Shown one piece after another: positions 1-64,000 of a DNA stretch of 64,000 nt. Location: contig DASQHX010000006.1 in NCBI GenBank assembly GCA_035631875.1, forward strand, positions 1 to 64,000. Reading direction: 5' to 3'. The DNA is from Nitrosopumilaceae archaeon. Its GTDB lineage: Archaea; Thermoproteota; Nitrososphaeria; Nitrososphaerales; Nitrosopumilaceae. Every line of letters starts with the position of its first letter. Within the stretch, counting starts at the first letter, position 1. Position numbers and translations under genes: made by a program. Below the pieces are notes generated by a model that searched no databases, was not told the origin of the DNA, and was given only the letters and a program-made list of their open reading frames with translations.

Positions 1-3000
1 ATCCAAGTTTTCGATTCAGCTGGCAACATTCGCTTCCAGTTCGGAACACTTGGTACTGACATTGGGCAATTTACCAGTCCACAAAGTATAGCTGTAGACA
101 GCTCTAACAGAATTATTGTTGCCGACACAAACAATAACCGCATCCAAGTTTTCAGCTCAGCTGGTAACCCTCTCTTCCAGTTTGGAACGTCTGGTACTGG
201 CATTGGGCAATTTAATCATCCAGACGGCATAGCAGTAGACAGCTCTAATGAAATTATTGTTGCTGACACAAACAATAACCGCATCCAGGTTTTTGATTCA
301 GCTGGCAATGTTCGTTTCCAGTTTGGAACAGCTGGTACTGGTGCTGGACAATTTACCAATCCACAAAGTGTAACAGTAGACAGCTCTAATGAAATTATTG
401 TTGCTGATACAAACAACAACCGCGTCCAAGTCTTCAGCTCAGCTGGTAACTTTCTATTCAACTTTGGAACAGCTGGTACTGGAGATGGGCAATTTTCCAG
501 TCCACAAAGTGTAGTAGACAGCTCTAATGAAATTATTGTTGCTGATACAAACAATAACCGCATCCAAGTTTTTTCAAGTCAAACACCTACTCTTACGGTA
601 AATCCAACCTCTGGTCCTCCTGGAATGCAAGTTACACTTAATGGCGATGGTTACGATCCTGGTGTACAAGTTGAGATTGATTTAATCGAGCCTAATGTAC
701 TGGTTCTTGCTGATACAACTACAGATAATTTAGGACACCTTACAGCTACGGTTGTAATTCCAGCTAATGTGATTGCACCATTTTCAGCATCAATTAGTGC
801 ACATGAAATTGCAAATCCAAGTATGACTGCAAGCATTCCGTTTAATATTATATTACCAACCATACCTCCATCTGTTTCTATTACCATATTTCCAGCTCCT
901 GCAGTGGTAGGTACACCAGAGACTCTAATTGCAAGCATAAATGATCCTGGGTGCCCGACATGTACAACATTTTCATATGCATGGACTCTGGTTTCTAGAC
1001 CCGCAGGCTCTTCATCTGCTCTGTCAGATCCTAGTGTTTCAAGTCCATCGTTTACACCAGATCTGCCTGGCGCGTATCTAGCCAGTTTGACTGTTACAGA
1101 CCAGCTTGGTGATGTCTCAGCACAAACATTTCTGACAATTTCAGCTTCATCATGTGGTACATGTGTACCAACTGTCTCACCTACCGCATCACCAAACCCA
1201 GATACAGTAGGAACTGTAGTAAATCTTGATGCAAATCCTGGTGACACTGGGTGTCCAGCTTGCATTCAATTCTTTACATATCAATGGACTCTGACAAGCC
1301 CTCCAGGCTCGTCATCTGTACTTTCAAATCCCACAATTCGCAATCCGACATTTGCACCTGATATGACTGGTACTTATCAGCTCAGCGTAATTGCAAAAGA
1401 CTCGCAAGGTCAGAACTCATCACCAATGTTCATAACAGTCTCTGCTGTTCCATCAGCATCTAAGCTGGTCTATACAGCAGGTACGGCCCAGACACTTATT
1501 GCTGGTATGGTATCAAATGCAATAACAGTACAGATGCAAGATTCTGCCGGTAACCCAGTTAACGCACCTGCTGGCGGTACAACAGTAAACCTTGATAGCA
1601 CATCAGGTGGCCAGTTCTCTGCCTCATCATCTCCATTTACTGCAGTTACGTCAGTTACAATACCAGTCGGCTCTAGTTCGATATCATTCTACTTTAAGCA
1701 CACAGAATCAGGCCATCAAATTATAACTGCATCATCTCCAGGTCTGACATCAGCTTCTACAACATTTACAGTAATAGCACCACTCTCAGTCACACCTGCA
1801 ATAGCGCCCACTCCTGTTATAGTAGGTACTACAGAAACTCTTTCTGCGAGCATAACTGATCCTAACTGTCCAACATGTAGCCCAACATCATTTTCATATG
1901 CATGGTCTCTGGTTTCTAGACCTGCGGGCTCTTTAGCTTCACTTTCAAGTACAACCTTTTTTAGTCCAACATCTATACCAGATGTACCTGGAACTTATGA
2001 TTTCAGTCTGACTGTTACAGACGGACAGGGTTTTAGCTCAGCACCTAGTGTGCTGCATGTTTTAGCTTCGCCATGTGGTACATGTGTGCCAACTGTTTCA
2101 CCTACTGCCTCACCAAATCCAGATACAGTAGGTACGGTGGTAAAACTTGATGCAAATCCAGGTGATGCTGGCTGCCCAGCTTGTATTTCATTATTTACAT
2201 ATCACTGGAGTTTGACAAGCCCGCCAAGCTCAACATCTGTACTTTCAGATCCTACTATACGCAATCCAACATTTGCACCTGATACGGCTGGTACTTATCA
2301 GCTTAGTGTGACTGCAACAGATTCAGTAGGTCATAGCTCAGTACCAATGTTCATAATAGTTTCAGGTGTTACAGCACCAATACCTCCAACGATTACAGCA
2401 CCAATCACAGTCACTCCAGGACAATCCTATATCGCCTCGGTCACTGCAAGACCGGGAATGACATATGCTTGGACCATATCTGGAGGAACAATTCCTGGTT
2501 CTGCAAATACTCCATCGATAATATTTACTGCAGGTACGACAGGTACCTTGACGCTCTCTGCTACAGAGAAAAATGCAGCAGGTGATACTAGTGCTCCCGG
2601 ATCGGTCAGTATTGCAGTTGTTGGTAATGATAATGAAAAAGGAAAAACTCTCAAAGCTAATATTTTAAAATATAATTTGGATGTAGACGTCAATGGTATC
2701 ACAACTGGTAGCAGCTGGTTTCACGAAGTAACAGGCTTGGGTAAAGATACAGATATCACTGAATACAAAGAGGGAGGAAAAAATAATGGTCCTCCAAAGC
2801 ATACCGGACCTGCAGTTATTACCAAAATAACTCTCAATGGAGAATTTGCTGCAACGACCAGCGTGCCAGATAATTATGTAAAGAATTTGTTCAAAGATAC
2901 AAAACTAAAGAATGAGAAAAATAATAATCCAACTCAGCTAAGCTCAAATGTTTTGAATATATCACTAGATTGCAATTCCATCACAGCTGGGGGAGTAACC

Positions 3001-3321
3001 TTTCAGAGAGTAACAGATCAAAACAACTTGCAGGGTAATTTTGTGATAACAAAGTTTGTTTGGTCTAACTTACTGATAAATACTGATAAGGGCAAGAATG
3101 GTTTGTCTGATTGGATTTCTGATGTGACAAATGGGAAAAATATCCGCAAAAACATCTCAATTACACTTTTGAGTTCAAATCCAAACACCGCAGGGCATGA
3201 TTATAATTTCCATGAGTGCTTTCCTTCCCAATTTAGCAACCCACGCTTTGATTCTAAAGCCTCAGATTTCGGAATGGAATCAATTACATTGCAACATGAA
3301 GGCGCAAGTAGGATTAAATAA
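1..3321 (+). CDS. Exported NHL/PKD-repeat protein with C-terminal tail-tube-like (gp19) domain; 5' end outside window
   Basis: The reading frame is open from base 1, so the true start lies upstream; 1106 residues are visible. In order: about five NHL propeller repeats (residues 1-190, each with a VADTNNNRIQVF-type strand), an IPT/Ig-like domain (about 199-290), two PKD-like domains (296-482), an Ig-like domain (486-590), a second copy of the PKD pair (594-790), another Ig-like domain, then a last domain (about 884-1106). That last domain matches the T4 gp19/phage-tail-tube family: an EVTGLGKDTDITEYKEGG block, then LSDWISDVTNGKNIRKNISI, then FDSKASDFGMESITLQHEG at the end. The PKD pair is an internal duplication of about 190 residues. 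One NHL repeat (near 508) lacks one codon relative to its neighbours. No PEFG tail is present, so anchoring is unclear. Domain calls are from motif memory; export is inferred from the domain types. Confidence 0.85.
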   Translation: MQVFDSAGNIRFQFGTLGTDIGQFTSPQSIAVDSSNRIIVADTNNNRIQVFSSAGNPLFQFGTSGTGIGQFNHPDGIAVDSSNEIIVADTNNNRIQVFDSAGNVRFQFGTAGTGAGQFTNPQSVTVDSSNEIIVADTNNNRVQVFSSAGNFLFNFGTAGTGDGQFSSPQSVVDSSNEIIVADTNNNRIQVFSSQTPTLTVNPTSGPPGMQVTLNGDGYDPGVQVEIDLIEPNVLVLADTTTDNLGHLTATVVIPANVIAPFSASISAHEIANPSMTASIPFNIILPTIPPSVSITIFPAPAVVGTPETLIASINDPGCPTCTTFSYAWTLVSRPAGSSSALSDPSVSSPSFTPDLPGAYLASLTVTDQLGDVSAQTFLTISASSCGTCVPTVSPTASPNPDTVGTVVNLDANPGDTGCPACIQFFTYQWTLTSPPGSSSVLSNPTIRNPTFAPDMTGTYQLSVIAKDSQGQNSSPMFITVSAVPSASKLVYTAGTAQTLIAGMVSNAITVQMQDSAGNPVNAPAGGTTVNLDSTSGGQFSASSSPFTAVTSVTIPVGSSSISFYFKHTESGHQIITASSPGLTSASTTFTVIAPLSVTPAIAPTPVIVGTTETLSASITDPNCPTCSPTSFSYAWSLVSRPAGSLASLSSTTFFSPTSIPDVPGTYDFSLTVTDGQGFSSAPSVLHVLASPCGTCVPTVSPTASPNPDTVGTVVKLDANPGDAGCPACISLFTYHWSLTSPPSSTSVLSDPTIRNPTFAPDTAGTYQLSVTATDSVGHSSVPMFIIVSGVTAPIPPTITAPITVTPGQSYIASVTARPGMTYAWTISGGTIPGSANTPSIIFTAGTTGTLTLSATEKNAAGDTSAPGSVSIAVVGNDNEKGKTLKANILKYNLDVDVNGITTGSSWFHEVTGLGKDTDITEYKEGGKNNGPPKHTGPAVITKITLNGEFAATTSVPDNYVKNLFKDTKLKNEKNNNPTQLSSNVLNISLDCNSITAGGVTFQRVTDQNNLQGNFVITKFVWSNLLINTDKGKNGLSDWISDVTNGKNIRKNISITLLSSNPNTAGHDYNFHECFPSQFSNPRFDSKASDFGMESITLQHEGASRIK

Positions 3322-3379
3322 TAATTTAAAATTAATGATAAAATTCTAGATGGTCTGTAATTAAACCAAAATGATAACG

Positions 3380-3445
3380 TATCTTACAGGATTCGAATCA
3401 TAGGGTTCAGACATGTGGGATTTGAATCTTACAGGATTTAACCTG
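3380..3445. repeat. Dispersed palindromic repeat, two partial copies
   Basis: Two copies of the CTTACAGGATT core lie about 45 bp apart around a TAGGGTTCAGACATGTGGG right half. It belongs to the family described at 36382-36450 and fills the gap after the first gene. Confidence 0.55.
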
Positions 3446-3527
3446 ATTCAAAATGCAAGTACAATATCTTAGAATCACAATTGATAATTTACAGTTACAT
3501 AATATATGATCAAACAGTAAATCATTC

Positions 3528-3749
3528 ATGGTAAATTATCAAGCCCTAAAGTCATGCCTAGAAAAGAACGGTGAAGTCATGATAAAAACTGATAACGGGC
3601 AACAAATAGAATTGCATAAACACAATGTCAAATTTGATGATTCTACAAAAGAGATCATTGTTGATGCTTCTAGCGAGACCTATTGGATTGATTCAGACAA
3701 AGTATCCTATTATTGGATACACAGAGAAGGATTCGAATCAAAAGAATAA
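3528..3749 (+). CDS. Small conserved-looking hypothetical protein
   Basis: 73 residues, soluble, acidic and rich in short beta-type segments (MIKTDNGQQIELHKHNV, EIIVDASSETYWIDSDKVSYYW). There are no cysteines, no membrane helix and no recognised domain. It stands alone between two dispersed repeats and is read in the same direction as the preceding large surface-protein gene. The regular amphipathic composition, lack of low complexity and ATG start support a real gene; no function can be assigned. Confidence 0.6.
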   Translation: MVNYQALKSCLEKNGEVMIKTDNGQQIELHKHNVKFDDSTKEIIVDASSETYWIDSDKVSYYWIHREGFESKE

Positions 3750-3800
3750 CTTCTACCTAATTCTTTTTAGATTATCTTTATCTGTAACTAGTCTTTTTTC

Positions 3801-3883
3801 TTAAAATAAAAAATTTGTAAAGTTTTGTAGCGAACCTTACAGGACCCAAACCTTCAGTGGGTTCAGACCTGTGAGAGTTTGTC
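3801..3883. repeat. Dispersed palindromic repeat, long composite copy
   Basis: Composite element: an AT-rich leader (AAAATTTGTAAAGTTTTGTAG), then GCGAACCTTACAGGACCC, then a right half TTCAGACCTGTGAGAGTTTG that folds back on the left half. It lies between the 3' ends of two convergent genes. The same leader and core recur at 37479-37555. Confidence 0.7.
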
Positions 3884-3898
3884 AGAATATAACCCAGA

Positions 3899-5086
3899 TC
3901 AAGTTGTACTCTGTGTCTGATTGTTCTTCTCTACTGTAAATAGCGCCAACATGCCAGCCTTGATGTGATCATTGACATGACAGTGGAATAACCAAATTCC
4001 TGTATCGTCAGGTACCATGTCTAAAACTTTCATGCTCATTGGAAGCAATTCCACCATGTCAGTCCTCATACCATTCATCAAGAGAGTCTGTCCATGCCAA
4101 TGAGGAGTGTGAATGTCTGTTTCGGTACCCATCCCTGCTACATACCAGCGAACATGAGTATTTTCTTTCATTTCTAGTCCTGGAAGATTACCGAAAATGT
4201 AACCGTTGATCGAATGCTTTTTGTTGCTTTCAATAAAATCAGGATCATTTTGGTTTACACTTTTTGGATCCTGCGGAAATGTCTGACTGTTGTAATCAAG
4301 ATAAGGACTACGGTTTTCATCAAAGATTGTAAACAGTGTTACAAATTCTTGATCAACATCCCTTGGAGTGCCGTCAGGATTTGCCATCCCATGTCGTGTG
4401 ACAATTATAGGACCTACAAGTCCAGCATATGTGTCCCCCACTTCATCTACATGAGAATGATACATCCAAAGAACTGAGCTTGGATCGTTAGGTCCCGGAC
4501 CAGCTCGTTGAGGCACCTGCCAAGTATAGGTATAGTTTTCTCCAGATAATACAACGGCACCACCTTTGTCTGAACCAAAAACATTGTCGTTGTATTGTGC
4601 CCCTTCTGATTCTTTCAAATAAAACAGACCGTGAGGATGCATGCTGGTTGGAATGCGACAATTATTCTTGAATACGACCTTGACTGTATCTCCAACTTCG
4701 GCATGAATCACTGGTCCCATCACACCAAGATGTTTCCATTTGTCAGTTACAGGTTGTAGTGTTGTAAAGGTGTCATCAGTATATCCTTGGTAAAGACATT
4801 TTAGATATACACTTCCGATGTGGTCTTTGGTGTTTTTTACATAAAGACCTGTATCGTTATCATAAGGTTTTCCAGTAATTAGATTGATTTGTGCTGGAGC
4901 AAAATTCCATTTTACTTCATCTGATGCAATATAGTATGTGCGAGTTGTACCTTGAAGTTGGGAAGGTGCTGATGTTTCCATCATGGTATTTTGATGTGAG
5001 TTTTCAGTAAACATGTAAACAACAACTCCTGTTAATGCTACAGCAAGTACGATAATTACGCTAAACATTATAGTAGAAGATACCAT
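3899..5086 (-). CDS. Membrane-anchored two-domain multicopper oxidase (laccase/NirK-like)
   Basis: 395 residues with an N-terminal membrane anchor (about residues 5-27) and an exported catalytic part made of two cupredoxin domains. All four copper-binding signatures of trinuclear-cluster oxidases are visible: HPHG and HSH in domain 1, and HTPHWHG (HxxHxH) and HCHVNDHIKAGM (HCHx3Hx4M) in domain 2. The HCH...M segment provides the type 1 site. Domain 1 has no Cys ligand, so type 1 copper is present only in domain 2, as in B-type two-domain oxidases. Ammonia-oxidising archaea use such periplasmic-side copper proteins in nitrite/NO or metal chemistry; the exact substrate (nitrite, phenolics, Cu+) cannot be told from sequence. 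It is transcribed alone, with its 3' end facing 3528-3749. Confidence 0.88.
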   Translation of the reverse strand: MVSSTIMFSVIIVLAVALTGVVVYMFTENSHQNTMMETSAPSQLQGTTRTYYIASDEVKWNFAPAQINLITGKPYDNDTGLYVKNTKDHIGSVYLKCLYQGYTDDTFTTLQPVTDKWKHLGVMGPVIHAEVGDTVKVVFKNNCRIPTSMHPHGLFYLKESEGAQYNDNVFGSDKGGAVVLSGENYTYTWQVPQRAGPGPNDPSSVLWMYHSHVDEVGDTYAGLVGPIIVTRHGMANPDGTPRDVDQEFVTLFTIFDENRSPYLDYNSQTFPQDPKSVNQNDPDFIESNKKHSINGYIFGNLPGLEMKENTHVRWYVAGMGTETDIHTPHWHGQTLLMNGMRTDMVELLPMSMKVLDMVPDDTGIWLFHCHVNDHIKAGMLALFTVEKNNQTQSTT

Positions 5087-5250
5087 TGAAATTAGTTCAG
5101 CCTAACAAGAATATCTATGATGTGTCTTTTCTAATTTTTAATTCTTGTTTGATAGAATATGCTCTTGAAATTACTAATTCAAAAATAATGCAAAAACAGA
5201 ACTGCGATCATGGTATTGGGTATTTGCACATTAAACTGTATCCATATCAT

Positions 5251-5350
5251 AGAATAATGTTTAGCTTGTTCAGATCAGAATAATGTTAGCATATCCAAAC
5301 CAGAATAATGTTAGCATATCCAAATCAGAATAATGTTAGCTTGTTCAGAT
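5251..5350. repeat. Four 25-bp tandem repeats upstream of the Fn3/GSDH gene
   Basis: Four units of 25 bp at 5251, 5276, 5301 and 5326. Each begins (C)AGAATAATGTTAGC. Units 1 and 4 end TTGTTCAGAT and units 2 and 3 end ATATCCAAA(C/T). The array ends 27 bp before the TTG start of the next gene and so occupies its promoter region. The space between 5087 and 5250 holds no gene I can support. Confidence 0.85.
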
Positions 5351-5377
5351 AACCATTGAAAGCAATTAAGAAGTAAC

Positions 5378-8300
5378 TTGAAAAAAGCATATCGGTATTT
5401 GATCCCAATTGTGATTTTTGTCCTTTTGATACCATCATTTGCGAGTCTGTATTCTGTAAATGCACAACTTTTACCTGTAGCACCTAGTCCTCCAACAAAT
5501 CTAGTTGCAAACGCAGTTTCATCATCTGAGATTGATCTGAGCTGGGCTGCTCCATCTAACCTTGGTGGCTTGATACTATCAGGCTACCAGATTGAGAGAT
5601 CAGCCAATGGCGGCATCAGCTGGTCTACTATTGTGCCAAATACTGGCTCTACAGCTACAACATATTCTGATACTGGACTGAATCCAAGCACCAGTTACAT
5701 GTACAGAGTATCTGCAATTAATGCAGTAGGAACAAGCTCACCATCAAACACTGCATCTGCTACAACCAAAGCTCCGCCAGCTACAGCTCCTCAACCGCCA
5801 ACCAGTCTTACAGCTACAGGTATATCATCATCGCAGATCAACCTATCATGGACTGCTCCAAGCAATAACGGCGGCTCTGCAATAACTGGTTACAAGATAG
5901 AGAGATCAACTGATAGTGGAACTACCTGGTCTACTGTTCAATCAAATACAGCAAACACAGCTACAACTTATTCTGATACTGGACTTGCTGCAACTACAAC
6001 CTACACATACAGAGTATCAGCGATAAACTCAGTTGGTACAAGCTCTCCATCAAACACAGCCTCTGCAACTACAGGTACCACATCTACAGCACCACAACCA
6101 CCAACTGGATTAACAGCCACAGCTGCATCATCATCACAAATTAATCTAAGCTGGACTGCTCCTGCAAACAACGGAGGTTCAGCAATCACAGGTTACAAGA
6201 TTGAAAGATCAACTGACAGTGGTACAACATGGAGTACAGTAATAGCAAATACTGGCTCTACAGCTACGACATATTCAGATAATGGACTTGCAGCAAGTAC
6301 CACATACACCTACAGAGTTTCAGCAATTAATAGTGTAGGTGCCAGTCCTCCATCTAACACTGCATCTGCAACTACATCTAGTGCAACTATATCTGGTTCT
6401 AGTATCTCACTTAATACAAACTCTGTTAATGTAGGCACATCAGTTAGAATCACAGGTGCCAAGTTTGCACCAAACTCTCCAATTACCATATCGTATGATT
6501 CCTATACATATGCATTCAACTCTGCAAGCGACGCACCGACTCCATCTAATATTCAAACCGATTCTAATGGTGGTTTTGTTGGAATAATTTCAGTACAGCA
6601 TTCTGTTGCAGGAACTCACACCATAATAGTTCAGGATGCAGCAAAAAATACTGCTACTGCCAGTGTCACAATGACACCTCATGTATTTACCTATCCGACA
6701 TCAGGAGCTGCCGGCTCCCAAGTACTGATTCCAGATTCCAACGGTAATGGCTTTGCAGCTAGTTCTCCAATTACCATATCATTTGATGGTGCGACAGTTG
6801 CGACTTCAAGTACCATAACTACTGATACCACTGGTAACTTTGGAGGAACCTTCACCATACCCAGTGCAGCTTCACTTGGCACACACCAGATTCAAGTATC
6901 AGATGGTATGGGTAACGTCTATCCTATTTCATTTACTGTAGTCAGCTCGTCTACTCCTACATTTAACATTCAACCTATAGCAACAGGGCTCAGTATTCCA
7001 GACAGAATGGCCTTTATTCCAGATAACGGACCTGGCGTAGATGGCACTGGAACATTTATGGTTCTTGAAAAAAATACTGGAAATGTAATCGTATATAAAA
7101 ATACAGGTAGCCAATTTGCAAAACAGGCAACACCATTTGTAACAATACCGAATCTTCTAACAGGATTTGAAGACAATGGACTATTGGGAATTGCATTTGA
7201 TCCAAACTGGACAAACTCAAAACTAGTTTACTTTTATGTTACAAGAACTGTATCAGGATCTCCAGTAAATGAGGTTATCAGATATCATGCTACAACAGAT
7301 TCATCTGGAAATATAGTAGCAGATTCTTCTGTAGGTGAGCAGCTCATACTTAGTTCTCCAGGTTGGCAGGATGGTCATAACGGAGGCTGTCTCAAGTTTG
7401 ACTCTGCAGGAAACCTCTACATTACTGATAGTGACGGATGGACATTCAAGGGACAGGACTTGACAATATTGCAAGCAAAGATGCTTAGAATCACTCCACT
7501 TGCATCCCCTGACGCTAGTGGAAAACTATATTCAATTCCAAGTACAAATCCATTTGCATCAAGTACTGATACATCAATCAAAAAAGAGATCTGGGGTTAT
7601 GGAGTAAGAAATCCATATACATTTGATATTGATTCAAAGTCAGGCAGAATTTACGCATCAGATGTGGGTTACAATGCATGGGAGAGCATAAAGGACTTTA
7701 CTACTGCTGGTGCAAATGCTGGATGGTCAAACTATGAGAGCCCACCATTTGGTAATCCACAAAACTTGGCAAGCTATACACCACCTGTATACTGGTATCC
7801 ACACGAAGGAGTAGAATCGCAGACAGCGCCAGAGGGTCTTCAGGCTATCACAGGGGCAGCCTTTTACCATGGTACCTATTATCCAAATCTCGAAGGTGCC
7901 TACTTTTTTGCAGATTATGGAGTGCACATGATTTCTGCACTCTTGCCATCAAGTACAGCTCCACCTACAATTGATCCTGCAAGTGGAGTTCCAAAAGGAC
8001 AGGTTGTACCAATATACTTTGATAAATCTACTTTGCCAATTGATCTTGAAGTCTGGAACGGAGCACTATACTTTGTTGACCTTAGTGGAAGCATCAATGT
8101 ACTAAACTATGGATCTAGTCAACCACCTAGTGGAGGAGGTTCTGGAAGTACACTCTCTCCAACAAGCCTTACAGCTACTGCAGTATCATCATCGCAGATC
8201 AATCTATCCTTGACAGCACCAAATAACATTGGTGGTTTGGTAGCAGGATACAAGATAGAAAGAGTAACTGGTAGTAATACAAATTGGGTCACTATCGTAC

Positions 8301-8980
8301 CCAGCACTGGTTCCACAGCAACAACATATTCAGATACTGGACTTTCTCAAAGTACAATCTACACCTACAGAGTATCTGCACTGTATGTTGGTGGAGTAAC
8401 AAGTGACCCGTCTAACACTGCATCTGCAACAACACAATGTGCCATATGCAAGTTGACCGTGACAACCAAACTGACAACAGGAGTATCTCTTGATGGGATG
8501 TATTCAGAGTTACGCAATTCCACTGGAGGATTGGTCTCATCAGGATTCACTCCTATTGTGTTTGATCTAAAGACTGGAGAGCAGTATACAGTTGGGATGG
8601 GAGATTACAACACATTTGTGTTTGATCATTGGAGTGATACTGGTTCATCAGTGAATCCAAGATCAGTATCTATAACAAACAACACTCAGATTACTGCTGT
8701 TTATCGCGATACAGCACCGCTAGTTCTCAGTCCATCACAAGGACCTGCAGGTACCACTGTGACTGTAACTGGTACTGCATTCTCACCTAATCAAACAATT
8801 ACCATATCCTATGATGGTGGTACAATTGCCACAAATCCAGCTACTATTACTTCAAATCCAACAGGAGGTTTTACAGCTACATTCCAAGTACCTCTAGGAT
8901 CAATTGGTAAACATACAGTTCTAGCAACAGATGGTATCAATACCCACTCTGCTACATTTATGGACACTCAAGGCCCCTAA
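5378..8980 (+). CDS. Secreted Fn3 / glucose-sorbosone dehydrogenase-like propeller protein
   Basis: 1200 residues from a TTG start, with a signal peptide (residues 1-30, ending SVNAQ). Domain order: three fibronectin type III repeats (about 37-325), two IPT/Ig-like domains (about 337-520), a six-bladed PQQ-type glucose/sorbosone dehydrogenase-like propeller (about 525-911; GLLGIAFDPNW, HNGGCLKFDSAGNLYITDSD, WGYGVRNPYTFDID and an FADYG C-terminal strand), a fourth Fn3 (926-1020), a beta-rich linker with a Cys pair at CAICKL, and a terminal IPT-like domain. The propeller keeps the 'GHNGG' and 'RNPxxF' landmarks of soluble aldose dehydrogenases; whether it binds PQQ is not certain. The role is probably extracellular carbohydrate binding or oxidation, or adhesion. 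No C-terminal sorting tail is seen. The 25-bp repeat array lies directly upstream. Confidence 0.85.
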   Translation: MKKAYRYLIPIVIFVLLIPSFASLYSVNAQLLPVAPSPPTNLVANAVSSSEIDLSWAAPSNLGGLILSGYQIERSANGGISWSTIVPNTGSTATTYSDTGLNPSTSYMYRVSAINAVGTSSPSNTASATTKAPPATAPQPPTSLTATGISSSQINLSWTAPSNNGGSAITGYKIERSTDSGTTWSTVQSNTANTATTYSDTGLAATTTYTYRVSAINSVGTSSPSNTASATTGTTSTAPQPPTGLTATAASSSQINLSWTAPANNGGSAITGYKIERSTDSGTTWSTVIANTGSTATTYSDNGLAASTTYTYRVSAINSVGASPPSNTASATTSSATISGSSISLNTNSVNVGTSVRITGAKFAPNSPITISYDSYTYAFNSASDAPTPSNIQTDSNGGFVGIISVQHSVAGTHTIIVQDAAKNTATASVTMTPHVFTYPTSGAAGSQVLIPDSNGNGFAASSPITISFDGATVATSSTITTDTTGNFGGTFTIPSAASLGTHQIQVSDGMGNVYPISFTVVSSSTPTFNIQPIATGLSIPDRMAFIPDNGPGVDGTGTFMVLEKNTGNVIVYKNTGSQFAKQATPFVTIPNLLTGFEDNGLLGIAFDPNWTNSKLVYFYVTRTVSGSPVNEVIRYHATTDSSGNIVADSSVGEQLILSSPGWQDGHNGGCLKFDSAGNLYITDSDGWTFKGQDLTILQAKMLRITPLASPDASGKLYSIPSTNPFASSTDTSIKKEIWGYGVRNPYTFDIDSKSGRIYASDVGYNAWESIKDFTTAGANAGWSNYESPPFGNPQNLASYTPPVYWYPHEGVESQTAPEGLQAITGAAFYHGTYYPNLEGAYFFADYGVHMISALLPSSTAPPTIDPASGVPKGQVVPIYFDKSTLPIDLEVWNGALYFVDLSGSINVLNYGSSQPPSGGGSGSTLSPTSLTATAVSSSQINLSLTAPNNIGGLVAGYKIERVTGSNTNWVTIVPSTGSTATTYSDTGLSQSTIYTYRVSALYVGGVTSDPSNTASATTQCAICKLTVTTKLTTGVSLDGMYSELRNSTGGLVSSGFTPIVFDLKTGEQYTVGMGDYNTFVFDHWSDTGSSVNPRSVSITNNTQITAVYRDTAPLVLSPSQGPAGTTVTVTGTAFSPNQTITISYDGGTIATNPATITSNPTGGFTATFQVPLGSIGKHTVLATDGINTHSATFMDTQGP

Positions 8981-9071
8981 ATAATATCTTGATTGTAATT
9001 GTTTATCAGAAGGTTGATACAGAGAAAACCTACACCAATTTTTTAATCAAGATAATCAGCATTAAAGCAAA

Positions 9072-10694
9072 TTGAAAACTCTACATCTTTCAATAATCAT
9101 AGTACTTGTAATAATAATTTCAGGTACTGTGAAGGAAGTATACGCGTATGGATCGGATGGAGGAAACATGATACCATCTCCACAACCTATTCAAAATAAT
9201 ACAAACAATATAGAGATTCAAAATATCGGAGTCCAGCCTTCAACCATTAAGGTTGGAGATACCTTTACAGTCACTGCAACTTTGGTCAACAACTCTCCAA
9301 ACCCAATATTTGTGGATCATGGTGCATGCGAGGCTCCCTTCTCTGTAACCTTTGATAACTACGTTCTAGTCAGCGAAAATAACATAAATTGTACTACTCA
9401 AATGATATTGCAAAAACTAGATGTAGGTACAAAGATCACTGCGACAAGCCCATATCTAGATCTTGTTTATCACGCAATAGATGTTGGAAATACAAATGCT
9501 ACAATAACTTTCCGATATGGTATGTGGGATCTAGCTACACAAGGAAATATTGAAAAGACAATTTCAAAATCGTTTCAATTTATGATATACGATCACAATA
9601 CAGGAATTCCATCTCTTAATTATGTAGAACATCCTGTCATGATTCTAATAGATTCACCATTAAAACAGGTTCAATCTGGAATTGCTGCAAACGATGTCAA
9701 GTGCAATGCAGGATTTCAGTTAATTTTCAAGGCAGAAGACTATACTACTCCAGCTTGCGTCCAACCTGAAACTGCAACCAAACTTATTCAAAGAGGTTGG
9801 GCTCTGGACACAACTTCACCAGTGCCTTTTATCAAGAAAATGGAGATAGAAGGATTACAACAAACTTACACGGTCGGTCAGCCAATTAATGCTACAGTAA
9901 AGTATACTGGATATTCTTGGTATCGAGAGCCTGATGTAAAAATCTTGGATGCAAACGGTACTCAGATCTGGTTCAATTGTGCATATTGTTATACCCGTTC
10001 AGAAGCAATACAATCTCCTTCACTTGGAACTTTTATCTATCATGTGAGAGAATATAGCAGCAATAATCCTCCAGTGATTAACAAAACAGGGACTTACACT
10101 ATGGTTGCCACACTTGACAACAAAACAGCAGAAGCAAAGTTTGACATTATTCCGGCAAGCTTACAGCAAACAATTCCAAATCCAATCTACAATTCAACCT
10201 CTTCTAATGGTCCAGAGTTCAAGGTCGGTCCAGATCTTCTAGGTCCATTACCACACCAATTGGTATTTTTTATGAAATCCAATTCAACTGCAAAGATATT
10301 TGTCGAATATACATCCAATGAACCAAACACAGGAACACTTCCAAGTTATTCTAGCGTTTATGTTGGTAAGGGGGGAAACTTTACTCCACTTATGACATCG
10401 GATGTAACCATAATTGCAGATCCATCATCAATTCCTAAGAACAAAGGTTCGGATACTAGAGTTGTGTACACTGTAACTGCAAAGGAAGGAGTCAAGGGAG
10501 TTTATTGGATATTTCTGGTACAATTTTGCAGAGTAATGCCTCTTGCCATTGATATCAATAGTTTGACTATTAGTCCATTTGACATACCAGTCCAGACGGG
10601 AATAATGCATTGTCCAGCTCAATTTCTTGAAGGAAAAATTCTTGGAATTTCAGGGGGAACTGCAGAATACAAGATAGGACAACCTGTGCAATAA
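9072..10694 (+). CDS. Secreted thaumarchaeal surface protein with GIAAxDVKC module
   Basis: 540 residues from a TTG start, with an N-terminal hydrophobic signal (about 5-26). An Ig-like beta domain (about 45-170; STIKVGDTFTVTATL) is followed at about 195-255 by a block common in thaumarchaeal exported proteins (SPLKQVQSGIAANDVKC, then ACVQPETATKLIQRGW, with two conserved Cys). Further Ig-like segments follow (VGQPINATVKYTGY; CAYCYTRSEA). The protein has several Asn-x-Thr/Ser sites, compatible with surface glycosylation. No enzyme motif was seen. It starts 91 bp after the preceding secreted protein and probably has its own promoter. A copy of its first codons persists just downstream at 10700. 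Confidence 0.75.
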   Translation: MKTLHLSIIIVLVIIISGTVKEVYAYGSDGGNMIPSPQPIQNNTNNIEIQNIGVQPSTIKVGDTFTVTATLVNNSPNPIFVDHGACEAPFSVTFDNYVLVSENNINCTTQMILQKLDVGTKITATSPYLDLVYHAIDVGNTNATITFRYGMWDLATQGNIEKTISKSFQFMIYDHNTGIPSLNYVEHPVMILIDSPLKQVQSGIAANDVKCNAGFQLIFKAEDYTTPACVQPETATKLIQRGWALDTTSPVPFIKKMEIEGLQQTYTVGQPINATVKYTGYSWYREPDVKILDANGTQIWFNCAYCYTRSEAIQSPSLGTFIYHVREYSSNNPPVINKTGTYTMVATLDNKTAEAKFDIIPASLQQTIPNPIYNSTSSNGPEFKVGPDLLGPLPHQLVFFMKSNSTAKIFVEYTSNEPNTGTLPSYSSVYVGKGGNFTPLMTSDVTIIADPSSIPKNKGSDTRVVYTVTAKEGVKGVYWIFLVQFCRVMPLAIDINSLTISPFDIPVQTGIMHCPAQFLEGKILGISGGTAEYKIGQPVQ

Positions 10695-10699
10695 GAAAA

Positions 10700-10747
10700 A
10701 TGAAAACTTTACATCTTTCAATTATTCTAATTGTTTCAAAAATTTAG
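10700..10747 (+). pseudogene. Relic duplicate of the preceding gene's signal-peptide start
   Basis: ATGAAAACTTTACATCTTTC reads MKTLHLSIILIVSKI then stop. This matches the first residues of the gene at 9072 (MKTLHLSIIIVL) at protein and DNA level, five bases after that gene's stop codon. It is best explained as the surviving 5' end of a tandem duplicate whose body was deleted. Confidence 0.65.
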
Positions 10748-10808
10748 TGGTTTAAAATAATACAAATTATTTTGATAAAAACGCAATCTAATCCAAGATC
10801 TTTTAAAA

Positions 10809-10840
10809 TTTCCAAAATGGGAAAGATCGGTTTTATATAT
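10809..10840 (+). promoter_or_regulatory. Shared 20-bp promoter motif plus TATA box (PEFG/Hcp set), copy 1
   Basis: TTTCCAAAATGGGAAAGATC at 10809-10828, an inverted-repeat-like TTTCC/GGGAAA followed by GATC, abuts a TATA box (TTATATAT, about 10833-10840). The leader then reads CGGGTTTGGGGTTTG into the TTG start at 10873. Near-identical copies lie at 17249, 23827 and 29342. Confidence 0.8.
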
Positions 10841-10872
10841 TTGCAGAACTAATATCATCACGGGTTTGGGGT

Positions 10873-11628
10873 TTGAATAGAGTTCTTGTTATTCCGATAA
10901 TTATATCTCTAGGGCTGATTGCAGGACTACATACACCTGCATTTGCAAATCCTACCATCTCCACTTTTAATGACAAGACAACTTTTCTTACCGCAACTGG
11001 GGCCACACCTGCAACGGGCCCATTGCCAGATCTAGGACGAATTCCTGGAGGAGCTGCTGCAAGCCAGACAGTTGGGAGTGCGACATTTAGCATAGCAGCT
11101 CCTAGCAGCGAATTGTTCATAGGAACATCTGGAGTAGGTGGCATCACTAATAATGATTGGACACTACGACTTCCAGGTCCTGACATTGCAATCTCTGATG
11201 TTGAAAATCTCAATATTGATCTTGCTAGCCCTGTTTTTTCGCTTGGTTTTGACTTTGTCAAACCTCAAACAGATCCTAACATTAATGCACCTTTCGGTCC
11301 TTCAGTGTTTACAATCACGCTCAAAAACGGTGCCACGTTTGTTGACTCTTTTACAGTTACCTCGCCATCTGCTGCTTTTCCAACTGACTCTGCTGATTTT
11401 GTTGGAGTATCAAGTGATACGGCCTTTAACAGAGTAGAAATCAGAGAGACCACTGGAGGAATCGACAATGAATTCTTCGGCCAAGTATATACAGGAACAA
11501 CCCCACTACATGGTCCATCAATTCCAGACTTTCCATTCTCGTATAGCTTGGTAATCATGTTTGTTGCAGTAGCTGCGGTGTATGTTGCAATAAGACAAGG
11601 AATGGTTCCAAACTTCAAGCGTTTTTAA
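10873..11628 (+). CDS. PEFG-CTERM exported protein
   Basis: 251 residues from a TTG start, with a signal peptide (to about residue 26, LHTPAFAN). The mature part is a beta-rich domain (TISTFNDKTTFLTATG; FSLGFDFVKPQ; FTITLKNGATF) resembling bacterial PEP-CTERM 'choice-of-anchor' domains. The C-terminus is the archaeal PEFG-CTERM sorting signal: IPDFPFSYSLVIMF, a transmembrane helix, then a basic end GMVPNFKRF. Such tails are thought to be processed by an archaeosortase and attached to the cell envelope. The start is fixed by the promoter motif and TATA box 40-60 bp upstream. The last 110 bp are almost identical to those of the gene at 17403. Confidence 0.85.
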   Translation: MNRVLVIPIIISLGLIAGLHTPAFANPTISTFNDKTTFLTATGATPATGPLPDLGRIPGGAAASQTVGSATFSIAAPSSELFIGTSGVGGITNNDWTLRLPGPDIAISDVENLNIDLASPVFSLGFDFVKPQTDPNINAPFGPSVFTITLKNGATFVDSFTVTSPSAAFPTDSADFVGVSSDTAFNRVEIRETTGGIDNEFFGQVYTGTTPLHGPSIPDFPFSYSLVIMFVAVAAVYVAIRQGMVPNFKRF

Positions 11629-11640
11629 CTAGATTAATTT

Positions 11641-11690
11641 TTAAAATAAAAAATTTGAAAAGTAGTTTTGTAGCAAGCCTATCTCGCTAA
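11641..11690. repeat. Degenerate copy of the dispersed repeat (leader part)
   Basis: The AT-rich leader AAAATTTGAAAAG..TTTTGTAGC and a decayed core (AAGCCTATCTCGC) lie downstream of the PEFG gene. Confidence 0.45.
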
Positions 11691-11741
11691 ATCACTTTAC
11701 AATCCAAGAACTTTTAATTTCAAGCAAGTCTATGGTATGAT

Positions 11742-12239
11742 GTGACAAAAACTTCAGAAAAACTTTCAGAGAAGGTAAGCGATTATTACTTTTTAGATTC
11801 CGAAAATCAAAAAATTAATCTCTCTAAATTATTTGGCAAAAAGAACGATCTAATTCTTATCCATAACATGGGCAAAACCTGTCCTTACTGTACAATGTGG
11901 GCTGATGGCTTTAATGGCCTGTTGCCTCATCTGGAGGATCGTGCTACGTTTGTAGTCTCATCACCAGACGAGCCTGCAACCCAAAAAGAATTTGCAAACT
12001 CACGAAGATGGAAGTTTAAGATGGTCTCTACCAAAGGAACATCCTTTGCAAAAGATATGGGATTTGAAAAAGATGGAATGCCACAACCTGGAGTTTCCGT
12101 ATTCTACAAAGACGGTGACAAAATAATACGTGTTGGCCATGATAACTTTGGGCCAGGAGATAGATTTTGTCCAACTTTCCCTTTGTTTGATCTATTAAAA
12201 GACGGTACAAATAACTGGCAAGCGAAATTCAAATACTAG
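11742..12239 (+). CDS. DUF899-like thioredoxin-fold protein
   Basis: 165 residues from a GTG start, cytoplasmic, with no signal peptide. The thioredoxin-like active-site segment is GKTCPYCTMWADGFNG (CxxC = C-P-Y-C, about residues 46-49). It is followed by LEDRATFVVSSPDEPA, GMPQPGVSVFYKDGDKI and FGPGDRFCPTFPLFDLL, the pattern of the DUF899/AhpC-TSA-related family. It is likely a thiol oxidoreductase or peroxiredoxin-like protein; the physiological substrate is unknown. It stands alone, 127 bp ahead of an alcohol dehydrogenase gene. Confidence 0.8.
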   Translation: MTKTSEKLSEKVSDYYFLDSENQKINLSKLFGKKNDLILIHNMGKTCPYCTMWADGFNGLLPHLEDRATFVVSSPDEPATQKEFANSRRWKFKMVSTKGTSFAKDMGFEKDGMPQPGVSVFYKDGDKIIRVGHDNFGPGDRFCPTFPLFDLLKDGTNNWQAKFKY

Positions 12240-12366
12240 TGTTATTCAAATTTCTAGTGCATGCAGTTCAAAAACCATTCAAACTAGAACTCTGTTAGTG
12301 ACTGGATTCATAGCTGTCAATAATTAAATACGAAAGCATGAATTATCAATCAAGGAGAAAAAAATA

Positions 12367-13413
12367 ATGAAAGTTAATGGGTATGCAGCACAAAAAGCAA
12401 AGGCATCTCTTGCACCATACTCATTTGAAAGACGCGAGCCAGGACCCTTTGATGTTCTAATCGATATTAATTACTGCGGAATCTGCCATACCGATATACA
12501 CCAAGTAGGTGACGAATGGGGAGGCTCGCAATTTCCAATGGTTCCAGGTCATGAGATTACTGGAATAGTGTCACAAGTTGGTCCCAAAGTGACTAGATAC
12601 AAAAAAGGCGACAGGGTGGGAGTAGGATGCTTTGTAGATTCGTGTCGCAAGTGCGAGCCCTGCAAAAAAAACCTAGAGCAGTATTGTACGGGTGGAATGG
12701 TAACAACATACAACGGATTTGAAAGAGATGGAACTCCAACCCAAGGCGGATATTCAAACAATATAGTTGTAGATGAAAACTATGTGCTAAAAATTCCAGA
12801 CAATCTTCCACTGGATAGGACAGCGCCACTTTTGTGTGCTGGAATAACACTCTACTCTCCTTTAATGCACTGGAAGGCAGGACCAGGAAAAAAAGTTGCA
12901 ATAATTGGTCTTGGTGGCATAGGCCACATGGGAGTAAAAATTGCACATGCATTGGGTGCCGAAGTTACAGTTCTTAGTCACTCACTAAAAAAACAAGAGG
13001 ACGGAAAAAAACTTGGAGCTGATTATTTTTATGCCACATCTGATCCTGCAACGTTTGAAAAACTAAAAGGACATTTTGATCTTATCATAAATACCGTATC
13101 AGCAGAGCTTGACTGGAACCAGTACCTGGAACTTTTAGCCCTTGATGGTGCAATGGTTGTAGTTGGAATTCCAGAAAAGCAAACACCTGTTGGTTCGTTT
13201 CCACTGGTTGCAGGCCGCCGCAGTCTTGCAGGTTCATTAATTGGTGGAATAAAAGAGACACAAGAGATGCTTGATTTTTGCTCTAAACATAACATTGCAA
13301 GCGAGATAGAAATAATACCAATTGAAAAGGTAAATGAAGCTTACAAGCGCGTACTAAACAGCGATGTTCGATACAGATTTGTCATTGATATTAAATCACT
13401 TGAAAAACAGTGA
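12367..13413 (+). CDS. Zinc-dependent alcohol dehydrogenase, NAD(P)-type (CAD/YahK-like)
   Basis: 348 residues, the normal size for a medium-chain dehydrogenase. The catalytic zinc site is CGICHTDIH...PGHEITG with the distal Cys. The structural zinc site is [20 protein letters not shown]. The nucleotide-binding Rossmann motif is [18 protein letters not shown] (about residues 180-197). The spacing and the GGYSNN segment are those of the cinnamyl-alcohol/YahK group, which reduces aldehydes with NADPH. Here it may detoxify or interconvert aldehydes and alcohols. A purine-rich ribosome-binding stretch (GGAGAAA) lies before the ATG. Confidence 0.92.
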
Positions 13414-13470
13414 TCCAAAACAAGACCCTGATGGTTTTGTTCCTTAAACTATTCGAATCTAAAAAATATA

Positions 13471-13743
13471 TCAACTAGATTTTTGTGGATCCGGGCCTTG
13501 TGGCTTCATTGGTGCTGCCATGACTACCTCGGTAATCCACTCGCACTTGATGTCAGCTTTGGTATGATGGTCCTCAACCATCTCTTTGTTAGGAGCCTCA
13601 AGTAAACAAAAACATACACGTGATTCTCTGTTGTAGAACAGGTTGATGTGTCTGACACCAAACTCATCGCGCGGTGATTGACATAGTTCTTTTAGATTGT
13701 CTTCTGAAAATGGTACCTTGTGAACATCAAGAAATATTGGCAA
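13471..13743 (-). CDS. DUF4242-family small protein
   Basis: 90 residues. The pattern is that of DUF4242 proteins (ferredoxin-like alpha/beta barrels sometimes annotated as nickel-binding): MPIFLDVHKVPFSEDNLKEL, then GVRHINLFYNRESRVCFCLL, then EAPNKEMVEDHHTKA with a conserved His pair. It is convergent with the alcohol dehydrogenase gene, 57 bp apart. Function unknown; a signalling or metal-binding role has been suggested for the family. Confidence 0.75.
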   Translation of the reverse strand: MPIFLDVHKVPFSEDNLKELCQSPRDEFGVRHINLFYNRESRVCFCLLEAPNKEMVEDHHTKADIKCEWITEVVMAAPMKPQGPDPQKSS

Positions 13744-13898
13744 TATGTTGTGAGAGATTCTTCTAGTTTATATTATTTATTATCATTTTTTCATTTTCAT
13801 TTAATTTTTGAATTTTAAATTATTTTGTTAAAAAATAGGCGTCTGTGTTTATATTTATGAATTTTATAACATATGTGAATTTGGAAGCCCCAACAAAC

Positions 13899-14930
13899 AT
13901 GAATTCTGAAAAATTAGAAATTGAGCATGGTGCTGAAAATTCAGAAGAGCAAGCATTACAAATAATTTCAAAGATAAAGGAAAAACTTGATTGCTGTTAT
14001 GATAAGAATGGCCCAGCAGCCCAAATAGGCAGCGAACCGCTATGGAATGCAATAGCACAGCTCAAGTATAAAGGAACAAAATTAAGATTGATCACAGAGA
14101 TTACCAAAGAAAACATTGCCTACTGCAAAACCATGATGAGATATTTTGATGTCCGTCACATGGATGGCGTTAAAGGAAACTTTGGAATATCTGATGGAGT
14201 GGAATATGTTGGCAATATGCTTGCATTTGATGGCAAGCCAGAAACGCAACTTATCCACATGAATGATAAACCATTCATAGAGTTACAACAATTTCTGTTT
14301 GATACTCTATGGAGTAAGGCAATTCAAGCTAGAGAAAAAATTAAGGAAATCGAACTAGGCCTTGATAAAGAGTTTATTGAAACAATTAAAGATCCTTTAG
14401 AGATACAACAGCTTGTTCACAATCTTTTAAAATCTGCCACATATGAGATACTAATATTATTTTCCTCAATCAACTCGTTTTATCGTGCAAAACAGGAAAA
14501 CATTTTAGAAATGCTAAAAGAATCTGTAGAGCGCGGCGTTAATGTAAGATTGCTAGCACCAGCAGAAGAAGATACCATAAAAGAAATATCTGAAAGAAAA
14601 TTAAAGGAAAGGCGAAAGCAAATTCACATCCAACACATTCGAAAGCCTTTACAAACTAATATTATTACTCTGATAATAGATCAGACAATTTCACTTTCTA
14701 TAGAAATTAATGATGACACCAAAGAAACACTCAAAGAATCTACGGGACTTGCCACCTATTCAAACAGCGAATCAAATGTTTCCTCATGCGCATCCATATT
14801 TGAGAGCCTTTGGATACAATCAGAACTGGATAAACAGAACAAAATAAAGCAAGTCTATTTTCAGGTGTTCAAGGGGTTTGGGCTCAAAGACGAAACTTAC
14901 AAGCGTAGTTGGCAGAATGAAAACAGCTAG
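13899..14930 (+). CDS. Orphan PLD-like sensor protein lacking its kinase
   Basis: 343 residues from the ATG at 13899; an in-frame GTG at 13845 and ATG at 13857 exist, but a TATA-like TTTATATTT at about 13847 argues for the later start. The first half matches the extracytoplasmic-type input domain found in thaumarchaeal histidine kinases (ISKIKEKLDCCYDKNGP; TKLRLITEITKENIAYCKTM; FDVRHMDGVKGNFGISDGVEY; FLFDTLWSKAI). The second half is a related repeat of the same fold (VHNLLKSATYEILILFSSIN; FESLWIQS). Both lack HKD motifs. No HisKA or HATPase domain follows, so this is a free-standing sensor or adaptor. It lies upstream of a ferredoxin and the TRASH/MinD/cyclase genes. Confidence 0.72.
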   Translation: MNSEKLEIEHGAENSEEQALQIISKIKEKLDCCYDKNGPAAQIGSEPLWNAIAQLKYKGTKLRLITEITKENIAYCKTMMRYFDVRHMDGVKGNFGISDGVEYVGNMLAFDGKPETQLIHMNDKPFIELQQFLFDTLWSKAIQAREKIKEIELGLDKEFIETIKDPLEIQQLVHNLLKSATYEILILFSSINSFYRAKQENILEMLKESVERGVNVRLLAPAEEDTIKEISERKLKERRKQIHIQHIRKPLQTNIITLIIDQTISLSIEINDDTKETLKESTGLATYSNSESNVSSCASIFESLWIQSELDKQNKIKQVYFQVFKGFGLKDETYKRSWQNENS

Positions 14931-14975
14931 ATCAAAAAATCTAATCTTTATATCATATTATGATTTGAATTAATT

Positions 14976-15158
14976 ATGCTAAAAATTACATGGGACGATA
15001 AAATTTGTACACATTCAGGTAATTGTGTAAAAAGTCTTCCTTCTGTATTTCAAGTAAAGGATGGAAAATTTGTTATCATTCCAGACGGTGCACCTGAGGA
15101 TCAAATTCGTAAAACTGTACATGCATGTCCATCTGGTGCCTTGCAAATTCGAGAATAA
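14976..15158 (+). CDS. Small mono-cluster ferredoxin (Fer4_19-like)
   Basis: 60 residues. KICTHSGNCVKSLPSVF and HACPSGALQIRE give Cys at about 11, 17 and 50, the arrangement of the divergent 4Fe-4S mono-cluster domain (Fer4_19), which usually uses three Cys plus another ligand. It is a probable small electron carrier. It is followed 42 bp later by a TRASH-like mini-protein, all in one direction. Confidence 0.8.
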   Translation: MLKITWDDKICTHSGNCVKSLPSVFQVKDGKFVIIPDGAPEDQIRKTVHACPSGALQIRE

Positions 15159-15199
15159 TGATTAATTACAATAATATTAAAAAATAAGGACAGAGGACG

Positions 15200-15373
15200 A
15201 TGCAAAATGATGAGCAGAAAAATACATGTGCGATGTGTGGAAAAAAAATTGACGAACCAAAAAAACAAGTTTTAGTCGAGAAAATTGATAATGCAAATTA
15301 TATTTTTGATAGTGAAGATTGCGCATTGATCTTCAAGAGATTTAGAAGCTTGTATGGAAGCAGTTTCGGATAA
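15200..15373 (+). CDS. TRASH-like zinc-finger mini-protein
   Basis: 57 residues from an ATG preceded by an AGAGGA ribosome-binding-like stretch. TCAMCGKKIDE, a spacer, then IFDSEDCALIFKRFRSLYG form a C-x2-C...D-x2-C zinc-binding motif of TRASH/YHS type. The N-terminus of the cyclase-like protein at 16342 has the same motif (TCMLCGNTI...VFDTEQC...LSGVYG), so the two are paralogous zinc modules flanking a MinD-like ATPase. It was found by eye as an open frame. Confidence 0.65.
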   Translation: MQNDEQKNTCAMCGKKIDEPKKQVLVEKIDNANYIFDSEDCALIFKRFRSLYGSSFG

Positions 15374-15443
15374 TGTTTTGATTTTCATATTTTCCAAATA
15401 CTCTTTAGAAATTCCTAAATACATATGACACAATTTTAGAACG

Positions 15444-16313
15444 ATGGCCAAGTGCATTGCTTTTCATTCATACAAGGGCGGTACTGGAAAAACAACAATA
15501 GCATGCAATTTTGCAGCTGCATTGGTAAAAAAAGGATACAAAGTATTTCTGCTCGATCTAGATGTTTCTGCCCCTAGCATACAGGCCTATTTTGAGAAAT
15601 CACCAAAGAGATGGGTTAATGACTTTTTAATTAATGAAGCAGATGTTGATGATTTAGCCACTGATATGACAAATGTCATTACTGAACATGACAAACAAAA
15701 TGCTTCATCAAATGAAAATAGTAAGAAAGGAAAACTATGGGTTGGTTTTTGCAATCCAAAAAAAGAAGAGATATACAAACTTGAGGGTGGAAAAGAAGAA
15801 ATTTCAAAGATGCAACTGCTTCGCAAGTTTATACTTTTAAGAGAACAACTGATTTCGGAATTTGGAGTAGACTATATAATAATTGATACTAGTCCTGGCA
15901 TAAGATATTGGTCAATTAACGCATTGGCAGTAGCTGACATATTATTTCTAACACTCAAGATGGGTGATTTGGATATTGATGGCACAAAAAAGATGGCAGA
16001 TGATATCTATGGCTCCTTAACAAAGTTTGGCGCCAAATCATATCTAATTTTAAACAGAGTTGCAGGCTTTTGTGTCCCTAATATAATAACCAAATCCTTG
16101 TCTGAAAATAATCCAAGTGTTCTAGTTCAGCAAGGATCTGATGTTAATGATAGGATTTCTAAAACGGTAGGAATGGACGTGATATCTGCAATTCCATGCT
16201 ATTGTGATATTCAATTTAGCAGAAAGGAATTTCTGACCGTACTAAAACATCCTGATCATCCTTTTGCGGATCAAATCAAACGTCTCTCCGAAGATGCTCA
16301 AGTTAAAGTTTAA
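15444..16313 (+). CDS. MinD/ParA-family ATPase
   Basis: 289 residues. Deviant Walker A motif YKGGTGKTT (about residues 9-17), switch I region FLLDLDVSAPS, and Walker B-like YIIIDTSPG (about 146-154). The C-terminal part carries a PxxYCD segment and an amphipathic end. Such ATPases dimerise on ATP and position or regulate partner proteins. No ParB or segregation gene adjoins. It lies between two TRASH-domain proteins, and only 28 bp separate it from the cyclase-like gene, so co-transcription and joint function are likely. Confidence 0.88.
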   Translation: MAKCIAFHSYKGGTGKTTIACNFAAALVKKGYKVFLLDLDVSAPSIQAYFEKSPKRWVNDFLINEADVDDLATDMTNVITEHDKQNASSNENSKKGKLWVGFCNPKKEEIYKLEGGKEEISKMQLLRKFILLREQLISEFGVDYIIIDTSPGIRYWSINALAVADILFLTLKMGDLDIDGTKKMADDIYGSLTKFGAKSYLILNRVAGFCVPNIITKSLSENNPSVLVQQGSDVNDRISKTVGMDVISAIPCYCDIQFSRKEFLTVLKHPDHPFADQIKRLSEDAQVKV

Positions 16314-16341
16314 GCATATCTTTTTTCACTAGCAAGTATCT

Positions 16342-17100
16342 TTGACATCGATTACTTGCATGTTATGCGGAAACACAATTTTAGGTGAACCAATATTAGA
16401 TTCTGATCTTGTTTTTGATACCGAACAATGCAGGCAAACATATAGAAAATTATCAGGAGTATACGGGCATAATATTTCAGATATGGGATTGCCAGACGTA
16501 CTTAATGCCAATTTTTTCTTTATTGATGTGATTGGTCTTTCAGACCCATCTTTATCAGTAAAGAAACAGATAACAAAGATAGATGTTCTTAACAAATTAA
16601 TTGGTTCTTGTAACGTTTTTTTTACAACGCCAAAAAGCAGAAAAATTATTTTACCAACTGGAGATGGAATGGCCATCGGATTCCTTTTGAATCCTGAATT
16701 ACCACTACAACTTGGCATACAATTTCAACAAAAACTTGCTGAATATAATAAAGACAAACCTGCAGAGGATATAATTGGTGTACGAATCGGCTTGAGCTCT
16801 GGTCCTGTGTTTGTACATAATGACATTAACAATAACAAAAATTTGTGGGGACCTGGAATGGTATTGGCTCGGCGTGTCATGGATTTAGGTGATAATCTGC
16901 ATATATTGATTGCAGACAGACTAGCTGAAGAATTAATTGGATTAAAAGACGAGTATAGAGAGATTATAACACCAATAGCGGAATATGAAATTAAACATGG
17001 ACAAATAATAAAGCTATATTCTGTGCATTCTAAAGAATTTGGCAATCCAAAATTGCCTGAAAAAGTTATTGCGTATATTGCTAAAAAAAATCAAGGATAA
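16342..17100 (+). CDS. TRASH zinc finger fused to class III nucleotidyl cyclase-like domain
   Basis: 252 residues from a TTG start. N-terminal zinc finger (about 5-42; TCMLCGN...DTEQC). From about residue 50 a class III adenylyl/guanylyl cyclase fold follows: FFFIDVIGLSDPS supplies the first metal Asp, ILPTGDGMAIGF the second, then VRIGLSSGPVFVHN and NLWGPGMVLARRVMDLG. In the last motif the transition-state Asn of the usual VNxAAR is replaced by Val, while an Arg remains. The metal site looks intact but catalysis may be altered; it could be a weak cyclase or a nucleotide sensor. It follows the MinD-like ATPase at 28 bp. Confidence 0.75.
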   Translation: MTSITCMLCGNTILGEPILDSDLVFDTEQCRQTYRKLSGVYGHNISDMGLPDVLNANFFFIDVIGLSDPSLSVKKQITKIDVLNKLIGSCNVFFTTPKSRKIILPTGDGMAIGFLLNPELPLQLGIQFQQKLAEYNKDKPAEDIIGVRIGLSSGPVFVHNDINNNKNLWGPGMVLARRVMDLGDNLHILIADRLAEELIGLKDEYREIITPIAEYEIKHGQIIKLYSVHSKEFGNPKLPEKVIAYIAKKNQG

Positions 17101-17119
17101 TTTTTAAAAGATATTTTTT

Positions 17120-17200
17120 ATAAAAAAATTGGAAAGGAGTTTTGTAGTGAACCTTACAGGACGCGATTCAAAAACTATGAATGAATCAACATCTATTTCT
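17120..17200. repeat. Dispersed palindromic repeat copy
   Basis: Leader TTGGAAAGGAGTTTTGTAG, core GTGAACCTTACAGGACGCG, then GATTCAAAAACTATGAATGA, a tail also seen at 40160-40258. Together with the promoter at 17249 and the small frame at 17305 it accounts for the roughly 300-bp gap. Confidence 0.6.
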
Positions 17201-17248
17201 ATGAATTATTTTGAGAAAAATGAGATTTAAATTATAAAATTTTAACAC

Positions 17249-17280
17249 CTTCCAAAAATGGAAAGATCATCTATAAATAT
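17249..17280 (+). promoter_or_regulatory. Shared 20-bp promoter motif plus TATA box, copy 2
   Basis: CTTCCAAAAATGGAAAGATC at 17249-17268, followed at once by TATA (CTATAAATAT, 17271-17280) and a leader GATCTGGGTTTGG like those of copies 1 and 3. The TTG at 17305 is in the position where copy 1 has its gene start. Confidence 0.8.
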
Positions 17281-17304
17281 ATACAAAATATTGTAGATCT
17301 GGGT

Positions 17305-17406
17305 TTGGAATTAAAGTATACATCAATTAGAATAATTTTTCCATCTACGATAATTAGCATGATTGGATTTCCAACTCATGACACTGATACAATGGTGATA
17401 TTATGA
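17305..17406 (+). CDS. 33-residue upstream frame coupled to the PEFG gene (signal-peptide relic or leader peptide)
   Basis: From TTG at 17305 the frame reads MELKYTSIRIIF...IISMIGFPTHD... for 33 codons and ends TGA at 17404-17406, overlapping the ATG of the next gene as ATGA. It resembles the signal peptide of the PEFG protein at 24638 (MKNFTYISIF...IIALIGFSSHD), so it may be the remnant of a lost PEFG gene whose promoter now serves 17403. The exact overlap would permit translational coupling. Confidence 0.4.
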   Translation: MELKYTSIRIIFPSTIISMIGFPTHDTDTMVIL

Positions 17407-18323
17407 AGGGTATAAATTCAATAACTAAACTAAAGGGTAGAAAAACAACTATTCTGTTTTCAATACTTGTGATATCATTGCTTACTTTGATAATTCCAGG
17501 AAAAGCACTTGCGACTACTCCAGGGGGTATTTATTTAACAGGTCACGACCCAGACTTTCATGCTTACTTTGGTGCAAGCAATCCAGCAGGTGCACAACAC
17601 ATCATCCAAGATGCCATAAAATATGTAACCTTTAACAAAGTCAATCCAAAAATTTTGCTTGTAATGGATGTGAGCGATCCAGGTGGTGGGTTTAGTGACC
17701 CGCGATTTGGTATGGTTGCTTCTGGATTTGTTTCATTTGATGTTGCAGACTATGGTTCAGGTGCACCAGGAATTAAAGATCTGCATACGGTTGTTTTTAG
17801 CAATTATGATGTCGTGGTTGTGGCCTCTGACTTTGGCGGTTGGCTCAGACAATCGGAGTTGGATGTTTTGAATTCTCGCTCTGCTGATATTATCAATTTC
17901 TTAAATGCAGGTGGAGGTGTTGTAGCTTTTGCCGAGTCAGGACAAGGAGGCCTTACAACACATAACCAATTCAAATTCCTTCCATTTGTAGTAAGTACTC
18001 TTCCAGTTAATGCTTTTGAATCTGGAAACACAGTCACCCCACTTGGAACTTCAATAGGATTGACAAACGGTGATATTAACGGTAATTTTTTTCATAACGT
18101 CTTTACTTCAGGTGGGGGGATGGGCATTGTTGATCTAGATCCAAATAATGAAATTCTTAGCCTTGCAGAACGAGGTGATGCCGTTGGAAATGGAGGTGTA
18201 ACACCACCAACATCAATTCCAGACTTTCCATTCTCGTACAGCTTGGTAATCATGTTTGTTGCAGTAGCTGCGGTGTATGTTGCAATAAGACAAGGAATGA
18301 TTCCAAACTTCAAGCGATTTTAA
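17403..18323 (+). CDS. PEFG-CTERM exported protein with GATase1-like fold
   Basis: 306 residues. Signal peptide (about 1-38, ending GKALAT). The mature domain begins GGIYLTGHDPDFHAYFG and continues with ILLVMDV, YDVVVVASDFGGWL, IINFLNAGGGVVAFAESG and KFLPFVVS, the alternating strand/helix pattern of class I glutamine-amidotransferase-like 'ThuA-type' domains; no catalytic Cys is evident. The tail is PEFG-CTERM type (IPDFPFSYS, hydrophobic helix, GMIPNFKRF). The start overlaps the stop of a 33-codon upstream frame (ATGA). The sorting tail DNA is nearly identical to that of 10873. Confidence 0.85.
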   Translation: MKGINSITKLKGRKTTILFSILVISLLTLIIPGKALATTPGGIYLTGHDPDFHAYFGASNPAGAQHIIQDAIKYVTFNKVNPKILLVMDVSDPGGGFSDPRFGMVASGFVSFDVADYGSGAPGIKDLHTVVFSNYDVVVVASDFGGWLRQSELDVLNSRSADIINFLNAGGGVVAFAESGQGGLTTHNQFKFLPFVVSTLPVNAFESGNTVTPLGTSIGLTNGDINGNFFHNVFTSGGGMGIVDLDPNNEILSLAERGDAVGNGGVTPPTSIPDFPFSYSLVIMFVAVAAVYVAIRQGMIPNFKRF

Positions 18324-18332
18324 AATCTCAGC

Positions 18333-18362
18333 ACCAAATCTTACAGGACTCGGATCTTTAGA
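18333..18362. repeat. Dispersed palindromic repeat, core only
   Basis: AAATCTTACAGGACTCGGATC just after the stop codon of the PEFG gene. Confidence 0.5.
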
Positions 18363-18431
18363 TTAATTATTGATCTGAAATAAATCATATCCAATGTATG
18401 AATCTGAATTCTACTACGATCATATTTTTAT

Positions 18432-19097
18432 ATGTCTGAGCAGAATAAGAGCCGATTACGTGGATTGAGAAAAATGTTTACGATGAATGACAAGAGAATT
18501 CTTATTGCAGGTGTAGCAATAGGAGCAGTCTTGTTTATTGGCGGCTTTTTGGCATACCCATTTTTCACACATTCATCTGGACCAAGTCAGTCAGAAAAGT
18601 TTGGTGTTAGTGGATATGCAGTCATCAAAGCATATCATAGCGATGGAACACTTTATGCAACTTGGGAGGGCCACAACTCTTTGACTGATAGTGCACGAAG
18701 TTTTATTGCAGACTGTGCTTCAGGGCTGGCTACTAGCTTTCCCTTTTCACCACCTGTTGGTTGCTCGTCTTGGATGACGGCAATTGACCTGAGGGATTCA
18801 GGAGGATCTCGTGTGGGACAATCAACTACAACCAATGCTGGTCTTCCAACTGGCTGTGTTCCTGGAAGCTTTCCTGCTTGCACTGGATGGAAGAGCACTG
18901 CTACGTTTGATTTTAATACTTATCTTGGTGGGTCGGGAAATAGTGCTGGCTGTACAACCTATCCATGTAACATTGGACAGGTACTTGGAGGTTCTAGTGT
19001 TCAGGCCGAAAATTGGGATCTGATAAATGTGAGCCCAGCTATAACTGTCAATTCAGGAGACAGGCTGATAACAACTATAACATTCACAATATCCTAG
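18432..19097 (+). CDS. Single-pass membrane-anchored extracellular protein, unknown family
   Basis: 221 residues. A basic N-terminus (RLRGLRK) is followed by one membrane helix (about 25-45, LIAGVAIGAVLFIGG) and an exported beta-rich, Cys-containing domain (GYAVIKAYHSDGTLYATWEG; NSLTDSARSFIADCASG; C-terminal VNSGDRLITTITFTIS). At least six Cys suggest disulphides. A TATA-like ATATTTTTAT lies directly before this ATG, so translation may really begin at the ATG at 18474 (MFTMNDKR), which would shorten the cytoplasmic tail. I do not recognise the family. The next gene begins 17 bp downstream and probably shares the transcript. Confidence 0.65.
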   Translation: MSEQNKSRLRGLRKMFTMNDKRILIAGVAIGAVLFIGGFLAYPFFTHSSGPSQSEKFGVSGYAVIKAYHSDGTLYATWEGHNSLTDSARSFIADCASGLATSFPFSPPVGCSSWMTAIDLRDSGGSRVGQSTTTNAGLPTGCVPGSFPACTGWKSTATFDFNTYLGGSGNSAGCTTYPCNIGQVLGGSSVQAENWDLINVSPAITVNSGDRLITTITFTIS

Positions 19098-19114
19098 TAG
19101 ATGAAATCATCAAT

Positions 19115-20512
19115 ATGAAGCACAAAGTAGCCAAACTAGTGCTAATTACCTTACTTGTTCCCTTGTTTGGAATAGCATACGCTGTTGTTACAAGCCAGAG
19201 TTTTGATGAGACATTTGGTATAAACGAATCTCTTAGTACACAATTACTTGCAACAATAAAGCAACCATTTGGTGAAATTATTGGCGTGGGTGATTCCCTT
19301 AGTACACAATTGCTTGCAACAATAAAGCAGCCATTTGGTGAAATATTTGTTGTAGGTGATTCTCTTAATGCACAACTCTTAGCAGCTATAAGGCCAGCAA
19401 TGGGAGAACCGCTTGGAATAGGTGATCAACTTACGGCACTGGTTGTTTCAAATGTAATTTCAGGAACATCTTCTACCGCAGTCACAACTGATAGTGCCGG
19501 GCATACAATTTTGACAGGAAAAGATAGCACAGGCAAAGTTCTTGCGCAGATAGTTCTTCCTCTAGGAACAATAGGAACTCCAAGCATAACTTTTACTACA
19601 AGTGGTGCAGACATGATGACCCAGACAACTGGTATTACCGTGCCATATCCACCAGGAAAATCAATAAAGATGAATAGCAATCCGGGATCTACTAAAGCTT
19701 GCATTGTTGATAGCCCAACTAGCGTTTCATTGCAAACTGTTTCCTGCATAGAGAATAAAAGTACATCAACGATTGTTTTGGATTGTAGCACAACTGGTAT
19801 TACCAGAACAGTTTCAGGCTTCCCAAATACTCCAGCTTCTCGTACCTATACCTGCACCATTTCAAACGAGGGTGGGCAGAACTACATCAAAGTCGATGGT
19901 CTAGCTTTTAGCACTGTAATCATAGATAACACACCACCAGAAGCTTACAACCAATTTGATCCTCTAACCAAGAATGACCTAGTCTTTGGTCGTGATGCTC
20001 TCTCTGGTGTGCAACCAGGATCAGTAACGCCGCTTTCTGTGATTCCAACTAGATGGGGTGATGATGGAGATAAGCAAGAATCAAGTGATCAAAACGAGAA
20101 CCAGAATGGACCAAATAATCAAGGTAATGCTGAACTAAGAACATATCTTGTTTCTGATCTTTTAGGAAATACAATTAGTCTTGTAGAAAAGGTCAAAAAA
20201 CAAGATCATGAAATAGATGTAAAGATGGTTAGTGTAAAATACAATAATGGTGTAGTGATTAAACTTGGAGAAAATGAGAAACAGTTCAAGTGGTCACTTG
20301 GCAAAGACGGCACGCTAAAAGAACTAGATCAAGAAATGAAAATAGGACGCGATGGAAACAAACAAACTGTAAAGGCAGAATTTGACTCTAAGAAAAATAA
20401 GACCACAGTCACAGTAGAAAAGCCAAGACATGAAACAAAGAAAGACTTTGCAGGATTGGTGTTGTTAAGGATGGCTACAAGCAATGGAAATCTTGGTATA
20501 GAATTCCCATAG
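19115..20512 (+). CDS. Secreted protein with three 22-residue N-terminal repeats
   Basis: 465 residues from ATG 19115, chosen because MKHKVAKLVLITLLVPLFG..AYA is a clean signal peptide; the frame extends upstream but into the previous gene. Then come three 22-residue repeats (SLSTQLLATIKQPFGEIIGV GD type), echoed as 66-bp DNA repeats near 19230-19430. A beta-rich region follows with disulphide-type Cys (KACIVDSPTSVSL; CIENKSTSTIVLDC), then a charged, Asn/Gln-rich C-terminal third. It is similar in style to thaumarchaeal adhesin-like proteins; function unknown. Likely in an operon with 18432. Confidence 0.7.
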   Translation: MKHKVAKLVLITLLVPLFGIAYAVVTSQSFDETFGINESLSTQLLATIKQPFGEIIGVGDSLSTQLLATIKQPFGEIFVVGDSLNAQLLAAIRPAMGEPLGIGDQLTALVVSNVISGTSSTAVTTDSAGHTILTGKDSTGKVLAQIVLPLGTIGTPSITFTTSGADMMTQTTGITVPYPPGKSIKMNSNPGSTKACIVDSPTSVSLQTVSCIENKSTSTIVLDCSTTGITRTVSGFPNTPASRTYTCTISNEGGQNYIKVDGLAFSTVIIDNTPPEAYNQFDPLTKNDLVFGRDALSGVQPGSVTPLSVIPTRWGDDGDKQESSDQNENQNGPNNQGNAELRTYLVSDLLGNTISLVEKVKKQDHEIDVKMVSVKYNNGVVIKLGENEKQFKWSLGKDGTLKELDQEMKIGRDGNKQTVKAEFDSKKNKTTVTVEKPRHETKKDFAGLVLLRMATSNGNLGIEFP

Positions 20513-20629
20513 AATTTTTCAAATAATTCCTTTAATGCTATTAGAGTTAAGATCTACTTTTTATTACAAGTTTTGTCTTGTGATAAAGACACAATAGTTT
20601 ATGAAGAGTCCAAAATTCAAATCATGATG

Positions 20630-20665
20630 GTATCTGGGTCTCCATAAGGACTCGAACCTATTTTC
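20630..20665. repeat. Degenerate dispersed repeat
   Basis: GGGTCTCCATAAGGACTCGAACC fits the GAGTC-N6-GACTC core with substitutions. It superficially resembles a tRNA T-arm but has no cognate 5' half. Confidence 0.4.
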
Positions 20666-20717
20666 TATCTTTGAGAATTTTATAATCATTAATATTGCAT
20701 AAATCTCAAAAACTACA

Positions 20718-21974
20718 ATGCGTCAAATACAATCGTTAGACAAACTGATGAATAGTAAATTTATCGCAATTACACTTGCCATAATTATATCAATTATTGC
20801 ACTCGATCAATTTCATTCTGTTAATGCCGAACTTCAGACGGGAAAAAGCTATATCATATATGCAAACGGGCATGACGTTGGAAATAACATAGCATACACA
20901 CTAGAACTGCAATTATTGATCGGATCAGGATCTTCCAATAAAATTCCGATCTACTTGGTAGAGGGATTGATAATTCATGATGGTCAAGATTTTATAACTT
21001 CTAGTAATTGGAAAGGCACTCTTCTAAAAAATGACGGATTAATTATGCTTTCAGGAAATGCTACCACTTATGATGGAACTCAACTATCCATGATATTATT
21101 TGGAAAATTGGTTAATAACACAGAAGATGGTGCAAATTATAAACTCGTAGGGCGTTTGATTCATAAAAAACAACCCATTATTTTAACTCAAATTACTGAA
21201 ATAATAGACGTCCACTCTTTAACTCAAAAACAAATTTACAAAGAAATGCCGCACATATTTATAAATCAAAATAAAGATTTGCAAAGACTTGAAGTGCAAC
21301 CAACAAAAAAAATTGATGCTATTACTGTTATAGTAAAGCAACCAGGAAGGGTGTATACTCACAATTATATTTATAGTGTTACAGCAAAAGTTTACCTGCT
21401 CAAAGAAAACCCAAAAGACGATTTTTATCTACATGGAGGTGAAGTACAAGGCGCACATATCAATATCAGTATAATAAATCAAAATGATGAAATAGTAGAA
21501 TCATTTGACGGCATAACTGATAGGTTTGGATTTTTTTCTAATCTATTTATCATACCCGACGACTTTACTGCTGGCACATATGTGGTTCATGTAACTGCAG
21601 AAAAAGATGGAATTAATGATACTGATGATAGTGTGTTGTACGTATTTCATCCACCAATACGCGAGGCAGCTAAAACTGTGGCACCTGTAATTTCGCCAGA
21701 TTCACCAACAGGATTGGCTGCAACTACCCAAAACAAAAATAAAATAGATCTATCATGGATTGCTCCAACTACTGTTAATGTCCGAGGTTATGAAATAGAT
21801 CGGGAATCACCTGTCGGCGCTGGATGGATAATATTGACAACTGTTATGGATAAAAAAACAAATTATTCAGATAAGGGTTTGCAATCAAAAACAGAATACA
21901 ATTACAGAGTTTCTGCAATCTATGTAGATCATACAAGTGGACCATCAAATGCTGCAAGTGCAATAACAAAATAA
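20718..21974 (+). CDS. Secreted protein with C-terminal Fn3 domain
   Basis: 418 residues. N-terminal signal (about 12-38, ending VNAE). The first part (about 40-195) is a beta-rich domain (GKSYIIYANGHDVGNNIAYTL; GLIIHDGQDF; GLIMLSGNATTYDG). The middle (about 205-315) is an Ig-like domain with VYTHNYIYSVTAKVYL and AGTYVVHVTAEKDG. The end (about 325-418) is one fibronectin type III repeat (PTGLAATTQNKNKIDLSW...YNYRVSAIYVD), related to those in the 5378 protein. A cell-surface or extracellular location is inferred; there is no sorting tail and no enzyme motif. Confidence 0.75.
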   Translation: MRQIQSLDKLMNSKFIAITLAIIISIIALDQFHSVNAELQTGKSYIIYANGHDVGNNIAYTLELQLLIGSGSSNKIPIYLVEGLIIHDGQDFITSSNWKGTLLKNDGLIMLSGNATTYDGTQLSMILFGKLVNNTEDGANYKLVGRLIHKKQPIILTQITEIIDVHSLTQKQIYKEMPHIFINQNKDLQRLEVQPTKKIDAITVIVKQPGRVYTHNYIYSVTAKVYLLKENPKDDFYLHGGEVQGAHINISIINQNDEIVESFDGITDRFGFFSNLFIIPDDFTAGTYVVHVTAEKDGINDTDDSVLYVFHPPIREAAKTVAPVISPDSPTGLAATTQNKNKIDLSWIAPTTVNVRGYEIDRESPVGAGWIILTTVMDKKTNYSDKGLQSKTEYNYRVSAIYVDHTSGPSNAASAITK

Positions 21975-22176
21975 AAAAACTGGAAAGGAGTTTGTAGCTA
22001 CTCCAAATTAGCTTACTGCGCACTTTTTGTTGAATTTTTTTCACAAAAATTTCTGGTTCTCGCACCCACTGTCAGTCCAAAAACCATTGGGTCCGCGGAA
22101 TTTTTTATGAAAAGATTGGGCTGAAATTATTACAGAACAGTATCTGGATCCCTACAAGATTCGATATTGATCTAGT
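21970..22176. repeat. Repeat leader and degenerate repeat core in the 3' gap
   Basis: At 21970-22012 the TGGAAAGGAGTTTGTAGC leader seen at 17120 recurs. At 22141-22176 a decayed core (CCCTACAAGATTCGATATTG) occurs. I see no gene in the roughly 240 bp between the two convergent genes. Confidence 0.45.
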
Positions 22177-22214
22177 TTGAAGGTTTAAAAAATAAAAAAG
22201 AAGGTGGGTCTCCT

Positions 22215-23006
22215 TTATGGTCCCACATGTACGCACTCTGCTTCTGCAGCCCAACCAGGTGGTGAATTGGTGCCCTGCATCGCTACCGTCCATCCTGGAG
22301 GATAGGCTAGTGAATTTGACCATAAAATCTGTACATTTGGTGGATTATCAATGGACCAAGAAAATCCTCCACCAGTTGCCACATCACCCAAGTGACAAAA
22401 TGCACGAGAAGTAGAGATGTTTGAATGGTCAGGTTCTGGAGTAGCACTTAAGTCTTGAACCCGGTAAAATGTCACAGCGGTACTTCCTGTCCCAGGTGGA
22501 CCTGCTGGACCCACTGGGCCTGCTGGACCTGTTGCACCTGTTGCACCCACTGGACCAGCTGGACCTATTGCACCTGCTGGACCTGTTGCACCAGCCTGGC
22601 CTTGTGGACCTGTTTGACCGCAAGTTACTGTTTCGTACTTGTCATCAATGATTTTTATCTTGACAACCTGCACTTCGGCTGGGATCAAAGGGTATTGTGA
22701 AACAAATGATTGCAGTACTTGTTGGTTCAGATCTACTACTGTGTTGGGTTGATCAACGACTTTGAGATCAAATTGGTGGTGATTTAAATTTGAGAACCTC
22801 TTGGGCAGATCTTCTACGGTAAATATGATCTTGTCCCAGTGTTCAACTTGACCAATTGGAGGACAATCAGATGTTGGAGTTGTAGGCGCATTTGTTACTT
22901 GGGCCAATGCCGTAGTAAGTGTGCTTGATGTAAGAAAAACCCCACTTAGAACTAGTGTTGTTGCTATGCTCAGAGCGAGTATTGTTTTGTTTTTATTAAT
23001 AGTCAT
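22215..23006 (-). CDS. Secreted collagen-like (Gly-X-Y) protein
   Basis: 263 residues. Signal peptide (about 1-36, ending TTALAQ), an N-terminal domain (about 45-130; DKIIFTVEDLPKRFSNLNHHQFDLKVV), then about thirteen Gly-X-Y triplets (about 132-172; GPQGQAGATGPAGAIGPAG...). A C-terminal globular domain follows with three Cys (RAFCHLGDVATGGGFSW; WAAEAECVHVG), like the trimerising/ligand domains after bacterial collagen-like stalks. The triplet run is Pro/Ala/Thr rich, as in prokaryotic collagens. The role is probably a surface stalk or exopolymer protein. It is transcribed alone on the minus strand. Confidence 0.82.
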   Translation of the reverse strand: MTINKNKTILALSIATTLVLSGVFLTSSTLTTALAQVTNAPTTPTSDCPPIGQVEHWDKIIFTVEDLPKRFSNLNHHQFDLKVVDQPNTVVDLNQQVLQSFVSQYPLIPAEVQVVKIKIIDDKYETVTCGQTGPQGQAGATGPAGAIGPAGPVGATGATGPAGPVGPAGPPGTGSTAVTFYRVQDLSATPEPDHSNISTSRAFCHLGDVATGGGFSWSIDNPPNVQILWSNSLAYPPGWTVAMQGTNSPPGWAAEAECVHVGP

Positions 23007-23085
23007 TAGTAAAGCGGATAAGCTCGCATGTATTTGTACATGATCTCTATAGAATTCAAATTTCCAAATTTGAAAAGACAGTCTT

Positions 23086-23137
23086 GGTCCAGACCTATGA
23101 TAGTCTGGACAAAAATAAAAGACATTGATTCAAAGCG
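23086..23137. repeat. Dispersed repeat, right half with tail
   Basis: CCAGACCTATGATAGTCTGG followed by ACAAAAATAAAAGACATTGA; the same tail occurs at 40202-40235. Confidence 0.6.
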
Positions 23138-23143
23138 AGATTT

Positions 23144-23404
23144 TTAATTTTGTATGCCGAGAAGTTTTGCTAATTCATTAGGAATTTCGTTTTTTTCTTG
23201 CTTGGATTTCATGTTTAATTCCTTTGCAAATTTTTGTATTGGATTAAATTCTTTTTCTATTGTTTTTTGTTCTACATTAATTATTTTCAATATTGCATCT
23301 CTAATCAATGTGGATGAAGTACAGCCTACTACGTTGCAAACATCTAGCAATCTACTATGTTCCTCTTCGGTCAGCTTTGTGGAGACTACTCTAAAGTAGA
23401 CCAT
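23144..23404 (-). CDS. Ribbon-helix-helix DNA-binding protein
   Basis: 86 residues from ATG 23404 (MVYFRVVSTKLTEEEH); an extra in-frame ATG three codons upstream is less likely. The N-terminal strand RVVSTKLTEEEHSRLLDVCNVVGCTSSTLIRDAILKII is a ribbon-helix-helix fold. The rest (KTIEKEFNPIQKFAKEL...LAKLLGIQN) is helical and may mediate oligomerisation. It is a likely transcription regulator. TAGTAG/CTACTA-rich sequences around the start and at 23552-23576 are candidate operators. Confidence 0.75.
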   Translation of the reverse strand: MVYFRVVSTKLTEEEHSRLLDVCNVVGCTSSTLIRDAILKIINVEQKTIEKEFNPIQKFAKELNMKSKQEKNEIPNELAKLLGIQN

Positions 23405-23568
23405 GGTATACATAGGTACGACTAGGTAGATTAGTAGCGCTAAAGTTTAGCATGAGACATACCATTTTTTAGGCATCTAAAGTGGGTGAATATTTTATTC
23501 TTTGTCGGTGAGCTCATTTAGGGAATCAAAATAAAAAATTAGATGATCATACCACTAGTAGTAATCTA
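23405..23568. promoter_or_regulatory. Intergenic region with TAGTAG/CTACTA inverted motifs
   Basis: ACTAGGTAGATTAGTAG (about 23426) and CTAGTAGTAATCTACTA (about 23554-23570) form imperfect palindromes upstream of the ribbon-helix-helix gene. ACTCTAAAGTAG also spans its first codons. The arrangement would suit an autoregulated RHH operator, but this is inference only. Confidence 0.35.
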
Positions 23569-23682
23569 CTAATTATATGGATCATCGCTCTCTTTTGGTT
23601 TGTTATAATATTCTCCTAAATGATTTTCATCACATGTACAAGATCCAAGAGTCTTTTTACAGAATCTACAACGCTCTGTCAA
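23569..23682 (-). CDS. 37-residue Cys-rich mini-protein
   Basis: An open frame of 37 codons from TTG 23682 reads MTERCRFCKKTLGSCTCDENHLGEYYN... and ends TAG. C-x2-C followed by C-x-C and an Asp/His stretch suggests a small zinc-binding knuckle. A stop codon lies a few codons upstream in frame. It is supported only by composition and the Cys pattern. Confidence 0.45.
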   Translation of the reverse strand: MTERCRFCKKTLGSCTCDENHLGEYYNKPKESDDPYN

Positions 23683-23720
23683 TTCACTGATTTAAAAATA
23701 CAAGATATTAAAATCATTAT

Positions 23721-23768
23721 TTTCAACAAATCATAATGTAAGCGAGCTTGACAGAACTTGCACTCTTG
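23721..23768. repeat. Dispersed palindromic repeat copy
   Basis: TTTCAACAAATCATAATGTAAGCGAGCTTGACAGAACTTG: the CAACAAATCATAA leader type with a mutated core. Apart from this and the promoter at 23827, I see nothing else in 23683-23889. Confidence 0.55.
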
Positions 23769-23826
23769 CTTATCTAGATTAATTCTTTTAAGAAAAACGA
23801 TATTTAAAGTACAAAGTTTGGAGCGT

Positions 23827-23856
23827 TTTCCAAAAGTGAAAAGATCATTTTATATA
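23827..23856 (+). promoter_or_regulatory. Shared 20-bp promoter motif plus TATA box, copy 3
   Basis: TTTCCAAAAGTGAAAAGATC (23827-23846) abuts TATA (TTTATATAC, 23849-23857). The leader ATCATCGGGTTAGGGGTTTGG closely matches copy 1 (TCATCACGGGTTTGGGG). Confidence 0.8.
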
Positions 23857-23895
23857 CATTAGCGATCTGTCGATCATCGGGTTAGGGGTTTGGGG

Positions 23896-24636
23896 ATGAA
23901 AATAAATGGTAAATATCTTTCATTTGTATTGATAGCAGTAATTCTTATTGGCACTTCAGTTTTATCGATTCCTCAAAATGCATTTGCAACAACAAACCTT
24001 GCATCTAACGGAAGCTTTGAGAATCCAAATTCATGTAGTTCCCCATTCACCACATTAAACTCTCCTAGTACTACTATAACAGGTTGGACAGTTGGAGGTC
24101 AAAGCATTGACTGGATATGTGGTTATTGGGCGGCCTCAGATGGCACTAAAAGCATTGATTTGAGCGGTAATGCAGCAGGTTCTGTCAGTCAAGATCTTAC
24201 TACCATACCAGGGGCAACATACGCCGTAACTTTTGACATGTCAGGAAACACTGATGGTGGTAATACCATCAAACAATTGACAGCTACTGCACCTGGTTAC
24301 TCTCAGCCACATACCTATGATACAACTGGTCACCATAGTGGTACAAATTGGGTACAGCACTCTTTTTCATTTACTGCAACAGGTACTATATCCACACTAT
24401 CGTTTACAAGTAATGAATTAAATCCATATGGTCCAGCTCTAGACAATGTCAATGTAGTTTTATCTAAATGTCCTGCTGGATTTGTACCTGGAGAACGGGA
24501 TAATACATGTGTTCCATCTAATACTTCAATTCCAGAATTTCCATTTTCATTTAGCTTGGTAATAATATTTGTTGCAGTAACAGCAGTGTATCTTGGTATA
24601 AGACAAAAGATGATACCGGGCTTTAAGAGTTTTTAG
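23896..24636 (+). CDS. PEFG-CTERM protein with choice-of-anchor C / DUF642-like domain
   Basis: 246 residues from ATG 23896, which aligns with the start of 10873 relative to the shared leader; a TTG two codons upstream is also in frame. Signal peptide to about residue 33 (QNAFAT). The mature domain has NLASNGSFENPNS, TTITGWTVGGQSIDWI, GTKSIDLSGNAAGSVSQDL and YAVTFDMSGN, the galactose-binding-like choice-of-anchor C pattern. A short Cys-containing linker (KCPAGFVPGERDNTC) precedes the PEFG tail (IPEFPFSFS, helix, KMIPGFKSF). It is followed one base later by 24638, so the two form an operon. Confidence 0.87.
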   Translation: MKINGKYLSFVLIAVILIGTSVLSIPQNAFATTNLASNGSFENPNSCSSPFTTLNSPSTTITGWTVGGQSIDWICGYWAASDGTKSIDLSGNAAGSVSQDLTTIPGATYAVTFDMSGNTDGGNTIKQLTATAPGYSQPHTYDTTGHHSGTNWVQHSFSFTATGTISTLSFTSNELNPYGPALDNVNVVLSKCPAGFVPGERDNTCVPSNTSIPEFPFSFSLVIIFVAVTAVYLGIRQKMIPGFKSF

Positions 24637-24637
24637 C

Positions 24638-25417
24638 TTGAAGAATTTTACATATATTTCCATTTTTGCAGTTACAATAATTGCCCTAATTGGATTTTCC
24701 AGTCATGATGCTCACGCTACCCCTTTTACTGCAGTAGCAAATGGAAACTGGAATGATCCTGGCACATGGGGAGGTGCAGTTCCCGGTCCGTCTGATGCTG
24801 TTATCATTCCAAACGGATTTACAGTAACCATTCCAAGCGGACTCCTAGTAACAGTTGCACCCGGCGGCACCATCACTAACTCAGGTACCATCAACATCAA
24901 CACCAGCGGCGCCATCGGCAACCTAGGCATCATCACCAACTCCGGCACCATCACCCTCATCAATGGCGGCACGCTTGACAACTCCGGCACCGTCTACAAC
25001 TCCGGCACCATCACCCTTAACTTCGGCACCATCTACAACAACTCTGGCGGCACAATTACCAACAACTCTGGCGGCACCATCAACAACAACGGCGGCATCG
25101 TCAACGAGGCTGGTGGTAACATTACCAACAACGGCAACATTACCAACAACGGCAACCTCACCAACTACAGCACCATCACCAACAACGGCACGATCACCAA
25201 CAACGCATACATCTTCAACACCGATGGCACCATCAATGAAAATTGTGGAAGTACTTTTACAGGTAATTCTGTTTTAGGCCATGCTCCAATTAACATACCA
25301 TGTCCACCATCAATTCCAGAATTCCCAATTCCATTTAGCTTGGTAATTATTTTTGTTGCAGTAGCGGCAGTGTATATGGGTATAAGACAAAAGATGATAC
25401 CCGGCTTTAAGATTTAG
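24638..25417 (+). CDS. PEFG-CTERM protein with Asn/Gly/Thr-rich beta-helix repeats
   Basis: 259 residues from a TTG start one base after the previous stop. Signal peptide (about 1-27, SSHDAHAT). G8-like opening (NGNWNDPGTWGGAVPGPSDAVIIPNG), then about 150 residues of short NNSGTI/NNGNIT-type repeats expected to form a beta-helix, and a PEFG tail (IPEFPIPFS, helix, KMIPGFKI). The repeat DNA (about 24870-25235) is markedly richer in GC and in C-ending codons (ACC, ATC, AAC, GGC) than the flanks. Probably an envelope-attached adhesin or matrix protein. Confidence 0.85.
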   Translation: MKNFTYISIFAVTIIALIGFSSHDAHATPFTAVANGNWNDPGTWGGAVPGPSDAVIIPNGFTVTIPSGLLVTVAPGGTITNSGTININTSGAIGNLGIITNSGTITLINGGTLDNSGTVYNSGTITLNFGTIYNNSGGTITNNSGGTINNNGGIVNEAGGNITNNGNITNNGNLTNYSTITNNGTITNNAYIFNTDGTINENCGSTFTGNSVLGHAPINIPCPPSIPEFPIPFSLVIIFVAVAAVYMGIRQKMIPGFKI

Positions 25418-25420
25418 AAA

Positions 25421-25475
25421 CAATTTCCAACAAATCATAATGTAAGCGAGCCTTACAGGACTCGAATCTTTATGC
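25421..25475. repeat. Dispersed palindromic repeat copy
   Basis: CAACAAATCATAATGTAAGC leader and GAGCCTTACAGGACTCGAATC core, between convergent genes. Confidence 0.7.
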
Positions 25476-25531
25476 TCAAATATTAATCCGAAAATAGTTA
25501 TTTCATATTGACTAAAGACATGCCTATGAGA

Positions 25532-27172
25532 TTATTTCTCAAATTCGATCAATTTATCAGATGTACCATTAATTACTCTAATCGATTCGGAATTAATACT
25601 TCCTAAATATACCAAATTCGAATCAGGGTTTGTGATAATACTTGATTCCCCTAAACTATCCCCTATGAGAATTTCTGCTTTTATCTTATCCGTCTGACCA
25701 TCAATCACTGAAACTGTTTTAGGATCTGAATTTATAACATAAATCTTATTTGATATTGGGTTTACTGTCAGACCAATTGGTTTACCTGCAACCTCTATGG
25801 TTTTCAATATTTTATCGGAACTTCCATTGATTACAGAAATGGTTGAGCTGCCATTTACCCAAGAACCTAAACTTGTAACATAAATAATATTTGTTATAGG
25901 GTTAACATCTATTTCCCAAGGTCTTTTTCCAACTTGAATGATATTTGAGACTTGAAGAGATTTACCATCAATAACAAAAATTCTATCGTCATAGGGGTCA
26001 CCCCTTCCTGAATTATTATTTGTGACATAGATTTTGTTTGTTGTTGAATCGACAGCGATTGAGGTCGGATTTTTGCCAACCATGATTGTTTTTACAACCT
26101 TATTTGTTAATCCATCAATAACCGAAACTGAATCTGACCAGAAATTTGCAACATAAACCATGTTGGTATTAGTGTTGATCGCAATGTCTTTAGCTGATTC
26201 ACCAACCTCTATGGAAGAAATAATCTGATAATTTGCACCATTAATCACATCAACGACACTTTTGTATGAATGAATTTCATCAGACATCCTGCCCACATAT
26301 ATGAGATTTGTATTTGGATTTACGGCAACAGATAGTGGTAAATGAGAAAACCTTATTTGCTGAATTAATTCATTTTTTGAGCTGTCTATTACTAAAAGTC
26401 CAGCATAACCAGTTCCGATACTTGGATTAGTTATTGCATATAGCTTGTTTGTGACAGAATTGAATGCCATATCTCCGACTGGTTTGTTAACTTTGATACC
26501 AACAGTAGAAGCTGAATATGTCGCATGGTTATTTGATGGTGCTGGCGTGATAGCACCCATAAAGGCGTTAGAACCAAGTAGAGAACTCAGAATTATTACA
26601 ATTGCAATTATGGCAATAATTAAACCCGAGATCAAAAAAGTCGCAATAGATCTTCCAGTACTAAACCCGTGAGCTTCCCTGCATGCTATAATTGAAAGTA
26701 TTATTGACCAAACGAATACTGGTAACATCGCAGAACCGACAAATAATAATTTAATTAATCCATGTGATTCGTGATTCGTAACAGAAGGAAGTATTGAGGT
26801 ATTCATGTACGAAATTATTGTACTCATTAGAATTGCTGGAATGACCCCTGCATATTGAAACGAAGAAAACAATCCCCTAAAGTTTGCTTTTCCTTTAAGA
26901 AATCGTCCTACGTATAACACTAGACCAGTAATAAGAAATTCTACACCTATGGAAGCCCCAATTAAAAAAAACTGTAAAGTTTTTTCAAAAGTTGAACCAG
27001 TCAATTTTGATAATTGATTGTCAACCTGTAGTAATTCAGAACCAATCGATAATGCGACTAATATGGCAATTGCGGCAAAGAAATAACTTTTACCATTTTC
27101 GTTAATTTCTCTGAGGGCAGACTTGGGATGTATGACAACATCCTTCAAAATAGTCAGTCGTCTATCTATCAA
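25532..27172 (-). CDS. Yip1-type membrane domain fused to YVTN beta-propeller
   Basis: 546 residues. The N-terminal 60-215 carry about five membrane helices in a Yip1/DUF1282-like arrangement, preceded by LTILKDVVIHPKSALREI, a typical Yip1-domain lead-in. Residues about 225-546 are 40-residue YVTN propeller repeats (VAVNPNTNLIYVGRMSD; DIAINTNTNMVYVANFWSDSVSVIDG; IAVDSTTNKIYVTNNNSG). The propeller is placed outside the membrane by the helix count, though topology is not certain. Its promoter region (27218-27268) matches that of the YVTN gene at 31033. Confidence 0.85.
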   Translation of the reverse strand: MIDRRLTILKDVVIHPKSALREINENGKSYFFAAIAILVALSIGSELLQVDNQLSKLTGSTFEKTLQFFLIGASIGVEFLITGLVLYVGRFLKGKANFRGLFSSFQYAGVIPAILMSTIISYMNTSILPSVTNHESHGLIKLLFVGSAMLPVFVWSIILSIIACREAHGFSTGRSIATFLISGLIIAIIAIVIILSSLLGSNAFMGAITPAPSNNHATYSASTVGIKVNKPVGDMAFNSVTNKLYAITNPSIGTGYAGLLVIDSSKNELIQQIRFSHLPLSVAVNPNTNLIYVGRMSDEIHSYKSVVDVINGANYQIISSIEVGESAKDIAINTNTNMVYVANFWSDSVSVIDGLTNKVVKTIMVGKNPTSIAVDSTTNKIYVTNNNSGRGDPYDDRIFVIDGKSLQVSNIIQVGKRPWEIDVNPITNIIYVTSLGSWVNGSSTISVINGSSDKILKTIEVAGKPIGLTVNPISNKIYVINSDPKTVSVIDGQTDKIKAEILIGDSLGESSIITNPDSNLVYLGSINSESIRVINGTSDKLIEFEK

Positions 27173-27217
27173 TTATTCTCGCCTATTGAAATGATCGAAT
27201 TTAGAACTAATAACCTG

Positions 27218-27268
27218 CGTATGTTTTAATTTAGTACAAACTCGCTATCTCATGATTCCAACAAATCA
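27218..27268 (-). promoter_or_regulatory. Promoter module B, copy 1 (YVTN/WYLVP gene set)
   Basis: On the minus strand: GATTTGTTGGAATCATGAG, then ATAGCGAGTTTGTACTAAATTAAAACATACG split across about 50 bp. The same order of blocks lies upstream of 31033 (32951-33008), 34468 (35281-35327) and, in part, 35450. Confidence 0.6.
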
Positions 27269-27295
27269 AAACTCAAGTAATGAAATAGTTATCTT

Positions 27296-27520
27296 CTATT
27301 TTACAACGATGACTTCGCATGGAACGTTTTGTGATACACCTTCTGACACACTTCCAAGTAGTTTTTTCTTCAGACCTGTCAATCCCCGAGAACCCATTAC
27401 TATGAGATCAACCTCATGATCCTTTGCATATGATGCGATTGACTCATGCATAGGTTTTCCTGAAAGAACCATCGGACCAATCTGTCCAAGAATACGACCA
27501 TAAAATGCAAATAATTCCAA
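27296..27520 (-). pseudogene. Truncated universal stress protein (C-terminal half only)
   Basis: 74 residues from TTG 27520: LSGKPMHESIASYAKDHEVDLIVMGSRGLTGLKKKLLGS... ends a normal UspA, including the G-x2-G-x9-G-S ATP-loop. The first half with the KILVPxDGS strand is missing; an in-frame stop precedes the TTG and no upstream remnant was found. It is probably a deletion relic, though a short expressed protein cannot be excluded. Confidence 0.65.
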
Positions 27521-27585
27521 AGTGGAATCTTAATTTTGTAAAAACTTCCTCAACTTTTATCATCAATTAATCAATATGACCTAAC

Positions 27586-27810
27586 ATGTCACAACATGAT
27601 GATTGTAAAACACTGAACTTTACACTCCTCAAGGCAGATATAGACAAAATCCTTGGCTCTATTGACAAATCTGCATCAAAACAGTTAACCAACTTGCTTG
27701 GGAAGAATTATCTTGAATCAAATTACTGTTATCAACGTCCTGATGTTCTATGTGTTCTCTTAAAGATGATATATGGTAAATCATATGTTGAAATGATAAA
27801 ATCAATTTAG
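27586..27810 (+). CDS. Small thaumarchaeal-type protein, paralogue of 40954
   Basis: 74 residues. The C-terminal part (NYCYQRPDVLCVLLKMIYGKSYVEMIKSI) matches the protein at 40954 (DNCYMTPEILANVLKKYFG..MLSIEKDL), sharing CY, P, VL-K and the Y/F-G-x-S...M..SI pattern. It is shorter, stopping where the paralogue continues for another 40 residues. Function unknown; helical and soluble. Confidence 0.6.
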   Translation: MSQHDDCKTLNFTLLKADIDKILGSIDKSASKQLTNLLGKNYLESNYCYQRPDVLCVLLKMIYGKSYVEMIKSI

Positions 27811-27931
27811 AAAATTTTCTTTGATTAAAGATCATTTTTAATTTTAAACTAATATAATCTTGTTTTAAAGAAGGTACTAAACCAAATGAACAAAACAACT
27901 AATGGGCCCAAGACAAGATTATAGATTCGTA

Positions 27932-28345
27932 TCAGCTAGACATGTGAAAGACCTTGTCTGGTTTTATTTTCAGAATGATTCGCTTTTCACTAGGTGCTCT
28001 AAATGGATACTTGTCTACTCCAAGATATTTTTTTGCAAGCTTGTCAATATGCTCATCTGCGCCGTTTCTAGTCTGCTCTACAACTTTGCCCCTAATGGTA
28101 ACTGTGTTGTAGGGATTGTCCTTATCAACTATTGATAGTGCCACTCGCGAGTCTCGCTCAAAATTCTTTTGCTTTGTTCTTCCCTCTGCAGTGTTGACCA
28201 GAAAGAACTGGCCGTCATAATCAATCCAGACGGGGGTTATGTGAGGGGAGCCGTCATTCATTAGCGATGCAATGAATGCAAAATTCTTTCCCCTAAAAAG
28301 GCTGATTGCAGAATCTGTAAGCTCTCGGCTGACTTGCATGGACAT
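27932..28345 (-). CDS. PPOX-class flavin/F420-dependent oxidoreductase
   Basis: 137 residues with the split-barrel pattern of pyridoxamine-phosphate-oxidase-like proteins: FAFIASLMNDGSPHITPVWIDYDG, FLVNTAEGRTKQKNFERDSRVAL, NTVTIRGKVVEQ. The GSPHITPVW and TxxGRxKxxNxxRDxRVAL segments are those of the TIGR03618 F420-dependent group, and ammonia-oxidising archaea make F420. Probably an F420H2-dependent reductase of an unknown substrate. The gene is convergent with 27586-27810, not divergent; the alpha/beta hydrolase at 28452 is its divergent neighbour. Confidence 0.85.
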   Translation of the reverse strand: MSMQVSRELTDSAISLFRGKNFAFIASLMNDGSPHITPVWIDYDGQFFLVNTAEGRTKQKNFERDSRVALSIVDKDNPYNTVTIRGKVVEQTRNGADEHIDKLAKKYLGVDKYPFRAPSEKRIILKIKPDKVFHMSS

Positions 28346-28451
28346 ACTAGGACTTCAAATTACTTAAGGATTAAAAGAAAACAAAAATTAATTTTTCTGA
28401 ACGCTTATTTATTAGCCAGATAGTCTTGCCAGAAATTGGTGTGTGTAGATA

Positions 28452-29285
28452 ATGCCGTTTGTGAGCGTCGGTAAGGAAAACTCGAGTTCAATTGATCTCT
28501 ATTATGAAGATCATGGATCTGGAAAGCCAGTTGTGCTTATACACGGGTACCCGCTTAGCGGAGCTTCATGGGAAAAGCAAATTCCAATCTTGCTTGATGC
28601 AGGGTTTCGCGTCATCACATATGATCGCAGAGGCTTTGGTAACTCTAGCAAGCCGACAACAGGCTATAACTATGATAACTTTGCCGAGGACCTTCATAAA
28701 CTTGTGAAACATCTGGGGCTACATGATTTTTCTCTGGTTGGATTTTCGATGGGAGGTGGAGAAATTGCTCGATACTTTGGAAAGTACGGATCCAAAGGCG
28801 TGAAAAAAGCAGTCTTCATAAGTGCTGTTCCACCTTTCTTGCTTAAAACGCAAGACAATCCTGAAGGGGTGGATAAAGCTATCTTTGATGGGATTCAAAA
28901 AGCAATAGCAGCTGATCGTTATGCATTCTTTACAGAGTTCTTCAAGAATTTCTTCAATACTGATTTGCTTTTAGGCAAGAAAGTGAGCGAACAGACAGTC
29001 CAAGCATGCTGGAATCTAGCTGCTAGTGCGTCTGCCATTGCAAGCTATGCTTGCGTACCTACTTGGCATGAAGATTTCAGAAAAGATCTTTCCCGAGTCG
29101 ATGTGCCAACTCTAATCATTCACGGTGATGCAGATCGTATTGTCCCCCTATCAGCATCAGGGGAAAAAACAGCAAAGTTAGTCAAAGAGGCACGGCTGGT
29201 GATAGTAAAGGATGGGCCTCATTGTATATCATGGACACACGCAGATGAAGTAAACTCTGCATTACTGGACTTTCTCAAATCCTAA
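28452..29285 (+). CDS. Alpha/beta hydrolase (non-haem chloroperoxidase/arylesterase type)
   Basis: 277 residues. Oxyanion segment LIHGYPLSGASWEKQ, nucleophile elbow GFSMGGGE (Ser about 98), acid HGDADRIVP and catalytic His in DGPHCISWTH give a complete triad. Overall layout and length match the co-factor-free haloperoxidase/esterase group. The natural substrate is unknown. It has its own promoter region, divergent from the PPOX gene. Confidence 0.9.
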   Translation: MPFVSVGKENSSSIDLYYEDHGSGKPVVLIHGYPLSGASWEKQIPILLDAGFRVITYDRRGFGNSSKPTTGYNYDNFAEDLHKLVKHLGLHDFSLVGFSMGGGEIARYFGKYGSKGVKKAVFISAVPPFLLKTQDNPEGVDKAIFDGIQKAIAADRYAFFTEFFKNFFNTDLLLGKKVSEQTVQACWNLAASASAIASYACVPTWHEDFRKDLSRVDVPTLIIHGDADRIVPLSASGEKTAKLVKEARLVIVKDGPHCISWTHADEVNSALLDFLKS

Positions 29286-29341
29286 TTTGTTCTTTGATTT
29301 ATTCTAATAAAAATAAAAATTGAAGTACCAAATTTAGAAGC

Positions 29342-29375
29342 TTTCCAAAAATGAAAAGATCATATGTAAATATGT
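29342..29375 (+). promoter_or_regulatory. Shared 20-bp promoter motif plus TATA-like box, copy 4
   Basis: TTTCCAAAAATGAAAAGATC (29342-29361) then ATATGTAAATATG (29362-29374) as TATA. It overlaps an upstream in-frame ATG (29351), which shows that ATG is unlikely to be the translation start of the Hcp-like gene. Confidence 0.78.
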
Positions 29376-29395
29376 CAATATTGTCTTCTTTTTTA

Positions 29396-30025
29396 ATGCA
29401 CAAAATACTTTTAGGTGCAATAATTGCAGCGGCATTTTTGCTGGCTTATCCCAGCTTGATGATACCGCAACAAAGTATTGCCCAAACAACAGATCAGAGT
29501 ACAAGTACAGGCGGGACAACAGGTAGTGTACTGCAATGCAACACATCAACTCGCGCAGGGGTATCTATGACAATAGATGGATTAAATGGAGTAAATGGAA
29601 GCCCATGCGTATTTGAGATAAAGGATTGGAGCTTTGGTGTAGAAAATCCAACTACAATAGGCTCTGCAACAGGAGGTGCTGGTGCTGGCAAGGTCAGCTT
29701 CCATGATATTCACATCACAAAGACGACGGATAGCGCATCACCAACTTTGTTTCTAAATTCTGCAACTGGCGCACACTACAAAACAGTTACCATCCAAATG
29801 CGAAAGGCTGGCGGTGATCAACACTCAGCATTCTTAAAGTTCACCTTTGGTACTGTCTTTACTACAAAAATCGACTGGAGTGGACCTGGAGATGAAGGGC
29901 CGGAGGAATCAATCACCTTTGTCTATGGATCACTTGGAGTACAATACATACCACAAAGTACTGATGGTACAGTTGGTACGCCTATAACAAATTGCTTTGA
30001 TTCTGTACGAAACACAATTTGTTAG
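29396..30025 (+). CDS. Exported Hcp-family (type VI secretion tube-like) protein
   Basis: 209 residues from ATG 29396, chosen because the in-frame ATG at 29351 lies inside the promoter motif and because MHKILLGAIIAAAFLLAYP...SIAQ is a clean signal peptide. The mature domain matches Hcp along its length: EIKDWSFGVENP, GGAGAGKVSFHDIHITKTTD, SPTLFLNSATGAHYKTVTIQ, MRKAGGDQHSAFLKFTF, EESITFVYGSLGVQYIPQ. Hcp proteins form hexameric rings and tubes. No sheath, baseplate or ClpV gene is in the window, so a secreted tube or ring, or a domesticated surface protein, is more likely than a canonical T6SS. The N-terminal leader after the signal is Thr/Ser/Gly rich, and two C-terminal Cys may form a disulphide. 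Confidence 0.88.
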   Translation: MHKILLGAIIAAAFLLAYPSLMIPQQSIAQTTDQSTSTGGTTGSVLQCNTSTRAGVSMTIDGLNGVNGSPCVFEIKDWSFGVENPTTIGSATGGAGAGKVSFHDIHITKTTDSASPTLFLNSATGAHYKTVTIQMRKAGGDQHSAFLKFTFGTVFTTKIDWSGPGDEGPEESITFVYGSLGVQYIPQSTDGTVGTPITNCFDSVRNTIC

Positions 30026-30079
30026 CTTACACTTCCCCTTTTATTTTTTAAATCCTAACTTTTGGGTGCGGACATATCA

Positions 30080-30132
30080 GTCCTAGTCTTACATGACTCG
30101 AAAATTTGAATTCGGGCCAGTCAAAGTCTGAC
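30080..30132. repeat. Dispersed palindromic repeat copy
   Basis: CCTAGTCTTACATGACTCG core and a right half GCCAGTCAAAGTCTG between convergent genes. Confidence 0.5.
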
Positions 30133-30147
30133 ATTTGTTCTGGTTTG

Positions 30148-30927
30148 TCACACTTGTTCAAAATGGCGTAAATCAGGAGAAGTAACATCTTCCTTTTTCC
30201 ATAGTTTTCTATCTTTTAGACATTGTCTCTGTTCGTCGTTTACTGGAAGATCATGTTCAATGAACACAGGAATATCTTTTACACCTAGTTCATCTGCTGC
30301 AACAGCTCTGTGTCTGCCATCATGATAAACAAACCGGCATTTTACCAAATCCAATTTTAGAAATGTGGCATCTTGCGGCTTGCATTTTTCAATTCTTTTT
30401 CGTTTGTGTTTTACAATCAATTCAGTAGTTCGTACTTCATCTTCTGTTCTCTTTTCAATAATTTCTCCCGCAAAAGCATAGTTGAGAAACTCGGATGGTT
30501 TCATTGTGGTATAAAGCAGTCTACCTGCACCAGCGTCTTTGGGGAAATTGGCATGAAACCCACCTGTCCTACTTCCTTCTTCGATGAAATAATTGGGATC
30601 ATTTCTTTTTATTGCAGGAACTGGAATGCTTGGGGTCCATACGTGATTTTTTCTCTTCTTTCCTTTCTTTTTGCACATTCCATCAAGCCTTCTCTGAAAC
30701 ATTTCAGTAATAGATGATGGAGAGGATTCTAATGTTTCTAGCATACGTTCTGCCTCTGATCGTAATGGAACTGTTGCAAGATATCTTTTAGAAGAAAGAC
30801 CGTATTTCTTTTTGTAAATCTTTTCCATAACATCAAGTAACTTACAATCATTTAGCCGGTTAAGAAAAACATCATTACGCTTTTTGGTTATTTTTGCTTT
30901 TTTCTTTCTCTTTGTACCATCAGCCAC
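30148..30927 (-). CDS. ParB-like domain protein
   Basis: 259 residues, very basic N-terminus (KRKKKAKITKKRN). The C-terminal part holds LDLVKCRFVYHDGRHRAVAADELGVKDIPVFIEHD, the DGRHR...A...LG...IPV signature of the ParB/sulfiredoxin fold, in which the Arg-His-Arg segment binds CTP or ATP. The middle (GSRTGGFHANFPKDAGAGRLLYTTM) is unassigned. It could be a DNA-binding CTPase or a small nuclease-like protein. No parA partner adjoins; the MinD-like gene is 14 kb away. Confidence 0.65.
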   Translation of the reverse strand: MADGTKRKKKAKITKKRNDVFLNRLNDCKLLDVMEKIYKKKYGLSSKRYLATVPLRSEAERMLETLESSPSSITEMFQRRLDGMCKKKGKKRKNHVWTPSIPVPAIKRNDPNYFIEEGSRTGGFHANFPKDAGAGRLLYTTMKPSEFLNYAFAGEIIEKRTEDEVRTTELIVKHKRKRIEKCKPQDATFLKLDLVKCRFVYHDGRHRAVAADELGVKDIPVFIEHDLPVNDEQRQCLKDRKLWKKEDVTSPDLRHFEQV

Positions 30928-30960
30928 ATTTCATAACCATCGCATCTATCTTATATTTTC

Positions 30961-31022
30961 TCCAATAAATCATTGAGCGAGTCTTACAGGACTTGCCTTG
31001 TTTGGAATTTGTAGTCTGACAA
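30961..31022. repeat. Dispersed palindromic repeat copy
   Basis: CCAATAAATCATTGAGC leader, GAGTCTTACAGGACTTG core and TTTGTAGTCTGACAAATTG right side, just downstream of the YVTN gene's stop codon. Confidence 0.6.
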
Positions 31023-31032
31023 ATTGCAAAAA

Positions 31033-32922
31033 CTAAACTATTATGATGCCATTATCAATCAAATACTGAATTCCTTTTACAAATTCATCATCAGATATCT
31101 GATCATTTGCCCACCAACCAGCATCATTTTTTATCCACTGTGGTATTTGGCCAGGTTGTAATGATGTGTACTGAACAGTTTGAGGAATTTTGATTATTTT
31201 CTGTTGAATAAGGTATTGTATTCCTTTCATAAAATCAGAATTTCCAACATGTCCGTATGCCCACCATCCTGCAGTGAGTTTTACCCATGCTGGAATGGAA
31301 ATAGTCTTTGATTCTTGGGATGTTTTGCTTGGAAAGACTGGTATTGATGGTTCATTATTGGTATGTGCTGTATTATTTGCAAGTTTCGTAAATTGTGCAA
31401 CTGTCATGTTTGAAAATATATCGTAGAAGACACGGATTGGAAGAACTTTTCCATTTTTAAATATTAAATATTGTGCAGCATCGTATGTGTTATTAAAATA
31501 CGGAGAATATGATGGAGACATTACTGTTACCATCTCTCCATATGGATTTTGCTGCATGATATTTGAAACAGTCGGCGGAACTAACATGTTAAGATAGAAT
31601 TGTTTATGCAATTGGACTCCGTTAACTGAGAAGGTAATCGTTCCATTGTGCCAACCACTTGATGCGTTAGGTAAAATCACAAGCGATATTGGGAGTGTTT
31701 GATCACCTTGTTGAATATTTATGGCCGAACCTGATTGTAAAACAAGCCAATCTAGTTGATTTGAGATATTAACTAAAACTCCATTCAAGTTCTGGTTGCT
31801 GCTAAAATTTAGAGGGAGAGAAGCACCTGGAAATGCCCCAACGCTAAATGATGGTGGATTCCAAATAATTGCTGTTGATGCAATTGTTGTGTTATTAGCC
31901 TGAATTTCCTTTGCAACAGGCTCGATAGTTGATATTGTATAATTCTCATCTACAGTATTCTTAATAATTGAGATTGAATCATTATAGTTGTTAACCACAT
32001 ATTCCAAATTTCTTTCTGTATCAACAGCTACCTTGGAAGGGGCCATATCCATCTTGATTGTAGCCACAACAGTATTCTTGAATCCATCAATTACTGATAC
32101 ACCATCATATGAGGAAGATACATAGATTGTATTTGTTATGGGATTAACGGTTATTTCATGTGGATAGCCAGTCACTTGGATATTTCCAACTACCTTATTG
32201 GTATTACCATCTATGACGGAAACAGAATTATCATTTTGATTTGCAACATATATCTTGTCTGTTGTGGGATTTACAGATATTCCATAAGCTCCTTTGCCCA
32301 CAAAGACTTCGTCTACAATCTTATTCGTGGTTCCATTAATTACATAAACTGAATCTGTCTTTCCTTGTAATGCGCCAGTTCTTGAATTTGTAACGTAAAT
32401 CATATTGGTATTTGGATTGACAGTTACAAAAACTGGGTTGATTGCCTTAATCTTATCCACTATCTGGTTTGTCGTTCCCTTTATGATGTAAATTGATACA
32501 TCTGAGACAGGATTGACGACATAAACCGTATTGGTAATTGGATTGACAGCAACATCACATGAACATAAACCAGTTTCAAATTGGCCTGTTACAGCATTCT
32601 TGTTTCCATCTATGACAGATACCTTATTTGTCAAATCATCAACGTAAATGGTATTTGTTTTTTCATTGATTGCTATTCTGTTGGCATCGTAACCAACATC
32701 GATTTTACTAATTATGTTAGTGGTACTTCCATTAATTACGTATACTTGACCAGAATGAGTACTCATGTAAATTAAATGAGTTTTTGAATTAACGGCAATT
32801 CCAGATGCTTGCTCATCTGTATGCCCCATAGTGTCTAAAGTATACGCAAATACATTATCTGCAAACAAAGAAACTAGTATGAGATTCAGGATAACCAAGG
32901 TTACCAACGAAAGATATGGCAT
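31033..32922 (-). CDS. Secreted YVTN-propeller protein with C-terminal WW-A/GIxYLI repeats
   Basis: 629 residues. Signal peptide (about 1-26, DNVFAY). Residues about 30-330 are seven or so YVTN repeats (IAVNSKTHLIYMSTHSGQVYVINGST; VNPITNTIYVSSSYDGVSVIDG). An Ig-like domain (about 350-455) follows, then a variable region. Two copies of a thaumarchaeal C-terminal repeat end the protein (about 543-580 WVKLTAGWWAYGHVGNSDFM..GIQYLIQ and 598-629 WIKNDAGWWANDQISDDEF..GIQYLID). Such repeats are common at the ends of thaumarchaeal exported proteins, possibly binding envelope material. It shares promoter module B with 25532. Confidence 0.85.
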   Translation of the reverse strand: MPYLSLVTLVILNLILVSLFADNVFAYTLDTMGHTDEQASGIAVNSKTHLIYMSTHSGQVYVINGSTTNIISKIDVGYDANRIAINEKTNTIYVDDLTNKVSVIDGNKNAVTGQFETGLCSCDVAVNPITNTVYVVNPVSDVSIYIIKGTTNQIVDKIKAINPVFVTVNPNTNMIYVTNSRTGALQGKTDSVYVINGTTNKIVDEVFVGKGAYGISVNPTTDKIYVANQNDNSVSVIDGNTNKVVGNIQVTGYPHEITVNPITNTIYVSSSYDGVSVIDGFKNTVVATIKMDMAPSKVAVDTERNLEYVVNNYNDSISIIKNTVDENYTISTIEPVAKEIQANNTTIASTAIIWNPPSFSVGAFPGASLPLNFSSNQNLNGVLVNISNQLDWLVLQSGSAINIQQGDQTLPISLVILPNASSGWHNGTITFSVNGVQLHKQFYLNMLVPPTVSNIMQQNPYGEMVTVMSPSYSPYFNNTYDAAQYLIFKNGKVLPIRVFYDIFSNMTVAQFTKLANNTAHTNNEPSIPVFPSKTSQESKTISIPAWVKLTAGWWAYGHVGNSDFMKGIQYLIQQKIIKIPQTVQYTSLQPGQIPQWIKNDAGWWANDQISDDEFVKGIQYLIDNGIIIV

Positions 32923-32950
32923 ATTTTTTGATTCGATTTGAAGACTAATA

Positions 32951-33008
32951 CTATGAGTATGTCCTGATTTAGTACAAACGTATCATCTCATGCGATTCCA
33001 ACAAATCA
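32951..33008 (-). promoter_or_regulatory. Promoter module B, copy 2
   Basis: Minus strand: GATTTGTTGGAATCGCATGA, then GATGATACGTTTGTACTAAAT, then CAGGACATACTCATAGTATT, ahead of the YVTN gene. It is the best match to copy 1 and to the plus-strand copy at 35375. Confidence 0.6.
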
Positions 33009-33040
33009 TAACGGGTGAGTCTTACAGGACTCAGAGACTT
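32997..33040. repeat. Dispersed palindromic repeat copy
   Basis: CAACAAATCATAACGG leader overlapping promoter module B, then GTGAGTCTTACAGGACTCAG, a perfect GAGTC-N6-GACTC hairpin core. Confidence 0.7.
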
Positions 33041-33087
33041 TCTGAATAAATCTGAATCTTGTTGAAAATATTATTACACCAACCGAA

Positions 33088-34266
33088 TCAGCCAAACTGT
33101 GATAGATAGTTACCGTTAGAATCAAACTTTTCTATTCTGTTATTGGTTAAATCTGTAACGTAAATATTTCCTGAACTGTCAATAGTGATTCCTTCTGGAT
33201 TTATGAACTGGGCATGGCCTGAACCTAGTGAGCCAAACTGTGATAGATAGTTACCGTTAGAATCAAACTTCACTATTCTGCTGTTGCCTTGATCTATGAC
33301 ATAGATATTGCCAGATCTGTCAACTGTAATCGCATTTGGACCTTTGAGCTGACCATTACCTGAACCTGCAGTACCAAACTGTGATAGATAGTTACCGTTA
33401 GAATCGAACTTTTCTACTCTGCCGTTTGAGGGGCTATTAAAATCTGTAACGTAAATGTTTCCAGAGTGGTCAAGTGCAATCCCAAATGAACCAGCAATCT
33501 GGCCCTGACCTGAACCAGCAGTACCAAACTGTGATAGATAGTTACCGTTAGAATCGAATATCTCAATCCTGCAATTGGTCTCATCTGAGACGTAAATTTT
33601 TCCAGAGCTGTCAATTGCAATGGCAGTTGGATTTTGGAACTGGCCGTTGCCGTAGCCTGCAGTACCAAACTGTGAGAGATAGTTACCATTTGAATCGAAC
33701 TTTTCTATTCTATTATTGCCAGAATCTGTGATGTAAATGTTATTTGCTTTGTCAATTGCTATATTTTGTGGAAAATGCGTCTGTCCGTTGCCTGATCCTT
33801 GCGAGCCAAAATACAACTGAAATACTCCTGCGGAATTGAATTTTTCTACTCTATCATTATCTAGGACGTAAATGTTGTCTGAGCTGTCAATTGCAATGCC
33901 AGATGGAAGGTTGATTTGGCGGGAATTGGTACTAAAATGATTTGAACTGTACATATTATTGAGTATTACACCAAATAATACACCATAAATAATTATTACA
34001 AGTGCAATTCCAACTGCACCTATTACTATTCCCAGAGTGAGTCCTTTTTTTGCCATTCTCTTATCTTCGTCTTTTATGACAAGATACATTATCAGACCAC
34101 CCATGATTCCAAAGAAAATTGGTACCAAGTACCACGCTTTAGATGGCCTTTTGGCTGGTTCGGAAAAACTTTCGGTTGCTTTTGATTTTTCTAAAAGCTT
34201 TCCACAATTTATACAGATATCGGCATCAGGTGACGGTAATTCTTTACCACAATTTTTACAGTACAA
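33088..34266 (-). CDS. Zinc-ribbon / membrane / NHL-propeller protein
   Basis: 392 residues from a TTG start. N-terminal zinc ribbon (CKNCGKELP...CINCGKLL), then the WYLVPIFFGIMGGLIMYLV module with two membrane helices (about 45-110; DEDKRMAKKG between them), then six NHL repeats (about 130-392; IAIDSSGKIYVSDETNCRIEIFDSNGNYLSQFGT type). It ends abruptly after a repeat at LSQFG, so the last blade may be truncated. The zinc ribbon should be cytoplasmic and the propeller outside. The start overlaps by 11 bp the end of a relic frame, and the membrane module is almost identical in DNA to that of 34468. Confidence 0.85.
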   Translation of the reverse strand: MYCKNCGKELPSPDADICINCGKLLEKSKATESFSEPAKRPSKAWYLVPIFFGIMGGLIMYLVIKDEDKRMAKKGLTLGIVIGAVGIALVIIIYGVLFGVILNNMYSSNHFSTNSRQINLPSGIAIDSSDNIYVLDNDRVEKFNSAGVFQLYFGSQGSGNGQTHFPQNIAIDKANNIYITDSGNNRIEKFDSNGNYLSQFGTAGYGNGQFQNPTAIAIDSSGKIYVSDETNCRIEIFDSNGNYLSQFGTAGSGQGQIAGSFGIALDHSGNIYVTDFNSPSNGRVEKFDSNGNYLSQFGTAGSGNGQLKGPNAITVDRSGNIYVIDQGNSRIVKFDSNGNYLSQFGSLGSGHAQFINPEGITIDSSGNIYVTDLTNNRIEKFDSNGNYLSQFG

Positions 34267-34453
34267 TAAACTCCGTCTCTTTTAACATCATATGAGTGTA
34301 GATTGTTGCTGTAAGACCAGTTGGTGGATCTGGTAGCGGTGGTGTTTGTGCTATTGCTTGCGAATTGAAAGCAAAAAGACTACATATTACAAATATTGAA
34401 ATTGTTAACAAGAAAGACTTTTTGAGTTTACTGTCATCTTTCGATTTTTCCAT
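34256..34453 (-). pseudogene. Relic of a secreted Fn3 protein (signal peptide only)
   Basis: 65 codons: a full signal peptide (KKSFLLTISIFVICSLFAF..QAIAQ) and the start of an Fn3 repeat (LPDPPTGLTAT), then abrupt loss of similarity. Compare the 5378 protein (PSPPTNLVAN...). It ends inside the first codons of 33088. It appears to be the 5' end of a deleted Fn3 gene, though it could still be expressed as part of the operon. Confidence 0.6.
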
Positions 34454-34467
34454 TGTGTATTTTGTTC

Positions 34468-35244
34468 CTATTGAGATGGTGATCTATTCTGTTGCAGATA
34501 AAATGTTGCAGAATTTTCCCACTCGTTGCCGTCATATGATGATGTTACTACTGCTTGATATGAACCTGATTGGGCAGACGACGGTAAGTTGAATTGCAAA
34601 CTTGCAACACCTGTGATATCGGTTGTAGCAGTCTTTGAGACAACGGTGATTCCCGTTGGGTCTTTGATGTCTACTTGAATATTTTGGTGTTGATTTATAC
34701 CCGAGAAAACTACTGTAAGCGTTACCGTATCTCCTGAAAAGTATGATGATTTATCAGTCGAGATTGTAAGGCTGATGTGGGACGATGGTTGAGTAGATGA
34801 TGAAGGTATTTGTGCAGTTGACTGACCAGATAAGGGTTGAGGAGATGGTGGAGGTGTTTGTGCAGTTGACTGATCATATGAGGGTTGAGGGGATGGTGTA
34901 CAACCGCCATCAGCCATTAGTTTTCTAGTTGCAGTCATTGGCCATGCAGATTTAGCCACTTCTGCTTTATACATATCACACTCTGCAGCAGACAACTTTG
35001 GTGTAAATGGATGTAATAGTACCATCAATACTCCTGCAACAACTGAAATTGCAAATATTGCCACAGTCAAAATTATGCTCAAAATAATGCCCTTCTTGGC
35101 CATTTTTCTATCAGTATCTTTTAGGACAAGATACATGACTAGACCTCCTATGATTCCAAAGAAAATTGGTACTAGGTACCACGCTTTAGATGGTCTTTTG
35201 GCTGGTTCGGAAAAACTTTCGGTTGCTTTTGGCTCATTTGCCAT
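34468..35244 (-). CDS. 'WYLVP' membrane-module protein with Pro/Gln/Ser linker and Ig-like domain
   Basis: 258 residues. Residues 1-70 are the WYLVPIFFGIIGGLVMYLV / DTDRKMAKKG two-helix module. Then a short Cys pair segment (SAAECDMYKAEVAKSAWP...GGC), a PSPQPSYDQST-type repetitive linker, and an extracellular Ig-like domain (about 155-250; DKSSYFSGDTVTLTVVFSG; VSKTATTDITGVASLQF). It is cotranscribed with the relic 34256 and the NHL gene 33088. Preceded by promoter module B; the facing gene 35450 carries the same membrane module at its C-terminus. Confidence 0.75.
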   Translation of the reverse strand: MANEPKATESFSEPAKRPSKAWYLVPIFFGIIGGLVMYLVLKDTDRKMAKKGIILSIILTVAIFAISVVAGVLMVLLHPFTPKLSAAECDMYKAEVAKSAWPMTATRKLMADGGCTPSPQPSYDQSTAQTPPPSPQPLSGQSTAQIPSSSTQPSSHISLTISTDKSSYFSGDTVTLTVVFSGINQHQNIQVDIKDPTGITVVSKTATTDITGVASLQFNLPSSAQSGSYQAVVTSSYDGNEWENSATFYLQQNRSPSQ

Positions 35245-35280
35245 GTTTGATGATGTTAATTTGAGACTATGAAGCTGTGT

Positions 35281-35327
35281 ATGTTACAATTCCCCACAAA
35301 CATGCTATCTCATCATTCCAACAAATC
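35281..35327 (-). promoter_or_regulatory. Promoter module B, copy 3 (diverged)
   Basis: Minus strand GATTTGTTGGAATGATGAG, GATAGCATGTTTGTGGGGAA, AACATACACAGC. It has the same block order as copies 1 and 2, with substitutions in the middle block. Confidence 0.5.
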
Positions 35328-35374
35328 ATAATTCACGATATTACGGTGTAGAGGAAATTTGTGTGTATGCAGAA

Positions 35375-35410
35375 GGTTGTACTAAATTAGAACACACTCA
35401 TCGTATTAAT
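35375..35410 (+). promoter_or_regulatory. Promoter module B, copy 4 (plus strand)
   Basis: GGTTGTACTAAATTAGAACACACTCATCGTATTA split over about 35 bp matches the downstream half of copies 1 and 2. It places the same signal ahead of 35450, divergent from copy 3. Confidence 0.5.
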
Positions 35411-35449
35411 CAATAAATCGTAAGCTCAGAAGGTGCAGGTGATCAATTA

Positions 35450-36340
35450 ATGAAATTTGTGGATTCTGACTTTATAGCAGACATGCATCCAAAATCGTGG
35501 TTATCACAATATCGACAAAAATCTGTCTTTTATTTAACAAAAATGGCAATGTTCTATTCCTTACTTGGTGTGGGACTTTATTTTATTGGTCTGACGATGG
35601 CAACGCTGCTCATTCCAGGATATCAAGAACCAGTAACCAAGTTTTCACTCTTTGATGCAATCGTTGGAGGACCTGCAGAAGAACCTTTGTTTTTTGGAAT
35701 ACCATTTTACGCCATAGGAAACCAATTTGTAGTTTTGGGAACAGGAGCAGTATTTGTACTGTATGAGCTTGTAAATTCTAGTCAAACCGTTTTCACATTT
35801 CAAAATTTAAAGTACGGAAATTCATTGTTTGATATTTCTATACTTTTTTTTAGTCTGCGTACGTGGAAAAGTGGAAAAGGATGGTTTGCAGTAGTCTTTC
35901 TATCTTGCAATTTTATTGTAGAATTCTTCATACGATATGCCATTGGGCAACTTCCTTTGTCATTCTTTGGAGACAGCCAATCATTCATACTAACAATAGT
36001 AAATGATGTCACATATCTTATAGGTGTAGGAATTTTGTTAGTAATAACGTTCTTGCTATACAGATACCGTTCCAAAAAAGAAAGTGCGAGTAAAATGCAA
36101 TCAATTAATAATTTACCATTTGAAAAAAATGAAAGTGCTTTATGGTATTTAGTGCCATTCTTTTTTGGAATCATAGGAGGACTAGTCATGTATCTTGTCC
36201 TAAAAGACGAAGATAAGAGAATGGCAAAAAAAGGCCTAGTACTAGGTATTGTAATGTCGGTGATTCATAGCATAGTTTACGTTATCATCATCTTTGTTGG
36301 ACTATACAGTCTTGGTTTGAATCATCATCAGTTACACTGA
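35450..36340 (+). CDS. Polytopic membrane protein, CPBP-like with degenerate active site, plus WYLVP module
   Basis: 296 residues and about eight helices. GGPAEEPLFFGIPFYAIGN resembles the first motif (EExxxR) of CPBP/CAAX-protease-like proteins, but the Arg is absent and I find no FxxxH second motif, so proteolysis is doubtful. The C-terminal 70 residues are the WYLVPFFFGIIGGLVMYLV / DEDKRMAKKG module shared with 33088 and 34468. A charged linker (RSKKESASKMQ) separates the two parts. The arrangement suggests a shuffled accessory module. Confidence 0.6.
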   Translation: MKFVDSDFIADMHPKSWLSQYRQKSVFYLTKMAMFYSLLGVGLYFIGLTMATLLIPGYQEPVTKFSLFDAIVGGPAEEPLFFGIPFYAIGNQFVVLGTGAVFVLYELVNSSQTVFTFQNLKYGNSLFDISILFFSLRTWKSGKGWFAVVFLSCNFIVEFFIRYAIGQLPLSFFGDSQSFILTIVNDVTYLIGVGILLVITFLLYRYRSKKESASKMQSINNLPFEKNESALWYLVPFFFGIIGGLVMYLVLKDEDKRMAKKGLVLGIVMSVIHSIVYVIIIFVGLYSLGLNHHQLH

Positions 36341-36381
36341 GATCTAGATTTTTCAATTGTTTTCAGATCTTAATAGACTCT

Positions 36382-36450
36382 ACAACAAATCATAACGCGA
36401 ACCCTACAGGACCCAAATCTTCAGTAGATTCAGATCTGTGAGGGTTTGTA
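36382..36450. repeat. Dispersed palindromic repeat, best full-length copy
   Basis: ACAACAAATCATAACGCG leader, then a 49-bp imperfect palindrome: left arm GAACCCTACAGGACCCAAATC, centre TTCAGTAGATTCA, right arm GATCTGTGAGGGTTT. The sequence closely resembles its own reverse complement and would form a long hairpin. Confidence 0.75.
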
Positions 36451-36454
36451 TCCA

Positions 36455-36473
36455 TATCCTGGGGGGGAGGATA
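36455..36473 (+). promoter_or_regulatory. G-tract operator (RcnR/CsoR type) upstream of the metal exporter
   Basis: TATCCTGGGGGGGAGGATA: a run of seven G flanked by a perfect TATCCT/AGGATA inverted repeat, 53 bp before the ATG of 36526. RcnR and CsoR-family repressors bind G-tracts bracketed by inverted repeats (E. coli RcnR: TACT-G6-N-AGTA). It is the only intergenic G7 run I noticed in the window. Confidence 0.75.
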
Positions 36474-36525
36474 CTCTTTTTAGGAACTGATTTTCTATCA
36501 TGATATAAGGAAAAGCGTGTTTTGA

Positions 36526-37170
36526 ATGGTTAGCCTTCTTCCCTATGTAATCGGAGCCGCCGTGGTTGGAATACTGCACATGTCAGCCCCTGACCATTGG
36601 GTTACGATTTGCATGCTTGGAAGAAGTGCAAAATGGACTCGCACAAGGCTCTTTGGAACATCACTTGCAACCGCAATTGGTCATGTGGTTCTTTCCGTTG
36701 CACTGGGTCTTGGGGTTGTAGCAGTAGGACTAGTGTTTTCTCATCTGATTTCATTTTACCTGGATACTGGAATAGCAATAATTATGATCACTGTTGGCTT
36801 GATTGTTGGAATAAGACCTCTTGTAAGAAAAAATGAACATCATCACAAACATGACCATGATGAAGGTAATAAGAAAAACAGTGACAAACTAAATCGTGGC
36901 GTTGGATATTTTGCTGTACTAGGAGCGGCGCTTTCTCCAGACCTTAGCATAACGCCAATCTATCTTTCTGCAATAAAAGCTGGATTCTACTTTGCAATAG
37001 AGTTATCTGTCATCTTTGCGGCTGCTTCCATTTTGACACTCTTACTTTTAGTTCAGCTTGGTACAGTGGGACTTGCAAAAACTTTTGAGAAAATACCAGA
37101 AAAGTACAACGATTCAATGGTAGGCTTTGTAATTGCTGCTATAGGAATTTACATTCTTGTTGCAAGGTAG
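36526..37170 (+). CDS. NicO/RcnA-like metal exporter
   Basis: 214 residues and six predicted helices in two halves. HMSAPDHWVTICMLGR in the first helices and a central His/Asp-rich loop HHHKHDHDEG (about residues 106-115) are typical of the NicO/RcnA nickel-cobalt family; LSPDLSITPIYLSAIKAG opens the second half. It probably exports Ni2+ or Co2+, or moves another divalent metal, across the cell membrane. It is preceded by the G-tract operator and followed 54 bp later by an RcnR/CsoR-type regulator, so negative metal-responsive control is expected. Confidence 0.82.
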   Translation: MVSLLPYVIGAAVVGILHMSAPDHWVTICMLGRSAKWTRTRLFGTSLATAIGHVVLSVALGLGVVAVGLVFSHLISFYLDTGIAIIMITVGLIVGIRPLVRKNEHHHKHDHDEGNKKNSDKLNRGVGYFAVLGAALSPDLSITPIYLSAIKAGFYFAIELSVIFAAASILTLLLLVQLGTVGLAKTFEKIPEKYNDSMVGFVIAAIGIYILVAR

Positions 37171-37224
37171 AGTTGGATAAACCATCCAACGAGATAAATA
37201 TCACAAAGAGATGAAAAACATACC

Positions 37225-37482
37225 ATGACTCATCATAAACTGCCTGAAGTAGAAAAAAGACTGGCGAGGATAGAGGGTCATGTTAAAGGCATAAGGAAAA
37301 TGATTGATGAAGGAAAAAGCTATCCAGAAATTGTGCAGCAAATTACCGCAGTAAGAGCAGCTCTGGACGGTGCATTGGGAGTAATAGTTGAAGATCTGCT
37401 TGACCACATAAGTAAAACATCAAATGCTAAAGGAAAGAAAGCAGCCATTGAGCTAAAAGATACTGTATCAAAGATTCTTTAA
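37225..37482 (+). CDS. RcnR/CsoR-family metal-responsive repressor with altered ligands
   Basis: 85 residues, the family's usual size. EKRLARIEGHVKGIRKMIDEGKSYPEIVQQITAVRAALDGAL matches the helical repressor fold. Aligned to E. coli RcnR, His3 is kept (MTHH), Cys35 is Tyr (KSYPE), His60 is Asp (VEDLL) and His64 is kept (LDHIS). The invariant Cys is therefore missing, so the metal site must be built from His, Asp and the N-terminus. It likely represses 36526 via the G-tract site. A TATA-like GATAAATATC before its ATG may give it a separate promoter. Confidence 0.85.
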   Translation: MTHHKLPEVEKRLARIEGHVKGIRKMIDEGKSYPEIVQQITAVRAALDGALGVIVEDLLDHISKTSNAKGKKAAIELKDTVSKIL

Positions 37483-37555
37483 AATAAAAAATTTGTAAAG
37501 TTTTGTAGCGAGCCTTACAGGACTCGGACTTTAGCGAGCTGTAGGTTTCTGTGAG
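37479..37555. repeat. Dispersed palindromic repeat, composite copy
   Basis: TTTAAAATAAAAAATTTGTA leader and GCGAGCCTTACAGGACTCGG core, directly after the repressor gene; almost the same leader as at 3801. Confidence 0.7.
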
Positions 37556-37738
37556 GTATGTAAAATACATGTGTATAGTTTAAAGATAAGTAAATTTTAT
37601 ATTTCTAAAAATCTCTGATGTAAGACATTTTTCTATAAAATAATTATGTAATTTTTATTTTCATGAAATTAATATATTGTTGTACATCCTGCAATTGTCT
37701 GCAAAATGCTTTTTAATTCTAAAAGAATTACAAATTCA

Positions 37739-38252
37739 ATGACTTTGAAGAAAATCTTCACAGCTTCGTTGGTTGTGGCCCTTGCAGCCTTTATGATCAT
37801 ACCTGCACTGGCAACAGGACCGGCAAGCTGGCAACATGTTGTTTCAAGTTCAGTCAATTCAAAAAATAGCCAGACTTCAACTCTCGGTGTTGTAGCTTCA
37901 GACAATATTCCAAGACACACTGATGTCCTTGGAGGCTTTGCATGGATCTATTCAAGTGGTCCAAGCACAGTCTTTGTAGCAGTAACACACAACGGAGTAA
38001 GAGACTGCTCAGAATCCAGATAGCTGGCATGCTCACAATGTAAATCTTGCATTTGGAGCATCTCCTGGCAGTAATGCATGCATCACAGGACTCTCTGATG
38101 CAAATGTAGGACTGTCCATCAATGGAAATACAATTTCAGTGAATGTCAGAAATTCTGAATTGACAGGAACGTTGTCAAGTACTGCAGTTGCATTTACTAT
38201 AGTTCCAGACCCAGGTTGTGCGGGAACTGGACTGGGTGTAAATGTAAGCTAA
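37739..38252 (+). pseudogene. Secreted protein interrupted by a GA-repeat frameshift
   Basis: From ATG 37739 a signal peptide (MTLKKIFTASLVVALAAFMI..ALAT) and 94 residues run to a stop at 38021-38023. Beyond the stop, another frame continues the protein without a break in character (NPDSWHAHNVNLAFGASPG... to GCAGTGLGVNVS, stop 38252). Adding two bases to the GAGA run at about 38001-38004 joins the frames as VRETAQNPDSWHAHN. The intact protein would be about 171 residues, beta-rich with two Cys. It may be a true mutation, a slippage-switchable gene or a sequencing error. Confidence 0.7.
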
Positions 38253-38285
38253 CTGCAACCACAATTTTTTTATTTTTAGAATCTT

Positions 38286-38346
38286 GTCATAACGAGTCTT
38301 ACAGGACTCTAACCTTCAGTGGATTCAGATATGTAAGAGTCTGGAA
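38286..38346. repeat. Dispersed palindromic repeat copy
   Basis: CATAACGAGTCTTACAGGAC core with perfect GAGTC/GACTC arms and a right half GGATTCAGATATGTAAGAGTC. The rest of the gap to 38467 shows no gene. Confidence 0.7.
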
Positions 38347-38466
38347 AATACAAATTTTATCCTAATCTTGTGGATTTGTACTCAATGATATGAATACGTA
38401 AAATGTATTACCAATGTACTCAATATTGTTTATAATCAGACATATCAAATCAAGATCTCTAGTAAA

Positions 38467-40137
38467 ATGGGGTATAGAATAAACCAACTAACTGTAGCCA
38501 AAATATTGTCAATTATTGTAATAGCTGTAGGTATAGCAGTGACATTTGGTTGGATTTTTGACATTGTTATCTTAAAGTCAATCTTCCCAAATTACGTGAC
38601 GATGAAGTTTAGCTCTAGCATCTGTTTTATCTTCAGCGGAATTACACTCTACTTTATTGCAAGATTCAAGGAAGGAAAAGGAGCCATTGCTCATGTAGCT
38701 GTACCTACGTCAGGACTAGTCATTTTTCTCTTTATGGGAACATTTTTGATATCTAATTTTATCTCGTTTCAAACTGGCATAGAGAGTATTTTTGTCAAGG
38801 AATCAGGCAAAGTAATAGCAACAACAATTCCTGGCAGGCCATCGATTGCCACCATGGTGAATTTTATTTTGATAATAGCGTATGGAATTTTCTCAATGTC
38901 AAATTCTGTCAAACTTAGAAAATCAGCTGTCTGGATTGGCTACATTGTTACAGGAATCGGTTCTGTATCTCTTGTAGGCTATGTCACTAACTTGCCATTG
39001 CTCTATTATGCTAGTCCCGGAATCAGCACCGCTATGGCAATTCATACAGGTGTGTTATTTGTTATCTTGGGTTCCATAATGATTCTTTTACGATCTTACT
39101 ACCAAGAGGTGAGCATTGAATCCCTAAAGATTGGAAAAAAACTAGTATCTTTATTCCTAATTGCATCAATTACTCCCATTATTTTTGTAGGTAGCCTATT
39201 CTATGGCATTACAAAACAGTCAGTTTCAGCAGATTCTTTTGGAGTTAGTATTTTCATAGTAGGTGCAATATCTGCTATAACCATAGGGATTTTTTCTATT
39301 TCCATATCAAGATCAATAATAAATCCCATTTTGAAGATCAAAGCTGTTGCTTCACAAATATCAACTGGTCACCTAGATCTACAAGCTGATGAAAATTCTA
39401 AAGATGAGTTGGGCGATCTTGCTAAAGCTTTCAATCAAATGACTAACAGGATCAAACAAAATGAAGAGACGAAGATTAAAAATGAAAAATTAATTTCGAT
39501 TGGAGAATTAACATCTAGGCTGGCACATGATTTGAGAAACCCACTTTCTGTAATCAAAAGCTCTCTTAACATATTAAAATTAAGAAATCCAAATATGGAT
39601 GAAAAATCTCTTGAGAACTTGAACAGACTAGATAGAGCAGTTTCAAGAATGACACATCAAATTGATGATGTCTTGGATTATGTCAAACCCAAGCCCTTGG
39701 CTCTAATTGATTCCTCATTATTAGAAATATTACATTCATCGCTCGAACGAATGATTACTTCTGATGATGTGATCATTCGATTACCAAAATATGACATAAA
39801 ATTAGTTTGTGATAACGAAAAGATGGAGGTTGTTTTTGTAAACCTAATCTCCAACGCAGCTCAAGCAATGAATAACAAAGGTGAAATCATCATAGATGCA
39901 ACAGAAACACAAGATCAAATCTTAATAGAAGTAAAGGACAATGGACCCGGAATACCAGATCGCATTATTCCAAAAATATTTGACCCATTATTTACAACAA
40001 GGCAGATTGGAACAGGTCTAGGTCTAGTAAGCTGTAAAAGTATTGTTGAAAAACACGGAGGAAAAATTGAAGTGAAGACAGAAATTGGCAAGGGCACTAC
40101 TTTTATTATAAAATTACCCAAATCTAAACTTGATTAG
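38467..40137 (+). CDS. Membrane histidine kinase with HAMP domain
   Basis: 556 residues. About seven helices make a membrane sensor (15-255), followed by an eighth helix and HAMP (about 275-330; SISRSIINPILKIKAV...DELGDLAKAFNQMTNRI). The HisKA H-box is SRLAHDLRNPLSVIKSS (His about 358) and the HATPase has an N box (VFVNLISNAAQAM), G1 (VKDNGPGIPD), F box and G2 (GTGLGLVSCKSIVEKHGG). All catalytic motifs look intact. No response regulator adjoins; the nearest receivers are at 42309 and 42689. The catalytic core is very like that of 44368. Confidence 0.92.
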   Translation: MGYRINQLTVAKILSIIVIAVGIAVTFGWIFDIVILKSIFPNYVTMKFSSSICFIFSGITLYFIARFKEGKGAIAHVAVPTSGLVIFLFMGTFLISNFISFQTGIESIFVKESGKVIATTIPGRPSIATMVNFILIIAYGIFSMSNSVKLRKSAVWIGYIVTGIGSVSLVGYVTNLPLLYYASPGISTAMAIHTGVLFVILGSIMILLRSYYQEVSIESLKIGKKLVSLFLIASITPIIFVGSLFYGITKQSVSADSFGVSIFIVGAISAITIGIFSISISRSIINPILKIKAVASQISTGHLDLQADENSKDELGDLAKAFNQMTNRIKQNEETKIKNEKLISIGELTSRLAHDLRNPLSVIKSSLNILKLRNPNMDEKSLENLNRLDRAVSRMTHQIDDVLDYVKPKPLALIDSSLLEILHSSLERMITSDDVIIRLPKYDIKLVCDNEKMEVVFVNLISNAAQAMNNKGEIIIDATETQDQILIEVKDNGPGIPDRIIPKIFDPLFTTRQIGTGLGLVSCKSIVEKHGGKIEVKTEIGKGTTFIIKLPKSKLD

Positions 40138-40159
40138 TAAATAGAATAAAAATTCATCC

Positions 40160-40258
40160 AATCAACCTTTACCGGATTATACTCATCAGATTCAGACCTG
40201 TGAGAGTCTGGACAAGAATAAAAGACATTGATTCAAAAATTATGAATGATTCTGGGTC
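40160..40258. repeat. Dispersed palindromic repeat, right half with long tail
   Basis: GATTCAGACCTGTGAGAGTC, then ACAAGAATAAAAGACATTGA, then TTCAAAAATTATGAATGATTC. It shares the tail with 23086 and 17120 and lies between convergent genes. Confidence 0.65.
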
Positions 40259-40275
40259 TATTTCGCCAAGTCATT

Positions 40276-40845
40276 TTAAGATGTTAGTTTAGTGTCAATT
40301 ATAAATTTCAAAGTATTTGGAGTGATTGCATAATCAGTTCTTAAACCCAATTCCTCAAAAACAGATTTGTATCGACTTGCCAAATAAATTGACCATTTTT
40401 TACTCATATCGTGTTGAATTACAAAGGTATGTTTTGTATCTTCCACGATGTGTTTGAACTTCCATTCCGATATTTTTGCTCTTGCCTCAATTAGGTCTAT
40501 TACCGCTTTAGCGTCAAACTCGTCTTTTAGCAATAATGCAATGTCTCGAAATTCACTGCTTTGTACGTCTTGAGCAATATTTTGTATATCCTTCTCTGGT
40601 ATCTTGTCGAGAAGCTTGATGAGCAATCCCTTCGTAGCTGGTACATAGCCTGCTTTTGCAGCATTGGCATGCCAATCTACATGATGTTTTAGAACTTGAT
40701 TTACAAGTGTGCTAAGAGAGACCTCGCTTTGATTTGATTCCGTTTTTAACAGGCTCATAACGCGCTTATCTATCCTAAAGGTTGCACTTTCAGTATGAGA
40801 GCCCACTTTTGTGTCCAACTTGGTTTCTACACGTAATACTAGCAA
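40276..40845 (-). CDS. Ribbon-helix-helix protein of a two-member thaumarchaeal family
   Basis: 189 residues from a TTG start. N-terminal RHH (SATFRIDKRVMSLLKTESNQ..VSLSTLVNQVLKHHV), then a helical middle (LLDKIPEKDIQNIA; IDLIEARAKISEW), and a C-terminal block HTFVIQHDMSKKWSIYLASRYKS. The protein at 51706 has the same order, with HHFIIQHNLGIKWSLF in the last block, so they are paralogues. The C-terminal block may be an effector or dimerisation domain. A perfect 7-bp-arm palindrome (TGTAATA/TATTACA) lies 18 bp upstream and is a candidate self-operator. Confidence 0.72.
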   Translation of the reverse strand: MLVLRVETKLDTKVGSHTESATFRIDKRVMSLLKTESNQSEVSLSTLVNQVLKHHVDWHANAAKAGYVPATKGLLIKLLDKIPEKDIQNIAQDVQSSEFRDIALLLKDEFDAKAVIDLIEARAKISEWKFKHIVEDTKHTFVIQHDMSKKWSIYLASRYKSVFEELGLRTDYAITPNTLKFIIDTKLTS

Positions 40846-40862
40846 ATAAGACTGTCTTACAC

Positions 40863-40880
40863 TGTAATAATCCTATTACA
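40863..40880. promoter_or_regulatory. Perfect palindrome upstream of the RHH gene
   Basis: TGTAATA-ATCC-TATTACA with fully matching arms, between the divergent starts of 40845 (minus) and 40954 (plus). Confidence 0.55.
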
Positions 40881-40953
40881 AGTAAAACGGTATCAAATCA
40901 AAATTACAATGCATTCCTACTTTTAAAATATACTGTTCAGCACTCTTTATTTA

Positions 40954-41301
40954 ATGTCAAAAAATGAAATCATTTCTTGTGAGCAAATTGATAGTGATCT
41001 AATAATCTGTACTGTAGAAAAGCATCTCATTATTAACGGAAATTCATTATACAATAAAATTATTGAGGAATTATCCATAAATGGTTACACACTGGACAAT
41101 TGTTACATGACTCCTGAAATATTAGCAAATGTACTCAAGAAATATTTTGGAATTAGAAGTCACGATATTATGCTGTCTATAGAAAAAGACTTGAGGAAAG
41201 GTACATCTTCTAAAACAATAAATGGATTTCTTGATAAATTATGTTCATCTTTTTATCTCACAATTAATCTATTGCGACAACACGGCGTTGTAGGATATTA
41301 A
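40954..41301 (+). CDS. Small hypothetical protein, paralogue of 27586
   Basis: 115 residues, soluble. The middle (TLDNCYMTPEILANVLKKYFG, then MLSIEKDL) matches the 27586 protein. The C-terminal third (TINGFLDKLCSSFYLTINLLRQHGVVGY) is extra and helical. No known domain was recognised. It is 22 bp ahead of a DUF1059-like gene and read in the same direction. Confidence 0.65.
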   Translation: MSKNEIISCEQIDSDLIICTVEKHLIINGNSLYNKIIEELSINGYTLDNCYMTPEILANVLKKYFGIRSHDIMLSIEKDLRKGTSSKTINGFLDKLCSSFYLTINLLRQHGVVGY

Positions 41302-41323
41302 AACCATTCAGGGGAATAATATT

Positions 41324-41509
41324 TTGGCAATAGAGTTCAAATGTTCTGATGTAGGATTAGATTGTAGATGGTCTGTAATTGCATCTACTGACGATATCAT
41401 TATGGAAACCATATCGGATCATCTTGCTAGTGAACACAATATGAAAGAAATTCCTCATGCATTGAGGGATAAAATAAAAAACTCCATCAACCATACGGGA
41501 TTCAATTGA
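41324..41509 (+). CDS. DUF1059-like small protein
   Basis: 61 residues from a TTG start. FKCSDVGLDCRWSVIASTDDIIMETISDHLASEHNM matches the DUF1059 layout (Cys pair near the N-terminus, helix, H...H). It may bind metal through Cys/His. Function unknown; likely cotranscribed with 40954. Confidence 0.75.
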   Translation: MAIEFKCSDVGLDCRWSVIASTDDIIMETISDHLASEHNMKEIPHALRDKIKNSINHTGFN

Positions 41510-41520
41510 TCCTAAAGATT

Positions 41521-41560
41521 CTCCAACAAATCATATGCGAAACTTACAGAACTTGTGTAT
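41521..41560. repeat. Dispersed palindromic repeat copy, decayed core
   Basis: CTCCAACAAATCATATGCGA leader and GAAACTTACAGAACTTG core. Confidence 0.5.
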
Positions 41561-41601
41561 CACAATGATACTAGATTAAAACTCATCATTCCATATAACA
41601 A

Positions 41602-41748
41602 ATGGAATTGTTCATCACTAGAATTTTTGATGCTCGACGTGATCGTGTGTGGAAAACTTGGACCAATCCAGAGATGTTTATGAAATGGGTAGGGTCCAAA
41701 ATAGTCCCGTTATATAGCCACTTTAACAAAGAATTGATTATAACCTAA
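41602..41748 (+). pseudogene. Truncated AHSA1/SRPBCC-domain protein
   Basis: 48 codons from ATG read MELFITRIFDARRDRVWKTW..NPEMFMKWVGSK, the start of an AHSA1/SRPBCC domain (normally about 140 residues). Similarity then stops and the frame ends inside the 3' end of the opposite-strand gene 41738. It is a relic of a deleted gene. Confidence 0.65.
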
Positions 41749-42034
41749 CTTCCATATCATTTACATACTTGAGGCCAATTTTTACCATGAAATCATGTAT
41801 CTTCTCATAATCGACTAGAAACTCTTTGCCTTTGTCTGTTAGTACAAGTGGTTTTTTTATGATCATTTTACTATCTTCAAGCTCATCAAAATATTTGTTA
41901 ATCTTATCATATGACATGTTACTAAGAAATTGTATTCTGGTAGGTCTGACGTCGCCGTATGTAGCTTCAGACTTGATAGCGGTCAAAATAGAATAATAGA
42001 TCTCTAGTTTGTTCCTACGTGAATGGACAGCCAT
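41738..42034 (-). CDS. Winged-helix DNA-binding protein
   Basis: 98 residues. KLEIYYSILTAIKSEATYGDVRPTRIQFLSNMSYDKINKYFDELEDSKMI then LTDKGKEFLVDYEKI is the pattern of small archaeal winged-helix regulators, with a C-terminal helix suited to dimerisation. It is probably a repressor. The 274-bp region upstream, up to the receiver gene at 42309, holds no gene; a TTTTATATAA box at about 42281-42290 is the likely promoter for 42309. Confidence 0.8.
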   Translation of the reverse strand: MAVHSRRNKLEIYYSILTAIKSEATYGDVRPTRIQFLSNMSYDKINKYFDELEDSKMIIKKPLVLTDKGKEFLVDYEKIHDFMVKIGLKYVNDMEVRL

Positions 42035-42308
42035 ATTATTTCTATTATGGTGACAAACGTATGTAGATGTATGTAATATTTTTTACTTACAATTAAAATT
42101 TCGTTTTATTGTATATGATAATGCTGTTTTTAAATAATTTAATGCAGATATTTCAAAATAGGTTGTAAAATCTAATGTTTTCGTAATGGGCTTTAAAATC
42201 ACGCCCGTTGTACTATTCTAATGATTGTATGACAAGTACCATGATACACATCTTGTTACTCACCCAAGTGCACGAGTGTTTTATATAAAAAAATTCATTT
42301 AGAATATA

Positions 42309-42689
42309 ATGACAATCTCACACAAAAATGACGAACCAACAACTGCTATAGTCATAGATGATGATCACGATGCAGCAGATGCCTTCTCTGAATACCTTGA
42401 ACTAATGAAAATCCGTGTTTTAGGCAAGGGCTACAATGGCAAGGATGCCGTAGATATGTATCTTAAATTCAGACCCAGCATTGTCTTTTTGGATGTAATG
42501 ATGCCAGATTACGACGGCATCTATGCGCTTGAAAAGATCAAAGAGATTAATCCTCGTGCTAGCATAATAATAATAACAGCTGATCAAACTGAAGAGAGAG
42601 AAAACAAACTAGTCAAGCTTGGTGCGTCAGAAATTATCTACAAGCCTATTGAGTTTGATAGTATGAGATTAGTCACAGGACATAACTGA
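42309..42689 (+). CDS. CheY-like response regulator receiver 1
   Basis: 126 residues, a stand-alone receiver. Acidic pocket VIDDDHDAADAF, phospho-acceptor Asp in VFLDVMMPDYDG (about residue 63), Thr/Ser switch in IIIITADQT, and Lys in IYKPIEF. There is no output domain. The stop overlaps the start of the next gene by one base (TGATG), which implies translational coupling. Confidence 0.9.
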   Translation: MTISHKNDEPTTAIVIDDDHDAADAFSEYLELMKIRVLGKGYNGKDAVDMYLKFRPSIVFLDVMMPDYDGIYALEKIKEINPRASIIIITADQTEERENKLVKLGASEIIYKPIEFDSMRLVTGHN

Positions 42690-43186
42690 TGACCATCTCA
42701 GATAACAAAAACAAAATAAAACAAAAAACAGCAATAGTAGTTGATGATGACATTGATACACTTGATGTCTTTTGTGAGTGTCTGGAGCTTTACCAATTTA
42801 GAATTGTAGGTAAAGCATACAATGGTGAAAAGGTAGCAGAGTTGTATTCAACCTTCAAGCCAGATGTGGTTTTTCTTGATGTGATGATGGATAAATATGA
42901 CGGCATTTATGCACTAGAGCAAATAAGAAAAGTGGATCCAAATGCCATAGTGATAATGGTTACTGCTGATCTTACAAAAGATACATCTGATAATATAGAA
43001 CGTTTGAAGGCATCTGCTTTAATTTACAAGCCATTTGATCTAAAAAATGTAATAAATATTGTAGAGAACATGATTGGTTCAGAGAGAAATAATGCACCTG
43101 TTTTTGAGCAGCCAGAATTACTAGTACCGCATACTGAATTGACTTTCAATGCATATCCAAAAGAAACAAGGGTGGTTGAAAAATGA
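42689..43186 (+). CDS. CheY-like response regulator receiver 2 with C-terminal extension
   Basis: 165 residues. Receiver domain (VVDDDIDTLDVF; Asp in VVFLDVMMDKYDG; VMVTADLT; IYKPFDL) plus a 35-residue tail (VFEQPELLVPHTELTFNAYP) with no known fold. About half identical to receiver 1, consistent with tandem duplication. Its last codons overlap the ATG of the membrane protease gene (ATGA). Confidence 0.9.
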   Translation: MTISDNKNKIKQKTAIVVDDDIDTLDVFCECLELYQFRIVGKAYNGEKVAELYSTFKPDVVFLDVMMDKYDGIYALEQIRKVDPNAIVIMVTADLTKDTSDNIERLKASALIYKPFDLKNVINIVENMIGSERNNAPVFEQPELLVPHTELTFNAYPKETRVVEK

Positions 43187-44133
43187 AATCAGAGCTAATC
43201 CACGACTTGGAGCAACAGAAAATTTTTCTAAAAGAGATAAACTCAACTTTACGAATGCAAAACCAAGAGTTACAAAACAAGAACGCGGTTAATGCTCAAT
43301 TAGTTAAACAAAAAGCTCTATCACAGCTACAATCTGAGCACAAAATCAAACAGATTATGGTAATCAATGGTTTTCAAAGAAAACATGCGTCACTAGCAGG
43401 CATTATTGCAGTTGTAGGGTTGACCATATTTGGATATTCATTTCATGAGAATCAGGTTCTCATAAATACAATACCAAATCAACTTGCAAACTACAACTCT
43501 AACTATGTCATACAAAACCTACAAGGTAATACAGTAAACACATGGCTTGCATGGCACCTTGTTACTGGACAGGTCTTGCATGTTGATATCATAAATGAAG
43601 CCGGTATATCGCCAGACAAGATATTTGCTGTAAAAGATTCCATTTTATCAACACAGACAGTAACCCTTGATAATTCATTATTAAACAAAGGTCCCTCAGG
43701 TACATCAGTATATTACAAAGGGTGGGCGGGGGCATTAACTGCTGCAACTGCACAGAAAACACACTTTTACATTCCAGAAAAATTTGAGGTAAGTGATTCA
43801 CCAAATGGTGCAGGCGAGATTATAATCACGCTTACCAGAGATGAAAACCCAGATGGACTATCAGGATATACAAAATCAATCGCAGATGGCAACCAGATAC
43901 TAAAGACTACAATAACAATATACAATGCAGACCAGCTTTCTGCAAATCAGATTGGTGCCATTGTAAGACATGAGTTTGGACACGCTATGGGCCTTGCACA
44001 TTCATCTGCTCCAGAAGATCTGATGCATGCAACCATTCAGACAGATTATCCATACATTTCTGGCTGTGACATTCATGCAATAACTTCACTATACAATGAC
44101 AAACAATCAAGCCAAGTGGTGTGTCAGACGTGA
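43183..44133 (+). CDS. Membrane-anchored matrixin-type metalloprotease with cytoplasmic coiled coil
   Basis: 316 residues. Residues 1-60 are a predicted coiled coil (LEQQKIFLKEINSTLRMQNQ...); one helix follows (about 72-88, LAGIIAVVGLTIFGYS). The exported part ends in a metzincin zinc site, VRHEFGHAMGLAHS (HExxHxxGxxH), with a Met-turn-like EDLMHA. A coiled coil inside and a protease outside, made from the same transcript as two receivers, suggests signal-gated surface proteolysis; this is inference. Stop and next ATG overlap as TGATG. Confidence 0.85.
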   Translation: MKSELIHDLEQQKIFLKEINSTLRMQNQELQNKNAVNAQLVKQKALSQLQSEHKIKQIMVINGFQRKHASLAGIIAVVGLTIFGYSFHENQVLINTIPNQLANYNSNYVIQNLQGNTVNTWLAWHLVTGQVLHVDIINEAGISPDKIFAVKDSILSTQTVTLDNSLLNKGPSGTSVYYKGWAGALTAATAQKTHFYIPEKFEVSDSPNGAGEIIITLTRDENPDGLSGYTKSIADGNQILKTTITIYNADQLSANQIGAIVRHEFGHAMGLAHSSAPEDLMHATIQTDYPYISGCDIHAITSLYNDKQSSQVVCQT

Positions 44134-44312
44134 TGCATATAGAAAATCACGTAGAGCAAATCAGAGTACACAACTATCTACTCCAAATATGTACATGTTG
44201 CAAAAAGGAATTACAACTATCCGAAGGCGATATAATTTATGGTAATAATTGGTATCATAAAGATTGTTTTAAGGGATTGGAACAAAACTCAAAGATTCCA
44301 AGTGATACATAA
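44133..44312 (+). CDS. Small LIM-like zinc-finger protein
   Basis: 59 residues from ATG 44133, chosen because it overlaps the protease stop (TGATG) just as the receiver genes overlap; a GTG four codons earlier is also in frame. ICTCCKKELQLSEGD..YGNNWYHKDCFKG gives C-x2-C...H-x2-C, half a LIM-type finger. Likely a cytoplasmic accessory of the operon. Confidence 0.65.
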   Translation: MHIENHVEQIRVHNYLLQICTCCKKELQLSEGDIIYGNNWYHKDCFKGLEQNSKIPSDT

Positions 44313-44367
44313 AATGACATTGCATATGATTGACACGTCACTACAAAGAAAAACGGTTTAATAATAA

Positions 44368-46089
44368 ATGAGTAATCAAACCAAAAAGATTTCACATAAA
44401 ATCTTTTTTCTTGTAGGAATTCAGATTACAATAATGGTTACAAGCTTTATTCTTATTGAATCACTTGAATCAAAACAGGCATTTGACGGAAATTCTATTA
44501 ACACTGCTGGAAAAAATAGATTTCTTACTGAAATGGTACTCAACGCTGTAAAAGATAACTACATAGGGGAAAAGTCAAGTGGAGATCCTATTTCGGCATT
44601 GGCAGTTTATGAAAATAACTTGCAGCTATTAAAAACAGGAGGTACTCAAATGGGCGCCCCTATATCTCCACTGCCTAAAGAATTTCAGGGACAGTGGGAA
44701 AACATTCACAATTTGTATTTAGATTACCAAGCAAAGATACAAAGTTTTGTAAAATCTGATTCTGCCAACTATAGAAAAACAACATTAGTAGAAATTTCCT
44801 CACTTGCTGACAAATTGGTACAACAAAATGATATTTTGACAGTTAAGATGGCATCAGTTACTCAAAACTCGCATACCATGCAAATGTTGCTGCAGGCTTT
44901 TCTTGTCATAATAAACATTGTTGCCCTTCTTTTCATGATAAAAATGATCTATAATAGTTTGAAAAACAAGGCAGAACAATTGGTAAAAGCAGAAAAAGAC
45001 ATGGCTGTAGATAGAAAATACAGGAAACTTTACGATGGATTACCAGATCTTTGTCGTACCATAAATGAAGACGGGATCATATTGGATTGTAATGTGGTTT
45101 ATGCAAATAGTCTTGGATATTCAAAAGAGGAAGTTATAGGAAAATCAATATTTGAGCACGTTGCTGACAAAAGCTTTTCCAGTCTTCATGATTCGTTTGT
45201 AGCATGGAGAAGTTATGGACATGTGCAAAGTAGAGATATATGGTTTAAAAGAAAAGATGGCAGTATCTTTCCAGCACTTCTTAATGCAACCAAACTTATC
45301 GATGAAAATTACAAATGTGTGATAAGCAATACGGTAATAAGAGATATGTCAGATATTTATAATATAAGAAAAGAATTAGAAGATCAAAAGCTAAAACGAT
45401 TATCTGCAATTGGTGAAATAGCATCTAGACTTGCCCATGATTTACGAAATCCTCTTTCAATCTTGAAAAACACAGTTGAGATAATAAAAATCAAATATTC
45501 AAACAACACATTAGATCCAGTTCCCTTTAACACACATTGTGCAAAAATCGATAATGCAATTTCTCGCATGTCCCATCAGTTAGATGACGTACTTGATTTT
45601 GTAAGAATATCTCCTCTTAATCTAACTGAAGTGTCACTGTTACCTTTTGTAAGAAGCATATGTGAAAAAATTCCTCATTCCAAAAATATTAAGATTGAGT
45701 TGCCAACCAATTATTATCATATAACATGCGATGAGAAAAAACTTGAAGTCGTTCTTACAAATCTTCTTGTAAATGCCGTAGATGCAATAGGTGATAATGC
45801 GGGCAAGATCACTATCAGATTTATTATGAATGATGAGAATATGAAAATAGAAATAACTGATACAGGTTCAGGCATTCCAGAGGATATCAAAGATAAGATA
45901 TTTGAGCCATTATTTACGACAAAACAGAAAGGAACCGGTCTTGGACTGGTTAGCTGTAAAAACATAATAGAACAACATGGAGGGAAAATATGGGCTGAAA
46001 GTAAAGTGGGCAGTGGTACTACCATGTATATGTCCTTACCAACAAAAATCAATACCCAACAACAGATAGTTGAATCAATTCCCAAGTAG
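44368..46089 (+). CDS. PAS-domain membrane histidine kinase
   Basis: 573 residues. Two helices (about 12-30 and 178-195) bracket an extracytoplasmic helical sensor of PilJ/NIT type (NSINTAGKNRFLTEMVLNAV). A PAS domain (about 222-330; LPDLCRTINEDGIILDCN; LGYSKEEVIGKSIFEHV) leads to HisKA (SRLAHDLRNPLSILKNT) and HATPase (LTNLLVNAVDAIG; ITDTGSGIPED; GTGLGLVSCKNIIEQHGG). It lies 55 bp after the receiver/protease cluster and is the obvious candidate to phosphorylate those receivers. Confidence 0.92.
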   Translation: MSNQTKKISHKIFFLVGIQITIMVTSFILIESLESKQAFDGNSINTAGKNRFLTEMVLNAVKDNYIGEKSSGDPISALAVYENNLQLLKTGGTQMGAPISPLPKEFQGQWENIHNLYLDYQAKIQSFVKSDSANYRKTTLVEISSLADKLVQQNDILTVKMASVTQNSHTMQMLLQAFLVIINIVALLFMIKMIYNSLKNKAEQLVKAEKDMAVDRKYRKLYDGLPDLCRTINEDGIILDCNVVYANSLGYSKEEVIGKSIFEHVADKSFSSLHDSFVAWRSYGHVQSRDIWFKRKDGSIFPALLNATKLIDENYKCVISNTVIRDMSDIYNIRKELEDQKLKRLSAIGEIASRLAHDLRNPLSILKNTVEIIKIKYSNNTLDPVPFNTHCAKIDNAISRMSHQLDDVLDFVRISPLNLTEVSLLPFVRSICEKIPHSKNIKIELPTNYYHITCDEKKLEVVLTNLLVNAVDAIGDNAGKITIRFIMNDENMKIEITDTGSGIPEDIKDKIFEPLFTTKQKGTGLGLVSCKNIIEQHGGKIWAESKVGSGTTMYMSLPTKINTQQQIVESIPK

Positions 46090-46132
46090 TTTTATTTATT
46101 TTTTTAAAAGAGAACTAAACTAACTGAACAAT

Positions 46133-46160
46133 TCCATGATGTCTTATAGGATTCATGGTG
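46133..46160. repeat. Degenerate dispersed repeat core
   Basis: ATGATGTCTTATAGGATTCATG in the 3' gap between convergent genes. Confidence 0.4.
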
Positions 46161-46593
46161 ATTCTACTATGAACTGTCCTTTCATAGTAGGCTGGTGAAA
46201 CGTGCAGATAAATGGAAATATTCCTGCAGTGTCTGCATCAAAAGTTATAGTTTTATTTTCTCCAGGGCCTAGTGCCACGTTTATGTTGTATGCATTATCT
46301 GATATTGTAAATGAGTGATGGTCCCCTCCCTGGGGTTCAGTATTAAAGAAATGAATTACTACCGTATCGCCTTTGTTAACTGTCATAGTAGGCATGCTGT
46401 ATACATCATGTGGCATTGCCATTTTTGTTTCGTTAAAGTCTGGTATGTTACTATTGAATAACCAAAATTCTCTTGTAACTCCAATGTAATGAAGATCAGA
46501 TTGAGTATGTGATTGATAAGGTACTATTAATGCAACCAAGGCAATGGCAACTGAAGATATTGCTATAGCTGCTACAATCTTTGTATTTTCCAT
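46153..46593 (-). CDS. Membrane-anchored cupredoxin
   Basis: 146 residues with an N-terminal helix (about 5-26). Cupredoxin domain with VNKGDTVVIHFFNTEP, DHHSFTI, and the copper-ligand segment FICTFHQPTMKGQFIV (Cys-x2-His-x3-Met) plus an upstream His. A complete type 1 site is therefore visible. Probably an electron carrier on the outer face of the membrane, as used in archaeal ammonia oxidation. Divergent from 46693 across the 23-bp palindrome. Confidence 0.85.
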   Translation of the reverse strand: MENTKIVAAIAISSVAIALVALIVPYQSHTQSDLHYIGVTREFWLFNSNIPDFNETKMAMPHDVYSMPTMTVNKGDTVVIHFFNTEPQGGDHHSFTISDNAYNINVALGPGENKTITFDADTAGIFPFICTFHQPTMKGQFIVESP

Positions 46594-46632
46594 AACAACA
46601 TCGCTTGGTTTTATTCATTTAATCTTTATCTC

Positions 46633-46655
46633 CCATTCTCATCAGATGATAATGG
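46633..46655. promoter_or_regulatory. 23-bp palindromic operator, copy 1
   Basis: CCATT-N-TCATC-N-GATGA-N-AATGG, a near-perfect palindrome, midway between the divergent starts of 46593 (minus) and 46693 (plus). A second copy is at 48107-48129. Confidence 0.7.
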
Positions 46656-46692
46656 CAATTATCATTTTAAGTATGACAAAGCACTGTCACCT

Positions 46693-46905
46693 GTGAACAA
46701 AAAAAGTGTAATTATCGCTGCAGTAATTGTACTAGTTGCAATTGCCATAGGTACAGTTACTATTTCCAAGGCGATTCTAGGAGATGTTAAAACAAAACTT
46801 CCAGGTGAGGAAGGTACAGAAAACATACTGCACGTACAAGAATCAAACAACACATCTCATGTACAAACGTCAAACAATACAGAATCTACTGAATCGGGGC
46901 CATGA
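46693..46905 (+). CDS. Small single-pass membrane protein
   Basis: 70 residues from a GTG start. One helix (about 5-27, VIIAAVIVLVAIAIGTV), then an exported Asn/Ser/Thr-rich tail with several NxT/S sites (ESNNTSHVQTSNNTES). No domain. A promoter shared with the cupredoxin suggests a related envelope role. Confidence 0.55.
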   Translation: MNKKSVIIAAVIVLVAIAIGTVTISKAILGDVKTKLPGEEGTENILHVQESNNTSHVQTSNNTESTESGP

Positions 46906-47043
46906 CACATTTCCAAATTTTTTATTTAATTAATTTAATCTCGCGCATAAACTATAATTCCATTTTTATTATATCCCAGTCGCATTCATACAGTCAAGTT
47001 TCATCAAAACACTTTATATCGATAGATACTACAATTTTTTGAA

Positions 47044-47307
47044 ATGGATCAAGTTCATTACATACTTCTTGTAGCGCATCTGATTGTTGGTTTCATACTG
47101 GTTTTTTATGCAGCAAAGGCATTCAAGAAAACAAAATATGCTCCCATGATGCTTCTTGCAATAGGATTTACCCTGCTTGTTATAGGCGAGACTCTAATAG
47201 AGAATGCATTTTCGTTTCTAAATAATGGAGATATGCAGAAGATTATTGAAGAAGGCTTTGAAATAGCTGGATTTATTGTACTCATTTTAGCCGTCAAAAA
47301 AAGCTGA
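47044..47307 (+). CDS. Small three-helix membrane protein
   Basis: 87 residues with three helices (about 5-23, 34-50, 68-84) and a short acidic loop (NNGDMQKIIEEGFE). No known family recognised. A TATA box (CTTTATATCG, about 47009) lies upstream. The following winged-helix gene starts one base after its stop codon, so the two are surely cotranscribed; many thaumarchaeal membrane proteins of this sort are paired with an HTH regulator. Confidence 0.7.
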   Translation: MDQVHYILLVAHLIVGFILVFYAAKAFKKTKYAPMMLLAIGFTLLVIGETLIENAFSFLNNGDMQKIIEEGFEIAGFIVLILAVKKS

Positions 47308-47308
47308 A

Positions 47309-47650
47309 ATGGAAAGTGATGATGACATTTTATCTGTACTTGGAGACAAGTACAGTAGGGAAATAATAATACTGTTAAGCAGTAGTGAATTATCAGCACA
47401 ACAAATATCATCCAAGCTTGGAATTCCAATTTCAACCACTTATCGGAAGATAAAGTTTCTTGAATTTCTCAAAATAATAAAAAAGACAAAGGTTGTAAGA
47501 ACCTTAGAGGGACTAGACGAGAGCTATTACAAATGCATAGTATTAGAGATTAACATAAAATTCAAGGATGGCAAGATATTATACGCGATAGAACAGGCTA
47601 ACATGAGTGACAAAATAGTTCGACTCTGGGAAAAATTTTCAGAAAAATGA
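47309..47650 (+). CDS. ArsR-like winged-helix regulator
   Basis: 113 residues. VLGDKYSREIIILLSSSELSAQQISSKLGIPISTTYRKIKFLEFLKII is a winged-helix HTH of ArsR/DUF7342 style; the C-terminal half (YYKCIVLEINIKFKDGKILYAI) is beta-rich. It lies between the two copies of the 23-bp palindrome and is a candidate for the protein that binds them, unproven. In an operon with 47044. Confidence 0.82.
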   Translation: MESDDDILSVLGDKYSREIIILLSSSELSAQQISSKLGIPISTTYRKIKFLEFLKIIKKTKVVRTLEGLDESYYKCIVLEINIKFKDGKILYAIEQANMSDKIVRLWEKFSEK

Positions 47651-47657
47651 GTTGATT

Positions 47658-48071
47658 TTATTGTGATACTGCTATTTTTTCTTTCTTCCATTTTCGTAAA
47701 AGCAGCAAAGATACCACAACTATGGCACCCTGAGTGATTTTAGCCAATACGTCTATCATGCCGATATCATTTTGGATTCCAACTAGTGGAAGATTGATAG
47801 TCCTTGATGTCACATAGAGTCCAACCAACGCTACTGAGATTAGGCTTGCGATGACATACGGTGCCCTGCTATGAAGCCTGTTTTTGATCATCCATATGCC
47901 TAGTGGAAGATATGTTATAGCTGCAGTTGTAAATAACATAGTTTGGATCTGGCTCCCAGCATCTCCAGATTCTTTCATTTGCGAGTAAGCTGTAACAAAA
48001 TAGATTCCGCTATTTGCAAGTACTAGGATTACTGCAATCATAATGAATCGTTGTGTAGATTTTTTCATCAT
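47658..48071 (-). CDS. Four-helix membrane protein
   Basis: 137 residues from ATG 48071; the open frame extends 15 codons further but into the promoter palindrome, so the later start is preferred. Four helices (about 8-28, 40-60, 72-90, 108-125) with a basic end (LLLRKWKKEK). No conserved His or Cys motif and no recognised family. Divergent from the 48169/48405 operon and probably co-regulated with it. Confidence 0.65.
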   Translation of the reverse strand: MMKKSTQRFIMIAVILVLANSGIYFVTAYSQMKESGDAGSQIQTMLFTTAAITYLPLGIWMIKNRLHSRAPYVIASLISVALVGLYVTSRTINLPLVGIQNDIGMIDVLAKITQGAIVVVSLLLLRKWKKEKIAVSQ

Positions 48072-48106
48072 ATGTGTTTTAGATTCTCTATTTAATTGCC
48101 TAACTA

Positions 48107-48129
48107 CCATTCTCATTAGATGAAAATGG
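48107..48129. promoter_or_regulatory. 23-bp palindromic operator, copy 2
   Basis: CCATTCTCATTAGATGAAAA then TGG: same outer arms CCATT/AATGG and inner TCAT/ATGA as copy 1, between the divergent genes 48071 (minus) and 48169 (plus). Confidence 0.7.
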
Positions 48130-48168
48130 CAGAACCGGTTTTATTCTAATTTGCATATTAGTTATTTA

Positions 48169-48399
48169 ATGAAATTATCTTCATACGTACTAATGGCACT
48201 TGTCATACTTGCCACTAGTGCTCCAACATTAGCTCTTGCACAATATGAAAACGATGGAAATGATCAAGGAGGCATGATGATCATGACAATTTTTAGTTTA
48301 ACATTATACATTACCATATCCGCAATACTTGGCGTAGTTGGATATTCGATTTGGCGAGTATATCAAATTAGAAGAAAGACTGTAAAGAAACTGGCGTAA
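48169..48399 (+). CDS. Small exported single-helix protein
   Basis: 76 residues from ATG 48169; an upstream TTG in frame lies in the promoter. Signal peptide (about 1-25, APTLALAQ), short acidic segment (YENDGNDQGGMM), one membrane helix (about 40-60) and a basic cytoplasmic end (RRKTVKKLA). Five bases separate it from the cytochrome-like gene, suggesting a small subunit. Confidence 0.65.
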   Translation: MKLSSYVLMALVILATSAPTLALAQYENDGNDQGGMMIMTIFSLTLYITISAILGVVGYSIWRVYQIRRKTVKKLA

Positions 48400-48404
48400 T
48401 CTTT

Positions 48405-48941
48405 ATGCAAATTTTTTCTACCACCTTGTACTTGAAAATATCAGTAATAGCAGCACTAGTATTTGTTCCTACCATGGCCTACGCTGATGATGGTATGGGA
48501 TTTAACACCGCATCTACTCTTGGCTGGTTAGCCATTGGATGTGGGATGGCAGCAAATCTCTCGCTTGTCATATTCAAAATGGTAAGAAAGATTCCTGTCA
48601 TGAAATTAGTTGGTGGTTCTTGTACCTCACAGGGTTTGACATCCATGTACCAACCGGTGCTGAATTTCCATATCATGTTAAATTCAGTAGGATTCTTTGC
48701 TGGTTTATCACATGGGTTTATGCTGATTGGAGGACTGGACTACATCTCACTTTCGCTAGTTATAGTCATGACAGTTTCAATGATCAGCGGCATAATACTC
48801 AGACTCGCATCTGGTAAAAATCTGAAATTCTTCAGTAGACTAGTTCATGGTCAAGCTATCCTTGCAGCATTACTAGTAACACTCGTAGTTTTACACGTAA
48901 TTACAAGATGGCATCATGGAATTATTATGAATTACATATGA
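48405..48941 (+). CDS. Membrane b-type cytochrome-like protein (b561/DUF4405-like)
   Basis: 178 residues with a cleavable-looking N-terminal helix and about four further helices. One helix has two His 14 apart (FHIMLNSVGFFAGLSHGF) and another has His near both ends (RLVHGQAILAALLVTLVVLHVITRWHH). Two such helices are what a di-haem four-helix b-type cytochrome needs. It may pass electrons to or from exported copper proteins. In an operon with 48169, under the palindromic promoter. Confidence 0.6.
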   Translation: MQIFSTTLYLKISVIAALVFVPTMAYADDGMGFNTASTLGWLAIGCGMAANLSLVIFKMVRKIPVMKLVGGSCTSQGLTSMYQPVLNFHIMLNSVGFFAGLSHGFMLIGGLDYISLSLVIVMTVSMISGIILRLASGKNLKFFSRLVHGQAILAALLVTLVVLHVITRWHHGIIMNYI

Positions 48942-49045
48942 AGCAATTCATCTATAACCAAAAGATCACATGCAAACAATGCGATTACAGTTCTTAGCAA
49001 TCACATGGGTTTTGAATTATAATTAAAAAACTCATCAAAGATTCA

Positions 49046-49531
49046 TTATCTACGACCAAGTCCCAACAAGGAGATTGTCTCACCATCAGTGTCTTGTGCA
49101 ACTGGATGACCAGATTCCTCTTTTGGATCAAGTGAATAGATAGCCTTAGCTGTAAACATTAGTACGTCAGGAGTTTTATTCTGACTTAATCTTTCAAATA
49201 TCTTTGATGACGTCTTGCCAGTGACTGAGCGAGTAATTATGTCTGTAATTTTTAATTTCTGTTTTTCATCTGTTACAAAGCTAACTTTGCCTTTTAGTTG
49301 GAATCCTTTCAATTCCTTTTTATCAAAGACAACTACACTCACCCATGGAATTGTTTTAAAATTTCCTTGTGATTTGTGTTTGAAAAAGTCAAGCCAGTAA
49401 ATTATATCGTTTGAATAATAAAATGAGGTTCGTGGAGACAGGTTACACACACCATTTGCATCGACAGAGCCAACGACAATGAATTTTTGGTTGCGAAGCA
49501 TCTCTTGAACTGCGGTCGTTAATGTTACCAT
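49046..49531 (-). CDS. Pyridoxamine-phosphate-oxidase-like flavoprotein
   Basis: 161 residues. QKFIVVGSVDANGVCNLSPRTSFYYSNDIIYWLDFFKHKSQGNFK, then VSVVVFDKKELKGFQLKGKVSFV, is the split-barrel FMN-binding pattern of the PPOX family. The C-terminal extension (SLDPKEESGHPVAQD) is unusual. Likely an FMN- or F420-binding oxidoreductase; substrate unknown. It shares only the fold with 27932. Confidence 0.78.
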   Translation of the reverse strand: MVTLTTAVQEMLRNQKFIVVGSVDANGVCNLSPRTSFYYSNDIIYWLDFFKHKSQGNFKTIPWVSVVVFDKKELKGFQLKGKVSFVTDEKQKLKITDIITRSVTGKTSSKIFERLSQNKTPDVLMFTAKAIYSLDPKEESGHPVAQDTDGETISLLGLGRR

Positions 49532-49650
49532 GATGAATCTGTCTTCTTGTTACTATTAAAGGTAAAATATGATTATCTGAAATAGGAATATTACCGACAT
49601 AATAATCGAATAACTTTCAATTCTAATCTAAAATGTACTTAATAAGAAAC

Positions 49651-49670
49651 AATTATCATAACTGATAATT
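49651..49670 (+). promoter_or_regulatory. Stress-island palindrome, site 1 (perfect)
   Basis: AATTATCA-TAAC-TGATAATT, perfect 8-bp arms, 10 bp before a TATA box (TTATATAC, 49681-49688), upstream of the cupredoxin gene. Confidence 0.85.
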
Positions 49671-49711
49671 TATGACGTCATTATATACGCCCTAGACATT
49701 TTACAATTTCG

Positions 49712-50470
49712 TTGAAGATCTTTATTATAATGATTGGACTTGTTTTAGGCAGCATAGTTGTTTTTAGCACTGCGTATGCATCTTCATCACTATTAGAGAT
49801 AAAGGGTACTGGCGGTGCTGTGATAAATGGACAGGTTCCAAAACTATACACTACCACATTTCAAATGATATTAGCTGATAAATCTACAATTTTAATGGGT
49901 TCTGTAATGATGTGGGGAAATGATGCACACATTTATGCAAAATTCATGACTGACAAATGGACATTTTCATATGCAGAAGACGGTTCGTTCCACGGTGAAG
50001 GTCCAGTACAAACACAACAAGGAGAGATTTACAATGTTGTTCTGGATGGAGAAAGAGTATTTGCCACAAACTTTGGTTCCATGTGGAAGATTAGTGCAAC
50101 AATGCAAGGAAATGACAAAAATTTTGTTATAAATTATCTTGTGACAGGAAAAGACCCGTATCCAACAGTTAATGTTTCAACAAGTTCCAAGGTATTGATC
50201 CCAAACGGAAACTCGGCTCTTGCAAATACTGGCTTCTTTATCCCATTAAACTTGGAAGCAATTAGGGGTACAACAGTAGTATGGCAAAATGAAGATAACA
50301 TAGGCCACACTGTTCAAAGCCAGGACGACAAAGGCAACGTCATCTCATTGTTTAACAGCAACTTGCTAAAGACTGGTGATACTTTTAGCTACAAATTCGA
50401 TAAACCAGGAGTATATCATTATTTCTGTACAATACATCCTTGGAGAATAGGCATTGTAACAGTATCATAG
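49712..50470 (+). CDS. Exported protein with C-terminal plastocyanin-like domain lacking axial Met
   Basis: 252 residues from a TTG start, with a signal peptide (about 1-24). An N-terminal beta domain (about 25-150, IKGTGGAVINGQVPKLYTTTFQM) precedes a cupredoxin domain (about 165-252): TTVVWQNEDNIGHTVQS and YHYFCTIHPWRIGIVTV. The Cys and two His ligands are in place, but the Met of the usual CTxHPxM is Arg. The site would be a three-ligand copper centre or non-copper. It is the first gene of the stress island by its palindrome. Confidence 0.82.
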   Translation: MKIFIIMIGLVLGSIVVFSTAYASSSLLEIKGTGGAVINGQVPKLYTTTFQMILADKSTILMGSVMMWGNDAHIYAKFMTDKWTFSYAEDGSFHGEGPVQTQQGEIYNVVLDGERVFATNFGSMWKISATMQGNDKNFVINYLVTGKDPYPTVNVSTSSKVLIPNGNSALANTGFFIPLNLEAIRGTTVVWQNEDNIGHTVQSQDDKGNVISLFNSNLLKTGDTFSYKFDKPGVYHYFCTIHPWRIGIVTVS

Positions 50471-50506
50471 ATTTTTCTAAAATTCCATAATTTCTTATGA
50501 AACTCT

Positions 50507-50526
50507 GATTATCAAAATTGATAATT
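50507..50526 (+). promoter_or_regulatory. Stress-island palindrome, site 2
   Basis: GATTATCA-AAAT-TGATAATT, 10 bp before TTTAAATAAT (50537-50546), upstream of 50567. Confidence 0.85.
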
Positions 50527-50566
50527 CACTTTTCGCTTTAAATAATATAATTATACTTAGGATATC

Positions 50567-50905
50567 ATGCCTCAAACAATCGAAACTCAGTACGATAATT
50601 TTATTTCAGAGGTAAGTAATGAATTACAAAAAGTTGATCCGCAACTGGCAATGCAGGTGATGTATTATGAAAGGCGATTTACTGATGTTGATCCTCACGT
50701 GGAATTACACATACATTACAAAGAGGGAACAAATTTGGATAAAAAGAAAGACGAACTAGATGAAAGGTATGGACTTCTACTTGGAAAGGAAGGAAATCAT
50801 GGCATGAGAGCTGTTGGCATAATGAATTTGAATAGGATTTACGAGATTTCGACAGACGATGACGTAGAAGAAGTCAGTGGATTTGCTTCCTGCGCATCAT
50901 ATTAG
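50567..50905 (+). CDS. Small soluble hypothetical protein
   Basis: 112 residues, acidic, predicted alpha/beta: ETQYDNFISEVSNELQKVDP; VMYYERRFTDVDPHVELHIHYK; DELDERYGLLLGKEGNHGMRAV. The end carries a C-A-S-Y tail with one Cys pair-like CASCA motif (FASCASY). No family recognised. It is expressed from a stress-island promoter with 50920 following at 14 bp. Confidence 0.65.
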   Translation: MPQTIETQYDNFISEVSNELQKVDPQLAMQVMYYERRFTDVDPHVELHIHYKEGTNLDKKKDELDERYGLLLGKEGNHGMRAVGIMNLNRIYEISTDDDVEEVSGFASCASY

Positions 50906-50919
50906 ATTCGTGACATAAA

Positions 50920-51105
50920 ATGGAAGAACCAAAATTGCCAAAATTTTCATGGGGTAAGACTTTCGAGTATAATTCTGGACATAACAAGAGCGAATGGGGA
51001 ATGTCTGACAATGACAAAGAATCTAATACCAAATTCGTTGTTGCATATACAATCAAGGGAGACTTGGCAAACGTAGATACTCGTGGATTTTTAACTTCTC
51101 ATTGA
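50920..51105 (+). CDS. Small hypothetical protein, second gene of 50567 operon
   Basis: 61 residues, polar (KFSWGKTFEYNSGHNKSEWGMSDNDKESNTKFVVAY). No domain or membrane segment. Supported by its position 14 bp after 50567 and an ATG start; otherwise unremarkable. Confidence 0.5.
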   Translation: MEEPKLPKFSWGKTFEYNSGHNKSEWGMSDNDKESNTKFVVAYTIKGDLANVDTRGFLTSH

Positions 51106-51187
51106 TGAAAAAAATTCTACTAATTAGATAATTAGCTAGTGTTGGCATGTCCTCACAAAAGAGAAAATGATTTTTTGTATTTATTCT

Positions 51188-51622
51188 CTAATTTTTCATT
51201 CGTAATAAAATCTGGTCACATAATTTGCTCATTTCTGAATCAGACCCGATACTACATAGTCTTGTTAGATCAGCTGTTGATACCATTCCTACCAATCTAC
51301 CTTTGTCTACCACAGGTACTCTGTGAATTCGTCTTACCTTCATAAGTTGAGCAAGCTCCCAAACAGTTTCATCAGGATTGATTACAATTAATGGAGAAGA
51401 CATTGTTTCCTTTATTTTAGTAGATAACGACTTTCCCTGTGCGACAATTTTTCTAACAAAATCTCTTTCTGTTAGGATTCCAACTACGGTATTTTTTTCA
51501 GTCACAATTATTGAGCCTATTTTTGCATCTTCCATCATTTTTGCGGCATCCTTTACAGTCATAGATGAGTCAATTGACAAAACGGGTTTTTTCATAATGT
51601 CTTTTACAAAACTTCCGACCAT
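51188..51622 (-). CDS. Two-CBS-domain protein
   Basis: 144 residues: one Bateman module with two CBS repeats (about 5-60: VKDIMKKPVLSIDSSMTVKDAAKMM..IGSIIVTEKNTVVGILTERDFVRKI; about 70-130: MSSPLIVINPDETVWELAQLM..IHRVPVVDKGRLVGMVSTADL). Such modules bind AMP/ATP or related nucleotides and report energy state. The promoter has the stress-island palindrome at 51662-51681. Confidence 0.9.
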   Translation of the reverse strand: MVGSFVKDIMKKPVLSIDSSMTVKDAAKMMEDAKIGSIIVTEKNTVVGILTERDFVRKIVAQGKSLSTKIKETMSSPLIVINPDETVWELAQLMKVRRIHRVPVVDKGRLVGMVSTADLTRLCSIGSDSEMSKLCDQILLRMKN

Positions 51623-51661
51623 GCAAATGGTTGCAGTTTTATACTTAAAAACTCAAAATTA

Positions 51662-51681
51662 GATTATCAAGTGTGATAATT
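51662..51681 (-). promoter_or_regulatory. Stress-island palindrome, site 3
   Basis: Plus strand GATTATCA-AGTG-TGATAATT. It faces the minus-strand CBS gene, with a TATA-like TTTAAGTATAAA 13-24 bp beyond it. Confidence 0.82.
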
Positions 51682-51705
51682 AAAAAAGAAATTCACTGTG
51701 TGAGA

Positions 51706-52284
51706 CTAGTAAACATGCTCGCTAAACTCAGATCCTAAAGCAATGCTTGCTATTGTAGTATTAGGAGTGGTACGTGATTTCATTGTAAGATTAGGCAAAA
51801 ATTGGTGAAAGATTTGTTTTAGCAACATTTCTGTAAAAAGGGACCACTTTATACCCAGATTGTGCTGGATGATAAAATGATGAATCTCTCCTTCAATTCT
51901 ATGATCCGATGTCATGCCAGATGCTTTCATATAATCCTCAAATGCTTCGATCGCTCTTTTGAGATCATAACTACCTTTCATGAACATAACCCAGTCTTTT
52001 ATCAGTGGCAATATGGCATCGATTATTTTGTTTATCACATCTCCTTCCATCTCATCACCTAGTGTTTTGAGAATGTCTTTTGGAACAGGTATCATCCCAA
52101 TTTTATCTGCAAATCTATCCCATTTGACGTATTTTTCTAAAATTTGTTTTACAAGAACATTTTGAGATATCTCTCTTTGCATGGCCTCTGTCTCAAGCTC
52201 GTCGACAATAAAACTTGGTAATCTGTAACTAATACTCCTGGTCTGTTCATGCTTTGGAGGGTGTGGCTGCCTTTTTACTACCAT
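51706..52284 (-). CDS. Ribbon-helix-helix protein, paralogue of 40276
   Basis: 192 residues. RHH at about 15-60 (SISYRLPSFIVDELETEAMQREISQNVLVKQIL), middle helices (KDILKTLGDEMEGDVINKII; RAIEAFEDYMKASGM), C-terminal block HHFIIQHNLGIKWSLFTEMLLKQIF like that of 40276. Its place inside the stress island makes it one candidate regulator of the shared palindrome; that is not shown by sequence. Confidence 0.72.
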   Translation of the reverse strand: MVVKRQPHPPKHEQTRSISYRLPSFIVDELETEAMQREISQNVLVKQILEKYVKWDRFADKIGMIPVPKDILKTLGDEMEGDVINKIIDAILPLIKDWVMFMKGSYDLKRAIEAFEDYMKASGMTSDHRIEGEIHHFIIQHNLGIKWSLFTEMLLKQIFHQFLPNLTMKSRTTPNTTIASIALGSEFSEHVY

Positions 52285-52336
52285 CGGTGACTCTAGCTGA
52301 CGTAAACTATTAAAACTATTGAAATTTTCTTTTATG

Positions 52337-52855
52337 TTATTTTTTACCGTGAGTGATATGAACCCTGTCTATGTGGTCACAAAGCAATTTATTATTCTTG
52401 AATTTTGCCGAACAGTAAGGACAAAACGTCTTGTCCACAATTTCTAATTCTGGTAACAAAATATTACTTTCTTTCAAATTTCCACATACCTGTTTTTGTG
52501 TAATTAGTCCAACTGGACGCTTATCCATGACAACCAATCTGCGTATGTCGTTTTTCTTCATGATCTCAAGGGCTTCTCTAACTAGTGCACTCTTGTTTAT
52601 CGATATGATAGGACTTTTTGTTATCTCTTTAAGCGTGGTCTTTGTAGGATCAAGTCCTTTTGCTACGACATCATAAAGAATGTCTTTTTCTGTAACCATT
52701 CCAATTATTTTATTTTTTTCAAAAACTAGAATACTGTCTACTTTTGACTCTACCATAGATTTTGCCGCATCTTGAATTGTAAGATTGCTTGAAATGGTAG
52801 TCATTTTGGGGTTTGTAAATTTTGAGACAGGCTCATTGAGAAGATCTAATGCCAT
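52337..52855 (-). CDS. Two-CBS-domain protein with C-terminal C2H2 zinc finger
   Basis: 172 residues. Two CBS repeats (about 15-125; MTTISSNLTIQDAAKSMVE; IGMVTEKDILYDVV; SPIISINKSALVREAL; DIRRLVVMDKRPVGLITQKQV) and a C-terminal finger FCPYCSAKFKNNKLLCDHIDRVH (C-x2-C...H-x4-H). Fusion of a nucleotide-sensing module to a finger suggests a sensor that binds nucleic acid or protein. No stress palindrome of good quality lies directly upstream. Confidence 0.88.
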   Translation of the reverse strand: MALDLLNEPVSKFTNPKMTTISSNLTIQDAAKSMVESKVDSILVFEKNKIIGMVTEKDILYDVVAKGLDPTKTTLKEITKSPIISINKSALVREALEIMKKNDIRRLVVMDKRPVGLITQKQVCGNLKESNILLPELEIVDKTFCPYCSAKFKNNKLLCDHIDRVHITHGKK

Positions 52856-52979
52856 TATGTTATTTCCCTACATGATGAATTTAACTGAAGGGTTGTTTCT
52901 CATTTGTGGTAATAATGTGTAAATTGGATTATTTGCAATTTAATATATTGTCAATACAAAGTAGATCAAAGACTGTTAA

Positions 52980-53012
52980 AATTATCAGACCTGATTATCA
53001 GTCTTGATATTT
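52980..53012 (+). promoter_or_regulatory. Stress-island palindrome, site 4 (overlapping double site)
   Basis: AATTATCA-GACC-TGATTATC (52980-52999) overlaps GATTATCA-GTCT-TGATATTT (52993-53012); the middle TGATTATCA serves both. TATA (TTTTTAAAAG) follows at about 53010, upstream of 53052. Confidence 0.78.
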
Positions 53013-53051
53013 TTAAAAGGCCTCTTATTTACTTGGAACAGCATATAAAAA

Positions 53052-53912
53052 ATGCAGTTAAAAAATGCTAGTCTTAACCAGGTAATCAAGAGAACAATCA
53101 CAATTTCACCAAAAATAACACTTCTTGATGCAAGGCAAATATTGTTGAGGCATAAAATTAGTAGGTTAATAGTATTACAAAATGAGAAACCGGTTGGAAT
53201 AATAACGGAAAAAGATGTTGTTCGTGCAATTTATCAATTGGGAGGTAAACCAATTGAAGCCATTCGTGTAGACGAGTTCATGTCAAAAAAACTAGTCTCG
53301 ATAACAGAAAAAGATACAATTTATGATTGTGCAAAACTGATGTTATCCCACCGGATTAGTTCCATCATAGTATTAAAAAAAGATGGCAGTTTAGCTGGAA
53401 TAATAACAAAAACCGATTTAGCGTCTATATTTTTGACGCAAGCATCATCCCCACTACAAATATCAAAAGTCATGACAAAAGATGTCATTACAGTCAAACC
53501 TGCTGATTCGCTTCTTTATGTAGAAAGCGTACTTGTGAATAATAGAATATCAAGAGTGGTGGTTGAAAGAAAAAAAATACCAGTAGGGATTATTACTCAT
53601 CGAGATTTTATACCTGCAAAAATGCCGTTATGGATAAAACAATATGCAGATCCAAAAGAAACTGAAGAATTTACTTTAGGGGCGCATCCTCACGAGTACA
53701 AATCGAATCAACTAAGCTATCTTCTTACATTCATAGCAGCAGACATCATGACCTCAAACCCTGTGATAGTAGATGTGAAAGAGGACGTTTCTACTGCCGC
53801 CTTGCTTATGATTAGGCACGGAATAAGCGGATTGCCTGTAGTAAGAAATTCGTTGCTTGCCGGAATAATAACAAAAACTGACATTGTAAAAGCAATTACG
53901 TTTGAGAAATAA
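53052..53912 (+). CDS. Four-CBS-domain protein
   Basis: 286 residues with four CBS repeats (about 8-60, 73-130, 138-190, 228-284), for example LLDARQILLRHKISRLIVLQNEKPVGIITEKDVV and ITVKPADSLLYVESVLV..ISRVVVERKKIPVGIITHRDF. An insert with a His/Tyr stretch (GAHPHEYKSNQLSY) joins repeats 3 and 4. Two Bateman modules should form a flat disc binding adenine nucleotides. Likely an energy or redox status sensor; partner unknown. Confidence 0.9.
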   Translation: MQLKNASLNQVIKRTITISPKITLLDARQILLRHKISRLIVLQNEKPVGIITEKDVVRAIYQLGGKPIEAIRVDEFMSKKLVSITEKDTIYDCAKLMLSHRISSIIVLKKDGSLAGIITKTDLASIFLTQASSPLQISKVMTKDVITVKPADSLLYVESVLVNNRISRVVVERKKIPVGIITHRDFIPAKMPLWIKQYADPKETEEFTLGAHPHEYKSNQLSYLLTFIAADIMTSNPVIVDVKEDVSTAALLMIRHGISGLPVVRNSLLAGIITKTDIVKAITFEK

Positions 53913-53986
53913 TCTCTAATAGATCAAAATCTACATTCTATAAATAAGAACTAGAATTAGAAATATACAATAAATCGAAACTGATT

Positions 53987-54445
53987 TTAATTATCCCAGT
54001 ATTCGTAATCGTCTAATAAATTCTGATAAAGTTCAGCTTTGTAGTTTTCAGAATCTGATAATATCGTATTGAAATGTTTTACAAAATCTGTAACTGTAAT
54101 GATTCCAAGTGGTTGATTGTTGTCTGTAACAACCACTCTTCTTATCTTCTTATCAAGCATTTTTCTAGCTATCTCATCTGCGGGAGTATGGGATGATACC
54201 ATTGTAATAGGAGAAGTCATGATTTCTGTTGCAGCAAGTTCAGAAGCTCTTTTGTTTAGTACAATAACTTTGGATAACAAATCTCTTTCTGTTACTATGC
54301 CTTGAGGTATTTCATTTTTTGTAAGAACTACACAACTGACGTTATTTTTGCCCATTATTTTTGCAATCTCAAATGCAGAAACAGTTGAATCAAGAGTAAT
54401 GAGCTTCTTGCTCATTATGTCACGTGCAATACTCATAGAGTTCAT
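53987..54445 (-). CDS. Two-CBS-domain protein
   Basis: 152 residues. MSKKLITLDSTVSAFEIAKIMGKNNVSCVVLTKNEIPQGIVTERDLLSKV and MTSPITMVSSHTPADEIARKM..IRRVVVTDNNQPLGIITVTDFV are the two repeats; the tail (SENYKAELYQNLLDDYEYW) is helical and acidic. Divergent from 54565, with palindrome 54475-54494 between them. Confidence 0.9.
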   Translation of the reverse strand: MNSMSIARDIMSKKLITLDSTVSAFEIAKIMGKNNVSCVVLTKNEIPQGIVTERDLLSKVIVLNKRASELAATEIMTSPITMVSSHTPADEIARKMLDKKIRRVVVTDNNQPLGIITVTDFVKHFNTILSDSENYKAELYQNLLDDYEYWDN

Positions 54446-54474
54446 GCTCTTTTTTGATATAAATCACCTAGTAA

Positions 54475-54494
54475 AATTATCAGGGTTGATAATG
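54475..54494 (-). promoter_or_regulatory. Stress-island palindrome, site 5
   Basis: AATTATCA-GGGT-TGATAATG, about 10 bp from the minus-strand TATA GATTTATATC (54456-54465) of the CBS gene. A lone half-site TGATAATT at 54510-54517 precedes the plus-strand TATA (TTTAATATA, about 54530) of 54565. Confidence 0.82.
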
Positions 54495-54564
54495 ATGAAA
54501 AACCATTTTTGATAATTAACGAAGCATCTTTAATATAACAAGTTCTACCTTAATTGATAAAAGT

Positions 54565-54774
54565 TTGAAAAACGAATTTCTCTTTCAAGATCTCTATCTT
54601 AAAAATAATAAAAGCATAATCAAGTCTGTTGTTGTTCCGCTTTCATGTTGTGTGTGCAAAAAAGAACTAAATGGAATTTCATTGACTGCGAAAGAAATCA
54701 ACGGAAAAACAGTCTTTCTTTGTTCACACCATTATCAGGCAGAACCTTATAAAATCGCCTTTAGGAAGCAATGA
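54565..54774 (+). CDS. Small zinc-finger protein
   Basis: 69 residues from a TTG start. PLSCCVCKKELNGISL and TVFLCSHHYQ give C-C-x2-C...C-x-H-H, a probable zinc knuckle. Soluble. It begins a three-gene operon with 54775 and UspA 55048, with no spacer between the genes. Confidence 0.65.
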   Translation: MKNEFLFQDLYLKNNKSIIKSVVVPLSCCVCKKELNGISLTAKEINGKTVFLCSHHYQAEPYKIAFRKQ

Positions 54775-55047
54775 ATGATGACGATACAGCCTGAGATAAA
54801 AGAAATTATAGAAAATCAGATGGACTTGATGATAAAACAGACAAAAGCCTATCTACCATTTATCAAACTGGCCTTTCCTGGAGTAAAAGACCTGTCAGAA
54901 ATGTGCTTTAATTTGATCGTTGGAAATGTACTCACCACATTTGTATCTCAGTATGCCATGAGAATGCAATATCCTAAAGAGCCGGATTTTATAGAATTTG
55001 GTATGATTACACAAAGCTACAAAGAAAAAATCAAGGAAATGTTCTAG
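54775..55047 (+). CDS. Small helical hypothetical protein
   Basis: 90 residues. EIKEIIENQMDLMIKQTKAYLPFIKLAFPGVKDLSEMCFNLIVGNVLTTFVSQYAMRMQYP is mostly helical with one Cys. No family recognised. It starts immediately after the 54565 stop and ends immediately before the UspA start, so the three are a tight operon. Confidence 0.68.
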   Translation: MMTIQPEIKEIIENQMDLMIKQTKAYLPFIKLAFPGVKDLSEMCFNLIVGNVLTTFVSQYAMRMQYPKEPDFIEFGMITQSYKEKIKEMF

Positions 55048-55494
55048 ATGATGATCCGAAACATTCTGGTTCCATACGAGGGGTCACCAATGTCGAAAAA
55101 GGCACTAGAGTTGGGAAAAGAAATTGCGCGAAATTTTAACGCAACACTGAATATTTTGATGGTAGTTCCACTCTATTATCCTATTAGTGATTCAATATAC
55201 GTGGGTGCGATGGCTACTAATTATCAAAAAATTGTAAAAGAGCTAACAACTCAAGGAGAAAAAGATCTTGGTAAGGTGACAGAAAAATGTCGTGAAGAGG
55301 GTGCAAAGGCATCTTACAAGATAGTTCATGATGATGTCTCTAATGCAATTTTAAAACAAGCCAAGAAAAATAAGACTGATCTTATAATAATGGGTAGCAG
55401 GCGCATGAAAGGTCTTGCAGCAATCAAAAGAATTGGTAGCACAGCTAGATATGTTTCTGAACATGCTACATGCCCTGTAACTATAGTACACTAA
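55048..55494 (+). CDS. Universal stress protein (UspA family), degenerate ATP loop
   Basis: 148 residues. NILVPYEGSPMSKKALELGKEIA opens the fold; LIIMGSRRMKGLAAIKRIGSTARYVSEHATCPVTIVH closes it. The G-x2-G-x9-G-S/T loop has Arg at the second Gly (GSRR), so ATP binding is uncertain. Third gene of the 54565 operon. Confidence 0.92.
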   Translation: MMIRNILVPYEGSPMSKKALELGKEIARNFNATLNILMVVPLYYPISDSIYVGAMATNYQKIVKELTTQGEKDLGKVTEKCREEGAKASYKIVHDDVSNAILKQAKKNKTDLIIMGSRRMKGLAAIKRIGSTARYVSEHATCPVTIVH

Positions 55495-55512
55495 CACATT
55501 TTGTTATAGAAA

Positions 55513-55899
55513 CTAATCTATTCGTATTTTCTTTCCAGTACTTATTTTAGGCAAAGAAATTCTAAGTATGCCATTTTTGAATTTAGAAGAAATTCGTTTT
55601 ATATTAATTGCTGGTGGGAGAGGAAGTGTTTTTTTGAAATAATCAAATTCTGTTACACAATTAAACTTGGAAACACAATATATTTTTTCAAGCTTAGCTT
55701 TGATAATCAAATGATGTGTAGTAAGAATTACGCATATATTCTTCTTATTTACAAAAGGCAGATCTATTTCTAAAATCCATTCTGCATCTTTTTCCTCAAG
55801 GCGAGAAAGCGGCATGAGCTCTTTGTTGAGAAAATCATCAATTTCTTTGCCTAATGTGTTAACCTGCCTTCCAAACATTGAGAGAAAATTGCTTGTCAT
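55513..55899 (-). CDS. Divergent Hsp20/alpha-crystallin-like protein
   Basis: 128 residues. The alpha-crystallin domain is recognisable from WILEIDLPFVNKKNICVILTTHHLIIKAK and FKNGILRISLPK (the conserved G-x-L strand). It has no C-terminal IxI tail and carries an unusual central segment (KIYCVSKFNCVTEFDYF). Chaperone function is likely but it may be a specialised partner. Three bases separate it from the PAC2 gene upstream, so they share a transcript. Confidence 0.8.
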   Translation of the reverse strand: MTSNFLSMFGRQVNTLGKEIDDFLNKELMPLSRLEEKDAEWILEIDLPFVNKKNICVILTTHHLIIKAKLEKIYCVSKFNCVTEFDYFKKTLPLPPAINIKRISSKFKNGILRISLPKISTGKKIRID

Positions 55900-55902
55900 G
55901 TC

Positions 55903-56643
55903 CTATTTGTAAATTTGTGGTGGTACTGTGGGTTGTTCTTTTCCTTGCTGTAGGACGCCCAAGGTTTCTTCCATTAGTTGTCTATTGTGTAGTCGTAAAA
56001 AGTCAATCTGGTCTTTAAATTCGGTCAATTCTATCTCGATCTTGAGCATTCGCGAAATCGTCTTTATGGTATGCATTGCAGATTCGGGATCTGGAAAGAA
56101 AAAATTACATTCTGTATAAAGAACCATTACAGGAATTGGTGAGTTTTTTAAGATGGATAGTATGGTCGCATCAGGCCCAGTAATCATTCCAGAGAGAAAT
56201 TTTGGTATTTCGTTTTCATACAGTGTTTTTTCAAGACTTTGTTTTGTTACAAGACCATACGTCGATAGTTTAGACGAATTTCTTTCCGGAACATGAATAC
56301 CATTAAAAATTATGATGTAATCAATGTTATTTTTTTTAGAAAATTCGATTATTGATTCGGTAAATCCTGGAGCTAGTTCATAATCAATTGGAATGTCGGA
56401 AAGCACTGCAAAAAGTGTTCCTTTTTTATATAGCCTTACCGGACCCAAAAGTTCACCGTTTTCGATAAACATTATTGAAGATAAATCAGGATTATCTATT
56501 TCCCCAACTAATTCCATTTTGAGTGAATGAATTATGTATGTGAGTGAGAGAGTACCTATTAAACCAGGACCAGGAATTCCTACTAGTAAAACTGATGGTA
56601 CAGTGTTGACCTTTTCCAGTTTTTTGAGTTTGGTCTTGCCCAT
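55903..56643 (-). CDS. PAC2-family proteasome assembly/activator protein with HbYX tail
   Basis: 246 residues. PSVLLVGIPGPGLIGTLSLTYIIHSLKMELVGEIDNPDLSSIMFIENGE is the PAC2 (PbaB/PF0014-like) signature; YIIIFNGIHVPE and PIPVMVLYTECNFFFPDPES follow. A C-terminal helix (DFLRLHNRQLMEETLG) leads to a flexible end PPQIYK. The last three residues, Ile-Tyr-Lys, fit the hydrophobic-Tyr-X motif by which proteasome activators dock on the 20S alpha ring. Divergent from the thermosome and cotranscribed with Hsp20. Confidence 0.88.
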   Translation of the reverse strand: MGKTKLKKLEKVNTVPSVLLVGIPGPGLIGTLSLTYIIHSLKMELVGEIDNPDLSSIMFIENGELLGPVRLYKKGTLFAVLSDIPIDYELAPGFTESIIEFSKKNNIDYIIIFNGIHVPERNSSKLSTYGLVTKQSLEKTLYENEIPKFLSGMITGPDATILSILKNSPIPVMVLYTECNFFFPDPESAMHTIKTISRMLKIEIELTEFKDQIDFLRLHNRQLMEETLGVLQQGKEQPTVPPQIYK

Positions 56644-56647
56644 TTTG

Positions 56648-56661
56648 TAAACAATTGTTTA
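56648..56661. promoter_or_regulatory. Perfect 14-bp palindrome at the Hsp20-PAC2/thermosome divergent promoter
   Basis: TAAACAATTGTTTA, four bases upstream of the PAC2 ATG and about 105 bp upstream of the thermosome ATG. It may be a regulator site; chance cannot be excluded. Confidence 0.4.
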
Positions 56662-56766
56662 GATGTTTATTCTGTTAGAAAACAACTGCTACCATTACCA
56701 TAGATGATAATCATGTATGAAATTCAGGTGCATGTAATAATAAGAAATATCATAAATTACAAACAA

Positions 56767-58410
56767 ATGGCTTCGGTTCAAACCACTGCGGAAGGGATCC
56801 CTGTAATTGTTTTAAAAGAGGGCTCTAAACAATCCAGAGGTCGTGAAGCACAACGAAATAACATTGCTGCTGCTAAACTAGTGGCAGAGATAATTACTAC
56901 CAGCCTTGGTCCGCGGGGAATGGATAAGATGCTTGTTGACTCAATCGGAGATATAACAATTACAAATGATGGCGCCACAATTTTAAAAGAAATTGATGTT
57001 CAACATCCTGCAGCCAAGATGATGGTAGAAGTTGCAAAGGCAACCGATAGTGAGGTAGGAGATGGAACCACATCTGCAGTTGTATTTGCAGGAGCATTAT
57101 TAGAAAAAGCTGAGGTACTTATTGATAATGATATTCATCCTGTAATTGTTGCAGATGGATACAAGAAGGCATCAATGAAAGCCATATCATTTTTGAGTGA
57201 TATTGCACAAAAAGTAGACACAAAGGATAGAAAAATACTAGAAAAAATTGCAGTAACATCAATGTCTACAAAACTTGTTTCCATAGAAGCCCCAGATCTT
57301 GCAAAACTTGTTGTTGACGCTGCACTTTCTGTTGTAACACAAAAAGATGTGGGTTATAATGTTGATCTAAATAATATCAAAGTCGAGAAAAAAGCAGGTG
57401 GGTCTATTGAAGACAGCAAAATGATAAACGGAATTGTTTTGGACAAAGAAATTGTTCACAGTGGAATGCCAAAAAAGATTGAAAATGCAAAGATAGCTCT
57501 TATCAGTGCCCCACTTGAAATAGAAAAAACTGAGTTTGAAGCAAAAATAAACATCTCAAGCCCAGACCAAATAAAATCATTCATGGAAGAAGAAGATAGT
57601 ATTATCAAAGGAATGGTTGATAAAATAAAATCTACTAACGCAAATGTGATTTTATGCCAGAAAGGCATTGATGATATTGCACAACATTATCTTTCCAAAG
57701 AAGGAATAGTTGCGGTGAGACGAGTCAAAGAAAGTGACATGTCCAAACTTGCAAAAGCAACAGGTGGTCGAATCGTAGGAAGTGTCCATGATCTGACTGG
57801 AAAGGATCTAGGTCAGGCACAAAACGTTGAAGAAAAAACAATAGAAAACGATAATTGGGTTTTCATTGAAGGTTGTAAAAATCCAAAAGCTGTTACCCTA
57901 CTTCTTCGGGGCGGTACTCAGAGAGTAATCGATGAAGCAGAAAGATCAATTCATGATGCGTTGATGGTTGTAAAAGACGTAATTGAAAGACCTTTGATAG
58001 TATATGGCGGCGGTGCTCCTGAAATCTATGTTGCAACAAAATTAAGAGCATGGGCGCAATCCTTGTCAGGAAGAGAACAACTCGCAGTTGAAAAGTTCGC
58101 CGAAGCTTTAGAATCAATACCAATTGCACTTGCAAGAAATGCCGGAATGAATACAATAGATGCCATAACTCAACTTCGTGCAAAGCATAATGCAGGAGAA
58201 AAATGGACTGGAATTGCAGTTATAGACGGCGGCGTGGTAACTGATATGCAAAAATTAGATATTGTTGAACCAGTTAAGGTAAAAGAACAAGTAATCAAGT
58301 CAGCGACTGAAACTGCCAACATGATACTTAGAATTGATAATGTTGTAGCATCATCCAAATCCAATATGCCCAACTCTTCTCCTGGGCAAATGCCAAACAT
58401 GGGCATGTAG
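56767..58410 (+). CDS. Thermosome (group II chaperonin) subunit
   Basis: 547 residues from ATG 56767 ([19 protein letters not shown]). An in-frame ATG 21 codons earlier would add a non-conserved extension. ATP-site motifs are present: [45 protein letters not shown] and the C-terminal GGG-like [27 protein letters not shown] lies near the end. The tail PGQMPNMGM is the usual Gly/Met-rich end. It folds cytosolic proteins as eight-fold double rings. Only this subunit is in the window. The promoter contains a TGATAATCAT stretch but no full stress palindrome. Confidence 0.97.
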
Positions 58411-58514
58411 TAATTAGTTGAATCTTATTCTCTAATCTTCTTATTTTCGTGACGTCGTTTCACTATTGAGAATAATGTCTGCTATTCTTATACCATAAAG
58501 ACTGTTAAATGATT

Positions 58515-58616
58515 ATGACAATATGGAAATGTTATAGATGCGGTCTGACATTTAAAGAGGAAAATCACGTGATTATACACAAAGATATATCAGCACATAA
58601 TCCAAGAAAACTATAA
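58515..58616 (+). CDS. 33-residue C2H2 zinc-finger mini-protein
   Basis: ATG 58515 reads MTIWKCYRCGLTFKEENHVIIHKDISAHNPRKL, an almost complete single finger: C-x2-C, aromatic and hydrophobic core positions, then H-x3-H with a further His. Too regular to be chance, though length and isolation keep confidence moderate. It fills the gap after the thermosome gene. Confidence 0.6.
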   Translation: MTIWKCYRCGLTFKEENHVIIHKDISAHNPRKL

Positions 58617-58708
58617 TTGGTAATGCGTTAACTCAAAAGATTTTCTATCAATTACTCTGTATATGGTTTGATTTAACAACGATTTTACGATTGATATTTG
58701 AGTTGTAA

Positions 58709-59875
58709 CTAGAATATTTGATTCTTGTCTATTTTTCTAATAGACATCTTCCAACGTTTTTTACTTCGCTTTGACAGATTTCGAATTATTTTTTGTCCTA
58801 ATATGTCAAACACTTTTGAAAGATCCCATCCCATTTCTATATAGCTATGAGTATTATACGGTGTAATTATTCTCACAGCAACTTCGTAATTCTTTCTTTC
58901 TCCACGAGCATCATGAATTATCTTTATTGATGCTCTTGCCTCTTCAACTTCAGGAAAGACTTTGGTTAGATTCCTGATTATTTTTTGAAATTTAGTCTTC
59001 ACAATCTCAGCATTATTCAAATCTTCTGGAAGTCCCATGACGTAGAGTGGAACATCACTTGAAATTTTTTTCTCAAGTAGGCCAATTATGTCCTTGTATG
59101 TTATTATTCCATGGAGATTTCCCCACAGTGTTAATAAACAACAGGTTGTGTTTGCTTTTAACATAGATTCTATTACCGTGCTAAGCGAGTCATTTGTATT
59201 GCATTGAGGAATGCGTGCACTTCCGATATTACCTATTTGTGATGCCATTCTTCTTGAGGGATTGACTCCTCTTTGATCACTACCTATTCTTTCTGATGGA
59301 GTTAGCAATGGAAGTATGTGCATTGATGTCAGAACATTTGAGACTTTACCCTCATCAAGTACAGGTATGTGATCTATCCTTTTTGACATCATTATTTTTT
59401 TGGCTTTGACAAGTTCTTCCTTACCATCTACTGTGATTGGATTTGGTGTTAGAATGGTATTAGCTTTAATCCAATTCAAGCTGTGTCTAGACAATAATTC
59501 TATAATTTTTTTTGCTGTAACTACTCCCACTATCTGATTTTTATCAACTAATGGAACTGCGCGCATTCTATAATGTGCAAGCATTGTAGCTGCCTCTCCA
59601 ACAGTGGCATTTTTTGATAGGGGTGTAATTCGGCGTAATAATGAATCAACTTTCATCTGAGGAATGTCTCTTGTTGCTAAAAGATCCCGTGCATTAATTG
59701 TGAAAACTGAGTTACCCTTCATACAAAAGACATCATAAGCATCATTTTCATTCATGACACTGATGACCCGAGAGATCGTAGATGAAGGATCTATAGTTAC
59801 AGCTTTACTTAATAGCTGACCTGCTTTGGTCTCACGAACTATCTTTAGATGATCATAAGTTACATTTGCATTCAT
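58709..59875 (-). CDS. CBS-domain protein fused to ribosome-hibernation (HPF/S30AE)-like domain
   Basis: 388 residues. Four CBS repeats occupy about 15-275 (KAVTIDPSSTISRVISVM; RAVPLVDKNQIVGVVTAKKI; PITVDGKEELVKAKKIM..DHIPVLDEG; TTCCLLTLWGNLHGIITYKDI). The C-terminal 110 residues follow the beta-alpha-beta3-alpha order of S30AE/HPF: VPLYVMGLPEDLNN, VKTKFQKIIRNLTKVFPEVE, ARASIKIIHDARGERKNYEVAVRI, then LSKVFDILGQKIIRNLSKRSKKR with a basic end. A nucleotide sensor joined to a ribosome-binding fold would couple energy state to ribosome silencing. CBS calls are firm; the S30AE call is by pattern. Confidence 0.8.
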   Translation of the reverse strand: MNANVTYDHLKIVRETKAGQLLSKAVTIDPSSTISRVISVMNENDAYDVFCMKGNSVFTINARDLLATRDIPQMKVDSLLRRITPLSKNATVGEAATMLAHYRMRAVPLVDKNQIVGVVTAKKIIELLSRHSLNWIKANTILTPNPITVDGKEELVKAKKIMMSKRIDHIPVLDEGKVSNVLTSMHILPLLTPSERIGSDQRGVNPSRRMASQIGNIGSARIPQCNTNDSLSTVIESMLKANTTCCLLTLWGNLHGIITYKDIIGLLEKKISSDVPLYVMGLPEDLNNAEIVKTKFQKIIRNLTKVFPEVEEARASIKIIHDARGERKNYEVAVRIITPYNTHSYIEMGWDLSKVFDILGQKIIRNLSKRSKKRWKMSIRKIDKNQIF

Positions 59876-60040
59876 CTAGTATGCACCTTTGAGTTTTGGT
59901 TTAAAATGCTTGTCATATTGTTCTACCTGAATGGCTTTTGTCTACTATAAAAGAGGTTAAACTGATTTTCAAGAATAATAATTAGGTTCGATAATTGTAT
60001 TTTGTAGGGATTAGAAAGTTATCTGCAAAAAACGGTGTAT

Positions 60041-60060
60041 AATTATCAACGGTGATATTG
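60041..60060 (+). promoter_or_regulatory. Stress-island palindrome, site 6
   Basis: AATTATCA-ACGG-TGATATTG, about 9 bp before TATA-like GATATTAAAT (60068-60077), upstream of UspA 60101. Confidence 0.8.
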
Positions 60061-60100
60061 TTGATAAGATATTAAATCAACCATTTTGAGGTAATATTTT

Positions 60101-60526
60101 ATGATCAAGGAAAAAATTAAGAAGATCCTAGTTCCCTTGGATGGCTCAAAGAACTCGTTTAGAGGACTGGATACTGGGATATATCTTGCAAGACAGTGCG
60201 GAGCTACACTTACAGGACTGTTTGTTATGTCAATCTATCCAAGATCATTTATGCCAATAACATATGATAAGAAATACCTGACAAAAGCTACCAAGGAGTT
60301 TATGGAGAATGCAAAAAAACGGGCTGCTCAAAACGGCATTGTCTTTGTCGGAAAAACAATTGTTGGAAATGAATCGTCTGAGATAGTTGATTTTGCTGCG
60401 AAAAACAAATTTGACATCATAGTTATAGGAGCACGAGGTCTTGGCAGTGTAAAGGAAGCATTTCTTGGCAGCGTATCACATGGAGTGGTTCACAAATCAA
60501 AGATTCCTGTCTTGATTGTCAAATAG
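60101..60526 (+). CDS. Universal stress protein (UspA family)
   Basis: 141 residues, full length. KKILVPLDGSKNSFRGLDTGIYLARQCGATLTGL at the N-terminus; IIVIGARGLGSVKEAFLGSVSHGVVHKSKIPVLIVK at the C-terminus has the complete G-x2-G-x9-G-S ATP loop. Close paralogue of 61045. The TIR gene follows at 9 bp, indicating one transcript. Confidence 0.95.
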   Translation: MIKEKIKKILVPLDGSKNSFRGLDTGIYLARQCGATLTGLFVMSIYPRSFMPITYDKKYLTKATKEFMENAKKRAAQNGIVFVGKTIVGNESSEIVDFAAKNKFDIIVIGARGLGSVKEAFLGSVSHGVVHKSKIPVLIVK

Positions 60527-60535
60527 CAGAATATC

Positions 60536-60931
60536 ATGATACATAAAATCTTCATAAGTTACGCAACTGGAGATGAGTCTCATATAAGAGAACTCTATGA
60601 CGCACTTTCAAAATTAAGGAAAGTCGACGTTTACATTCCTGAATGGGATCACGCTATTGATGTAAGTTATGAATCTAAAGTTAAAGAAGGAATTAATTCT
60701 TGTAGTGCAGTAATTGTTCTTTTAACTTATAACAGTACAAACACAATATGGTTAAACCAAGAAATTGGTTATGCGACAGCCAAGAACACTCCGATAATTC
60801 CTATAGTAGAACAAGGAATTGATGTTTTAGGATTTTTAGAGGGGAAAGATTTTTTTGTTTTCAACCGCGGCGATTTTAGTTATAATGTACAACAAGTACT
60901 TACAAGACTACAGTCAATTCTAACCATCTGA
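60536..60931 (+). CDS. Stand-alone TIR-domain protein
   Basis: 131 residues, the whole protein being one TIR/TIR-2-like domain: HKIFISYATGDESHIRELYDAL (strand A/BB-like start), VDVYIPEWDH, INSCSAVIVLLTYNSTNTIWLNQEIGYATAKNTPIIPIVEQG. The Glu in WLNQEIGYA is at the position of the catalytic NADase Glu. It may cleave NAD+ or signal via nucleotide products. It shares a promoter with UspA 60101; no SLOG/Sir2, STING or other Thoeris-type partner adjoins. Confidence 0.82.
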   Translation: MIHKIFISYATGDESHIRELYDALSKLRKVDVYIPEWDHAIDVSYESKVKEGINSCSAVIVLLTYNSTNTIWLNQEIGYATAKNTPIIPIVEQGIDVLGFLEGKDFFVFNRGDFSYNVQQVLTRLQSILTI

Positions 60932-60984
60932 ATTTTATTTTCAAATTAAAAGATGATTTTATTGACAAAAATAATGAAATTAGA

Positions 60985-61004
60985 TATTATCAATAATGGT
61001 ATTA
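60985..61004 (+). promoter_or_regulatory. Stress-island palindrome, site 7 (degenerate)
   Basis: TATTATCA-ATAA-TGGTATTA, 6-8 bp before ATATATTAAA (about 61010-61019), upstream of UspA 61045. Confidence 0.65.
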
Positions 61005-61044
61005 TGAGAAATATATTAAATGAGCGACTTCCCAGTTTGATCTT

Positions 61045-61470
61045 ATGATTAAACCAATTAAAAAAATACTAGTACCAATAGATGGTTCCAAGACCTCTTT
61101 TAAAGCATTGAATGAGGCGATTTATCTTGCAAGGCAATGCGGAGCTACAATAACTGGGTTGTGTGTAATTCCTCTCTACACAATAAACTTGGGCAGGTTG
61201 CTGACATCACTTAAAAATCAATCAATTAAAGAAGCAAAAAAATTCATGGCTAATGCAAAAACCATTTCTGCACAAAATGGTGTTGTATTTAATGAAAAAA
61301 TAATTTATGGTAATGAAGTATGGGAAATAACTGAATTTGCCAGTTACAAAAAATTTGATCTTATTGTCATTGGTTCTCGTGGGATTGGACCTATAAAAGA
61401 GACGTTTCTTGGTAGCGTGGCAAACGCCGTTGTCCATAAATCTAAGGTACCGGTGCTTTTAGTCAAGTAG
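61045..61470 (+). CDS. Universal stress protein (UspA family)
   Basis: 141 residues. KKILVPIDGSKTSFKALNEAIYLARQCGATITGL and LIVIGSRGIGPIKETFLGSVANAVVHKSKVPVLLVK with an intact ATP loop. Same length and pattern as 60101, so the pair is a duplication with the TIR gene between. The stop codon is followed after five bases by the malate-dehydrogenase-like gene. Confidence 0.95.
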   Translation: MIKPIKKILVPIDGSKTSFKALNEAIYLARQCGATITGLCVIPLYTINLGRLLTSLKNQSIKEAKKFMANAKTISAQNGVVFNEKIIYGNEVWEITEFASYKKFDLIVIGSRGIGPIKETFLGSVANAVVHKSKVPVLLVK

Positions 61471-61475
61471 AGTGA

Positions 61476-62372
61476 ATTGACATTTTATCTATAATAGGAA
61501 CAGGACGAGTAGGTTCGGCCATAGGATTTCTTGCTGCATCTACATCTCTTGATGACATTGTTTTGGTAAATAGGACTAGGAATAAGGCCATAGGGGAGAC
61601 ACTAGATATTGTAAATACAATTCGGGATTCATCAATAACTGTAATTGGTACGGATGATTTTGCACATATTGCTGGTTCTGATGTAATAATAATCACTGCA
61701 AGCGCTGGTCAAATAATCACTAGTAGAGAAGATTTGCTACCATACAATATTCCTATTGCAAAGGAAATTTCAAAAAATATTAAAAAATATGCTAATAATT
61801 CCAAAGTCATAGTGGTGACAAACCCTGTTGACGTAATTACTTATTGTATCTTAAAAGAAAGTGGTTTGCCAAGAAAAAACGTAATAGGTGTAGGTTCTAG
61901 TCTTGATTCTAGCAGATTCAGGTACTTGCTTTCTAAACTGTTACGAACAAATCATTCAAAGATAGCTGGAATGGTACTAGGCGAACATGGAAATTCTATG
62001 GTTCCAATATTTTCAACGGCAAAGTTTAATGGAAAACCAATCAATCTTGAGAAAAACCAAATTGACCAAACTACTTCTGAATTGAGAAATTATTGGAAGC
62101 CTATGCAGGAATTCAAAGGCGCATCTGTTTTCGGAGCTGCAAAACATTCCTATGATATTGCAAAAGCAATAATAAACAATGAAAAATTAAAAGTTTCGTC
62201 TTCAGTATTAGTGAATGGGGAATTTGGTTTGTCAGATGTTTGTATTGGAGTGCCTGTAATCATTGATAAGAATGGTGCATCAACAATTGAGGAAATAAAT
62301 CTCGATAAATCAGAATTAAAGTCACTTGATACATCAGCTGAAATAATCAAAAAAAATATTAAAAAAATTTGA
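61476..62372 (+). CDS. Malate/lactate dehydrogenase-family protein with non-standard start
   Basis: 298 residues if read from ATT 61476; no ATG, GTG or TTG occurs in frame before TTG 61563, which lies inside the Rossmann fold. GTGRVGSAIGFLA begins at residue 8, the normal place, so the true start must be near 61476. Other landmarks: VVTNPVDVITY, VGSSLDSSRFRYLL (Asp/Arg pair), LGEHGNSMVP (catalytic His) and ASVFGAAKHSYDIAKAI. The strand-2 acidic residue of NAD enzymes is replaced (LVNRTRNK), which suggests NADP(H). The substrate loop (SAGQIITSRED) lacks the usual PRKPG. A one-base loss in the TTTT run near 61482 would also explain the start. Confidence 0.82.
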   Translation: MDILSIIGTGRVGSAIGFLAASTSLDDIVLVNRTRNKAIGETLDIVNTIRDSSITVIGTDDFAHIAGSDVIIITASAGQIITSREDLLPYNIPIAKEISKNIKKYANNSKVIVVTNPVDVITYCILKESGLPRKNVIGVGSSLDSSRFRYLLSKLLRTNHSKIAGMVLGEHGNSMVPIFSTAKFNGKPINLEKNQIDQTTSELRNYWKPMQEFKGASVFGAAKHSYDIAKAIINNEKLKVSSSVLVNGEFGLSDVCIGVPVIIDKNGASTIEEINLDKSELKSLDTSAEIIKKNIKKI

Positions 62373-62378
62373 GAAGAG

Positions 62379-62867
62379 TTATTGTACTGGTATTGACGCG
62401 CTTTTAGGCTTGGGGGTCGGTGTTGTTTTTGGAATTTCTATATTTAAAATTCCGTTGTTAATCTTTGCTTTTGCCTTGGACGAGTCTACTTTTTCAGGAA
62501 TAGGCAGTGTTCTATAATAGGACACTTCTTTTCGTTCCTTTCGTAGATAGTTTTTCTTCTTTTCTTCCTCTTCTTCTTTGTGTTGTGCAGAAATTTCTAC
62601 TGCATTATCAGTTACATTCAACTTGACGTCTTCTTTCTGAATACCTGGCATGTCTGCGTTTATGACATACTTGTCTCCTTCATCCATGATATCACATGAC
62701 ATTGAGGATGTGGGAAGGGATGGAAAACTTATGGCAGGAAATGAGGACAGGGTGCGCTCAAAGTCTCTTCTAAAATTGTCGAACACTCTGTCTAGATCTG
62801 ACCAACCAGTTTTCCAAAAAGGAGTTATCTCGTGTGATGCCTCTGATTTTTTTTGAGGTTTATCCAT
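62379..62867 (-). CDS. Hsp20-family small heat-shock protein
   Basis: 162 residues. N-terminal WSDLDRVFDNFRRDFERTL, alpha-crystallin domain from CDIMDEGDKYVINADMPGIQKEDVKLNVTDNAVEISAQ to ISKINNGILNIEIPK-type end (KAKINNGILNIEIPK), then a Pro-rich tail ending ASIPV. Holdase for unfolding proteins. Convergent with 61476. Confidence 0.95.
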   Translation of the reverse strand: MDKPQKKSEASHEITPFWKTGWSDLDRVFDNFRRDFERTLSSFPAISFPSLPTSSMSCDIMDEGDKYVINADMPGIQKEDVKLNVTDNAVEISAQHKEEEEEKKKNYLRKERKEVSYYRTLPIPEKVDSSKAKAKINNGILNIEIPKTTPTPKPKSASIPVQ

Positions 62868-62977
62868 GACTTTTTTTACACTGAGGTCTATTTGAGTATC
62901 TGAGACGATTCTCTTTCATGATAATCATCTTAGAATATTCAAATTGTCTGTTCTGGTTTTGATAATGACCTTTGTTT

Positions 62978-62997
62978 GATTATCAGACATGAAATTT
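62978..62997 (+). promoter_or_regulatory. Stress-island palindrome, site 8
   Basis: GATTATCA-GACA-TGAAATTT, about 8 bp before TTAATTTAAG (63003-63012), upstream of UspA 63036. A separate half-site (TTTTGATAATG, about 62957) faces the Hsp20 gene. Confidence 0.7.
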
Positions 62998-63035
62998 ACA
63001 AGTTAATTTAAGTACGTTTTATTCAAAAACAGAGT

Positions 63036-63524
63036 ATGGCTAATATTTTCAAACCTACTATTTTCAAAAAGATACTGGTACCTTATGACGGTTCAAAGTA
63101 CTCAAGGCACGCCTTAATACATGCTATTCATGTAGCAAAGAAATTTGGTTCAAAAATATTTCTAGTTACAGAAGTTGACACATCTGATTTTCCACCAGGT
63201 ATGTTACTTGGTTTATTAAAAAAAGATAAGAGGCTGGAGCAATCAATTAGCGAATTTATGGTTGCAATAAAATCTCAGACTAGAAAGGAACTCCTTGCTG
63301 AAGTTGCAGTTTGTAAAGCAAATGGTGTTGATGCATATTATGATATCATAGCTGGGACAAGCCCAGTTGAGGCGCTTCTCAAGTTTGCACGTGGAAGGAA
63401 GATTGATCTAATAGTAATTGGAAGTCAGGGGTTGCACGGAATTGACAAAATAAAGGCACTTGGTAGCGTTAGTAGGAAAATTTCCGAATTAGCTACATGT
63501 CCAGTTTTGATTGTTCATGAATAA
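63036..63524 (+). CDS. Universal stress protein (UspA family), longer form
   Basis: 162 residues. KKILVPYDGSKYSRHALIHAIHVAKKFGSKIFLV and LIVIGSQGLHGIDKIKALGSVSRKISELATCPVLIVHE with the ATP loop present. An internal insertion (PPGMLLGLLKKDKRLEQSISEFM) makes it longer than the 141-residue pair. Confidence 0.95.
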   Translation: MANIFKPTIFKKILVPYDGSKYSRHALIHAIHVAKKFGSKIFLVTEVDTSDFPPGMLLGLLKKDKRLEQSISEFMVAIKSQTRKELLAEVAVCKANGVDAYYDIIAGTSPVEALLKFARGRKIDLIVIGSQGLHGIDKIKALGSVSRKISELATCPVLIVHE

Positions 63525-63610
63525 ATCTTGACATTTTTTATACGGTTCTGTTATCTTATCTACTAATTCTCTTGAATTTTGAGTATTATCTTTGGTTGAT
63601 ATTCTGGATT

Positions 63611-63630
63611 GAAACTCAGACTTGATAATC
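63611..63630 (+). promoter_or_regulatory. Stress-island palindrome, site 9 (one arm degenerate)
   Basis: GAAACTCA-GACT-TGATAATC, upstream of 63671, with a weak TATA (CTTCTTAATG, about 63640). Confidence 0.55.
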
Positions 63631-63670
63631 TAGTACCATCTTCTTAATGTCAAAATAATACTTGCAATCA

Positions 63671-63940
63671 ATGAAAACATTAAGTAAGAATCAAACCAAC
63701 ACCTCCATACTTTGTCTTTTGGCAATAGTTGTTGTTGTAACAATAGCTCCGCATGCTTTTGCACAACAGAACCCAGCTGGTCAAGGGCAACAAAATGGAA
63801 TCCCTCTTGGTGGAAACTATGGCGTTACTACGCAACAAATTCAACCAGATCAAGGACAATCTCTTGGATGGGGAGCAGGAATAGGGGCAGCTGCATTAGC
63901 AACTGGTGTTGGAATGTGGTCAATAGTAAAACGTAGATGA
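63671..63940 (+). CDS. Small exported Gln/Gly-rich protein with C-terminal helix
   Basis: 89 residues from ATG 63671; a TTG three codons upstream is in frame. Signal peptide (about 1-31, APHAFAQ), a Gln/Gly/Asn-rich linker (QQNPAGQGQQNGIPLGGNYG), then a small-residue helix (GWGAGIGAAALATGVGMWSIV) and a basic end KRR. This resembles a sortable tripartite tail but not PEFG. Function unknown. The last 60 bases of the window hold nothing further. Confidence 0.65.
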   Translation: MKTLSKNQTNTSILCLLAIVVVVTIAPHAFAQQNPAGQGQQNGIPLGGNYGVTTQQIQPDQGQSLGWGAGIGAAALATGVGMWSIVKRR

Positions 63941-64000
63941 GATTAGATACTGGATTTCCAAAATTCTAGTCACTTTCTTTTTTATTTTTATCAACCTACT

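What the first reader, a model, noticed from the sequence alone, without database searches (positions are those of the whole stretch)
29342..30025. Exported Hcp-family tube protein in an archaeon without visible T6SS genes
Seen: nearly every conserved Hcp block (GGAGAGKVSFHDIHITK, FLNSATGAHYK, MRKAGGDQ, EESITFVYGSLGVQYIPQ) behind a clean signal peptide. Known: Hcp normally has no signal peptide and leaves the cell through the contractile T6SS. Here it would be exported by the general route under a promoter shared with envelope-sorted PEFG proteins. Inference: an extracellular ring or tube made independently of a contractile machine.
Basis: partly seen in the sequence, partly recalled or inferred. 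Interest (0 to 1): 0.75.

Follow-up and report, generated by a model that had tools for sequence, protein, structure and literature searches.

The report
Exported tube protein without its machine
This archaeon carries a gene descended from the inner-tube protein of a bacterial injection machine, but the gene has gained a signal for ordinary export and the machine is absent, so the protein probably works as a building block outside the cell.

Summary
The gene is real: an Hcp-fold protein (PF05638, 81 bits; AlphaFold model matches solved Hcps) behind a signal peptide. The genome, 99.99% complete, has no TssB, TssC, gp25 or sheath above cut-off, and TssC is absent from 300 of 300 genomes of the class. 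The protein is not unique: this genome has five Hcp genes, 23 of 300 class genomes have at least one, and every intact copy read starts with a signal-peptide-like segment. Several are fused to extracellular modules, and eight genomes carry a same-strand pair of a short and a longer Hcp gene. The nearest bacterial relatives (54% identical) are cytosolic tube proteins inside T6SS loci, so the likeliest history is capture of a bacterial Hcp, loss of the machine and gain of a signal peptide. In sampled bacteria, Hcp without a signal peptide goes with TssC (33 of 36 genomes) and Hcp with one does not (0 of 7). The hcp promoter element occurs three times in the genome, each upstream of an exported gene. 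Export without a machine is well supported. Rings or tubes outside the cell are inferred and untested.

The parts
29351..30025 (+). hcp gene, maximal ORF of 224 aa; likely true CDS is 29396-30025 (209 aa, start at Met16)
   Evidence: start choice from orthologues L047 and L071 and from the shared promoter region
29396..29482 (+). signal peptide MHKILLGAIIAAAFLLAYPSLMIPQQSIA, predicted cleavage SIA|QTTD
   Evidence: read from the sequence; -3/-1 rule kept in four orthologues; hydrophobic segment score
29609..29947 (+). Hcp domain (PF05638, residues 87-199)
   Evidence: AlphaFold pLDDT mostly about 86-96 outside the loop and tails; Foldseek to Hcps
29639..29707 (+). extended loop (residues 97-119, with NPTTIGSATGGAGAGKV), the ring-stacking loop in T6SS Hcps
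   Evidence: 73% identical to the T6SS Hcp L072 against 55% over the domain, permutation p=0.034; NPTTIGSATGGAGAGK identical in all four orthologues; role of the loop from PMC5874247 and PMC4469607
29343..29363 (+). promoter element TTCCAAAAATGAAAAGATCAT, followed by a TATA-like ATGTAAATAT (29364-29373)
   Evidence: three copies in the genome; 66-98 bp around it 74-77% identical to the other two
23828..23848 (+). second copy of the promoter element, upstream of the exported choice-of-anchor C gene
17250..17270 (+). third copy of the promoter element, upstream of an exported PDFPF-tailed gene
23890..24636 (+). exported DUF642 / choice-of-anchor C protein with a PEF-type C-terminal sorting tail; shares the hcp promoter element
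   Evidence: Pfam DUF642, TIGR04362 171.5 bits
17403..18323 (+). exported protein with PDFPF C-terminal sorting tail; shares the hcp promoter element
   Evidence: no Pfam family
3091..3303 (+). gp19/Pvc1-like tail-tube domain at the C-terminus of a large NHL/PKD surface-type protein (frame 4-3321, cut by the contig start); a second tube-fold family in the same window
   Evidence: PF06841 63 bits; Pvc1 E=6e-6; PHROG tail tube E=3e-6

Best explanation
The gene encodes the tube-protein fold of a bacterial T6SS, most likely gained by lateral transfer and refitted for life outside the cell. Shown by sequence: an Hcp domain, a signal-peptide-like N-terminus, no TssB, TssC, gp25 or sheath above cut-off in the genome, orthologues kept under purifying selection, four conserved cysteines that the nearest T6SS relative lacks at those places, and a promoter element shared with two other exported genes. 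Inferred: the protein leaves through the general (Sec) route, folds outside with one or two disulphides, and assembles into rings, perhaps stacked into short tubes, using the kept stacking loop, as a surface or matrix building block. By analogy with the paralogous gene pairs, the short Hcps would be the bulk subunit and the long fusions with Ig, HYR, TSP3, collagen-like or propeller modules would anchor or decorate the assembly.
For: Fold. Signal peptide in this protein and in every intact Nitrososphaeria Hcp read. No machine; TssC 0 of 300 in the class. Origin: the nearest bacterial relative, 54% identical, lies next to TssC in a T6SS locus, and the window clade sits in a starred (95) clade of 18 rows with 11 cytosolic bacterial Hcps. 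Association in sampled bacteria: TssC with 33 of 36 cytosolic Hcps and 0 of 7 exported Hcps, Fisher p=3.7e-6. Purifying selection: dN 0.21-0.28 against dS 0.39-0.73. Stacking loop kept. Fusions to extracellular modules and eight short + longer same-strand pairs. Cysteines 63, 86, 215, 224 conserved in the full-length orthologues and absent at those places in L072.
Against: No direct test of oligomer or location. The signal peptide rests on pattern and hydrophobicity, not on SignalP or proteomics. The extended loop has only moderate model confidence (58-81). This hcp stands alone, not in a short + long pair. dN/dS is moderate (about 0.4-0.5). The N- and C-terminal regions vary, and the C-terminal lysines needed for EvpC secretion are missing.
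Confidence: 0.55

Rival explanations
1. The protein is exported, but the Hcp fold now serves only as a stable beta-barrel module for binding or adhesion, as a monomer or single ring; no tube forms.
For: Fusions put the Hcp domain at one end of long Ig/HYR/propeller proteins, where long tubes would be hard to pack. Many paralogues have lost the GAGK loop (L002, L012, L025, L033).
Against: In the window clade the stacking loop and beta-6 are the best conserved parts, more than a bare barrel needs.
Confidence: 0.3
2. The protein is the ordinary tube of a T6SS or eCIS encoded elsewhere in the genome.
For: Three relatives (G084, G135, G216) do carry sheath and gp25 genes, and G135 and G084 also carry gp19 tube genes.
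Against: None of TssB, TssC, gp25 or a sheath above cut-off in this 99.99% complete genome. In G084 and G135 those genes lie far from hcp, with a gp19 tube gene of their own. A cytosolic tube would not need a signal peptide.
Confidence: 0.03
3. The gene is a decaying passenger left over from lateral transfer, without function.
For: Patchy distribution (23 of 300 genomes), one frameshifted copy in G108, different neighbours in each genome.
Against: Four orthologues keep the frame, signal peptide and core motifs; dN well below dS; promoter element shared with two exported genes.
Confidence: 0.06
4. The protein is a secreted antagonist or effector, not a structural part, as secreted Hcps in some bacteria are said to act on host cells.
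For: Secreted Hcp is reported to bind macrophages through the extended loop (PMC5874247).
Against: No toxin domain, no neighbouring immunity-type gene, no catalytic motif; neighbours are an alpha/beta hydrolase and a convergent gene without a Pfam family.
Confidence: 0.06

Closest known systems
TssD/Hcp tube protein of bacterial T6SS (PF05638; nearest here L072, Planctomycetia)
   Same: Fold, GAGK stacking loop, 54% identity over residues 87-221
   Different: L072 is cytosolic and encoded next to TssC; the window protein has a signal peptide, four cysteines and no machine
Bacterial Hcp genes with PEP-CTERM sorting signals (mentioned and excluded in PMC8262886)
   Same: Hcp domain with an export/sorting signal
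   Different: The window protein has no C-terminal sorting tail; no function for the bacterial ones was found in the text read
Exported Hcps of Verrucomicrobia and Actinobacteria (L084, L087, L126, L079, L120, L093)
   Same: Signal peptide, no TssC in the genome, often two genes in a row
   Different: Most lie in other parts of the Hcp tree; found here, no description located
gp19/Pvc1 tail-tube proteins of contractile injection systems and phage
   Same: Related use of a tube fold; a gp19-like domain sits in a surface-type protein of the same window
   Different: Another Pfam family (PF06841), and no sheath gene above cut-off in this genome

Membership tests
T6SS tube protein (TssD/Hcp) | PF05638 domain and Hcp fold | tested here: met
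   81 bits vs 23.5; Foldseek E=5.6e-13 to Hcps
T6SS tube protein (TssD/Hcp) | NCBIfam TIGR03344 cut-off (58.9 bits) | tested here: not met
   32.9 bits; but T6SS-linked relatives L072 and L073 also fail (31.0, 33.7), so the model is too narrow for this subfamily
T6SS tube protein (TssD/Hcp) | Cytosolic, no signal peptide | tested here: not met
   Signal-peptide pattern in all four orthologues
T6SS tube protein (TssD/Hcp) | Sheath TssB/TssC encoded in the genome | tested here: not met
   PF05943 and PF05591 none in G000; TssC 0 of 300 in the class
T6SS tube protein (TssD/Hcp) | Hexameric rings that stack into a tube | not testable with these tools
   Only the monomer could be modelled; loop conservation is suggestive
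eCIS or phage tail tube | Sheath and baseplate (gp25) genes with a gp19-type tube | tested here: not met
   No gp25 and no sheath over cut-off in G000; the one gp19 domain is fused to a surface-type protein
PEFG/PEP-CTERM sorted proteins | C-terminal sorting tail with a transmembrane segment | tested here: not met
   The C-terminus reads TPITNCFDSVRNTIC, with no tail
Signal-peptide Hcps without T6SS (grouping proposed here) | Signal peptide, Hcp domain, no TssC in the genome | tested here: met
   same combination in the other Nitrososphaeria and in seven bacterial genomes

The most novel reading that the evidence does not exclude
Nitrososphaeria and some Verrucomicrobia build a machine-free extracellular filament or ring array from Hcp: a short exported Hcp as the main subunit and a long exported Hcp with Ig or propeller modules as anchor or tip, derived more than once from T6SS tube proteins. 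It would be a new class of archaeal surface structure.
Probability: 0.3. Interest if true: 0.82.

Novelty: new variant of a known kind. Interest (0 to 1): 0.6.

Why it matters
Hcp is often read as a sign of a T6SS; here it is not, and archaeal genomes annotated with 'T6SS tube protein' need rereading. If the exported proteins polymerise, the tube of an injection machine has become a free-standing surface structure, the reverse of the usual picture in which the tube works only inside a contractile sheath. The prediction is simple to test with one recombinant protein.

Tried and rejected
A broad alignment of 19 archaeal Hcps could not be used for the genome scan (no conserved stretch). Viral origin: the IMG/VR pattern scan found no relatives. 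A single archaeal origin is neither shown nor firmly rejected: the free tree needs several gains or losses (seven changes, at least two forced by starred branches), but the AU test gives p=0.059. Cysteine enrichment as a general mark of exported Hcps failed (0.88 per domain in archaea vs 1.63 in bacteria), so the disulphide argument is kept only for the window clade. AlphaFold of the gp19-like domain failed for lack of relatives (pLDDT 29). The literature searches gave no description of archaeal exported Hcp; the library holds open-licence papers only. The tubule-like structures of Nitrososphaera viennensis (PMC4129164) are cytoplasmic and were not used as evidence.

Full report
The observation. 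Pfam assigns T6SS_HCP at 81 bits. The AlphaFold model is confident across most of the domain and finds solved Hcps as its best matches. The orthologue L047 starts at the equivalent Met, L071 has its Met there with unrelated residues upstream, and the bases around 29351 belong to a promoter region shared with two other genes. From Met16 the N-terminus is a compact signal peptide that ends SIA|Q, and the same -3/-1 pattern holds in all four orthologues.

The promoter claim. TTCCAAAA[AG]TG[AG]AAAGATCAT occurs three times in the genome, all on the + strand of this window, at 17250, 23828 and 29343. Around it 66-98 bp are 74-77% identical (E=6e-12 and 1e-7), and a TATA-like stretch follows. One of the other two genes is a DUF642 / choice-of-anchor C exported protein; both have PEF- or PDF-type tails. 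So hcp is probably expressed with surface proteins (inference).

No machine. The assembly is 99.99% complete. TssC, TssB and gp25 are absent and no sheath gene reaches the cut-off. TssC is absent from all 300 sampled genomes of the class. Three relatives have sheath and gp25 genes; in G084 and G135 they lie far from the hcp genes. VgrG, ClpV, TssK and TssF were not searched.

A family, not one gene. This genome has five Hcp genes, and 23 of 300 class genomes have at least one. All intact archaeal copies read begin with a signal-peptide-like segment; the copies a simple filter missed have it further upstream, and one copy is frameshifted. One copy outside the class also looks exported (L154). 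Eight genomes have a short Hcp and a longer Hcp gene in a row on one strand; in this genome the gap is 100 bp. Five long proteins scanned carry Ig, HYR, TSP3, FIMAH-like or propeller modules, and another copy is collagen-like. A similar two-gene layout occurs in Verrucomicrobia and one actinobacterium.

Origin. The nearest bacterial relative of the window clade, L072, is 54% identical, has no signal peptide, and lies 122 bp downstream of a TssC gene in a T6SS locus. The window clade falls in a starred (95) clade of 18 rows with 11 cytosolic bacterial Hcps. Whether Hcp entered the archaea once or several times is open (AU p=0.059). In sampled bacteria TssC accompanies 33 of 36 Hcps without a signal peptide and 0 of 7 with one (p=3.7e-6). 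Two Planctomycete multi-domain proteins were left out of that count, the genomes are not independent, and many are MAGs of unknown completeness.

Mechanism. Orthologues show dN 0.21-0.28 against dS 0.39-0.73. The extended loop that stacks rings in T6SS Hcps (PMC5874247, PMC4469607) and strand beta-6 are among the best kept parts, 73% and 80% identical to L072 against 55% over the domain; permutation p=0.034 for the loop. Four cysteines are conserved in the full-length orthologues and absent at those places in L072. This fits an exported, folded, possibly ring-forming protein. Assembly outside the cell is inference; I put it at somewhat over one half, and a tube specifically at about one third.

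A second tube fold in the window. The protein ending at 3321 has NHL and PKD repeats and ends in a gp19/Pvc1-like tail-tube domain (63 bits). Its N-terminus is cut off by the contig start, so its own export signal was not seen. Two Pfam tube families in surface-type proteins of one window suggest that tube folds are reused as extracellular modules. A metaproteomic study of Accumulibacter granules (PMC12019908) also lists gp19- and T6SS_HCP-domain proteins together in the secretome as likely tubular subunits.

Novelty. Hcp genes with PEP-CTERM signals were mentioned and excluded in PMC8262886. I found no description of the archaeal family, the short + long pairs, or the split between exported Hcp and TssC.

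Noticed in passing
window 4-3321 (+): Large NHL/PKD protein, cut by the contig start, with a gp19/Pvc1-like tail-tube domain at its C-terminus (PF06841, 63 bits); a tube fold used in a surface-type protein with no sheath gene above cut-off in the genome.
   Followed up: partly
G000 C10:297772-298813 (L034 10225-12985): Two-gene array of a short exported Hcp and a long exported Hcp fused to Ig-like domains, 100 bp apart; similar short + longer pairs in seven other Nitrososphaeria genomes.
   Followed up: partly
L084, L087, L126, L079: Verrucomicrobia and an actinobacterium carry two exported Hcps in a row and no TssC in the genome.
   Followed up: partly
window 31033-32922 (-): Propeller-type exported protein ending in WIKNDAGWW... 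repeats; similar repeats are fused to Hcp domains in L006, L007, L016 and L025.
   Followed up: no
window 30148-30927 (-) and L035 2417-3280: A ParB-like looking gene (no Pfam hit for the window copy) beside this hcp, and another ParB-like gene beside the hcp at C10:310 kb.
   Followed up: no
L074, L122, L123: A Chloroflexi MAG and two Actinomycetes have Hcps without an evident signal peptide and no TssC in the genome; orphan cytosolic Hcps or incomplete genomes.
   Followed up: no
G084 C3, G135 C1:413-428 kb, G216: Nitrososphaeria genomes with phage-sheath and gp25 genes (G084 and G135 also gp19): proviruses or eCIS, with no visible link to their exported Hcps.
   Followed up: no
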